Below are positions 1 through 34,300 of a DNA stretch of 34,300 nucleotides, one piece after another. Origin of the DNA: Salinivirgaceae bacterium. Lineage in GTDB: Bacteria > Bacteroidota > Bacteroidia > Bacteroidales > SZUA-534. The notes under the pieces were generated by a model. That model made no database searches. It was not told the origin of the DNA and was given only the letters and a program-made list of their open reading frames with translations. Each line of letters begins with the position of its first letter. Within the stretch, counting starts at the first letter, position 1. A program made the translations under genes and the position numbers. The stretch lies in NCBI GenBank assembly GCA_027858735.1, contig JAQICC010000174.1, positions 1-34,300 of the forward strand. The letters are read 5' to 3'.

Positions 1-53
1 ATTAGGCGAGAGCCATTGAAAAAAAATTTATTATTAATTAAAAAAATTGAATT

Positions 54-290
54 ATGTCTGACGTTGCATCAAGAGTTAAAGCAATTATTGTTGACAAATT
101 AGGTGTTGATGAAAACGAAGTTACTCCAGAAGCTAGCTTCACAAACGATTTGGGAGCTGACTCTCTTGACACTGTAGAATTAATTATGGAATTCGAAAAA
201 GAATTCAATATTGCTATTCCTGACGATCAAGCTGAAAAAATTTCAACTGTTGGTGAGGCAATATCACATATTGACGAAAACGTTAAGTAG
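54..290 (+). CDS. acpP: Acyl carrier protein
   Basis: Small acidic carrier that holds growing fatty acyl chains on a phosphopantetheine arm in type II fatty acid synthesis in the cytoplasm. The 78-residue length is typical. The attachment motif [10 protein letters not shown] is present, with Ser37 as the modified serine, and the protein is rich in Asp and Glu. The ATG start follows an A-rich stretch with no clear Shine-Dalgarno, as is usual in Bacteroidota. fabF follows after 36 bases on the same strand, so the two are very likely co-transcribed. The 53 bases before it hold no recognisable gene. Confidence 0.98.
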
Positions 291-326
291 TTAAATCAAA
301 ATTGCAGTTTTAAATTTAGACACATT

Positions 327-1574
327 ATGGAATTAAAGAGAGTTGTAGTTACAGGAATTGGAACAATTAATCCATTAGGGAAAAACCTTGCCGAAACATG
401 GGATAGTTTGAAAAATGGTATTGGTGGTTCTGATAAAATTACACGCTTCGATGCGTCTAAATTTAAAACGCAATTTGCTTGTGAAGTAAAAAATTACAAC
501 CCTTTAGATTACTTTGACCGAAAAGAAGCACGCAAACTTGATATGTATGCACAATTTGCAATAATAGCTGCCACTGAAGCAGTAGAGGATGCTAAATTTG
601 ATGACCATATTGACAAAGACAGGGTTGGTGTTATTTGGTCGTCAGGTATTGGCGGGTTAATGTCTTTTCAAGACGAATGCTTAAATTTTGCAGCCGGTGA
701 CGGCACTCCTCGGTATAATCCATTTTTTATACCAAAAATGATTTCGGATATTGCTGCAGGGCAAATCTCCATTAAATATGGCTTTCACGGACCAAACTTC
801 GGAATTGTATCAGCTTGTGCTTCATCAACCAATGCTATTGGTGACGCCTTTAATTACATTCGCCTAGGTAAAGCTGATGTTTTTGTAACTGGTGGTTCTG
901 AAGCAACAATTTATGCTTCTGGTATTGGTGGTTTTAACTCAATGCAGGCACTTTCAACAAATAACGACGAATACAAAACAGCGTCTCGTCCGTTCTGTAA
1001 AACCCGCGATGGTTTTGTAATGGGCGAAGGCGGTGCCGGACTTATACTTGAAGAATACGAGCACGCCAAAGCTCGTGGAGCTAAAATTTACGCCGAAGTT
1101 GGTGGTGTTGGTTTCTCAGGAGATGCATATCATTTAACAGCTACTCACCCAGAAGGTTTAGGTGCTGCAAAATGTATGAATGAAGCTTTATTAGATGCCC
1201 AAATGCAACCAGAAAATCTTGACTATGTTAATGTTCATGGCACATCAACTCCAGTTGGAGATGTTCCTGAAACATTAGCCATTAAGAAGGTATTTGGTGA
1301 ACATGCTTACAAAATAAATATCAGTTCTACTAAATCAATGACTGGTCATCTTTTAGGAGCTGCCGGTGCACTGGAATCAATTGCTGTAATAATGGCAATT
1401 AATCACGGTACTATTCCTCCAACAATTAACCACAAGGAGAAAGACCCAAATATTGATGAAAAATTAAACTTGACCTTACATACTGCACAAAAACGCGAAG
1501 TTAGAGCTGCTTTAAGTAACACTTTTGGTTTTGGTGGCCACAATGCTTCGGTAATTTTTAAAAAATTTGAATAA
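327..1574 (+). CDS. fabF: 3-oxoacyl-ACP synthase II (KAS II)
   Basis: Condenses malonyl-ACP with acyl-ACP in fatty acid elongation. The 415 residues match the usual FabF length. The Cys-His-His triad is visible: Cys164 in VSACASSTNAIG, His304 in VNVHGTSTPVGD and His341 in KSMTGHLLGAAGA, with the conserved Lys336 just before the last. The C-terminus carries the usual FGFGGHNASVIF motif. It lies between acpP (36 bases upstream) and rnc (6 bases downstream), the standard Bacteroidota acpP-fabF-rnc operon. The cysteine and two histidines separate it from FabH (Cys-His-Asn). FabB is a less likely alternative given the length and the acpP linkage. Confidence 0.97.
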   Translation: MELKRVVVTGIGTINPLGKNLAETWDSLKNGIGGSDKITRFDASKFKTQFACEVKNYNPLDYFDRKEARKLDMYAQFAIIAATEAVEDAKFDDHIDKDRVGVIWSSGIGGLMSFQDECLNFAAGDGTPRYNPFFIPKMISDIAAGQISIKYGFHGPNFGIVSACASSTNAIGDAFNYIRLGKADVFVTGGSEATIYASGIGGFNSMQALSTNNDEYKTASRPFCKTRDGFVMGEGGAGLILEEYEHAKARGAKIYAEVGGVGFSGDAYHLTATHPEGLGAAKCMNEALLDAQMQPENLDYVNVHGTSTPVGDVPETLAIKKVFGEHAYKINISSTKSMTGHLLGAAGALESIAVIMAINHGTIPPTINHKEKDPNIDEKLNLTLHTAQKREVRAALSNTFGFGGHNASVIFKKFE

Positions 1575-1580
1575 ACAAAT

Positions 1581-2309
1581 TTGATAAAAGGATTCCTTTC
1601 ATTCCACTTTAAGCGCTTATTAAGCACTGATAAAGGGTTTCATGATGAACTCCGTAAAATTACTGGACTTTTCCCTGGTAATGAAGAGCTTTACAAACTA
1701 GCATTCATACACAAATCGGCATCATTACGTTTACCCGATGGCTTAGTAATAAATAATGAACGCTTAGAATTTTTAGGCGATGCTATTCTAGATGCAGTTA
1801 TTGCTGAATACTTGTATTCAAAATTTCCTAACGAAAAAGAAGGCTTTTTAACACAAACCCGATCAAAAATGGTAAATGGCGACTACTTAGGCCAACTTGC
1901 TATTCAACTGGGATTAGAAAAGTTTATTATTTCGCATGCCCACAATTTCAATTCAAATAAAAGTATTTTAGGCGATGCCTTTGAAGCGTTAATTGGTGCA
2001 ATATACTTAGACCATGGTTACAAAGCGGTAAAAAGATTTGTGTTTAAGCAACTGCTAAAAAAACATATTGACCTTAGCCAATTATTATTAACCGAAACCA
2101 ACTATAAAAGCCGATTAATTGAATGGGCTCAAAAAGATAGAAAAGAGGTGACTTTTAATACTGAATTAGAAGAAACTGAGGGTACGCTACCTGAATTTAT
2201 AAGTTTTGCTAAAGTTAATGATGAAATAATTGCCAAAGGGCACGGATGCTCAAAAAAAGAAGCTGAACAAAATGCTGCCAAAAATACTTTGAAGAAACTT
2301 ATCAAGTAG
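1581..2309 (+). CDS. rnc: Ribonuclease III
   Basis: Double-strand-specific endoribonuclease for rRNA and mRNA processing. The 242 residues hold an N-terminal RNase III domain (about residues 20-160) with the signature NERLEFLGDAILDAV and the second acidic motif LGDAFEALIGAIYLD. A C-terminal dsRNA-binding domain (about 175-242) ends in GCSKKEAEQNAAKNTLKKL. The start is a TTG. No in-frame ATG occurs before the catalytic domain, and the family's N-terminal helix (KGFHDELRKITGLFP) lies between the TTG and the signature, so TTG is the best start. It follows fabF by 6 bases and is probably translationally coupled. Confidence 0.96.
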   Translation: MIKGFLSFHFKRLLSTDKGFHDELRKITGLFPGNEELYKLAFIHKSASLRLPDGLVINNERLEFLGDAILDAVIAEYLYSKFPNEKEGFLTQTRSKMVNGDYLGQLAIQLGLEKFIISHAHNFNSNKSILGDAFEALIGAIYLDHGYKAVKRFVFKQLLKKHIDLSQLLLTETNYKSRLIEWAQKDRKEVTFNTELEETEGTLPEFISFAKVNDEIIAKGHGCSKKEAEQNAAKNTLKKLIK

Positions 2310-2327
2310 ATTCTTATAAAAGAATCT
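2308..2327 (+). terminator. Hairpin at the rnc stop codon
   Basis: A perfect 8-bp stem AGATTCTT/AAGAATCT with a 4-base loop begins at the last base of the rnc stop codon. No T-run follows, so it is an mRNA 3' stem or a weak terminator rather than a classical intrinsic terminator. It separates the acpP-fabF-rnc operon from the next gene, which has its own promoter-like element. Confidence 0.4.
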
Positions 2328-2370
2328 AAATCAACATTCTTAGGGAAAAATATTTTCTGAATAATTCTAT

Positions 2371-2405
2371 TTTGACCGGAAATTAATCTTGTTTTTGTAT
2401 TTTTG
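2371..2405 (+). promoter_or_regulatory. Putative Bacteroidota promoter before the IPExxxVDY gene
   Basis: TATTTTTG at 2398-2405 fits the Bacteroidota -7 consensus TAnnTTTG. TTTG at 2371-2374 could serve as the -33 element, 27 bases upstream. The -7 element ends 16 bases before the ATG at 2422. Identified by pattern only. Confidence 0.4.
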
Positions 2406-2421
2406 GCTCGATCTTTAAAAT

Positions 2422-2850
2422 ATGAGTAAAGCAATTAAACTAAAATTTGAACCCAACTACGAGTTTACTTTAATAGGTTTGGTAACTACTGAACCCATTT
2501 ATAAAATAAGCTGGCATTTAAATGAACAGCTTAATATTTTATTAAAAGAAACCAACCCACTTCAAGCCTATCAAACAAAAAGGCAGACCGTTCAAGAATT
2601 CTCAAAATTTTCATTTTTCACTCCTGAAGAAACAAATTATCACCTTATACAAAATAAAGGACAGCAAGGGATACTAATTGAAGAGCAAAAACAAATTGAT
2701 TATTGGTTGAAAATTGAAAGATGTTCAATTCGTTCTGAAGTAATTGTGGAAAAAATTAAAAGATTAAAAAATGTAACCCTGGCCTTTGATATAAAACCAG
2801 GTTCACTAAAATCAAAAAATCGTTTTATTTTTTCCGAAGAAGAAATCTAA
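2422..2850 (+). CDS. IPExxxVDY family protein
   Basis: A 142-residue protein with no signal peptide, resembling the uncharacterised IPExxxVDY family found almost only in Bacteroidota, which commonly lies next to rnc. The N-terminal part (NYEFTLIGLVTTEPIYKISWHL) and the position after rnc fit the family. The name-giving motif is altered here: the segment reads GILIEEQKQIDYWLKI, with IEE for IPE and IDY for VDY. The family's function is unknown. In relatives pyruvate kinase often follows; here it is absent, and the stop codon overlaps that of the convergent DUF2147 gene. Confidence 0.75.
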   Translation: MSKAIKLKFEPNYEFTLIGLVTTEPIYKISWHLNEQLNILLKETNPLQAYQTKRQTVQEFSKFSFFTPEETNYHLIQNKGQQGILIEEQKQIDYWLKIERCSIRSEVIVEKIKRLKNVTLAFDIKPGSLKSKNRFIFSEEEI

Positions 2851-3269
2851 AGACGAATCCATTCTTGAGTACGAAATAGGAATCCAATATAACCTCTTAC
2901 TTGCAGCTTATCTTCTTCTTCCCATATTTTACAATCGTATAACTTTCCAATTTCAGGGTCTAAAATACCGTCATCACCTTCATACGCATCATCATCTAAC
3001 TCTAAACCAGTAATAATCTCCATCCCCAATATCTTTTCCCCTTTACGATGGTCGGTACACTCAGTGCAAAGTTTATTTGGATCGGAATCTGGTTTTAATT
3101 CTACTATTTTACCATATAGTTTTCCTCCCCTAATCGTAATTTCAACTATCGATTTCATTTCACCAGTTTCATCATCAATAGTTTTCCACTTGCCTTCAAC
3201 TTTACCCTGTGCAAAAAGGCCAAATGTGGCAAATAATACCGAAATAAATAATAATGCAATACGCTTCAT
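2847..3269 (-). CDS. Secreted DUF2147 family protein
   Basis: A 140-residue protein with a signal peptide (residues 1-20, ending LFATFGLFAQ), so probably periplasmic or secreted. The mature part follows the DUF2147 pattern: GKWKTIDDETGE near the start, a central GKLYGKIVEL, a Cys pair in LCTECTDHRKGEKILGMEI, then GILDPEIGKLYDCKIWEE and a closing VRGYIGFLFRTQEW. The domain is a small lipocalin-like beta fold of unknown function. Its stop codon (TAG, 2847-2849 on the minus strand) overlaps the stop of the convergent gene. The MFS transporter gene downstream (ending 3354) is on the same strand but lies upstream in transcription. Confidence 0.85.
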   Translation of the reverse strand: MKRIALLFISVLFATFGLFAQGKVEGKWKTIDDETGEMKSIVEITIRGGKLYGKIVELKPDSDPNKLCTECTDHRKGEKILGMEIITGLELDDDAYEGDDGILDPEIGKLYDCKIWEEEDKLQVRGYIGFLFRTQEWIRL

Positions 3270-3353
3270 CTGTTTATTATTTTAGTTTATATTTTTTAGG
3301 TTCACACAAAATACTAAATATTTATTATCAAAAAAAAGGTAATACGGAGCGAT

Positions 3354-4610
3354 CTAGTAATTATTTGCCTTAAACTTTGTTTTAAGGGTTATGAACGGTA
3401 CTAAAAAAAGTACAATTAGCCCAACAACTGTTAGCGCTTGCCATACTCCATATCGATCGGCTAAAAATCCAATAATTATTGCCAGAACACTAGCAAATAA
3501 CGAATCAAATAACGACTGAATAGATAAGGCTGTGGCCATAACCTCGTTTTCAACTTTTTCCGCTACTAATCCTGTACCAACAGGTTTTCTAATATTCTGA
3601 ACAATAAAAATTAATACGAATAAAACAGCAGCTAAACCTGCCATTGATTTATAAATAAAAAGGCCCGATAATAAACCCATAAAAATTCCTATAATCAGCG
3701 AATAATTCATTGTTTTTTCAGAACCCCCTAACCACAACATTAAATGGTTTGCATATCGTGAGGCTGCCGAAGACAATATATAAATTGCAAAATATACAAG
3801 CCCTAGTAATAGGGTTGATTTTCTGTCAGGATTAACATCAGTTAAAATAATTGTGGAACCTACAGCCAATAGAATTATGGGCTGCAAATAATCTTTTATA
3901 GCTTTGAAATACCCCTGAAATGTTGCCATGTTAAATAGAGCTTTCCATAACTGATCAGCTTTTGCTGATTGCTTTGAATTAGCGTAGAGAATTTTCATTC
4001 GCTGTTTTATACTTAAACTTTTTTCTACATGGATAGGCCCATCGAGCTTAGCCGGATAACTCCATATTAGCATAAAGTTCACTATATAAGGAACTGTAGA
4101 AGCCAAAAATATTATTTCATAATTCCCTGTAAAAATAACTATACCGGCTGCTAATAGGGATGATATGGCTGAACCAAGCTGTGACCACGATCGGGTATGA
4201 CCATAATAAGCTACTTTTTCTGATTGCCAACTGTTATGCTTTAAATAATCGAATATCATAGCTTTGTGAGTGCCTGTTCTAAGGGTATCGCCAAAACTAT
4301 AAAACAACATTCCTAGTAAAAGCAAGGCGTAACTGGTCGAATAATAAAATACAATAAATGATATTATATAGGTTAAAAACGAAGTCATTATGGTCTTTTT
4401 ACGCCCTAAAACATCAGCAATAACTCCGGTTGGTATTTCAAGAATATTAATGCTTATTTCGCGCAAAGCATATAATGTTCCTATTTGTAGAAAGCTAATG
4501 CCTTTACTTAAAAAGAAAAGCATTAAAAAGGGTTCAAAAAACTTTAAGTTCTTAAAAAACCCATAAAGACAAAATTTATAGTATTGTTTGTTTTTTTTGA
4601 ATTTGTTCAT
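3354..4610 (-). CDS. MFS transporter
   Basis: A 418-residue inner-membrane protein with about 12 hydrophobic segments. The loop between helices 2 and 3 carries the major facilitator motif A-like sequence GVIADVLGRKKTIM (about residues 62-75). A shorter related motif, GFLADRYGVWQ, sits near residue 385 in the C-terminal half. A central hydrophilic loop (around residues 190-220) separates the two six-helix halves. The substrate cannot be told from sequence; it could be an exporter of drugs or metabolites. It shares strand with the DUF2147 gene but the 84-base gap does not prove an operon. Confidence 0.85.
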   Translation of the reverse strand: MNKFKKNKQYYKFCLYGFFKNLKFFEPFLMLFFLSKGISFLQIGTLYALREISINILEIPTGVIADVLGRKKTIMTSFLTYIISFIVFYYSTSYALLLLGMLFYSFGDTLRTGTHKAMIFDYLKHNSWQSEKVAYYGHTRSWSQLGSAISSLLAAGIVIFTGNYEIIFLASTVPYIVNFMLIWSYPAKLDGPIHVEKSLSIKQRMKILYANSKQSAKADQLWKALFNMATFQGYFKAIKDYLQPIILLAVGSTIILTDVNPDRKSTLLLGLVYFAIYILSSAASRYANHLMLWLGGSEKTMNYSLIIGIFMGLLSGLFIYKSMAGLAAVLFVLIFIVQNIRKPVGTGLVAEKVENEVMATALSIQSLFDSLFASVLAIIIGFLADRYGVWQALTVVGLIVLFLVPFITLKTKFKANNY

Positions 4611-4666
4611 AAGGTATTGAGGGTATCTAAAAAGTATGTAAAACAGTAACCAAAAATTGTTTTTGT

Positions 4667-4766
4667 CTCTGTGTAACTTCGCACTTTCTTTTTAAAACTC
4701 TGTGTAACAGCTTTTTTAAAATTATAACACAAAGTTTCACAGCGGTTGCAAAGAGTCACGCAAAGA
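4667..4766. repeat. Degenerate intergenic repeat between the MFS gene and tdh
   Basis: CTCTGTGTAAC occurs twice, at 4667-4677 and 4698-4708. It is followed by an inverted, degenerate relative (TTTCACAGCGGTTGCAAAG and AGTCACGCAAAG, about 4735-4766). The tract has no open frame. It looks like a decayed copy of an intergenic repeat. Identity with copies elsewhere in the genome cannot be checked here. Confidence 0.4.
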
Positions 4767-4838
4767 CTTTTTAAACAACCTCCTTTAAAATAATTTTAAA
4801 CTTATGTGAAAATTTAACCCTGTCAACGTTAATGGATT

Positions 4839-5861
4839 CTAATCCCAACTCAGAAGCACCTTACCACAATTTCCCTCCTCCATAATATCAAATCCTTTCT
4901 GAAAATCGTCAATATGAAATCGGTGAGTTATCATGGGTGAAATATCTAAGCCCGACATTAACATTTGTTCCATATGGTACCAGGTTTCAAACATTTCGCG
5001 TCCATAAATACCTTTCATAGTGAGCCCTTTAAAAATAATGGTGTTCCAATCAACCGTTGTTGATTGGGGTAGTATGCCCAGTAACGAAATTTTACCCGAA
5101 TTATACATATGACCTACCAATTGATTAAATGCAACTGAAGAACCGGAACATTCCAACCCTATGTCGAAACCTATCATACCTAAATCATCCATTACTTCAC
5201 GTAAGTTCTCCTTTAACGGGTTTACCACTCTTGTTGCTCCCATTTTGAGGGCTAAATTAGCCCTATATGGACTGGTTTCTGTGGCAACTACATATCGAGC
5301 ACCTGCAAATTTTGCTACAGCAACAGCCAAACTTCCAATTAAACCTGCTCCCGTAATCAAAACATCTTCACCAATTAATGGAAACGAAAGTGCAGTATGG
5401 GTAGCATTTCCAAAGGGGTCCATTATAGCCAGTATCTCATCGGGGATGGATTTATTTATTCGCATAACATTACTGACTGGTACCTTTACATATTCAGCAA
5501 ATGAACCATTAATATTTACCCCTATACCTACGGTAGTTTCACAAATGTGCTGCCTGCCTCTTCGACAATTTCTACAATGGCCACAGGCTATGTGCCCTTC
5601 ACCAGTAACCCGGTCGCCTTCCTTAAATTCACTTACTTCGCTTCCAACATTGGCAACGTGCCCAACATATTCATGCCCCACCGTCATGCCAATGGGTATA
5701 GTTTTTTGAGCCCATTCGTCCCATTTATAAATATGAAGATCTGTTCCACATATAGCTGTTTTTGATACTTTAATAAGTACATCATTTGGCCCTACTACAG
5801 GAATGGGAACATCTTCCATCCAAATACCCTTTTCGGCTTTTGCTTTTATTAGTGCTTTCAT
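4839..5861 (-). CDS. tdh: L-threonine 3-dehydrogenase
   Basis: Zinc- and NAD-dependent medium-chain dehydrogenase that oxidises L-threonine to 2-amino-3-ketobutyrate. The 340 residues are within one of E. coli Tdh. Catalytic zinc ligands are seen in [10 protein letters not shown] (Cys38) and GHEYVG, and the structural zinc Cys4 cluster in [15 protein letters not shown] (about residues 93-107). The Rossmann motif is [12 protein letters not shown] (about 171-182). The C-terminal half holds the family pattern [15 protein letters not shown]. It is divergent from kbl, whose product uses its unstable product, which supports this call over sorbitol or other dehydrogenases. Confidence 0.95.
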
Positions 5862-5946
5862 TATTTCAGGTTTTTAGCTTAATACGGCCTTAATTCTATT
5901 AAATTTAAATTTAAAACTAACTTAAGAAAACCAATCTGATAAACAA

Positions 5947-5961
5947 CATGTTTAAAACATG
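5947..5961. promoter_or_regulatory. 15-bp palindrome between tdh and kbl
   Basis: CATGTTTAAAACATG is a perfect palindrome with 7-base arms around one central base. It lies in the 173-base divergent promoter region, 86 bases before the tdh start and 35 bases upstream of the putative kbl -7 element. The position and symmetry fit a dimeric regulator's operator that could control both genes. The regulator is unknown. Confidence 0.4.
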
Positions 5962-5995
5962 CTTCAAATCATGAATTAAAACCTGTATTTTAAAT

Positions 5996-6003
5996 TAAAT
6001 TTG
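5996..6003 (+). promoter_or_regulatory. Putative -7 element of the kbl promoter
   Basis: TAAATTTG matches the Bacteroidota -7 consensus TAnnTTTG and lies 32 bases before the kbl ATG. No convincing -33 TTTG is seen at the usual distance. Confidence 0.4.
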
Positions 6004-6034
6004 TTCTTGTATTAATGCATTTAATTTTTTAGCT

Positions 6035-7225
6035 ATGTATACCGAATTTCAACACCACTTGAGAAAAGAACTTGCCGATATTTCAAATGCCGGTTTATAT
6101 AAAAAAGAACGAATAATCATTTCGCCCCAAGGTGCCGAAATTGAAATTGAGAGCGGACAAAAAGTATTGAATTTTTGCGCCAATAATTATCTGGGACTTT
6201 CAAACAATTCTGAATTGATTAATGCGGCAAAAAAAGCTCTTGATAGCCATGGCTATGGAATGTCGTCGGTTAGGTTTATTTGTGGTACTACCGATGTTCA
6301 TAAAGAACTAGAACAAAAAATTGCTGAGTTTTTCGGTACAGAGGATACCATTTTATATGCCGCTTGTTTTGATGCCAATGGGGGGGTTTTTGAACCTTTG
6401 CTGGCTAAAGAAGATGCCATAATTTCAGACTCGCTAAATCACGCTTCAATTATTGATGGTGTTCGTTTATGCAAGGCGCAACGCTACCGCTACAAAAATG
6501 CCGATATGGATGATTTGGAAGAACAATTAAAATTATCTCAAGCCCAGCGTTTCAGAATTATTGTTACCGATGGAGTTTTCTCAATGGATGGAAATGTGCC
6601 CCCCATGAATCAAATATTGGAATTAGCCGAAAAATACAATGCCATGGTTATGATTGACGAAAGTCATTCGGCTGGTGTCGTAGGAAAAACCGGACGAGGA
6701 GTAACCGAGCTTTTTAATTGCCGTGGTAAAGCCGAAATAATTACAGGCACACTTGGAAAAGCTTTTGGCGGAGCAATTGGTGGTTTTACTACCGGGAAAA
6801 AAGAAATTATTGACATGCTAAGACAACGATCGAGGCCCTACTTATTCTCAAACTCAATTCCTCCTCTTGTTGCAGCTGCAGGTGTACAAATGGTAAAGAT
6901 GATGAGTGAAACCAACGAACTTCAAGATAAACTACATGCCAATACTGAATATTTTAACACCGAAATGCAAAAAGCAGGTTTCGATATTAAGCCCACACAA
7001 AGTGCTATTTGTGCAGTCATGCTTTATGACGCAAAATTGTCTCAGAAATTTGCGGCCAATTTACTTAAGGAGGGCATCTATGTAATAGGTTTTTACTTCC
7101 CTGTTGTTCCGAAAAATGAAGCTCGTATTCGTGTTCAACTTTCAGCTGCACATGAAAAAGAACATCTTAATAAAGCCATTGCCGCATTTAAAAAAGTGGG
7201 GAAAGATTTGGGGGTCTTAAATTAA
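6035..7225 (+). CDS. kbl: Glycine C-acetyltransferase (2-amino-3-ketobutyrate CoA ligase)
   Basis: PLP enzyme of the alpha-oxoamine synthase family that cleaves 2-amino-3-ketobutyrate with CoA to glycine and acetyl-CoA. The 396 residues match KBL. Visible motifs are the N-terminal FCANNYLGLSNN, SVRFICGTTDVHKELE, the cofactor-contacting MIDESHSAGVVGKTGRG, and the PLP lysine Lys242 in TGTLGKAFGGAIGG. The paralogues BioF and serine palmitoyltransferase share this fold. The divergent tdh neighbour and the length favour KBL. In E. coli kbl and tdh form one operon; here they are divergent. Confidence 0.95.
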   Translation: MYTEFQHHLRKELADISNAGLYKKERIIISPQGAEIEIESGQKVLNFCANNYLGLSNNSELINAAKKALDSHGYGMSSVRFICGTTDVHKELEQKIAEFFGTEDTILYAACFDANGGVFEPLLAKEDAIISDSLNHASIIDGVRLCKAQRYRYKNADMDDLEEQLKLSQAQRFRIIVTDGVFSMDGNVPPMNQILELAEKYNAMVMIDESHSAGVVGKTGRGVTELFNCRGKAEIITGTLGKAFGGAIGGFTTGKKEIIDMLRQRSRPYLFSNSIPPLVAAAGVQMVKMMSETNELQDKLHANTEYFNTEMQKAGFDIKPTQSAICAVMLYDAKLSQKFAANLLKEGIYVIGFYFPVVPKNEARIRVQLSAAHEKEHLNKAIAAFKKVGKDLGVLN

Positions 7226-7358
7226 GAAAAACAAAATTTTCCCTTTTATACTCACGGAAAAATCATACAATAATAATTCTGCATATCAACAGAACATTTT
7301 TAACTTACTAGCATATTTATAAATAGTTTAACTCATGACATCATGTAAACTTAATATA

Positions 7359-7382
7359 AACATTTGTAGAAATACAAATGTT
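7359..7382. promoter_or_regulatory. Perfect inverted repeat upstream of the histidine kinase
   Basis: Arms AACATTTGTA and TACAAATGTT (10 bp, perfect) flank a GAAA tetraloop. A second, smaller inverted repeat (CATGA/TCATG) lies at 7334-7345. No T-run follows on either strand, so an operator or an mRNA leader hairpin fits better than a terminator. It lies 134 bases after the kbl stop and 78 bases before the kinase start. Confidence 0.4.
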
Positions 7383-7460
7383 ATTGCATGAAAACACGCA
7401 TTATACAAAAATACTATAAGTAAAAATATTTGCTAACTTGTAATTAAAGAGTTTACTAAT

Positions 7461-9248
7461 ATGCATAAAAAGGCACATAAATATCTTACCATTTTTTTAA
7501 CATTAATCTATTTATTGGGGTTTTATGTGTTTTATGCACAAATAGGAAATTCGTATATACTTTTATCGATAATTCCTTTGATTATGTTAGTTTGGTTTTT
7601 CGATATAAAGTATGCCCTCTTATCCCAAATGCTTTTTATTGTCAACAGTATTGTTGCCTTTAAAGTATTAAATCTAAATTATGAATATCTTACTAGTGTT
7701 TCATATATTTTGAATACCCTAATTAACCTTTTTATTTTAATTGGATTTCATTTTTTTAAAGTCACCTTCAATAGAAAAAAAGAAGATGCCTTTTCCATCG
7801 AAAAGTATAAGAATAGATTAAACTCCATGCTATCAAATATAACCGATGTAGTAGGAGTATTAAATAAGGATGCCTTGATAACTTATAAAAGCCCAAATAT
7901 AAAAGAACTTTTTGGTTGGGGACAAGACGAATTAATTGGAAAACCAGCTTGGACAGCAGTACATACCGAGGATTTAGAAAAAGTGCAAAATTCATTTTAT
8001 ACTCTATTTGAAACAGCCGATAAAACCATTGCCATAAAATTTCGCTACCAACATAAAAATGGATCGTATAAGCGTGTTCTACTTACAGCAAAAATTAAAA
8101 TAAACGACTCCACTTTAAATGGTATTCTAATAAATTATCATGATATATCAGATATAGAAAAAGCCGAGATTAGCATAAAAGAAAACGAATATAAATACCG
8201 TACACTATTTGAAAATTCATCTGATGTAGTTTGCATGCTTGATAATAAGGGTAATATAATTGATATAAACCATGCTGGAGAAAAGTTATACGGATATACC
8301 AAGGAAGAATTCTTAAAAATGAATGTGAGTCAACTGAGGCATCCGGTTGATGAAGTAGTATCAAAACAATACTTTAAAAAACTTGAAAACGATGGTGCTT
8401 ATGATTTATATGAGGGAAGAATTCTGACCAAATCAGGACAAACAAAGTGGATTCAAGTGAATTCAACCGCTTTTTATAAAGATGGCATTAAAGCAGGTTC
8501 GCAAGATATTATTAGAGATATATCAGAACAAAAAATTCGTGAAGAAGAGCTTAAAGCCTCTAATGCAACTAAAACGAAGCTATTCTCAATACTTTCACAC
8601 GATTTGCGTAATCCGTTTAGTGCCATCTCGGGCTTTAGTGAATTAATTATTGGAAAAGCAAAGAAAAAGGATTGGAATAATGTTGAAGAGTTTGCCAACA
8701 TGATTTATCAATCATCGTCACAAACCGAAAAACTGCTGAGCAATTTGTTAGAATGGTCGAGGACTCAAACAGGCAGCATTAAATGTAACCCTGAAACAAG
8801 AAATTTAATGAATTTAGTGAAAGGTGAGCTTAAAAATGTGGGGACACTTGCTTCTCAAAAACACGTATCAATTGAATCGCAAATTAAGCCCGAACAAGAA
8901 ATTTTTGCCTATATAAATATGATTTCCACTGTTATTCGAAATTTAATAACAAACGCCATTAAATTCACACCAGAAAATGGAAAAATAACAGTTACTGTTA
9001 GAGATGAGATTAACAAAATTACAATATCTATAAACGATAATGGAATTGGGATTGCCAAAAATGAATTAGCACAATTGTTTAATGCCAATTTTGGCTTAAG
9101 TTCAGAAGGTACAGAGCATGAAAAGGGCACTGGACTTGGACTACTTATTTGCAAAGAATTTATTGATAAACACCAAGGCAATATTTGGGTTGAAAGCGAA
9201 ATGGGGAAAGGAAGTACTTTTAATTTTTATGTACCCCAAAAGCATTAG
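7461..9248 (+). CDS. Membrane PAS-PAS sensor histidine kinase
   Basis: A 595-residue inner-membrane kinase. Four hydrophobic segments (about residues 8-27, 31-48, 51-68, 80-100) form a compact membrane domain with almost no periplasmic loop. Two PAS domains follow (about 119-233 and 241-355; the first has LFGWGQDELIGKPAW, the second ENSSDVVCMLDNKGNI). Then comes a HisKA domain with the phosphorylated His380 in SHDLRNPFSAISGF, and an HATPase domain with N-box NLITNAIKFTPENG, G1 DNGIGIA and G2 GTGLGLLICKEF. No receiver domain or response-regulator gene is present nearby, so it is an orphan. The signal may be intracellular or within the membrane; this is inference. Confidence 0.92.
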   Translation: MHKKAHKYLTIFLTLIYLLGFYVFYAQIGNSYILLSIIPLIMLVWFFDIKYALLSQMLFIVNSIVAFKVLNLNYEYLTSVSYILNTLINLFILIGFHFFKVTFNRKKEDAFSIEKYKNRLNSMLSNITDVVGVLNKDALITYKSPNIKELFGWGQDELIGKPAWTAVHTEDLEKVQNSFYTLFETADKTIAIKFRYQHKNGSYKRVLLTAKIKINDSTLNGILINYHDISDIEKAEISIKENEYKYRTLFENSSDVVCMLDNKGNIIDINHAGEKLYGYTKEEFLKMNVSQLRHPVDEVVSKQYFKKLENDGAYDLYEGRILTKSGQTKWIQVNSTAFYKDGIKAGSQDIIRDISEQKIREEELKASNATKTKLFSILSHDLRNPFSAISGFSELIIGKAKKKDWNNVEEFANMIYQSSSQTEKLLSNLLEWSRTQTGSIKCNPETRNLMNLVKGELKNVGTLASQKHVSIESQIKPEQEIFAYINMISTVIRNLITNAIKFTPENGKITVTVRDEINKITISINDNGIGIAKNELAQLFNANFGLSSEGTEHEKGTGLGLLICKEFIDKHQGNIWVESEMGKGSTFNFYVPQKH

Positions 9249-9356
9249 ATTTAATTACAAAAACTATTGTATTTCACCATTTTTTATGACGCTAGTATTC
9301 TAATTATGAAACAATTTGCCCAATATTTGCGTATTATATAATAATATTTAAATTGA

Positions 9357-9409
9357 AATACGAACTATTAATCATTCTGTTTAGGTTTTTAGTCAAAGAA
9401 TACGAACTA
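9357..9409. promoter_or_regulatory. Direct repeat upstream of the T9SS type A protein
   Basis: AATACGAACTA occurs at 9357-9367 and again at 9399-9409, 42 bases apart, close to four helical turns. Both copies lie 40-92 bases before the ATG at 9449. A regulator binding site is possible. No consensus is known to me. Confidence 0.3.
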
Positions 9410-9448
9410 ATGAGTTGTTTTTAGGTATAAATTAAAAAATAATAGATT

Positions 9449-10513
9449 ATGAAAAAATTAATATTAATACAAATTCTATTTTTAGCTGTAATTTCAGTAT
9501 CAGGTCAAATTACAAATAGTGGTACTGGCAATTGGAATATCACCGGCACATGGGTTGGTAATATTATTCCTACAGAAAACGACAATGTTGAAACTAGAAA
9601 TAATGATACAATTACAATTTCTGTAGGTGATTCTGTTACTATATCAGAATTGTGGTTAGGAAATAATTCTGTTATTATTATTGATGGTATTTTAGTAATG
9701 GATAGTCTGCATATTAATAATAATGCAACATTAAATGTTTCAGGAACAGTTTACATATTAGGAGGAGCAACATTAGCTAACAATACAACATTAACGGTTA
9801 ATAATACTGGTACGGTTGATATTACAGGCGATGTTGATACTGGAAATGGATCTGATTTAGTTGTTGATGGAGATATGACTATTGGTGGAGACTTAACCGG
9901 TGATGCGACATTAGCTGGTACAGGTTCAATTACGGTAGCTGGAGCGGTTGATCCAAGTATAGATGACACAACAGATAACCTTCTCCCCATCGAATTAACA
10001 TACTTTCAGGCATACCACAACAAAAACCATGTTAACATAACTTGGCAAACTGCTACTGAAGAAAACAACGACTATTTTACCGTAGAGCGTTCAAGTGATG
10101 GAACAAACTATGAAATAATCGGAACAGTATTAGGTGCCGGAAATTCATTAACTGCACTAAACTATAGCTATACCGACAATAAGCCTGTAAATGGAGTTTC
10201 ATATTACCGCCTAATGCAAACCGATTACGACGGTGTATTTGAAGTATTTAGTCCGGTTTCGGTTTCCTACTTAAACGAAGGAGATTTGAAAATTGGACCA
10301 AACCCGGTTATAAACCAATTAGATATTAGCATTGGCGGCGAAATGGGCACTGGAGTTGCAAACCTTTATAATTTAACCGGTGCTCTAGTAAAAACCGCAA
10401 AACTAACGAGCAACAATACTTCACTTGATGTTAAAGACCTACCTGCCGGAAATTATATGATGGTAATTTCGGCTGGAGAAACAAATATTAGCAGAAGAAT
10501 TGTAGTAAAATAA
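9449..10513 (+). CDS. Secreted T9SS type A sorting-domain protein, beta-helix-like
   Basis: A 354-residue protein with a signal peptide (residues 1-19, ending AVISVSG before Gln20). Residues about 25-170 are rich in Asn, Thr, Gly and Val with short repeated strands such as NNATLNVSG, NNTTLTVNN and DMTIGGDL, as in right-handed beta-helices. Residues about 175-270 begin LPIELTYFQAY and read like the fibronectin-type linker common before sorting domains. The last 75 residues are a type A T9SS C-terminal domain: GPNP near 281, then LYNLTGALV and LPAGNYMMVIS, ending IVVK. It is probably exported and anchored on or released from the cell surface. The passenger's function is unknown. Confidence 0.85.
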   Translation: MKKLILIQILFLAVISVSGQITNSGTGNWNITGTWVGNIIPTENDNVETRNNDTITISVGDSVTISELWLGNNSVIIIDGILVMDSLHINNNATLNVSGTVYILGGATLANNTTLTVNNTGTVDITGDVDTGNGSDLVVDGDMTIGGDLTGDATLAGTGSITVAGAVDPSIDDTTDNLLPIELTYFQAYHNKNHVNITWQTATEENNDYFTVERSSDGTNYEIIGTVLGAGNSLTALNYSYTDNKPVNGVSYYRLMQTDYDGVFEVFSPVSVSYLNEGDLKIGPNPVINQLDISIGGEMGTGVANLYNLTGALVKTAKLTSNNTSLDVKDLPAGNYMMVISAGETNISRRIVVK

Positions 10514-10520
10514 TAGGACC

Positions 10521-10564
10521 ACCGCCTTCCAGGCGGTACTATTACAAAACCGCCTCGAAGGCGG
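10521..10564. repeat. Two tandem GC-rich hairpins after the T9SS gene
   Basis: ACCGCC/GGCGGT (10521-10537) and CCGCCT/AGGCGG (10550-10564) are two small hairpins of the same design, starting 8 bases after the stop codon at 10513. They are strikingly GC-rich for this genome. They may be short extragenic palindromes or mRNA 3' ends. Confidence 0.5.
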
Positions 10565-10582
10565 CGGTACTTTAAAATATTT

Positions 10583-10610
10583 AGCCTCCCTTTTGTGGGG
10601 CTTTTTTATT
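10583..10610 (+). terminator. Putative intrinsic terminator of the T9SS gene
   Basis: AGCCTCCC pairs with GGGGCT (one bulge) around a short T-rich loop and is followed directly by TTTTTTATT. It lies about 70 bases after the stop codon at 10513, on the same strand. Confidence 0.5.
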
Positions 10611-10647
10611 ATCAAGAAAAGCTCAATAAAAAATAATAAATGAAACT

Positions 10648-10954
10648 CCCCGCCGCAAGCGGTAATGCCATTTATAAGGTTTTAGCATATTAATTCCCCC
10701 ATCGCCTTTCAGGCACTTTTCCGAAACAAGTTCGGAACGACCTGTTCCGCATTTATTTCGGAAGGCTCCCTTGAGGAAGACTTACTCCGATTAGACTTTA
10801 CAACTATATAATTTAATTTGAAGATCGAAATTTTACATTACCATACAACTTTACAACAAGGACAGTGCTCCCTCTGGGGGAGCTGTCGAAAGACTGAGGG
10901 GGAATACTAGATCAAAATTGCTTAAGTAAATGGCATTACCGAAAGCGGACGGGG
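10648..10954. repeat. 307-bp element with long imperfect terminal inverted repeats
   Basis: The left arm (10648-10674) and right arm (10927-10954) are inverted copies over about 27 bases with three mismatches and one extra base. The inner 15 bases (CGGTAATGCCATTTA) are identical. A nested inverted repeat (ATTCCCCC 10693-10700, GGGGGAAT 10898-10905) lies inside, together with smaller hairpins at 10721-10735, 10733-10749 and 10861-10887. There is no gene inside. The layout resembles a MITE-like non-autonomous element or a compound intergenic palindrome. No target duplication is evident. Confidence 0.5.
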
Positions 10955-11166
10955 TATCAGTTTCGGAATTATTTTTTATTTCGCCACAAGTGGCGGAGAA
11001 TAAGACTCAAGAGATCCTTTGACTACACTTCGACAAAGTTCGACTTCGCTCACTTTCCAACTCAGTGGAAACCGCTCAGGATCAGTTCGACTAATTAATT
11101 TTTACGGAATATTATATTCATCTAAGGTTTTCAAAATATCTGGAATTTACTTTGTCTCATATAAAT

Positions 11167-11205
11167 AAAAATCCCTGCTTTGTTTATAACAAAATAGGGA
11201 TTTTT
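11167..11205 (-). terminator. Terminator downstream of punA (possibly bidirectional)
   Basis: A 10-bp stem, AAAAATCCCT (11167-11176) with AGGGATTTTT (11196-11205), encloses a 19-base loop that can pair further. The T-run on both strands makes it a plausible bidirectional terminator between the plus-strand T9SS region and minus-strand punA, whose stop is about 30 bases away. A further small hairpin (GAAGCG/CGCTTC, about 11210-11227) lies in between. Confidence 0.7.
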
Positions 11206-11235
11206 AATTGAAGCGAAGCAGGCGCTTCACTATCC

Positions 11236-12051
11236 TTATATCAACATCATTAGCTCTTTAATAAGTAAGGTCATATTAGGCTCTACGGTTTGGGCCACAT
11301 TTTGCACATCTTCGTGTGTGGTTCCTTTAATATCGTCGGTTGGTTGATCGGTATTGGTAATAACCGATAAGCCAAAACATTGAATGCCCATATGGTTTGC
11401 TACAATTACTTCAGGAACGGTAGACATACCTGTTGCATCGGCTCCCCAAATGCGGAACATTTTATATTCGGCCGGAGTTTCCAATGTTGGCCCGCTACTA
11501 CCAATATACACACCCTCCTGTAGCGGAATGTTGTGCTCCTTGGCAATCTCTTTGGTTTTTCCAATTAATTCGCGACTGTAACATTTACTCATATCCGGAA
11601 AACGAGGCCCCAAATCAGCATTATTAGGTCCCACCAATGGATTTACCGGAAAATAATTTATATGATCGCGAATAAGCATAATATCGCCAATATTAAACTC
11701 TGGGTTCATTCCCCCGGCGGCATTAGATACGAACATAAATTTAATACCTAAATACTTCATAACTCGTATAGGTAAGGTAATTTGATCCATGGTGTATCCT
11801 TCATAATAATGGAAGCGCCCTTGCATAGCCACAATTTTTTTGCACCCAAGAGTTCCTATTATCAAGCGTCCTTTATGACCCTCAACAGTTGAAACCGGAA
11901 AGTCAGGAATATTTTCATAAGGAATGATTTTATCTGCCTCAATTTTATCGCCTAAGCCACCTAGTCCACTTCCAAGTACTATACCTACCTCAGGTTTATA
12001 ATTTAATCCTTCAAGAATAAAATCAGCAATGGTTTTAAATTTTTCAATCAT
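11236..12051 (-). CDS. punA: Purine-nucleoside phosphorylase
   Basis: Cleaves purine (deoxy)ribonucleosides with phosphate to free base and (deoxy)ribose-1-phosphate in purine salvage. The 271 residues match the trimeric PNP family (human type). Phosphate and ribose site motifs are visible: GSGLGGLGD near residue 27, [20 protein letters not shown], and [19 protein letters not shown]. The purine-site glutamate lies in [14 protein letters not shown], and the Asn of SVITNTDQ corresponds to the residue that favours 6-oxopurines (inosine, guanosine) in this family. The gene stands alone, divergent from the acyl-CoA ligase. Confidence 0.95.
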
Positions 12052-12225
12052 TTTTATATTCGTTTATCTATTTTCAAATAAAATATACGTTCTAATTAAT
12101 GCATACTAAGGTATATATTATTCTACATTAAGCGTATAAAAAATCTGTTTTTATAACATATTAATGAAATTGATTTTATAGAATATACGGTGTTATTTTA
12201 GGGTATTAACATAAACAAAAAAATT

Positions 12226-13890
12226 ATGCTTAAAGAGAACTATATTGAAATGCTACAAGAGAGTTTAAAAACCAACTGGGAGTATAAAGCAATGACCGAC
12301 TATTTAGGTGAACGAGACATTACTTATGCAGAACTAGCAAAGCATATTTTTAGGTTTCATATAATGTTTGAAGCAAATGGCATTAAACCATCAGATAAAA
12401 TTGCTGTTATTGGAAAAAACTCCACCAATTGGTCCGTAGTTTTTTTAGCAACCATTACGTATGGTGCTGTAATTGTTCCCATACTTCCGGATTTTAAACC
12501 AAATAATGTACATCATATTGTAAATCATTCTGACTCAACCGTTCTGTTTACCAACAACGACAAGTGGGATGACCTTGAAGAAAGCAGCATGCCCAATTTA
12601 AGAGCTGTTTTTTCAATTGACGATTTTAGCGTACTATTTCAAGAGAACCACGAAACTTTATATAAATCGTACTCAAAACTTGATGATTTATTTGATAAAA
12701 AATATCCCGGTGGTTTCGGTCCCGCTCAGGTTAAGTTTGCAACCTTTCCAAACCAAAATTTGATGGTGCTGAATTACACCTCGGGCACTACCGGATTTAG
12801 CAAAGGTGTAATGCTATCAAACAATAGTATAACAGGAAATGTACTATTTGCCAAAACCAATCTCGATGTTGGCTTGGGTGATACTACTGTTGCTTTTTTA
12901 CCTATGGCACATGTCTATGGCATGGCTTTCGATTTATTATACCCCATGGCCACAGGAGCTCACGTTCATTTTGTGGGAAAAACGCCTTCGCCAAAAGTTT
13001 TAATTGATGCCTTTCAATCCATTAAACCAAAAAATGTATTTTCGGTTCCATTAATCTTAGAGAAAATTTATAAAAAGCAGTTGCTACCCGTTTTAAATAA
13101 ACGCAGCATAAGATTGCTAACAAGTATTCCGATTGTTGATGTAAAAATATACGAGCAGATAAAGAAAAAACTAATGACTGTTTTTGGTGATAATTTTTAC
13201 CAAATTGTTATAGGTGGTGCTGCAATAAACAAGGAAGTGGAAGAATTTTTGCGTAAAATAAAATTTCCATTTGCAGTGGGCTATGGCATGACTGAATGCG
13301 GACCATTGATTACATACGATCATTTTTTTGATTTAAAAGAATACTCCTGTGGACAGGTTCTAGAGGGATTCATGGAAGCGCGAATTGAGTCAGCCGATCC
13401 GGCAACTATTCCGGGTGAAGTTGTGGTACGCGGAGAAAATGTTATGCTGGGCTACTATAAAAACCAAGAAGCTACCGATGAGGTTATGAAAGACGACTGG
13501 CTTTATACCGGAGACATGGGAGTAATTGATGCTGAAAACCGAATTTATTTAAAAGGCAGAAGTAAAAACATGATTCTGGGCCCAAGTGGTCAGAATATTT
13601 ACCCTGAAGAAATTGAGGATAAACTGAACAATATGCCTTTTGTAGCAGAATCGTTGGTTTTAGAAAACAACCACAAGGTTGTAGCATTGGTATACCCCGA
13701 CTGGACAGCTGCCGATGAAGTTAACCTAAGCCAAAGAGATTTGGAGGCCATTATGGAAGAAAACCGACAAAACATTAACAATGAATTAGAGCCGTACCAG
13801 GCTCTAATTAAAATTAAACTATACCCCACTGAATTTGAAAAAACTCCGAAAAAAAGCATAAAAAGGTTTATGTATAAGTTTAGTGAGTAA
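12226..13890 (+). CDS. AMP-binding acyl-CoA ligase (long-chain fatty acid type)
   Basis: ANL-superfamily enzyme that activates a carboxylic acid, probably a fatty acid, to an acyl-adenylate and then acyl-CoA. The 554 residues carry the P-loop LNYTSGTTGFSKGVML (about 183-198), the A5-like GYGMTECGPLI (about 352-362), YTGDMGVID (about 427-435), and the hinge KGRSKNMILGPSGQNIYPEE. The C-terminal catalytic lysine is expected within TPKKSIKRF. The substrate is inferred from overall similarity to FadD-like ligases; other acids are possible. No beta-oxidation genes are adjacent. It is divergent from punA across 174 bases. Confidence 0.88.
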   Translation: MLKENYIEMLQESLKTNWEYKAMTDYLGERDITYAELAKHIFRFHIMFEANGIKPSDKIAVIGKNSTNWSVVFLATITYGAVIVPILPDFKPNNVHHIVNHSDSTVLFTNNDKWDDLEESSMPNLRAVFSIDDFSVLFQENHETLYKSYSKLDDLFDKKYPGGFGPAQVKFATFPNQNLMVLNYTSGTTGFSKGVMLSNNSITGNVLFAKTNLDVGLGDTTVAFLPMAHVYGMAFDLLYPMATGAHVHFVGKTPSPKVLIDAFQSIKPKNVFSVPLILEKIYKKQLLPVLNKRSIRLLTSIPIVDVKIYEQIKKKLMTVFGDNFYQIVIGGAAINKEVEEFLRKIKFPFAVGYGMTECGPLITYDHFFDLKEYSCGQVLEGFMEARIESADPATIPGEVVVRGENVMLGYYKNQEATDEVMKDDWLYTGDMGVIDAENRIYLKGRSKNMILGPSGQNIYPEEIEDKLNNMPFVAESLVLENNHKVVALVYPDWTAADEVNLSQRDLEAIMEENRQNINNELEPYQALIKIKLYPTEFEKTPKKSIKRFMYKFSE

Positions 13891-14036
13891 TAAATTCTAT
13901 AATTAAAGTTAATAATATAGAATACCCAACCTACTAATTGGCTCTACCGTATGAACTTAAGACTATATTCAACAAAATATATTCAGTTTCTTTCGTAGAT
14001 AAGTCTTGAAAAATATACCGCGGGCACACTTATTGT

Positions 14037-14065
14037 TTTGTTTGTTGATATTTTAATTAGTTTTG
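14037..14065 (+). promoter_or_regulatory. Putative promoter of the beta-barrel gene
   Basis: TAGTTTTG at 14058-14065 matches TAnnTTTG and lies 14 bases before the ATG at 14079. A TTTG at 14037-14040 or 14041-14044 could serve as the -33 element, although the spacing is shorter than usual. Confidence 0.4.
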
Positions 14066-14078
14066 TGCCCTATTTGAC

Positions 14079-14861
14079 ATGCAAAAAACACTTATCATAA
14101 TATTACTTATTACTGCCAGTATGGGTCTAAAAGCCCAATTCTCAGTTGGTGCCCGCGGAGGCTTTGGTGCGCATGGAGCCTATTTTGAACACCCTTCATT
14201 AAATAATTACCAAGAGCCCTATTACAAAGCCAATGGCGGATTAGTCATTATCTATAACAACGACCAAAACGTTGGCATACAAACAGAAATTAATTATACT
14301 CAAAAGGGATGGCAGGAAATTGACACTTCATTTACATTAATTTCTTATAATCCAGAATTGCAGCGCATAGATACAACAAAACCCGATTCATATTTCCATC
14401 GCAATATTAATTATCTTGAGGTTCCATTTTTTAGTCATTGGGAAATAGGATATGGGAAGATTAAGCCTATAATATTTGCCGGTCCTTATTTAGCATGGAA
14501 GCTTAGTGAATCGAGAGACTCCTCAAATTTCTCTCACATATGGCATCCTAACCACAAGTATAAACATTATGAACAAAAAATCAGAGATCTCGATTTTGGA
14601 ATAAAATTTGGCTTAGGATTACGTTATGATATTACTGAATGGTTAGGGATATATATTGATGTTCGTATTGACCTTCAAGTGGCAGGTGGCCGAGATATAT
14701 TTATCGATCATCCCGTTGGAGTCTACCCCTATAGAATTCAAGCAAGTAGGCTAAAAGAAACGAGTGGTACATTTGGTATTTTATGGCACATTATTCCTCA
14801 AAAAAAGAAAGAAATAAAAGAAGGTTATACTCCAAAAGAACACCTTTACGATGAGTTTTAA
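14079..14861 (+). CDS. PorT-family outer-membrane beta-barrel protein
   Basis: A 260-residue protein with a signal peptide (residues 1-20, ending ASMGLKAQ). The mature part alternates polar and hydrophobic residues with many aromatic and glycine positions: FSVGARGGFGAH, GLVIIYNNDQNVGIQTEINYTQKGW, then FGIKFGLGLRYDI and IYIDVRIDLQVAGGRD. This is the pattern of the small Bacteroidota outer-membrane barrels related to PorT. The C-terminal 30 residues are Lys/Glu-rich (KKKEIKEGYTPKEH) and probably periplasmic. Its specific role is unknown. It follows the acyl-CoA ligase by 188 bases with its own promoter-like element. Confidence 0.72.
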   Translation: MQKTLIIILLITASMGLKAQFSVGARGGFGAHGAYFEHPSLNNYQEPYYKANGGLVIIYNNDQNVGIQTEINYTQKGWQEIDTSFTLISYNPELQRIDTTKPDSYFHRNINYLEVPFFSHWEIGYGKIKPIIFAGPYLAWKLSESRDSSNFSHIWHPNHKYKHYEQKIRDLDFGIKFGLGLRYDITEWLGIYIDVRIDLQVAGGRDIFIDHPVGVYPYRIQASRLKETSGTFGILWHIIPQKKKEIKEGYTPKEHLYDEF

Positions 14862-14929
14862 ACCGGGATTAGTCATTTAGAAGCGTAGCGAACGAATGGC
14901 AAGCTTCGAGCCTGTCCCGATTTCTCGGG

Positions 14930-15027
14930 ATAAATTCCGATTTAGAGCAACTGAGCTATATAACCAATTGGGTTTAAATCTTATGCGCTAAATTGATAAG
15001 TAGCTTAGTTGCTCTTTATCGATTTAT
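14930..15027. repeat. Long imperfect hairpin
   Basis: The segments 14930-14959 and 15000-15027 are inverted copies with a few mismatches. The cores are GAGCAACTGAGCTA and TAGCTTAGTTGCTC. The 40-base loop between them also holds short complementary words. GAGCAACTGAGCTA resembles the D-arm region of a tRNA read on the minus strand, but no full cloverleaf can be built on either strand. It may be a small palindromic element or a structured RNA. Confidence 0.4.
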
Positions 15028-15386
15028 ACCATTGCATAATACGGATTAAACAACATAAGCGTGTTCTGTTTATTTCTTCTCCTTTATACCTATCTTAAAT
15101 TTTTCGTTTTATCAATGCTAGCATGTTCGTAACACGAAATATATCGAGTTAATTTGGCCTTTTACTTTTTAAAGGTTGAATAATTTATTTATGAACCACT
15201 GACGCTTGCATTAACCATTAAGGGTGCGTAAGGCCTAAAAAAAAGCATGTTGAAGGTTAGTAGGCAGATCGATTGTTATATTCTAACTTCAATATTTGTG
15301 CATAAAGGGTAGTATTATTTAGCTATGTTTAGACCTCATGAATACATAATGTCGCATATTTCCAATTTTAGATTTTTATTCAAAAC

Positions 15387-15394
15387 TAGTTTTG
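15387..15394 (+). promoter_or_regulatory. Putative -7 element before the VOC gene
   Basis: TAGTTTTG fits TAnnTTTG and lies 37 bases before the ATG at 15431. The -33 element is not evident. Confidence 0.35.
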
Positions 15395-15430
15395 CATTGT
15401 TACTATTTATTAATTTAAATCAAAATTAAA

Positions 15431-15790
15431 ATGCAAAAATTAATTTCTTGGGTAGAGATACCCGCAACAGACTTCGAAAGGGCAGTAAAATTCTATTCCG
15501 CTGTTTTTAATTTAAAACTTGGAATCGTCGACTTTGGCGAAGAAAAAATGGCCTGCTTTCCAGGTGGTGAAGGAGCAATTTCATTTGCTCACAATTTTAA
15601 ACCTTCTGAAAATGGAACTCTTGTTAGCTTGAATGCCGAGAACAAAATCGATGAAAAGATAAAAACCATCGAAAAACTTGGCGGAAATATTATTATCCAA
15701 AAAACCAAAATAAAGGCTGAGGGTCGAGGCTACTTTGCCATATTTATTGATTGTGAAGGAAATAAAATAGGGCTTTACAGCGATAGCTAA
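15431..15790 (+). CDS. VOC (glyoxalase/dioxygenase-fold) family protein
   Basis: A 119-residue cytoplasmic protein with the paired beta-alpha-beta-beta-beta modules of the vicinal oxygen chelate fold. The first module begins ISWVEIPATDFERAVKFYSAVF and the second ends FAIFIDCEGNKIGLYS. Members bind a metal and act as glyoxalases, dioxygenases or antibiotic-binding proteins. The metal-ligand positions are not clear here, so the reaction is unknown. An AraC-type regulator follows after 97 bases on the same strand, so the two may be co-expressed. Confidence 0.85.
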   Translation: MQKLISWVEIPATDFERAVKFYSAVFNLKLGIVDFGEEKMACFPGGEGAISFAHNFKPSENGTLVSLNAENKIDEKIKTIEKLGGNIIIQKTKIKAEGRGYFAIFIDCEGNKIGLYSDS

Positions 15791-15887
15791 TTGTATTAAT
15801 AAGAATAGCGAGTCTACTAGTTTGGATTTGCTATTTTTAATTTCATTTCCGACAAAACTTACTATTTTTATCTAATAATTAAATTTT

Positions 15888-16697
15888 ATGAGCTTTTCGT
15901 TTGCAAATCCTTCTCATCAACTCTCTCCTTACGTTAAGCAATACTGGGCTCTTGAAAGTTCAGCTCACCACAAAAGCGAACATATTCAACGCATGGTGCC
16001 AAACGGATTAATGGAATTAATGATTTATTTGGGTAATAGGCCAGAAACTCTGGATAAAAATAAAGGGCTTACCGAAAACACCTTAATAAGCGGACAACAA
16101 AAAAGATATTATGACTTAAAAGTATCTGGCAATATTTCACTTTTTTCAATATCCTTTTTGCCCTATGGAGCAATGATGTTTTTTGATATTCCGCTAAACG
16201 AACTCTATGATAAAAATATTCCATTAAAGTATATTATAGGGAATAGAATTATTCATTTAGAAGAAAAGCTATTTGAAGCAGCATCTTTTAAAGAAAAAAC
16301 TAAAATAGTTGACACCTTTTTAAAAAAACAACTCCATAAAAACTCTAAAGAATATGAGTTACAACGCATTTACAAAACCGTTTACGAAATTAATAAAACA
16401 AGAGGATTGCTTAATATTGAGACGCTAGCAGAAAAAGCCTGTTTAAGTAGAAAACAATTCGAGCGCACTTTCCTTGATTACATTGGCTCATCACCCAAAC
16501 AATTTTTAAAAATTGTACGATTTCAAAATGCCATATTCCAAAAACAAAAGAATCATAATATGCCATTAACAGAACTGGCACATCTCTGCGGCTACTTCGA
16601 TCAGGCACATATGATAAATGAATTTAAAACGCTGGCAGGAATGACGCCGAGAAAGTATTTTACTGATTGCGAACCTTTTTCAGATTATTTTCAGTAA
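15888..16697 (+). CDS. AraC-family transcriptional regulator
   Basis: A 269-residue regulator. The N-terminal part (about residues 1-150; begins NPSHQLSPYVKQYWALES) resembles the DUF6597-type sensor domain common in AraC proteins of Bacteroidota. The C-terminal part (about 165-260) is a double helix-turn-helix. The first helix pair contains LAEKACLSRKQFERTFLDYI and the second contains LTELAHLCGYFDQAHMINEF, ending in the family signature AGMTPRKYF. It lies directly after the VOC gene. Its ligand and targets are unknown. Confidence 0.9.
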   Translation: MSFSFANPSHQLSPYVKQYWALESSAHHKSEHIQRMVPNGLMELMIYLGNRPETLDKNKGLTENTLISGQQKRYYDLKVSGNISLFSISFLPYGAMMFFDIPLNELYDKNIPLKYIIGNRIIHLEEKLFEAASFKEKTKIVDTFLKKQLHKNSKEYELQRIYKTVYEINKTRGLLNIETLAEKACLSRKQFERTFLDYIGSSPKQFLKIVRFQNAIFQKQKNHNMPLTELAHLCGYFDQAHMINEFKTLAGMTPRKYFTDCEPFSDYFQ

Positions 16698-16710
16698 ACG
16701 ATACTAAAAC

Positions 16711-16746
16711 AAAAAAGCTCCCCGATAAATCGAGAAGCTTTTTATT
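16711..16746. terminator. Bidirectional terminator between the AraC gene and tRNA-Phe
   Basis: AAAAAAGCTC and AGAAGCTTTTT form an A/T-flanked stem with GA/TC inner pairs. T-runs are present on both strands, so it can end both the plus-strand AraC transcript (stop at 16697) and the minus-strand tRNA-Phe (3' end at 16751). Confidence 0.65.
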
Positions 16747-16750
16747 GCTG

Positions 16751-16823
16751 TGGTGCCACCAAGAATCGAACTAGGGACACATGGATTTTCAGTCCATTGC
16801 TCTACCAACTGAGCTATGGCACC
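16751..16823 (-). tRNA. tRNA-Phe (GAA)
   Basis: A 73-nt cloverleaf. The acceptor GGTGCCA/TGGCACC is perfect with discriminator A, the D-arm TAGCTCAGTTGGTAGAGCA is standard, and the anticodon loop CTGAAAA gives GAA. The T-loop is TTCGATT. The T-stem CCTAG/CTTGG has a T51-T63 mismatch. CCA is not encoded. Confidence 0.93.
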
Positions 16824-17114
16824 AGCATTGCTTAAGAGCGATGCAAAAGTAACTAAAAAAGTTTTTCTGCCAAACAATTTTACAAATATTTCAATAATTT
16901 TTCGCTATCCATTATACAGAGTTTACATATACGCTTAAATCTCAATAAAATAAGGGGAAAACGAGTTAGATTTTAAGAGGTTGAAAAGCTTAAAATATTG
17001 AGATAGTATAGGAATTTTAGGCAATCCTATTTCTTAAGATCACTTTTGACACTTCTTTTTATAACTTGTTAACATCTCAATCGAATCTACACTACCATTA
17101 TTTAATAGAATAAT

Positions 17115-17122
17115 TAGTTTTG
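17115..17122 (+). promoter_or_regulatory. Putative -7 element of the mutS promoter
   Basis: TAGTTTTG fits TAnnTTTG and lies 20 bases before the TTG start at 17143. No -33 TTTG is seen at the usual distance. Confidence 0.35.
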
Positions 17123-17142
17123 TAATACAAAAACTAGAAACA

Positions 17143-19761
17143 TTGGCTGATAAAGGAAAAGAGGTGGTTAAAACACCATTAATGAAGCAGTATTACAGCA
17201 TTAAGGCAAAACACCCCGATGCTATTTTACTATTTAGAGTAGGCGATTTTTACGAAACATTCTCGGAAGATGCCATAAAAGCTTCAGGAATTTTGGGTAT
17301 TACATTAACAAAAAGAGCCAATGGAGCTGCATCGTTTGTTGAATTGGCAGGATTCCCCCACCACTCACTAGACACTTATTTGCCAAAACTCGTTCGTGCC
17401 GGACAACGAGTTGCCATTTGTGAGCAACTTGAAGACCCCAAAATGACTAAGCAAATTGTGAAACGAGGTGTCACAGAATTAGTAACGCCCGGGGTGTCGG
17501 TAAATGATAATATTTTAGAGCATAAAGAGAATAACTTTTTAGCTTGTGTTTACATTGAAAAAACATTGGCCGGAGTTGCATTTTTAGATATCTCAACGGG
17601 CGAATTTTATACTTCGGAAGGTAATTTTTTGTATATAAATAAACTTTTGCAAAACTTTCGCCCAAAAGAGGTCCTTTTTGAACGCAATAAAAAAGAGACC
17701 TACATAGAAAGTTTTGGGCAAGGTTTCTATAATTACCCGCTTGACGAATGGGTTTTTACAGAAGATGCAGCCAATGACCGACTCCTTAAACATTTTGGAA
17801 CACAAAGCTTAAAAGGGTATGGCATTTCAAAACTTAGCAACGGTATTATTGCATCGGGGGCCATTCTTCATTACCTTGATTTAACCGAGCATCGCCAAAT
17901 TGGAAACATTACCCGAATAAGTCGTATTGCTGAAGCCGATTATGTATGGCTCGATCAGTTTACCATTAAAAATCTCGAGATTTTCGGCTCGATGAATGAA
18001 GGAGGCAAATCATTGATTGATGTAATGGATTATACCATTTCACCAATGGGATCGCGAATGCTTAAACGATGGTTGGCTATGCCTCTTAAAAATGTAAAAG
18101 CCATTAACGAGCGACTAAGTGCCGTTGAATACTTTACTCAAAAACCTGAATACAAGCAAGATATTGAACTTCACTTAAAGCAAGTTGGTGATTTAGAACG
18201 ATTAATATCAAAAGTAGCTTTAGGTCGTATAAATCCGCGTGAAGCACTCGCACTAAAAAATGCCCTTGCAGCTATTCATCCTATTAAGGAATTAGGTGCT
18301 AAGGCTGATAATTCAGCACTAAAAAATATTGCAGAACAATTAAACCCTTGCTTTTCAATTAAAGAAAAAATTGAAAAGGAGCTACATCCCGACCCACCAA
18401 CTATGGTTAACAAAGGAGGGGTAATTGCCGATGGGGTTAATCAAGAGCTCGATGAGCTTAGAAATATAGCCTTTTCCGGAAAAGATTATCTGGTACAAAT
18501 GCAACAACGCGAAAGTGATCGCACCGGAATACAATCGCTAAAAATTGCCTTTAATAATGTATTTGGGTATTACATTGAGGTTAGAAATACCCACAAAGAT
18601 AAAGTGCCCGAAGAATGGATTCGAAAACAGACATTAGTAAGTGCTGAACGCTACATTACTGAGGAGCTTAAAGACTACGAAAATAAAATACTGGGTGCTG
18701 AAGAAAAAATTCTATCGCTTGAAAGCAAACTATTTAACGACTTGGTATTCAGCCTAACTGAATTTGTGCCAGCCGTGCAGTTAAATGCAGCCCTACTTTC
18801 AAAACTCGATTGCTTATTATCAGGAGCAACATTGGCACAAAAAAGCGATTACTGCAAACCGAATGTTAACGAAAGTAATATTATTGAGATTATCCAAGGA
18901 CGTCATCCGGTAATTGAAACACAAATGCCTATTGGTGAAGAATACATTGCCAATGATGTAATGCTTAACCAAATTGATCAGCAAATAATTATTATAACCG
19001 GTCCTAATATGGCTGGTAAATCTGCCATACTTCGTCAAACAGCACTTATTGTTTTAATGGCACAAGTAGGGGCATTTGTTCCGGCCAGGGGAGTAAATCT
19101 AGGTTATGTTGATAAAATTTTTACCCGTGTTGGTGCATCAGACAATATATCGGTAGGCGAAAGTACCTTTATGGTTGAAATGAACGAGGCAGCCAGCATA
19201 TTAAATAATGTAAGTGACCGTAGCCTTATACTTCTCGATGAACTGGGTAGAGGAACCAGTACTTACGACGGCATAAGCATTGCATGGGCTATTGTAGAAT
19301 ACATACATGAAAATACAAAAGCTCAGGCTAAAACACTTTTTGCCACCCACTATCACGAACTAAACGAAATGCAAAAATCATTTAAACGGGTTAAAAATTT
19401 CAATGTTTCGGTAAAAGAGATCGATAAAAAAATAATTTTCCTCCGAAAATTAATGTCTGGTGGCAGTGAACATAGTTTTGGTATTCATGTTGCTAAAATG
19501 GCCGGCATGCCTAAAAGTGTAATCTCGCGCGCCGAAAAAATACTTTTGGAATTAGAGCAGACACGGCGCCAACAAGATTTGAATGAAGAGGTTAAAGAGA
19601 TTGCCAAAAACCGCGAGGGCATGCAATTAAGCTTTTTTCAATTAGATGATCCTGTATTAAAACAGATTAGAGATGAAATAAAGCATTTAGATATTAATAA
19701 CCTAACACCTATGGAAGCACTGAATAAATTGAATGAAATTAAGAAACTGACAGGACTATAG
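17143..19761 (+). CDS. mutS: DNA mismatch repair protein MutS
   Basis: Recognises mismatches and small loops and starts repair. The 872 residues fit MutS. The mismatch-reading Phe-x-Glu motif is Phe36-Tyr37-Glu38 in RVGDFYETF, the same numbering as E. coli. The ATPase has Walker A GPNMAGKS (620-627), Walker [17 protein letters not shown], and a downstream FATHYHEL histidine. The connector, core and clamp regions read through with no break. The start is a TTG: it gives the family's usual N-terminus ([20 protein letters not shown]), whereas the next ATG would begin at residue 14. It stands between tRNA-Phe and a three-tRNA cluster, both on the other strand. No mutL is nearby. Confidence 0.97.
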
Positions 19762-19870
19762 GCAAACAAAATTTAATTTACAAATCCCCAAATCGTGCTA
19801 AATTGGATATTTGGTAAACAAAAATCAACTATATTAACCTAACTCTTATAAGGGGAAGCGATCTGACAAG

Positions 19871-19943
19871 CACGGGAGGAGCGACTCGAACGCCCGACAC
19901 CTGGTTTTGGAGACCAGTACTCTACCAACTGCGCTACATCCGT
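19871..19943 (-). tRNA. tRNA-Trp (CCA)
   Basis: A 73-nt cloverleaf with anticodon stem CTGGT/ACCAG and loop CTCCAAA, giving anticodon CCA. The T-arm is GGGCG-TTCGAGT-CGCTC, with discriminator G. The acceptor ACGGATG/CTCCCGT has two mismatches, A5-C68 and T6-T67, and the D-stem has G12-A23. It is either a functional gene with a weak acceptor or a decaying copy. CCA is not encoded. Confidence 0.82.
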
Positions 19944-20004
19944 AAATTTAAAAAAAGAACATAAAAAAAGCACCTACATTTCTGTAAGTGCCCTGTTGCC
20001 TAAG

Positions 20005-20090
20005 TACCCGGGGCCGGTCTCGAACCGGCACGGGCATTACTGCCCACAGGATTTTAAGTCCTGCGCGTCTACCAATTCCGCCACCTGGGC
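20005..20090 (-). tRNA. tRNA-Leu (TAA)
   Basis: An 86-nt class II tRNA with D-arm GTGGCGGAATTGGTAGACGC, anticodon stem CAGGA/TCCTG and loop CTTAAAA, giving anticodon TAA. The long variable stem is GGGCA/TGCCC and the T-arm GCCGG-TTCGAGA-CCGGC. The acceptor GCCCAGG/CCCGGGT has a G1-T72 wobble and an A5-C68 mismatch. CCA is not encoded. Confidence 0.92.
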
Positions 20091-20125
20091 AACTTTTCAA
20101 AGATCTCTATTTTTTTCAAAAAAGA

Positions 20126-20198
<73 letters not shown>

Positions 20199-20344
20199 TT
20201 GCGGGTGCAAATATAATAGCAAATTTTATTTCTGCAAAGAAAATATATAAAAATTAAACACTTTTATTTTCAATATATAAAAAACCTCCACTAACTGTTT
20301 AAAAAATAATGCATTAAGTATGTAAAATATTTAATAATCGTTTG

Positions 20345-20352
20345 TATTTTTG
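20345..20352 (+). promoter_or_regulatory. Putative -7 element before the O-methyltransferase
   Basis: TATTTTTG fits TAnnTTTG and lies 17 bases before the ATG at 20370. Confidence 0.35.
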
Positions 20353-20369
20353 CTGCCAAAATAAAACTT

Positions 20370-21011
20370 ATGCAACGATTTAACGAATCTGTATCACAAT
20401 ATATTCTTGATCACACGTCGAAACCCGCTAAGTTATTGCTGGAATTAGAGCGACAAACGCATTTGAAAATATTACGCCCACAAATGGTTTCAGGCACCTT
20501 ACAAGGTAAAGTATTGGAAATGATAAGCTGCATGATTCAACCTGAAAGAATTCTTGAGCTAGGTACCTTTACTGGATATTCTGCATTATGTTTGGCCATG
20601 GGTCTAAAACCTAGCGGTAAACTTATTACTATAGATATTAATGATGAACTTGAAGACTTTGCCCAATGCTTTTTTGATAAAAGCCCATACAAAGATCAAA
20701 TTGAATTAATTATTGGCGATGCTCTTAGCATAATTCCTGATTTTACTGAGGATTTCGATTTGGTATTTATTGATGCCGACAAAAGACAATATCCTGATTA
20801 TTACAAGTTGGTTTTTGACAAAGTTAAATCTGGGGGTTATATTGTTGCTGATGACATTTTATGGTATGGTAAAGTAAATGAAGAAGTGCCAGAAAACGAT
20901 TCATACACCAACGGACTGCTTGAATTTAACAATATGGTTCAGAATGATACTAGAGTTGAAAATGTAATATTTCCTATTCGCGATGGGTTAATGGTAATAC
21001 AAAAAATTTAA
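20370..21011 (+). CDS. SAM-dependent O-methyltransferase (caffeoyl-CoA OMT family)
   Basis: A 213-residue cytoplasmic class I methyltransferase of the methyltransferase_3 family. The SAM-binding motif I is ILELGTFTGYSALCLAMGL (about residues 65-83). The acidic residue after beta-2 is in LITIDINDE, and the metal-binding or catalytic acidic motif is FDLVFIDADKRQYPDYY (about 130-146) followed by GGYIVADDILWYGKV. Family members methylate catechol-type hydroxyls or tRNA-linked substrates with a divalent metal. The substrate here is not known. It has its own promoter-like element. The kinase remnant follows after 14 bases, counted from that frame's first ATG. Confidence 0.87.
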   Translation: MQRFNESVSQYILDHTSKPAKLLLELERQTHLKILRPQMVSGTLQGKVLEMISCMIQPERILELGTFTGYSALCLAMGLKPSGKLITIDINDELEDFAQCFFDKSPYKDQIELIIGDALSIIPDFTEDFDLVFIDADKRQYPDYYKLVFDKVKSGGYIVADDILWYGKVNEEVPENDSYTNGLLEFNNMVQNDTRVENVIFPIRDGLMVIQKI

Positions 21012-21025
21012 ATATCAAATCATTA

Positions 21026-21811
21026 ATGACTACATTGCATAGTACACAATTCACTAAAATGATAAAATTCCTGATATTAGTACTACTTGCTTTCAGCCAT
21101 TTATATTTAAAAGCAGAGGATGTTACAAAAGATAAGATTAGAATTTCTACCTCTCCTATGGCAACGGGCTCAATATCAGAAACTTTAGATTCTATTGATA
21201 TTGCATTAAACAATACAAACGAGGCTAATGAGTCTACTCAATTAGCTAAACTACTTTACAGCCATGAAAAAACAAACAAGGCCAAAGGCCAATTTCATAA
21301 TGTCTACGAAACTTTTTTAAAGACCATATATATTACAATAAATACGAACCAAGAAAACACTCAAGGACATTGCTATATAAGCCTAACAAATGTCAATTTT
21401 AGAATAGATGATTATGAACAATCGGTAAAACAGAATACTGAAGCCGTAAAAATTTTTCACCGCCAAAAGGATACATCAAACTTTATTAAAGCCTCAATTA
21501 TATTTGCCCAGATTTATATTAATCTTGAAAATTATTTTAATTATCTTGAAAACCTTAACAAATACATTAATATATTGATTAAAGATGCCACTCTTGAAAT
21601 TGAACCGCAGCGCATTAAAGATATTATGGATGTGGAATCGTATTATTCAACTTTTGGAACTAAGCACGAAAAAGGTAGCGGATTAGGGTTGGTTTTATGC
21701 CAACGGTTTATAAAAAAGAATGGTGGATCATTACATGTGGAGAGTGAAATTGGGAAAGGTTCCATATTTAGCTTTACTCTTCCTGCTCCCAAAATAGAAA
21801 CAGTTCACTAA
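21026..21811 (+). CDS. Histidine-kinase remnant: TPR-type N-terminus fused in frame to the ATPase end
   Basis: A 261-residue open frame with parts of a sensor kinase but not its catalytic middle. The better start is probably the internal ATG at 21059 (residue 12), which begins a signal peptide (MIKFLILVLLAFSHLYLKAED). Residues about 50-180 look like helical TPR repeats (KAKGQFHNVYETFLKTIYI, then DDYEQSVKQNTEAVKIF), as in periplasmic sensor regions of TPR kinases. From about residue 190 the sequence jumps to the last part of an HATPase domain: YYSTFGTKHEKG, G2 box GSGLGLVLCQRF, and VESEIGKGSIFSFTLP. The transmembrane helix, HisKA domain, phosphoacceptor His, N-box and G1 box are all missing. 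It cannot be a working kinase. The frame is intact, so the deletion is in frame or recent. Confidence 0.72.
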   Translation: MTTLHSTQFTKMIKFLILVLLAFSHLYLKAEDVTKDKIRISTSPMATGSISETLDSIDIALNNTNEANESTQLAKLLYSHEKTNKAKGQFHNVYETFLKTIYITINTNQENTQGHCYISLTNVNFRIDDYEQSVKQNTEAVKIFHRQKDTSNFIKASIIFAQIYINLENYFNYLENLNKYINILIKDATLEIEPQRIKDIMDVESYYSTFGTKHEKGSGLGLVLCQRFIKKNGGSLHVESEIGKGSIFSFTLPAPKIETVH

Positions 21812-21839
21812 ATATTTCAAATAGTATAATTTTAGAAAA

Positions 21840-22298
21840 ATGATAACAAAATTATTTAAGCTTGTATTTATAATTTTACTATTGACATCGTGCAATAAAG
21901 ATGATGACAATTCACTTTCTGCTAATTTCTTTGAATTTGACGATTGTTTTTCTGCCATACCGCTAAAAGATACTGAACTGGTAATTTCCTCAGAAGAAGA
22001 GTACTTAGAATTTCAGGAACTAACACGTAGGCATTTTACATTAAATTGTGAAAATGCAGAATTACCAAAGGTAAATTTTGATACGCAAATACTCATGGGA
22101 GTCTTTTCATTTGTGAGTAGTTGCAACGTCTCGTACAAAAGATCGGTTTATTATGAAAGTAATACTGATTCCTATACTTATGCTATAGCTGTATCGCCAG
22201 AGGGAGCTTGTGAGATGCTTATAACATCTTTCAATTGTGCAATTGTTCCAAAACAATCGGAAAGTACTGAAGTTGCCTTTAGTATTACCTATAAATAA
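21840..22298 (+). CDS. Putative lipoprotein of unknown function
   Basis: A 152-residue protein with a lipoprotein signal peptide (hydrophobic residues 5-15, lipobox LTSC with Cys18). The residues after the cysteine (NKDDD) are acidic, like the Bacteroidota signal for export of lipoproteins to the cell surface, so a surface location is possible. Five further Cys residues are spread over the mature part and could form disulfides. I recognise no domain. It follows the kinase remnant by 28 bases on the same strand and may share its transcript. Confidence 0.65.
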   Translation: MITKLFKLVFIILLLTSCNKDDDNSLSANFFEFDDCFSAIPLKDTELVISSEEEYLEFQELTRRHFTLNCENAELPKVNFDTQILMGVFSFVSSCNVSYKRSVYYESNTDSYTYAIAVSPEGACEMLITSFNCAIVPKQSESTEVAFSITYK

Positions 22299-22328
22299 TA
22301 CTTCTTAAACTACCAAAAAACAACAAGA

Positions 22329-22354
22329 CCAAAGCTCCTCGGGTGGTGCTTTGG
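22329..22354 (+). terminator. Hairpin downstream of the lipoprotein gene
   Basis: CCAAAGC (22329-22335) and GCTTTGG (22348-22354) form a 7-bp stem. The following sequence (CCTTTGCTG) is only weakly T-rich. On the minus strand the hairpin is followed by a longer T-rich run (TCTTGTTGTTTTTTGG), so it may act there instead. Confidence 0.4.
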
Positions 22355-22499
22355 CCTTTGCTGAACTTAGCCCAAATATATAAAATTTACTCTGCTTTAT
22401 TCTAATTAAAAAATTACCGTTTAATTTGACTAAAAACCAATTTTAAACAATTTTATAAAACAAATTTAGGCTAAAAACAGATGCTAATAACAATATAAT

Positions 22500-22519
22500 G
22501 GTTAGCAAAAGGTTAACAT
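22500..22519. repeat. GGTTA-N6-GGTTA motif, copy 1
   Basis: GGTTAGCAAAAGGTTAACAT contains two GGTTA half-sites 11 bases apart. The same 20 bases recur at 22743-22762 and, with one change in the spacer, at 23750-23768. A regulator binding site or a small intergenic repeat is possible. Confidence 0.45.
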
Positions 22520-22530
22520 ATTATAGTTTT

Positions 22531-22574
22531 AAAAAAACAAAGGTTGGAACACCCGGGAAGAGATTCCAACCTTT
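22531..22574 (-). terminator. Minus-strand intrinsic terminator
   Basis: An 11-bp stem (AAAGGTTGGAA at 22539-22549, TTCCAACCTTT at 22564-22574) has a 14-base loop. On the minus strand it is followed by GTTTTTTT, a classical intrinsic terminator. The nearest annotated minus-strand gene ends 535 bases upstream, at 23110, so this terminator either serves a long 3' UTR or an unannotated RNA. Confidence 0.6.
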
Positions 22575-22742
22575 AACTAAGCATAGAGCTTAGACGAACG
22601 AACTTTGAATTTTTGAATGGAAATGCACTCTCCACTCACTTTGTAGAAAACCTATAAATGTTTAACAATCACTATTTATTAGAACTTAAATGTTTAACAC
22701 TATTCTTATTTACGCTAAGGTTATACTAAAGTTAAAGTATTC

Positions 22743-22762
22743 GGTTAGCAAAAGGTTAACAT
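22743..22762. repeat. GGTTA-N6-GGTTA motif, copy 2
   Basis: GGTTAGCAAAAGGTTAACAT, identical to the copy at 22500-22519 over 20 bases, in the same orientation. Confidence 0.45.
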
Positions 22763-22870
22763 TATAGTAATAATGCAACTTATTTAAAATGTGCAAAATA
22801 AAAAATAAGGTAGATTTACTTCAGATAGCTCTTCATACTTAATGTTCAATATGCTAATTTTCAAATAACA

Positions 22871-23019
22871 AGACCTTTGCACATCAAAATATTTTAACCA
22901 TGAGGTAGAGTAAAAGAAGAAATGTTTTATTTAAATTTATTGTTAGAATTTTACACTTATGCTATAAACAAAGTGCTAATTATAAACAATATAACATACT
23001 AATTATCTTGCAAAGGTCT
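22871..23019. mobile_element. MITE-like element with 11-bp terminal inverted repeats
   Basis: AGACCTTTGCA (22871-22881) and TGCAAAGGTCT (23009-23019) are perfect inverted repeats enclosing 127 AT-rich bases with no gene. The end sequence resembles insertion-sequence termini. The total length of 149 bp is typical of a miniature non-autonomous element. No clear target duplication is seen, so it may be old. A minus-strand TAGTTTTG (23020-23027) abuts the right end and could be a promoter. Confidence 0.45.
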
Positions 23020-23109
23020 CAAAACTATGCTTCGTCCACAGATATTCTAAACCCCGTGAGTTATAAGACTCAGGATAAACCTCTATTAAAAATTATTGAA
23101 GATTTGACT

Positions 23110-23688
23110 TTAGGCAAATAGGAAAGAGAACAACGCTACACGTTTCTTTATTGCTTTTGCATTAGGAGATTTTCCGGTAGGAGTTAATATTGAAAATCCT
23201 TTATTTTCATTATCATCACCCAGAGTAGCTATCCCATTAATAATTTCATCATCTATACTCTTTACAGCAATCTTTTCCACAGCCAGTTTATCAGATACCC
23301 ATAACTCAATACCATCAAGGGAATAACAGCTAATGTAAGTGTTGGTGCAAACCAGAACTTTATTGTCATAAAAATGAAACTTATCGAAGTAACCGTTTAA
23401 ACGAAATGGCTTAATTTCTTTTGTGTCAATATTGAAGAAATATAGTTGATTTTCAAGAGCTATTATCAATTGATTCTCAATTATAATAGAATCTCTAAAA
23501 AAAATACCTGGAAGTTCACTTTTTAGAGGAAGATGATAAATAAAATTTCCATCTTCTATACTTTTTACCAGTACACTAATTGGGAAAGTATTATTCACCG
23601 TTTCTGCATTCGTGATGACAATTTTTTCAGCAGTAGGATGAAAACCTGCAAGATTATTCTGAAATTCCGATTCAAATGTAATGCCCAT
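23110..23688 (-). CDS. Hypothetical protein, beta-propeller-like
   Basis: A 192-residue protein without a signal peptide, so probably cytoplasmic. Strand-like segments repeat with a loose pattern: ENQLIIALENQLYFFNIDTK, then NKVLVCTNTYISCYSLDGIELWVSD. The latter resembles blades of PQQ-type or WD-like propellers, but only three or four blades would fit. The basic last 15 residues (AIKKRVALFSFLFA) look unlike the rest. I recognise no family with confidence. It is alone between gene-free DNA and porP, with a GGTTA motif 62 bases upstream of its start. Confidence 0.55.
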   Translation of the reverse strand: MGITFESEFQNNLAGFHPTAEKIVITNAETVNNTFPISVLVKSIEDGNFIYHLPLKSELPGIFFRDSIIIENQLIIALENQLYFFNIDTKEIKPFRLNGYFDKFHFYDNKVLVCTNTYISCYSLDGIELWVSDKLAVEKIAVKSIDDEIINGIATLGDDNENKGFSILTPTGKSPNAKAIKKRVALFSFLFA

Positions 23689-23749
23689 AAAATACGCAAT
23701 TAATGCGTTGACAAAACTAACACGATACCGTTACAATAAATTTGTTTAT

Positions 23750-23768
23750 GGTTAGCAATAGGTTAACA
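23750..23768. repeat. GGTTA-N6-GGTTA motif, copy 3
   Basis: GGTTAGCAATAGGTTAACA differs by one base from the two copies at 22500 and 22743. It lies 62-80 bases upstream of the minus-strand gene start at 23688 and just after the end of porP, so here it sits in a promoter region. Confidence 0.45.
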
Positions 23769-23817
23769 GAATTAACTATTGTTTAACATAAAGCCACAAT
23801 ACCTTTTGCAAACATTA

Positions 23818-24735
23818 CTAAAAGAACCTAGAAATCTTGGGTCTATCTTCTGTTTTTATCAAATCGTAGGTTAACATTATTTCATGCGAACCGCTTGATG
23901 CTTTTCGCATTTTGCTTAAGGTAATATCATAAGCATAGCCTAACCTAAATCTATTGTCTATTTGCACCTGAGTTATTATTGCAAGAGCATCACCAGTTCT
24001 ATATGATAAACCTCCCCAAATCATTTCTCGGAATAAAAAATTTGCTGTAATATCCACTGATGGTGGAGAACCTTTTACCATTTTACTATGTATTGATGGT
24101 TTAAACGTAATCTCCCTATTAATCTTGTAAACATATCCGCCAATAATAAAAAAGTGTCGCTCCTCACCTCCCGAAACATCATCAGTACCTTCGTATTTAT
24201 GGTTAACCATTTTTGGTGAGGATACCCCAAAATAAAAATCGTCGCGATAGGCAAATAAACCCAAGCCAAAATTAGGCATTAAATCTCCATAAACATCTTT
24301 TGAGAACTGTTCATCTTCCACACCCTCTTGCCCAATTTTTGAAAAGTCGGCTGAAAAAACCTTAAAACCTGCTTTTAAACCCATTCCAAGTTTAATACCA
24401 TAGGCAACTTTAATGTGGTAAGCATAATCAAAATACAAGTTGTTAGAACGCTCAGGTCCTACTTTATCGTAAAAATACGAAAGTCCCACTCCTGAATTAT
24501 ATTTAGGAAGGGGCACATCGGCGGTTAAAGAGTAAGTGTTGGGAGCCCCTTCAAAACCTACCCATTGAAACCTATTTACGGTCATAAACGACATATAGTC
24601 GGCACGGCCAATTGCTGCCGCATTAACCGACGACAAGTTAAACATGTATTGAGTATATAAAGGATCTTGTTGTGCTTTCAGCGTAAAAGTTGAAGCAACT
24701 AATAATAAAATGGCTATATGTTTCATGATCTTCAT
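23818..24735 (-). CDS. PorP/SprF family type IX secretion membrane protein
   Basis: Outer-membrane protein of the PorP/SprF family, needed in known systems for secretion or attachment of proteins with type B T9SS domains. The likely start is the ATG at 24735 (or 24726), which begins a signal peptide (KHIAILLLVASTFTLKAQ). The longer frame to 24813 would overlap the adhesin gene and puts 26 unlikely residues before the signal. The mature protein has the family opening QDPLYTQYMFNLSSVNAA, the FQWVGFEGAPNTYSL motif, GVGLSYFYDKVGP, and alternating barrel strands to LGYAYDITLSKM near the end. It follows the giant adhesin gene by 16 bases, almost certainly one operon. Confidence 0.92.
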   Translation of the reverse strand: MKIMKHIAILLLVASTFTLKAQQDPLYTQYMFNLSSVNAAAIGRADYMSFMTVNRFQWVGFEGAPNTYSLTADVPLPKYNSGVGLSYFYDKVGPERSNNLYFDYAYHIKVAYGIKLGMGLKAGFKVFSADFSKIGQEGVEDEQFSKDVYGDLMPNFGLGLFAYRDDFYFGVSSPKMVNHKYEGTDDVSGGEERHFFIIGGYVYKINREITFKPSIHSKMVKGSPPSVDITANFLFREMIWGGLSYRTGDALAIITQVQIDNRFRLGYAYDITLSKMRKASSGSHEIMLTYDLIKTEDRPKISRFF

Positions 24736-24751
24736 TTTTTCGTTATTCAAC

Positions 24752-27700
24752 TTAATACTTAATGTAAACATAACCTTTAACAGGCTTTTTCTGGTTCTCA
24801 ATAAACAATACATAAAAGTAGGTTCCTACAGGTAGAATGGTATTTGTTTGGCGCGATCGACCATCCCAGGTATTGTTGTAATTTTTTTGTGTAAATATTT
24901 TACTTCCCCAACGACTGTAAACCATCAACTCATTAATTGGATAGTCTTCCATATTTTGTATCACAAACAAGTCATTAATACCATCGCCATTTGGTGAAAA
25001 TCCATCTGAAATTACAAGGTTATCGATGCTGGTTATACCATTTACAGTAATGGTCAGCATTGCGTCAGCAGTACCACCATTATTATCTGATATGGAATAT
25101 AAAAACTCATCTTCCAAAATATCACCATCATCAAGATCATGAATTTGTTCAGATAGGGAATCAAGTACGAATTCGTATGTCCCAGTAGTATTCCAAGTTA
25201 AAGTTCCGTAATAACCAGTCATAGTTTTTTCATTGGCATTAGCATTTACACTTCTTACCTCAAGATTATTGGCATCTTCATCTGTATCATTTTCTAGTAA
25301 ATTCCCCGATACACTTCTTTCATCTTCATACATGCTATTTGCATCGTTATTTGCTATAGGATCATGGTTAACTGGTCTTTCGTCATTACCCATAATTATT
25401 ATGGTAAGCAAACTCTGAACTGACGGATTATCTCCATCGGATACCCGATGCGTAAAACTCTTCATTATCTGCTCGCCTGCATACAGCGTGCTTAACTCAC
25501 TATAGTTGTTATTTAAGCTAAAAGTGAATGAACCATCGTAATTCCAATCTAAAGTACCTTGTTCGCGCTTTAAATCAACTTCTTCATCAAGTTCCGATAC
25601 AAACTGGATAACCTGTAGTTGATCTCCATTTTCATCGCTATCGTTTGTTAACAAATTACCAGATACATCAACCTCTCCCTCAATAATATATACCGTATCA
25701 TTCGTAACAATTGGCACCATGTTTACTTCATCATCGGAACCTATAATTTCAACTACTAATTGAGCTCCACCAATACCTCCATTAACATCAGTTATTTGAT
25801 AATCAAATGTTTCGCTAAGCTTTTGTCCGGCATTTAGTAATTGAACTATTTCCAACGCCGAATTCAAATTATAAATGAAGGAACCGTCGCCGTTCCAATC
25901 AATAGTTCCAAAACTTCCGGCTGATTTTCCAGCTCCAAGACTAACTAGATTAACACTGGTAACATAGATACTGTCACCATCTATATCAGTATCGTTTAAT
26001 AGTAGATTCCCTGTAACTGTTGCCGCATCTTCATCAATACTTACCATATCATTTGTGGCAAGAGGATTATTATTTGCATCATCGTTACCCATTATTGTTA
26101 TATAAATCTTAGAAAATATTGAGGTATCAATACCATCAGAAATTGTATAGGTATAATAATCAACAATGGTATCACCAGTCATTAAATTTTGAACGGTGTC
26201 TAAATTATTATTTAAATAATACGTATAAGAACCTCCCGATACACACTGAACATAACCGAACTGACCAGAAATACTATCAATAGCAGATTGATCGTTTATT
26301 GACGAAACTAACAAAGTTCCATTTTCTGAATCTGTGTCATTCAGCAGCAAATTACCCGCTACTAAAACACTGTCTTCAAAAATATAATTAGTATCTGGTA
26401 AGGCTAATGGCAAATCGTTAACCGGATTAATGGTAAGGACAACAATAGCTTCGTTACTTTCCATTATTCCGTCGGACACTTTGTAAACAATAGTATCAGC
26501 AAAATTCTCAGATCCGTTGTGAATGTACTCGAATGATCCGTTGCTATTAAAAGTAAGTGAACCTTGTGTAACATTCGTCACCAATTCAGCAATAAGCTCC
26601 TTACCCTCTTCATCAATATCGTTTGCTAAAATGCCAGATGCTGATATGGTTAAGGTATCACCTTCATTTACGGAATATGCATCGTTATTGGCAACCGGTG
26701 CCATATTGGTTTCCCGAATATCAACTACTACTTTTGCCACATCATAATCGCCATCAACATCTATTAATGTATAGGTAAATTCATCGCTACCAACATACCA
26801 ATTTGCCGGTATATAGGTAATGGTTTTATCGGCATTTACTTTCACTATTCCATTGTTTGGATTTGTAGCTATAGAAATACCCAATAAACCATCATCAAGT
26901 CCTGAATCATTTAATAATACATCAATTGAAACTGGAATATTCAAGAAGGTAATGGTCGAATCATTCACAGCATCAGGTACTGCGTTGGTTTTCTTTACAT
27001 TAATTGTTACCGTAGCCGTATCGCAATCGCCATCGGCATCGCAAACGCGATAATTGAAACTATCCTCGCCTAAGTAATCAGTGCTAGGTGTATAAGTAAT
27101 GGTATTGTCAATATTGACTATAATATTGCCATTAGTGGGTAATGTGGTTGCTTCCACTACAATTCCACCGTCTTCAAGTTCGGTATCGTTAAATAATACA
27201 TCGATTTCAACCGGTAGGTTAATTGCGGTAGCACGCTTATCATCAAGGGCTACAGGTATATGGTTTTGTTTTTGGCTTACGGTTACATAAACCGTTGCCA
27301 TTGAATAATCACCATCAACATCGTTAACTAGATATTTTAAACTGTCATTACCTACAAACCAAGAGCTTGGAGTGTAAGTTATGGTTTTATTGGCATTTAC
27401 TACCGTTTTACCATGCTGTGGCTGAGTAAATACATAAACTCCCATTACGCCATCTTCAAGACCAGAATCGTTTGCCAGAACATTCACATTCACCGGGATA
27501 TTGATTTCTGTTGCAACGGAATCGTTCGCTGCCACAGGAATTTCATTGGTAAGTTTTACATTTATAGTAACTATAGCTGAATCAGAATCGTTTTGTGCAT
27601 CAGCTACTCTATAAGTAAAGCTATCGGTGCCTAAGAAATCGGTATCAGGTGTATACGATATGGTATTGCCAGCATTAACAACAATGGTTCCGTTTGCTGG

Positions 27701-30700
27701 TGTAGATAAAGCTGACAGTATAATTCCACCATCATCCAATCCAGAGTCGTTAATTAAAACATCGACAATTACCGGAGTATTAATCACTGTTCCTCTTGAA
27801 TCATCAACCGCTACTGGAAGATAATTAGGCTTTTCCGTAATGCTAATGTAAACGCTTGCCAATCCAAGGTCACCATTTAAATCAGTGACAACATATTGTA
27901 GGCTATCAGAACCCAAATACCATTTATACGGACTATAAGTTATGGAATTATCGGAATTTACCGTTACGGTTCCATTTACAGGTTGTTGATGAATGGTTAT
28001 GCTTTCCAAACCATCATCCAAACCAATATCATTATTCAAAATATGAACCACCAAATCGGTATTCATAAATGTTGAAACGGTATCGTTAAGCGCAGTAGGA
28101 ACGGCATTATTTTCTTTAACTTCAATGCTTACTTTTGCAGTGTCGCAATCACCATCGGCATCGCAAACGCGGTATTCGAAACTATCAAATCCCAAATAAT
28201 CAGCTGCGGGAGTATAAATAACAACATTACTGCTATTTACAGCAATGCTTCCATTGACCGGATTACTAACAGGTGTTACAACAATTCCACCATCTTCAAG
28301 ACCATAATCGTTAAATAATACATCAACCAATAAAGGACTATTGATGCTGGTTGCCCTGCTATCGTCAACCGCAACGGGAACAGCATTTTGTTTAGCATTA
28401 ATGGTGATGATCAAAGTTGCCTTGCCGCAATCGCCTTGTTTATCCTCCACCATATAAACCAGACTATCGACACCCACATACCAGCGAGCCGGAGTATAAG
28501 TTATGGTGTGGTCGGCATTTACAACAGCCGTACCATTAAGTGGCGCTGTGTAAATACTTAGTGAATCAACACCATCTTCAAGTCCCGTATCGTTGTTAAG
28601 CACATTCACACGAACTTTTGTATCCATTATAGTAGTTGCAGCATCATTGATGGCAACAGGAATGGAATTAAATTCCAGTACATAAATGGTTACGCTTGCG
28701 GTGTCTCCTTCCCCATCATCATCAAGCACACGGTAATTAAAGGTATCGGTACCCAAATAATCGGTATTAGGAGTATAAGTAATGGTATTATCGGAATTTG
28801 CTAAAACTGTGCCATTAGCAGGATCAGTAATTGCTTCAACCACGATACCTCCATCACCTAATCCTAAATCGTTCACCAATACATCAACAATACGAGCTGT
28901 ATTTATTGATGTTCCGCGAGAATCGTCAACAGCTATCGGTACTTCATTTGGTTTGGTTTGAATGGTTATATAAACCGTAGCAATACTGTTATCGCCATGG
29001 ATATCTTCCACCATATATTTTAAACTGTCGGTTCCCAAATACCAGGTTGCCGGTGTATATGTAATGGTATGATCAACAGTATTGACTTCCACACTACCGT
29101 TCAATGGATCGCTGAAAATAGTTACTTGCTTAATTCCATCTTCCAGACCAAGGTCGTTTTGGAGCACATTAACCATTATAGCCGTATTCATATTGGTTAT
29201 AACTGTATCGTTTACAGCGAGTGGTTCTGCGTTGGTTTCGTTAACCTCAATGGTAACTGTGGCGTTGTCGCATTCATTATCAGAATCGCACACTGAATAG
29301 GTAAAGGTATCGGTGCCTAAGTAGTCGGTGTTTGGTGTGTAGGTAATGGTATTGTCGGTTTTAACCTCAAGTGTACCATTAGCAGGTGGTGTGCCTGAGC
29401 TTACAACAATGCCACCATCTTCAAGACCTAAATCGTTGATGAGCACATCGACAACAACAGACTTATTAATGGCAGTACCTCTTGAATCGTCAACGGCTAC
29501 CGGAATGGCATTTTGTTTGCTTGTTATGGTTATGAAAACTTCGGCAACACTTTTGTCGCCTTCAGTATCTTCCACCACATATTCAAAGGCATCGGTACCC
29601 ACATACCAATTATAAGGGGTGTAAGTTACCGTATGATCAGCATTCACAACTACCGCCCCATTTTTAGGCTGGCTGTATATACCTACCGAATCGACACCAT
29701 CGTTAAGGTCGGTATCGTTATTCAGCACATTAATGGCTACGGAATGATTCATTTGGGTTGTAGCCGTATCGTTCACTGCAACAGGTTCGTAGTTATGGAA
29801 TTTAACGGTTATTGTTACTGTTGCGGTATCAGCATCACCATCAGCATCTGCAACCCTGTAATTGAAAGTATCGGTGCCTAAATAATCGGCATTTGGTGTA
29901 TAAGTAATCGTACTATCACCATTTACTACTATTAATCCATTTGTTGGAGTTGTAGTGTTTGTAACTATAATGCCGCCATCTTCAAGTCCGGTATCGTTGA
30001 ATAATACATCAACTGTAACGGCTGTATTAATTGATGCACCTCTGCGATCGTTTACGGCAAGCGGCACAAAATTTGGCCTTTCACTAATGGTGATAATTAC
30101 CGTTGCCATGTCAGGGTCACCATTTTCATCAGCAATAACATAGTGCAGACTATCAGTTCCCACATACCAGTTTGCCGGAGTGTAACTTAAAGTATTATCG
30201 GCGTTCACAACTACAGCGCCATGTTTTGGCTGAAGTTTAATGTATAAGGTATCCAAACCATCTTCTAAACCTAAATCGTTGGTTAGTACATTTACATCGA
30301 AACCGGTATTCATGTAAGTTGAAACCGTATCATTAAAGGCCAATGGTATGGCATTAGTCAGATTCACATCCATGGTTACAGTTGCGGTATCGCAATCGCC
30401 ATGCTTATCACAAACACTATAGTCAAAGCTATCGTAACCTAAATAATCGGTATTTGGAGTATAGGTAATGGTATTATCGGTAATATTTACCACAATACCA
30501 CCATTCGATGGCAACATTGAGGTGCTTGTAACTACAATACCGCCATCTTCAAGTCCGGTATCGTTAAGCAGTACTTTGATTTTCCTTGCTGTATTAATGG
30601 CTGTAGCTCTTTCATCATCAACAGCTACTGGCACAAAGTTTGGTTTTTCAATGACCTTAACCACAACGGTAGCCAAACTGAAATCGCTATCAACATCAGA

Positions 30701-33700
30701 AATTTCGTAGGTAAATGTTTGCGTTCCTTTATAATAATTAGCCGGAGTATAAGTAATGGTCAAATCATTATTAACAATAGCCTGACCAAAAGCCGGTTTC
30801 CTTTTGATAATTAGGGTATCAAGTCCTTCTTCAAGACCGGTATCGTTATTCAGAACATCTATATTAATGGCTGTATTCATGTAGGTTTCTACCGTATCGT
30901 TTATAGCAAGAGGTTCAATATTAATACCTTCTTTCACAGTTACAGTAACCGTGGCGTTATCCGAATCGCCATTGGCATCGGTAATGGTATATTCAAAAGT
31001 GGCGGAGCCAATAAAATCCTGAGCTGGAGTAAAGGTTATAATGGTGTCATCAACTACTAATGTTTTACCCTGTAGTGGATCGGGAAGTAATGATACAGAA
31101 ACAATAATAGGAACATCTTCCAAACCGGTATCGTTATGCAATACTTCAATTGCTCGTGGGGTATTAAAGCTGGCTGCCACGCGATCATCTTTGGCTACAG
31201 GAATGGCATTTGGTCGTTCAATAATATCAACTGTAACAAGTGCTGAATCCCAATCTCCATGAAGATCGACAGCACGGTAGGCAAAAGTTATTTGACCAAT
31301 AAACAAATTTTCAGGTGTATAGGTAATGGTATTGTCGTCGTTAATTTTTGCCATACCAAGGCTTGGTTCAGAATGGATTGCCAAGCTGTCAAACCCGTCT
31401 TCCAAGCCAGTTACATAACTCATTACATCAATTACTTTTGGGGTGTTCATATGGGTAGTGGCACTAACATCGCCTGCAATAGGTAGATGATTAACTACTC
31501 CATAGGGTAGAACTGTTACGGTAACCAATGCGCTATCGGTATCGGTATCAGCATCGGTAACTTTATACTTAAAGGTTGTAGTGCCGCTAAATCCGTTAGC
31601 TGGTGTAAAATCAAATGTATTGCCATTTAATTCCACTTTTCCTTCTGTTGCAAGAGGAGGTGTACTAATGCTTACGGTTATGGGTTCATTGTCTAAACCG
31701 GTATCATTATAAAGCACATTAATGTTTGTTAGCGTTTCGTATTCCGCTGCTAGAGATAAGGGGTTAGCAACCGGATGCACATCTGTATTTACTGTAATAG
31801 TAACAGTAGCTTCGGCATGCACTTCAGGAGTATCTCCAAAATTCCAAACTTGGTAATCTATGGTAACCTCTAAACCTTCTTCAATGGCATTGGGAGTATA
31901 GGTCATTAATCCTGTTAGCGGATCAAGAGATACTGTACCTGTGCCTGTGCCTGTGCCTAAATCAGCAAGATATATATCAGCTCCTGGTAAAAAGTCATCA
32001 TTCAAAAGAATATTGACTGATTCTGTTTCTCCCATTGTTACAACCAATACATCGTTAAGTGCAGTAGGAACTAATGGGTGAGGATCGGTAGTGTCAGGAT
32101 TGCCGTCATTATCATCATCCGTATCTATGTCATCCGGGATACCATCATTATCCGTATCCAATTTCACTTCAACTATCCAATCTTCGCTATCAGAATTATT
32201 ATCTGCGTCAACTACATTGATAGTTAACATATATCTATTGTCCAAATCGGCATCAGTTGGATTCTCATAATCTTTCGCTACCATGCTAACAATACCGGAA
32301 TCGGCATCGATGGTAAAATCATCGGAATCAATTCCAGATAAACTATAAGTTATATTCCCGATAGGAACTCCTACAATTACCGGTTTATTACTAACATAAG
32401 CAAAGCCTTCAACAACCGTGGAATCATTTATTTCAGCAATAGTATAGTTTGATATTTCAGGTACATCAAGAATGGTAACCGTCCAGTTTTCAATATCGGA
32501 GTTACCATCCCCATCAATAGCAATAAGGGTTAATTCATATACATTATTTGAATCTGCATCAACCGGATTTTCAAAACTTTGTGCAATCATATCAACAACT
32601 CCCGTAGTTGGATTAACGCTAAAGTCTGATGCATCAGCGCCGCCCAAGGAATAGGTTAAAGTTGGAACAGGTGTACCTGAAATTACAGGAGTTTCACTTG
32701 TATAGGCACTATTTTCATTAACATTTACATCTATAATTTCTTGAATATTAAAATCTACTATTTCAACCAAATCCTGAATAGTTACCAGCCAATCTTCGCT
32801 ATCAGAATTATTATCATCATCGGTTACTATAATCGTTAAGGAATAAATATTATTTAGGTCGGCATCCTCAGGATTTTCATAGTTTCTGGCAACCATTGTT
32901 ACTACACCAGAATTCATATCAATTGAGAAAGCACTTGCATCATCTCCAAATATAGCATAACTAAAATTTCCTATAGGAGTGTCGCCAGACAAAACAGGAG
33001 TTTCACTTATATAGGCAGCGTTTTCATCAAGATCAAAATCGTCAATGGGATTTATAGTAAAATTCGATTCTTCTTCTACATCAATTACAGTAAGTGTCCA
33101 TGGCTCATCATCGGTATTGCCGTCCGCATCTGTTGCAATTACAGATATTTCATAGACATTATCAAGATCGGCATCGGTAGGTAATTCAAAATTATGAGAT
33201 GCCATGTTAACGACTCCTGTAGAAGCATTAACAGTAAATTCCGCTACATCTGCACCTGTCAATGAATAAGTAACTATTCCAATTGGGCTTCCAGTAATGG
33301 TTGGAGCCAGTGTAACATAAGTGCCATTTTCGTTTACTGAAACATTCGCAATTTCATCGATGCTAAAACTTATAACTTCAATAACATCAACTACAGTTAC
33401 TATCCAATCTTCCGTATCATCATTGCCATCAGCATCAGTGGCGGTAATGGTTAATTCATATATATTATCAGTATTGGCATCTACTGCACTTTCATAATCT
33501 CTGGCAACCATACTTACTATGCCATTAGATGCGTTGATGGTGAAATCTGATTCATCCGCTCCTCCTAAGGTGTAAGTTAAACTTCCGATTGGTGAATCGC
33601 CGGTTAATGCAGGGGTTGCTCCGGTGTAAACAGAATTTTCATTTACACTTGCATCGCCAATGGCATTTATGGTAAAAGTAGCTGATTCTATAACATCATT

Positions 33701-34300
33701 TACGGTTACTGTCCAACCTTCTGTATCATCATTGCCATCAGCATCAGTAGCGGTAATGGTTAATTCATATATATTATCGGTATTGGCATCTGCTGCACTT
33801 TCATAATCTCTGGCAACCATACTTACTATGCCATTGGATGCATTGATGGTGAAATCTGATGCATCGGCTCCTCCTAAGGTATAGGTTAAACTTCCGATTG
33901 AAGGTCCTGATATCGATGGCAGAACACTTGTATAAACACTATTTTCATTAATATTTAAATTTACAATTTCATCAATGGTAAAATTAGCTACTTCTATAAC
34001 ATCATTTACAGTTACTGTCCAGGCTTCTGTATCATCATTACCATCGGCATCGGTGGCGGTTATACTCAATTCATAAACATTATCGGTATTGGCATCTTCA
34101 GCATTTTCATAGTTACGAGCTACCATGCTTACAACACCTGTCGTAGCATTGATCGTAAAATCAGAAGCATCGCTTCCTCCGAAACTATAAGTTACACTGC
34201 CAATGGGCGTATCGCCGCTTAATGAAGGTGTTGCTCCGGTGTAGGCATTATTCTCATTAACATTTGCGTCCCCTATGGCATCAATGGTAAAGCTTGCAGC
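24752..34300 (-). CDS. Giant multidomain adhesin with T9SS type B sorting domain (5' end beyond the window)
   Basis: An open frame of 3182 codons plus stop, still open at the window edge, so the signal peptide and true start lie outside. From the N-terminal side it has seven cadherin-like repeats of about 102 residues, an Asp-rich calcium-binding linker (DTDNDGIPDDIDTDDDNDG), about twenty Big_9/cadherin-like domains of about 94 residues in alternating A and B types, four VCBS-like repeats of about 112 residues, and a final CHU_C-type domain (GFSPNGDGINDLF to VKGYVYIKY) that marks it for type IX secretion. The many DxDxD-type loops imply calcium-stiffened rods. With PorP/SprF directly downstream it resembles the SprB-SprF pair, so a role in adhesion or gliding is likely but unproven. 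Confidence 0.93.
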   Translation of the reverse strand, partial: AASFTIDAIGDANVNENNAYTGATPSLSGDTPIGSVTYSFGGSDASDFTINATTGVVSMVARNYENAEDANTDNVYELSITATDADGNDDTEAWTVTVNDVIEVANFTIDEIVNLNINENSVYTSVLPSISGPSIGSLTYTLGGADASDFTINASNGIVSMVARDYESAADANTDNIYELTITATDADGNDDTEGWTVTVNDVIESATFTINAIGDASVNENSVYTGATPALTGDSPIGSLTYTLGGADESDFTINASNGIVSMVARDYESAVDANTDNIYELTITATDADGNDDTEDWIVTVVDVIEVISFSIDEIANVSVNENGTYVTLAPTITGSPIGIVTYSLTGADVAEFTVNASTGVVNMASHNFELPTDADLDNVYEISVIATDADGNTDDEPWTLTVIDVEEESNFTINPIDDFDLDENAAYISETPVLSGDTPIGNFSYAIFGDDASAFSIDMNSGVVTMVARNYENPEDADLNNIYSLTIIVTDDDNNSDSEDWLVTIQDLVEIVDFNIQEIIDVNVNENSAYTSETPVISGTPVPTLTYSLGGADASDFSVNPTTGVVDMIAQSFENPVDADSNNVYELTLIAIDGDGNSDIENWTVTILDVPEISNYTIAEINDSTVVEGFAYVSNKPVIVGVPIGNITYSLSGIDSDDFTIDADSGIVSMVAKDYENPTDADLDNRYMLTINVVDADNNSDSEDWIVEVKLDTDNDGIPDDIDTDDDNDGNPDTTDPHPLVPTALNDVLVVTMGETESVNILLNDDFLPGADIYLADLGTGTGTGTVSLDPLTGLMTYTPNAIEEGLEVTIDYQVWNFGDTPEVHAEATVTITVNTDVHPVANPLSLAAEYETLTNINVLYNDTGLDNEPITVSISTPPLATEGKVELNGNTFDFTPANGFSGTTTFKYKVTDADTDTDSALVTVTVLPYGVVNHLPIAGDVSATTHMNTPKVIDVMSYVTGLEDGFDSLAIHSEPSLGMAKINDDNTITYTPENLFIGQITFAYRAVDLHGDWDSALVTVDIIERPNAIPVAKDDRVAASFNTPRAIEVLHNDTGLEDVPIIVSVSLLPDPLQGKTLVVDDTIITFTPAQDFIGSATFEYTITDANGDSDNATVTVTVKEGINIEPLAINDTVETYMNTAINIDVLNNDTGLEEGLDTLIIKRKPAFGQAIVNNDLTITYTPANYYKGTQTFTYEISDVDSDFSLATVVVKVIEKPNFVPVAVDDERATAINTARKIKVLLNDTGLEDGGIVVTSTSMLPSNGGIVVNITDNTITYTPNTDYLGYDSFDYSVCDKHGDCDTATVTMDVNLTNAIPLAFNDTVSTYMNTGFDVNVLTNDLGLEDGLDTLYIKLQPKHGAVVVNADNTLSYTPANWYVGTDSLHYVIADENGDPDMATVIITISERPNFVPLAVNDRRGASINTAVTVDVLFNDTGLEDGGIIVTNTTTPTNGLIVVNGDSTITYTPNADYLGTDTFNYRVADADGDADTATVTITVKFHNYEPVAVNDTATTQMNHSVAINVLNNDTDLNDGVDSVGIYSQPKNGAVVVNADHTVTYTPYNWYVGTDAFEYVVEDTEGDKSVAEVFITITSKQNAIPVAVDDSRGTAINKSVVVDVLINDLGLEDGGIVVSSGTPPANGTLEVKTDNTITYTPNTDYLGTDTFTYSVCDSDNECDNATVTIEVNETNAEPLAVNDTVITNMNTAIMVNVLQNDLGLEDGIKQVTIFSDPLNGSVEVNTVDHTITYTPATWYLGTDSLKYMVEDIHGDNSIATVYITIQTKPNEVPIAVDDSRGTSINTARIVDVLVNDLGLGDGGIVVEAITDPANGTVLANSDNTITYTPNTDYLGTDTFNYRVLDDDGEGDTASVTIYVLEFNSIPVAINDAATTIMDTKVRVNVLNNDTGLEDGVDSLSIYTAPLNGTAVVNADHTITYTPARWYVGVDSLVYMVEDKQGDCGKATLIITINAKQNAVPVAVDDSRATSINSPLLVDVLFNDYGLEDGGIVVTPVSNPVNGSIAVNSSNVVIYTPAADYLGFDSFEYRVCDADGDCDTAKVSIEVKENNAVPTALNDTVSTFMNTDLVVHILNNDIGLDDGLESITIHQQPVNGTVTVNSDNSITYSPYKWYLGSDSLQYVVTDLNGDLGLASVYISITEKPNYLPVAVDDSRGTVINTPVIVDVLINDSGLDDGGIILSALSTPANGTIVVNAGNTISYTPDTDFLGTDSFTYRVADAQNDSDSAIVTINVKLTNEIPVAANDSVATEINIPVNVNVLANDSGLEDGVMGVYVFTQPQHGKTVVNANKTITYTPSSWFVGNDSLKYLVNDVDGDYSMATVYVTVSQKQNHIPVALDDKRATAINLPVEIDVLFNDTELEDGGIVVEATTLPTNGNIIVNIDNTITYTPSTDYLGEDSFNYRVCDADGDCDTATVTINVKKTNAVPDAVNDSTITFLNIPVSIDVLLNDSGLDDGLLGISIATNPNNGIVKVNADKTITYIPANWYVGSDEFTYTLIDVDGDYDVAKVVVDIRETNMAPVANNDAYSVNEGDTLTISASGILANDIDEEGKELIAELVTNVTQGSLTFNSNGSFEYIHNGSENFADTIVYKVSDGIMESNEAIVVLTINPVNDLPLALPDTNYIFEDSVLVAGNLLLNDTDSENGTLLVSSINDQSAIDSISGQFGYVQCVSGGSYTYYLNNNLDTVQNLMTGDTIVDYYTYTISDGIDTSIFSKIYITIMGNDDANNNPLATNDMVSIDEDAATVTGNLLLNDTDIDGDSIYVTSVNLVSLGAGKSAGSFGTIDWNGDGSFIYNLNSALEIVQLLNAGQKLSETFDYQITDVNGGIGGAQLVVEIIGSDDEVNMVPIVTNDTVYIIEGEVDVSGNLLTNDSDENGDQLQVIQFVSELDEEVDLKREQGTLDWNYDGSFTFSLNNNYSELSTLYAGEQIMKSFTHRVSDGDNPSVQSLLTIIIMGNDERPVNHDPIANNDANSMYEDERSVSGNLLENDTDEDANNLEVRSVNANANEKTMTGYYGTLTWNTTGTYEFVLDSLSEQIHDLDDGDILEDEFLYSISDNNGGTADAMLTITVNGITSIDNLVISDGFSPNGDGINDLFVIQNMEDYPINELMVYSRWGSKIFTQKNYNNTWDGRSRQTNTILPVGTYFYVLFIENQKKPVKGYVYIKY
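24755..25033 (-). other. Type B (CHU_C) T9SS C-terminal sorting domain
   Basis: The last 93 residues of the adhesin. ISDGFSPNGDGINDLFVI opens it, then ELMVYSRWGSKIF, and ILPVGTYFYVLF before the closing VKGYVYIKY. This is the gliding-motility/CHU_C pattern that directs the protein through the type IX secretion pore, with the help of PorP/SprF proteins. Confidence 0.9.
25034..26416 (-). repeat. Four VCBS-like repeats of the adhesin
   Basis: Four units of about 110-117 residues. Each has a GNLLxNDTD motif near its start (AGNLLLNDTDS, TGNLLLNDTDI, SGNLLTNDSDE, SGNLLENDTDE), a middle YGTLTWN-like strand, and DGxxSFIYNLN-type strands. They lie just before the sorting domain. Confidence 0.8.
26417..32071 (-). 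repeat. Alternating A/B Big_9/cadherin-like domain array of the adhesin
   Basis: About twenty domains of 93-96 residues. Type A opens with PVAVDDSRGTxIN, carries NDxGLEDGGIVV and DYLGTDTFxYRV. Type B opens with PxAxNDTVxTxMNT, carries NDxGLEDGVDSLxI and WYVGTDSLxYxVED. A and B alternate strictly for domains 4-19. The first two domains are diverged and the last one (26417-26704) is a capping type. Cysteine pairs mark every second A domain, giving a four-domain period of 1122-1125 bases. Confidence 0.85.
31933..31958. repeat. Hexamer microsatellite in the adhesin
   Basis: CTGTAC followed by three CTGTGC units, encoding a Gly-Thr run (GTGTGTG). Gain or loss of a unit would keep the frame. Confidence 0.6.
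32081..32161 (-). other. Asp-rich calcium-binding linker (thrombospondin type 3-like)
   Basis: The segment DTDNDGIPDDIDTDDDNDG then NPDTTDPHP has the spacing of thrombospondin type 3 calcium-binding repeats. It separates the cadherin-like array from the Big_9 array. Confidence 0.75.
32162..34300 (-). repeat. Tandem cadherin-like repeats of the adhesin (continuing past the window)
   Basis: Seven repeats of about 101-103 residues, the first cut by the window edge. Each has xFTIxxIxDxxVNENxxY, then LGGADASDFTINxxxGIVSMVARDYE, and IYELTITATDADGNxDxExWTVTV. The calcium-binding DxDGN loop recurs in most copies. The copies around 33410-33600 and 33720-33900 are nearly identical at DNA level, offset by 309 bases. 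Confidence 0.85.

Follow-up and report, generated by a model that had tools for sequence, protein, structure and literature searches.

Sparse four-domain marks on a two-domain repeat in the predicted stalk of a Salinivirgaceae adhesin

The DNA analysed here, called the window, is the entire 34,300-nt contig JAQICC010000174.1 of a Salinivirgaceae bacterium (contig C58). On its minus strand lies the reading frame of a giant adhesin, which is open on its 5' side, the contig stopping inside the gene at position 34300. From N to C terminus the encoded protein consists of cadherin repeats with a period of about 309 bp, an Asp-rich DxDxDG linker, an array of domains D1-D18, VCBS/cadherin-like domains and a type IX secretion system (T9SS) type B sorting domain. 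The array domains are Ig-like (Big_9, "tandem-95"), have about 94 residues each and are of two kinds, A and B, which alternate strictly from D4 to D18 with a period of about 187 aa, or 561 bp (Table 1). A preliminary description of this DNA let the A/B array extend over 26417-31000, of which the part 26417-26707 is a different, cadherin-like domain outside the array.

Table 1. Features of the adhesin gene and its neighbour in the window
Feature	Position	Strand	Remarks
Giant adhesin ORF	24752..34300	-	3182 aa in window
Tandem-95/Big_9 array D1-D18	26708..31780	-	profile matches, domain alignment
D4, B domain	30641..30922	-	starts NI, ends KP
D5, A domain	30356..30640	-	C-x5-C (Cys codons 30412, 30394)
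D6, B domain	30074..30355	-	starts NA, ends RP
D7, A domain	29795..30073	-	without Cys
D8, B domain	29513..29794	-	starts NY, ends KQ
D9, A domain	29234..29512	-	C-x5-C (Cys codons 29290, 29272)
D10, B domain	28949..29233	-	starts NA, ends KP
D11, A domain	28670..28948	-	without Cys
D12, B domain	28388..28669	-	starts NS, ends KQ; one unpaired Cys
D13, A domain	28109..28387	-	C-x5-C (Cys codons 28165, 28147)
D14, B domain	27827..28108	-	starts NA, ends KP
D15, A domain	27548..27826	-	without Cys
D16, B domain	27266..27547	-	starts NE, ends KQ
D17, last A domain	26987..27265	-	C-x5-C (Cys codons 27043, 27025)
D18, last B domain	26708..26986	-	starts NA, ends RET
CHU_C/T9SS type B sorting domain	24761..25012	-	profile match
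PorP/SprF family gene, directly downstream of adhesin	23818..24813	-	profile match

Profile matches to Big_9 comprise 23 stretches of the adhesin, and its repeats score above the curated cut-offs both of Big_9 (974 bits against 23.6) and of the tandem-95 profile (757 bits against 90). At the C terminus, CHU_C is matched with 93 bits (cut-off 27) and TIGR04131, of the Bac_Flav_CTERM type, with 51.4 bits (cut-off 35). A PorP/SprF gene is a usual neighbour of T9SS type B cargo; the ORF listed for it here overlaps the end of the adhesin, and the true start of the gene is probably nearer 24752. Judged from these matches, the adhesin is a predicted T9SS type B protein with a tandem-95/Big_9 stalk and would be a protein of an already known kind. 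It resembles arrays of NCBIfam NF012211 and Big_9 (PF17963) that carry a T9SS type B domain in its domain family, its unit of about 94 residues, its CHU_C C terminus and its PorP/SprF neighbour. It differs from the usual tandem-95 arrays in that two diverged domain kinds alternate strictly, in an order that is common to the orthologues in six genomes (G004, G042, G250, G328, G215 and G115). The repeats of CshA-type fibrillar adhesins (PF19076, TIGR04225), for which a stalk role has likewise been proposed, match the same repeats more weakly, and these proteins are anchored by sortase whereas the present one has a T9SS sorting domain. In the adhesin parts scanned by profile there is neither an adhesive Pfam domain nor a CshA ligand-binding head. 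By its architecture and by analogy with the fibrillar adhesin class (PMC8286594), the stalk would most likely hold the N-terminal part of the protein away from the cell.

That N-terminal part is most likely encoded on another contig of the same genome (C304), where a minus-strand ORF of 1235 aa (L085, positions 3-3707) starts with MQKLTQVLVKYLLVISILIQLTPNLLAEG, which is signal-peptide-like by look, and runs at its 3' end into cadherin repeats of the same kind as those in the window. Compared with the N-terminal part of the orthologue L060, from genome G042, it gives 45% over 772 aa. The assembler would then have broken the gene within its repeats, and the join is absent from the assembly. The orthologues agree in this N-terminal part and in the A/B array towards the C terminus and differ in the middle, which is occupied by cadherin repeats in the window (32155-34300) and by tandem repeats of another kind, about 110 aa long, in L060 (about residues 760-2320); the middle repeat module appears to have been swapped among them. 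The repeat in L060 looks Calx-beta-like by eye, and a Calx-beta Pfam match to it is absent at 1e-5.

A second and longer period is superposed on the alternation of A and B. Within the array, a C-x5-C motif occurs in D5, D9, D13 and D17 only, and consecutive motifs are spaced by 1122, 1125 and 1122 bp, precisely as had been described, except that the positions previously taken for motif starts are those of the second Cys of each pair. Each B domain that follows a Cys-bearing A domain starts with N-Ala (NAIPLAF, NAEPLAV, NAVPTAL and NAVPDAV in D6, D10, D14 and D18), while the B domains D4, D8, D12 and D16 do not. The alternation also claimed for the ends of the B domains is found as P, Q, P, Q, P, Q from D6 to D16 but not outside this stretch, where D2 and D4 have P like D6, and D18 has T. 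From these marks the preliminary description proposed three or more copying events, each of the entire block A(Cys)-B1-A-B2. The marks exist, but identities, block comparisons, trees and relatives give the copied block little support, as detailed below. Apart from the pairs, the lone Cys of D12 (28427-28429) aligns with the second Cys of the pair found in A domains, although D12 is a B domain.

An AlphaFold2 model of D9-D12, computed with 44 alignment rows, is all beta, with a mean pLDDT of 94.4 and a pTM of 0.72. In D9, the first Cys (model residue 75) closes strand 66-75 and the second (residue 81) opens strand 81-91, so that the two probably lie opposite one another on either side of the turn in the last hairpin. 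In view of this geometry, a disulfide between the A-domain Cys is likely to form after export. A Foldseek search returned generic cadherin and RTX-extender chains (6xi1) with low overall TM-scores, and a sequence search among solved structures gave weak matches only (the RTX protein 36gk and KIAA0319L).

When four domains are copied together, domains n and n+4 are expected to be consistently more alike than domains n and n+2 over their whole sequence. For D4-D18, the mean protein identities at lags 1 to 8 are 0.445, 0.564, 0.452, 0.579, 0.446, 0.554, 0.440 and 0.546, and the corresponding DNA identities are 0.541, 0.615, 0.539, 0.609, 0.542, 0.614, 0.540 and 0.617. The even lags are set apart from the odd ones, and lag 4 is slightly above lag 2 for protein and not for DNA. 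At 11 comparable positions lag 4 exceeds lag 2 in eight cases for protein and in three for DNA, so that the excess foreseen by the preliminary description is not consistent and, for protein, its converse does not hold throughout either. When the two Cys columns are left out, the protein identities are 0.585 at lag 4 and 0.574 at lag 2, with lag 4 higher at 7 of the 11 positions. The longer units among the DNA repeat families are spaced by 561-567 bp, not by 1122 bp. To compare whole blocks, D9-D12 is 63% and 57% alike with the in-register blocks D5-D8 and D13-D16, and 60% and 58% alike with the blocks D7-D10 and D11-D14, which are shifted by two domains. Being in register does not raise the similarity between four-domain blocks.

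The contribution of individual alignment columns can be judged by dividing the seven A/B units into groups of four and three and ranking the alternating division among all 35 possible ones. Strongly splitting columns number five for the alternating split, the highest value of all 35, the next best having three; they are the two Cys columns, B column 1 (the Ala), B column 35 and B column 102 (the P/Q). Such an excess is expected about once in 35 and was picked after the fact. Over all columns the alternating split ranks third for protein, seventh for protein without Cys, 19th for DNA and 34th for third codon positions. The A domains alone place it third, or 18th without their Cys columns, and the B domains alone ninth for protein; with DNA the two ranks are 17 and 19, respectively. 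In a window of 30 columns sliding over the unit, the period is strongest at the A-B junction (rank 2 of 35), and the segment that runs from the Cys hairpin into the beginning of B takes first place. A localised period at this junction was considered and rejected, since without the Cys and Ala columns the segment drops to rank 8 for protein and 31 for DNA. Framing the unit as B-A instead of A-B was likewise discarded, its rank being 5 with Cys and 12 without. Of roughly 190 columns only about five bear the four-domain period, and the shorter A-B period governs the DNA and the remaining protein columns: the marks form a real and sparse pattern, and the sequence as a whole does not have a four-domain period.

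How much of an early event could still be seen depends on the age of the copies. The identity at fourfold degenerate third positions is 0.364, 0.360, 0.439 and 0.360 at lags 2, 4, 6 and 8 and stays within 0.35-0.44 at all lags, and identical residues are encoded by the same codon with frequency 0.50-0.55, where codon usage by itself predicts 0.46. Whatever the lag, synonymous sites have come close to saturation, and none of the copies, long or short, is recent. Since all copies are old, an old ABAB duplication would show only at constrained residues. One may then suppose an ancient tandem duplication of the whole block A(Cys)-B1-A-B2, after which all but a few constrained residues drifted to saturation. 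The exact spacing of the Cys pairs with the linked B marks is what such an event would leave behind, as is the first place of the alternating split in strong columns, and multi-domain copying is common among domain repeats generally (PMC1553488). In the A-domain and B-domain trees, which are unresolved, the clades predicted by this scheme are neither supported nor rejected: constraining D7+D11+D15 costs 5.1 log units (AU p = 0.139), D8+D12+D16 costs 1.3 (AU p = 0.365) and D6+D10+D14+D18 costs 4.5 (AU p = 0.096). An old duplication of the block is nevertheless judged unlikely, as outside the mark columns there is no clear lag-4 excess in DNA or protein, the in-register blocks are no closer than shifted ones, and the pattern is missing from the nearest relative, to be described next.

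Relatives were searched in sets of 79 and 393 genomes, among which no genome of the same genus was returned. Orthologous A/B arrays are present in G004, which belongs to the same family, in G042, G250 and G328, which belong to one genus (g30), and in G215 and G115, which belong to the same order; in all six the period-4 Cys pattern is absent. The array of G004, the nearest relative, is cut by a contig end and reads A(-)B A(-)B A(Cys)B; its first two A-B pairs are lag-2 copies, 92% and 74% alike, and all three of its B domains start with NA, whether or not Cys occurs upstream. The array of G215 has 27 domains, with lag-2 copies that are 96%, 96% and 90% alike and a Cys pair in the last A domain and in the first, outlying domain only. 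Recent copying that is visible in the relatives thus appears to proceed in two-domain steps (G004, G215). In G042, G250 and G328 there are about 20 domains each, about the same number across the three, with Cys pairs at other places than in the window, and the domains of their adhesins (L060, L078 and L080) largely group position by position in a tree, which suggests that the array is stable at the level of the genus. A comparison of domains 6-9 with domains 10-13 of L060 gives 80, 82, 69 and 69%, a hint that an older four-domain copy was made in this genus. If so, four-domain copying has occurred in the adhesin family, which speaks for the old duplication and against a purely two-domain history.

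The internal A domains of L060, L078 and L080 also carry "RGC" single-Cys marks. As in D17 of the window, the last A domain has a Cys pair in L079 (G215), L059 (G004) and L082 (G115), and the upstream A domains seen in these orthologues are without one, save the outlying first domain of G215; the Cys-bearing last A may possibly be a conserved terminal domain. D18, which follows it in the window, groups with the last B domain of G004 in the domain tree. In many more distant Bacteroidota arrays nearly every domain has a Cys pair. NA follows a Cys-bearing domain in 4 of 4 cases here and in 2 of 140 elsewhere, by which a structural rule of the fold that couples Cys to a following NA is ruled out; the link is local. 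From the other placement of Cys in relatives and from the 2 cases in 140, it follows that the Cys period and the link between Cys and NA are not general features of the family.

An alternative with a quite different emphasis is that selection keeps a disulfide-locked A domain at every fourth position, tuning the stiffness or the unfolding force of the stalk. Even spacing of the pair would be expected from this, the period is kept by the Cys columns and junction residues but not seen at neutral sites, and the model places the Cys at hairpin ends. Yet the arrangement is conserved in none of the orthologues, with Cys at other positions in g30 and confined in G215 to the domains named above, and relatives evidently tolerate irregular placement of Cys. 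Selection of this kind is very improbable. We put equally little faith in a combination of the two schemes, a secreted stalk with a selected super-period in which every fourth Ig-like domain is stapled by a disulfide, the arrangement stemming from an ancient ABAB duplication and being kept for mechanical reasons.

What we consider probable is a two-domain stalk repeat with sparse four-domain marks, which do not go back to the copying of a whole four-domain cassette. In a long fibrillar adhesin secreted by the type IX system (type B), the array would make up the stalk, a chain of alternating A and B Ig-like domains with the A-B pair of 187 aa, or 561 bp, as its repeating unit. It would have grown by copying of A-B pairs, a mode that is seen in relatives and is presumed for the species of the window, where the copies are old. 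The Cys pair and a few other residues, mostly near domain junctions, recur at every second A-B pair, and they are best taken as single residues kept or lost in separate A-B copies; the domain family commonly has Cys pairs. Chance could account for their arrangement, or the A-to-B junction could have been inherited locally. Counter to this two-domain reading stand the slight protein excess of lag 4, the five strong columns of the alternating split and the hint from L060.

Among eukaryotic repeat proteins, multi-domain units are known to duplicate, sevens in nebulin and fours in fibronectin-3 (PMC1553488). These proteins likewise have a higher-order unit of several homologous domains, but their period shows over whole domains, while here it is confined to a few columns. 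For bacterial Ig-like stalks no description of a higher-order period was found in the open-access literature, which is a weak negative. A repeat protein can carry regular marks without blocks having been copied. For this adhesin family it is useful that strict A/B alternation is common to several families of the order, that recent growth appears to have been mainly by A-B pairs and that a Cys-bearing last A domain is common to several orthologues. Should the four-domain marks prove to be selected, they would offer a handle on stalk mechanics.

Follow-up and report, generated by a model that had tools for sequence, protein, structure and literature searches.

The cysteine pairs found in some repeated domains of the giant adhesin analysed here are one instance of a widespread conserved staple, and their placement in every second domain is a local peculiarity. 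Most likely, each pair locks a single hairpin loop in the domain that carries it. The explanation that best accounts for the whole, and that we hold with good confidence, is a stalk adhesin with optional disulfide staples between strands F and G, kept mostly in the last A-type domain of its array. The reading frame would encode the stalk portion of a fibrillar adhesin from a member of the Bacteroidales. The protein would be a type B substrate of the type IX secretion system, and its PorP/SprF neighbour probably anchors it to the outer membrane. In a Big_9 (A-type) domain that carries a pair, the two cysteines would be joined across the strands by a disulfide at the base of the F-G beta-hairpin, which would fix an Asp-rich turn of five residues in place; the staple would serve as an optional stabiliser.

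The adhesin, its fold and its neighbour

The window, by which we mean the whole analysed stretch of 34,300 nucleotides, is an entire contig (C58) of a 5.99-Mb genome assembled in 452 contigs and 98.9% complete. Its minus strand encodes an adhesin of Big_9/cadherin-like type that carries a T9SS type B sorting domain and has a PorP/SprF gene beside it. The adhesin frame (24752..34300, minus strand; 3182 aa) is open at the contig edge, leaving its N-terminus incomplete, and is laid out as earlier cadherin-like repeats, an array in which A and B Big_9 domains alternate (d3 to d17 each measure 93-95 aa), more cadherin-like domains and a CHU_C sorting domain. The Big_9 profile (PF17963) scores 974.2 bits against a cut-off of 23.6, with 23 stretches across the adhesin array, and residues 3097-3180 (24761..25012, minus strand) match both the CHU_C profile (93 bits, cut-off 27) and the T9SS type B profile TIGR04131 (Bac_Flav_CTERM; 51.4 bits, cut-off 35).

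Directly downstream, the PorP/SprF family gene (23818..24813, minus strand) matches PF11751 (256.4 bits, cut-off 22.3) and TIGR03519 (256.6 bits, cut-off 90.55). Its longest frame, of 331 aa, overlaps the end of the adhesin, and the likelier start, judged by eye, is the ATG at 24735 or 24726. The sole cysteine of the frame is residue 3, upstream of these likelier starts, so that the PorP/SprF protein lacks a C-terminal twin-cysteine, the whole 331-aa frame having been inspected.

The N-terminal part of the adhesin is probably carried by a second contig (C304, 3-3707, minus strand), which encodes 1235 aa and begins with repeats matching those of the window; the join is suggested by a DNA match and by repeat type. 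Short-read assemblies can misplace repeats. The protein start on this contig resembles, by eye, a Sec signal peptide, and the first 935 aa of the part have no Pfam match.

An AlphaFold2 model of the last A domain and its successor (d16-d17; 55-row alignment, mean pLDDT 95.7, pTM 0.82) is all-beta, with an Ig/cadherin-like beta-sandwich fold. Similar solved folds include phage collar sheath proteins (8fwc_0, a single-domain match with Z 12.8 over 85 residues, rmsd 1.7), FrhA (9ybq_B, likewise single-domain, Z 10.7 over 89 residues, rmsd 2.0), Marinomonas ice-binding adhesin domains and cadherins (chains at Z about 8.4-8.8, mostly spanning both domains with high rmsd), a likeness of fold that alone shows no function. 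The cysteine pair is absent from the solved-structure sequence matches, among the matches listed as alignments.

Paired cysteines and the predicted hairpin

Ten cysteines occur in the 3182-aa frame, and eight of them make up four V-C-D-x4-C-D pairs in A domains, all on the minus strand: d4 (VCDKHGDCD; 30347..30631, cysteine codons 30410-30412 and 30392-30394), d8 (VCDSDNECD; 29225..29503, codons 29288-29290 and 29270-29272), d12 (VCDADGDCD; 28100..28378, codons 28163-28165 and 28145-28147) and d16, the final A domain in the array (VCDADGDCD; 26978..27256, codons 27041-27043 and 27023-27025). The translated frame reads exactly as a preliminary description of this DNA had quoted these motifs, and the first-cysteine to first-cysteine distances of 374, 375 and 374 residues agree with the spacing of about 375 that it gave. 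The A domains in between, d6 (VADADGDAD; 29786..30064), d10 (VLDDDGEGD; 28661..28939) and d14 (VADAQNDSD; 27539..27817), also on the minus strand, are free of cysteine. The alternation then described applies to the seven canonical A domains, but not to three earlier, more diverged A-like domains, which have no cysteine and extend the full A string to "...C.C.C.C". Of the two unpaired cysteines, residues 1958 and 2686, the former (28427-28429) stands alone at the second site of B domain d11 (28379..28660, minus strand) and is the sole exception in the window to a both-or-neither rule. With these two as the only others, the remark that the protein has almost no further cysteines is correct within the window but fails for the probable N-terminal part on the second contig, which has nine.

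Counted by domain, the window (n=20) holds four with the pair, one with a single cysteine and 15 with none. The seven canonical A domains share 58-71% identity with one another, and d8 is closest to the cysteine-free d10 (68%); the cysteine-bearing A domains are not a clearly separate class.

In the d16-d17 model, strand F spans residues 63-72 and strand G residues 78-88, placing Cys 72 as the last residue of F and Cys 78 as the first of G across a five-residue Asp-rich turn; by DSSP strand ends in the models, the two thus lie on adjacent strands of one domain. If the ladder runs from 63-87 to 72-78, they would be its terminal cross-strand pair. A four-domain model of d14-d17 (mean pLDDT 94.3, pTM 0.64) gives strand ends of 63-72 and 78-88 in the cysteine-free d14, and of 250-259 and 265-275 in d16. 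Since these ends are the same in both domains, the models predict no need for the bond in the hairpin, and the staple would be optional.

Further evidence comes from related domains. A search of one genome per species with cysteine-free peptide patterns yielded 46 loci, to which five (L017, L021, L022, L026 and L027) were added from the window's own genome and two related ones; a profile search then found 350 domains, 20 in the window and 330 in 50 loci beyond it. Among these 330, both cysteines occur in 73 (68 distinct segments once near-copies are merged, with four longer-loop domains, misaligned at first, counted as pairs, and 10 rows gapped at one cysteine column), exactly one at the two sites in none, and neither in 253; four carry one cysteine elsewhere in the segment. 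Independence would predict about 114 singles against the zero observed, and the pairing of the two cysteines is far beyond chance. At least one pair occurs in 27 loci, with Puteibacter caeruleilacunae, at locus L051, as a cultured relative that has the motif, and the turn between paired cysteines has five residues in 56 cases, seven in 16 and eight in one, so that the pair survives changes in loop length. As a sequence pattern, both-or-neither occurrence is the signature of an intradomain disulfide, as would be expected if one cysteine alone were useless or harmful. The proposal in the preliminary description that a disulfide staples the Asp-rich loop thus gains support from the strand F and G ends in the model and from the both-or-neither rule in the 330 domains. 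A phylum-wide DNA motif pattern (99 of 296 genomes matched) was discarded, as a backwards control matched many of the listed genomes and many of the lengths were out of frame.

The same counts bear on whether the pairs are reduced thiols in life, functionless and kept by descent only. That most A domains of relatives lack the pair would fit this reading, as would the failure of a profile search to match DsbB or VKOR in the window's genome; neutral decay, however, would leave domains with a single cysteine, of which there are none in the 330 outside the window and one inside it, and we regard the reading as improbable. With regard to oxidation machinery, a six-frame search of the window's genome gave no match to PF01323 (DSBA), but a Thioredoxin_4 protein on contig C79, with a C-G-F-C site, reaches 26.9 bits against the DSBA cut-off of 25.6 when scanned alone. 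A verdict of "no DsbA" would be wrong for this reason, and the genome has one DsbA-like candidate. In a set of eight genomes that encode this adhesin or relatives of it, Thioredoxin_4 is matched in four and VKOR in one, the search for DSBA itself having covered the window's own genome. Many of the relatives come from environmental metagenome-assembled genomes, from a habitat that may be anoxic. Disulfide formation in this bacterium is plausible.

Less probable again is the binding of a transition metal such as zinc or iron by the cysteine pair and the Asp-rich turn with no disulfide formed. The sequence C-D-x4-C-D does bring cysteine and aspartate ligands close together, and the joint loss of both cysteines fits a metal site as well; on the other hand, the turn lies between strand ends and varies among loops of 5, 7 or 8 residues, over which a fixed geometry would presumably be harder to keep, and exported cysteine pairs across a hairpin usually oxidise. 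Returning to the intradomain disulfide, we infer from the sequences and models that the bond forms in the cell, where it may protect the F-G turn against unfolding or proteolysis; the Asp-rich turn itself may bind calcium.

Position of the pair along the arrays

Given four cysteine-bearing domains among seven, strict alternation has a chance of 1/35 by simple arithmetic, for a pattern that was picked after looking. Its place among relatives was assessed in 15 regular A-B arrays near the C-terminus, comprising 14 of the 27 frames with at least three domains (window included) together with L106; L036 and L032 were taken in longer stretches of the same contigs, L107 and L108. All but one of the 15 end in sorting-domain-like sequence, the exception, L042, running off its contig. 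Left out were L105, which also runs off its contig, and, as cut or without a regular A-B array, L039, L043, L044, L047, L049, L050, L051, L059, L060, L062, L069 and L073.

Under the widest rule for what counts as an A domain, the pair is present in the last A of 14 of 15 arrays, in 10 of 27 first or second A domains and in 7 of 61 middle ones. Two stricter rules leave the last A at 14/15, with middle counts of 4/54 and 3/48, and the last A differs from the others at p below 1e-7, a value that pools related species and ignores ancestry. An earlier rule, which took an odd post-array domain of L037 as the last A and left out weakly scoring A domains, had given 13/15 for the last A and 6/61 for the interior (Fisher p 1.5e-8); the position counts shift with the rule that defines an A domain. 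L045, which starts C.C and then has none, is an exception to the bias. Relatives thus keep the staple chiefly in their final, C-terminal A domain, which adjoins the sorting domain and would therefore lie nearest the cell. This last-A bias is the least ordinary part of the finding.

Alternation throughout the array, by contrast with the regular every-second-A spacing of the preliminary description, occurs in none of the 11 relatives' arrays with four or more A domains; across homologous arrays the pair is found mostly at the last A and in many cases at the first or second as well. L030 reads CC.CCC, with the pair in five of its six A domains, and in L044, outside the 15, all of the last six domains have it. 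L029, the nearest relative, shows three A domains, with the pair confined to the last. A conserved last-A staple with lineage-specific gains and losses elsewhere is the reading that best fits these sequences. In the window lineage, two interior A domains would also have become stapled and, together with the first and last, would give the array its alternating look.

The history of these interior copies can be approached through a tree of 73 A domains from 13 arrays, built with the hairpin columns excluded, on few columns and with 6 of 70 inner branches starred. On it, cysteine state changes eight times against a shuffled mean of about 18.5, with none of 500 shuffles as low and near-copies adding to the contrast, which indicates that a domain and its cysteine state tend to be passed on together. 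Eleven cysteine-bearing domains, mostly last-A, group together with SH-aLRT 92 (not starred). This tree would fit the idea that the last A domain was the source from which the interior ones of the window were re-amplified.

An A*-B-A-B four-domain super-repeat, considered as the origin of the alternation, was rejected as undetectable: with hairpin columns excluded, identity within versus between classes is unremarkable, ranking 7/35 (A) and 9/35 (B) for protein and 26/35 and 21/35 for nucleotides. Protein identity is slightly higher at a distance of four domains (for B, 55.3, versus 51.2 and 51.0 at two and six); the nucleotides show no such excess.

The least probable reading is that the pairs tie adjacent adhesin molecules together at even distances along the rod, a cross-linking role that the preliminary description had also entertained: the regular 374-375 residue spacing in the window protein speaks for it, as do lone cysteines at 188-residue spacing, at another site, in relatives, but in the model each paired cysteine finds its partner within its own hairpin, six residues along the chain, occurrence is strictly both-or-neither and the spacing is not conserved among relatives. 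Because that partner lies in the same hairpin, cross-links through these pairs are unsupported, and intermolecular bonding by them is unlikely. The lone cysteines, seen in six relatives, form a separate second pattern and are the best candidate for the cross-link idea. More speculatively, giant Bacteroidales adhesins might be position-coded covalent rods, in which end-of-array F-G staples, above all in the membrane-proximal A domain, combine, in one group of relatives, with lone first-strand cysteines of interior A domains that recur at 188-residue steps and are placed to cross-link fibres, the window's alternation being another setting; we give this a slim chance, if a better one than the rival readings above.

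Implications and comparison with known adhesins

For the intradomain staple, the practical outcome is a sequence rule, both cysteines or neither at the F-G hairpin, that finds putative covalently stabilised domains in Bacteroidota Big_9 adhesin stalks and suggests that stabilisation is most frequent in the domain closest to the cell. Should the bond form, a further question is how surface-protein oxidation is achieved in a bacterium without a match to DsbB or VKOR.

Several known systems share parts of this arrangement. Tandem stalks of Big_9 (PF17963), tandem-95 and cadherin-like domains are described for fibrillar adhesins, with the same family and stalk role as in the window (PMC8286594); a cysteine pair is not described for Big_9 stalks there, the word "disulfide" occurring 0 times in the main text. 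More broadly, no description of this cysteine pair in Big_9 domains appears in the titles and abstract openings of the open-licence PMC articles among the matches listed. The combination of a T9SS type B substrate with a PorP/SprF carrier resembles SprB-SprF of Flavobacterium johnsoniae, in which the key disulfide, as reported, links the C-terminal twin cysteines of SprF to GldK (PMC12635249); the window's SprF-like protein, unlike that SprF, is without twin cysteines.

Closer to the staple itself is the giant adhesin of Mobiluncus mulieris, also built of tandem Ig-like domains, in which domain 47I has a Cys6887-Cys6895 disulfide between neighbouring strands of a single sheet, reported as seen by mass spectrometry and with partial occupancy in crystals (PMC10619420). 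In contrast to the window adhesin, that protein belongs to a Gram-positive organism and also has ester and isopeptide bonds; 47I is an isopeptide domain and not Big_9, and according to the figure legend its bond joins strands 2 and 5, whereas an F-G hairpin is proposed here (PMC10619420). The CLIPPER (DUF11) domain, as described, is a Gram-negative adhesin stalk domain with an internal disulfide, as would be the case in the window, but its bond lies in a C-T-T-C tetrapeptide inside one strand of a CnaA-like fold and is accompanied by an isopeptide bond (PMC12617251). Disulfide-stapled adhesin domains are therefore already known, and the window adhesin adds one more member to them.

Lone cysteines in the adhesin arrays

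Cysteines at the two hairpin sites of the adhesin domains in the window and its relatives, at the predicted end of strand F and start of strand G, normally occur as both or neither, the sole exception seen being B domain d11 of the window, in which only the second site is a cysteine (28427-28429). Additionally, six relatives with related arrays carry a single cysteine in three to four interior A domains, located (ORF residue numbers) at 2214-2778 in both L034 and L040, 1318-1883 in L035, 1514-2079 in L042, 3059-3623 in L106 and 3062-3628 in L107. This cysteine lies in the first strand, in the context R/V-G-C-S-F/Y, and recurs every 188-189 residues, or 376-378 at a skipped copy, with no partner seen within the same A domain in any of the six. 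These residues are candidate sites for intermolecular cross-links or attachment. A further lone cysteine, residue 3570 of L106, lies in a B domain.

Candidate disulfide-forming enzymes and a kinase-like frame

In the window's genome, the DsbA-like Thioredoxin_4 gene adjoins that of a small cysteine-rich possible lipoprotein (by eye; L146, 1685-2068), which might be its substrate. In the relative G115, a 539-residue protein (L147, 435-2054) is a candidate alternative disulfide-forming enzyme by its VKOR match; its C-terminal part appears, by eye, thioredoxin-like, with C-S-F-C. No such VKOR-type enzyme was found in the window's genome.

Furthermore, a short frame of the window (21026-21811) has an N-terminal part that looks repeat-like by eye, followed by the HATPase_c portion of a histidine kinase with the rest of the kinase missing; the frame may be a sensor kinase remnant.

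The PorP/SprF carrier

In Flavobacterium, twin C-tail cysteines of SprF are described as linking it to GldK (PMC12635249), whereas the window's PorP/SprF carrier (23818-24813) has none, which suggests that its adhesin may be static rather than gliding.
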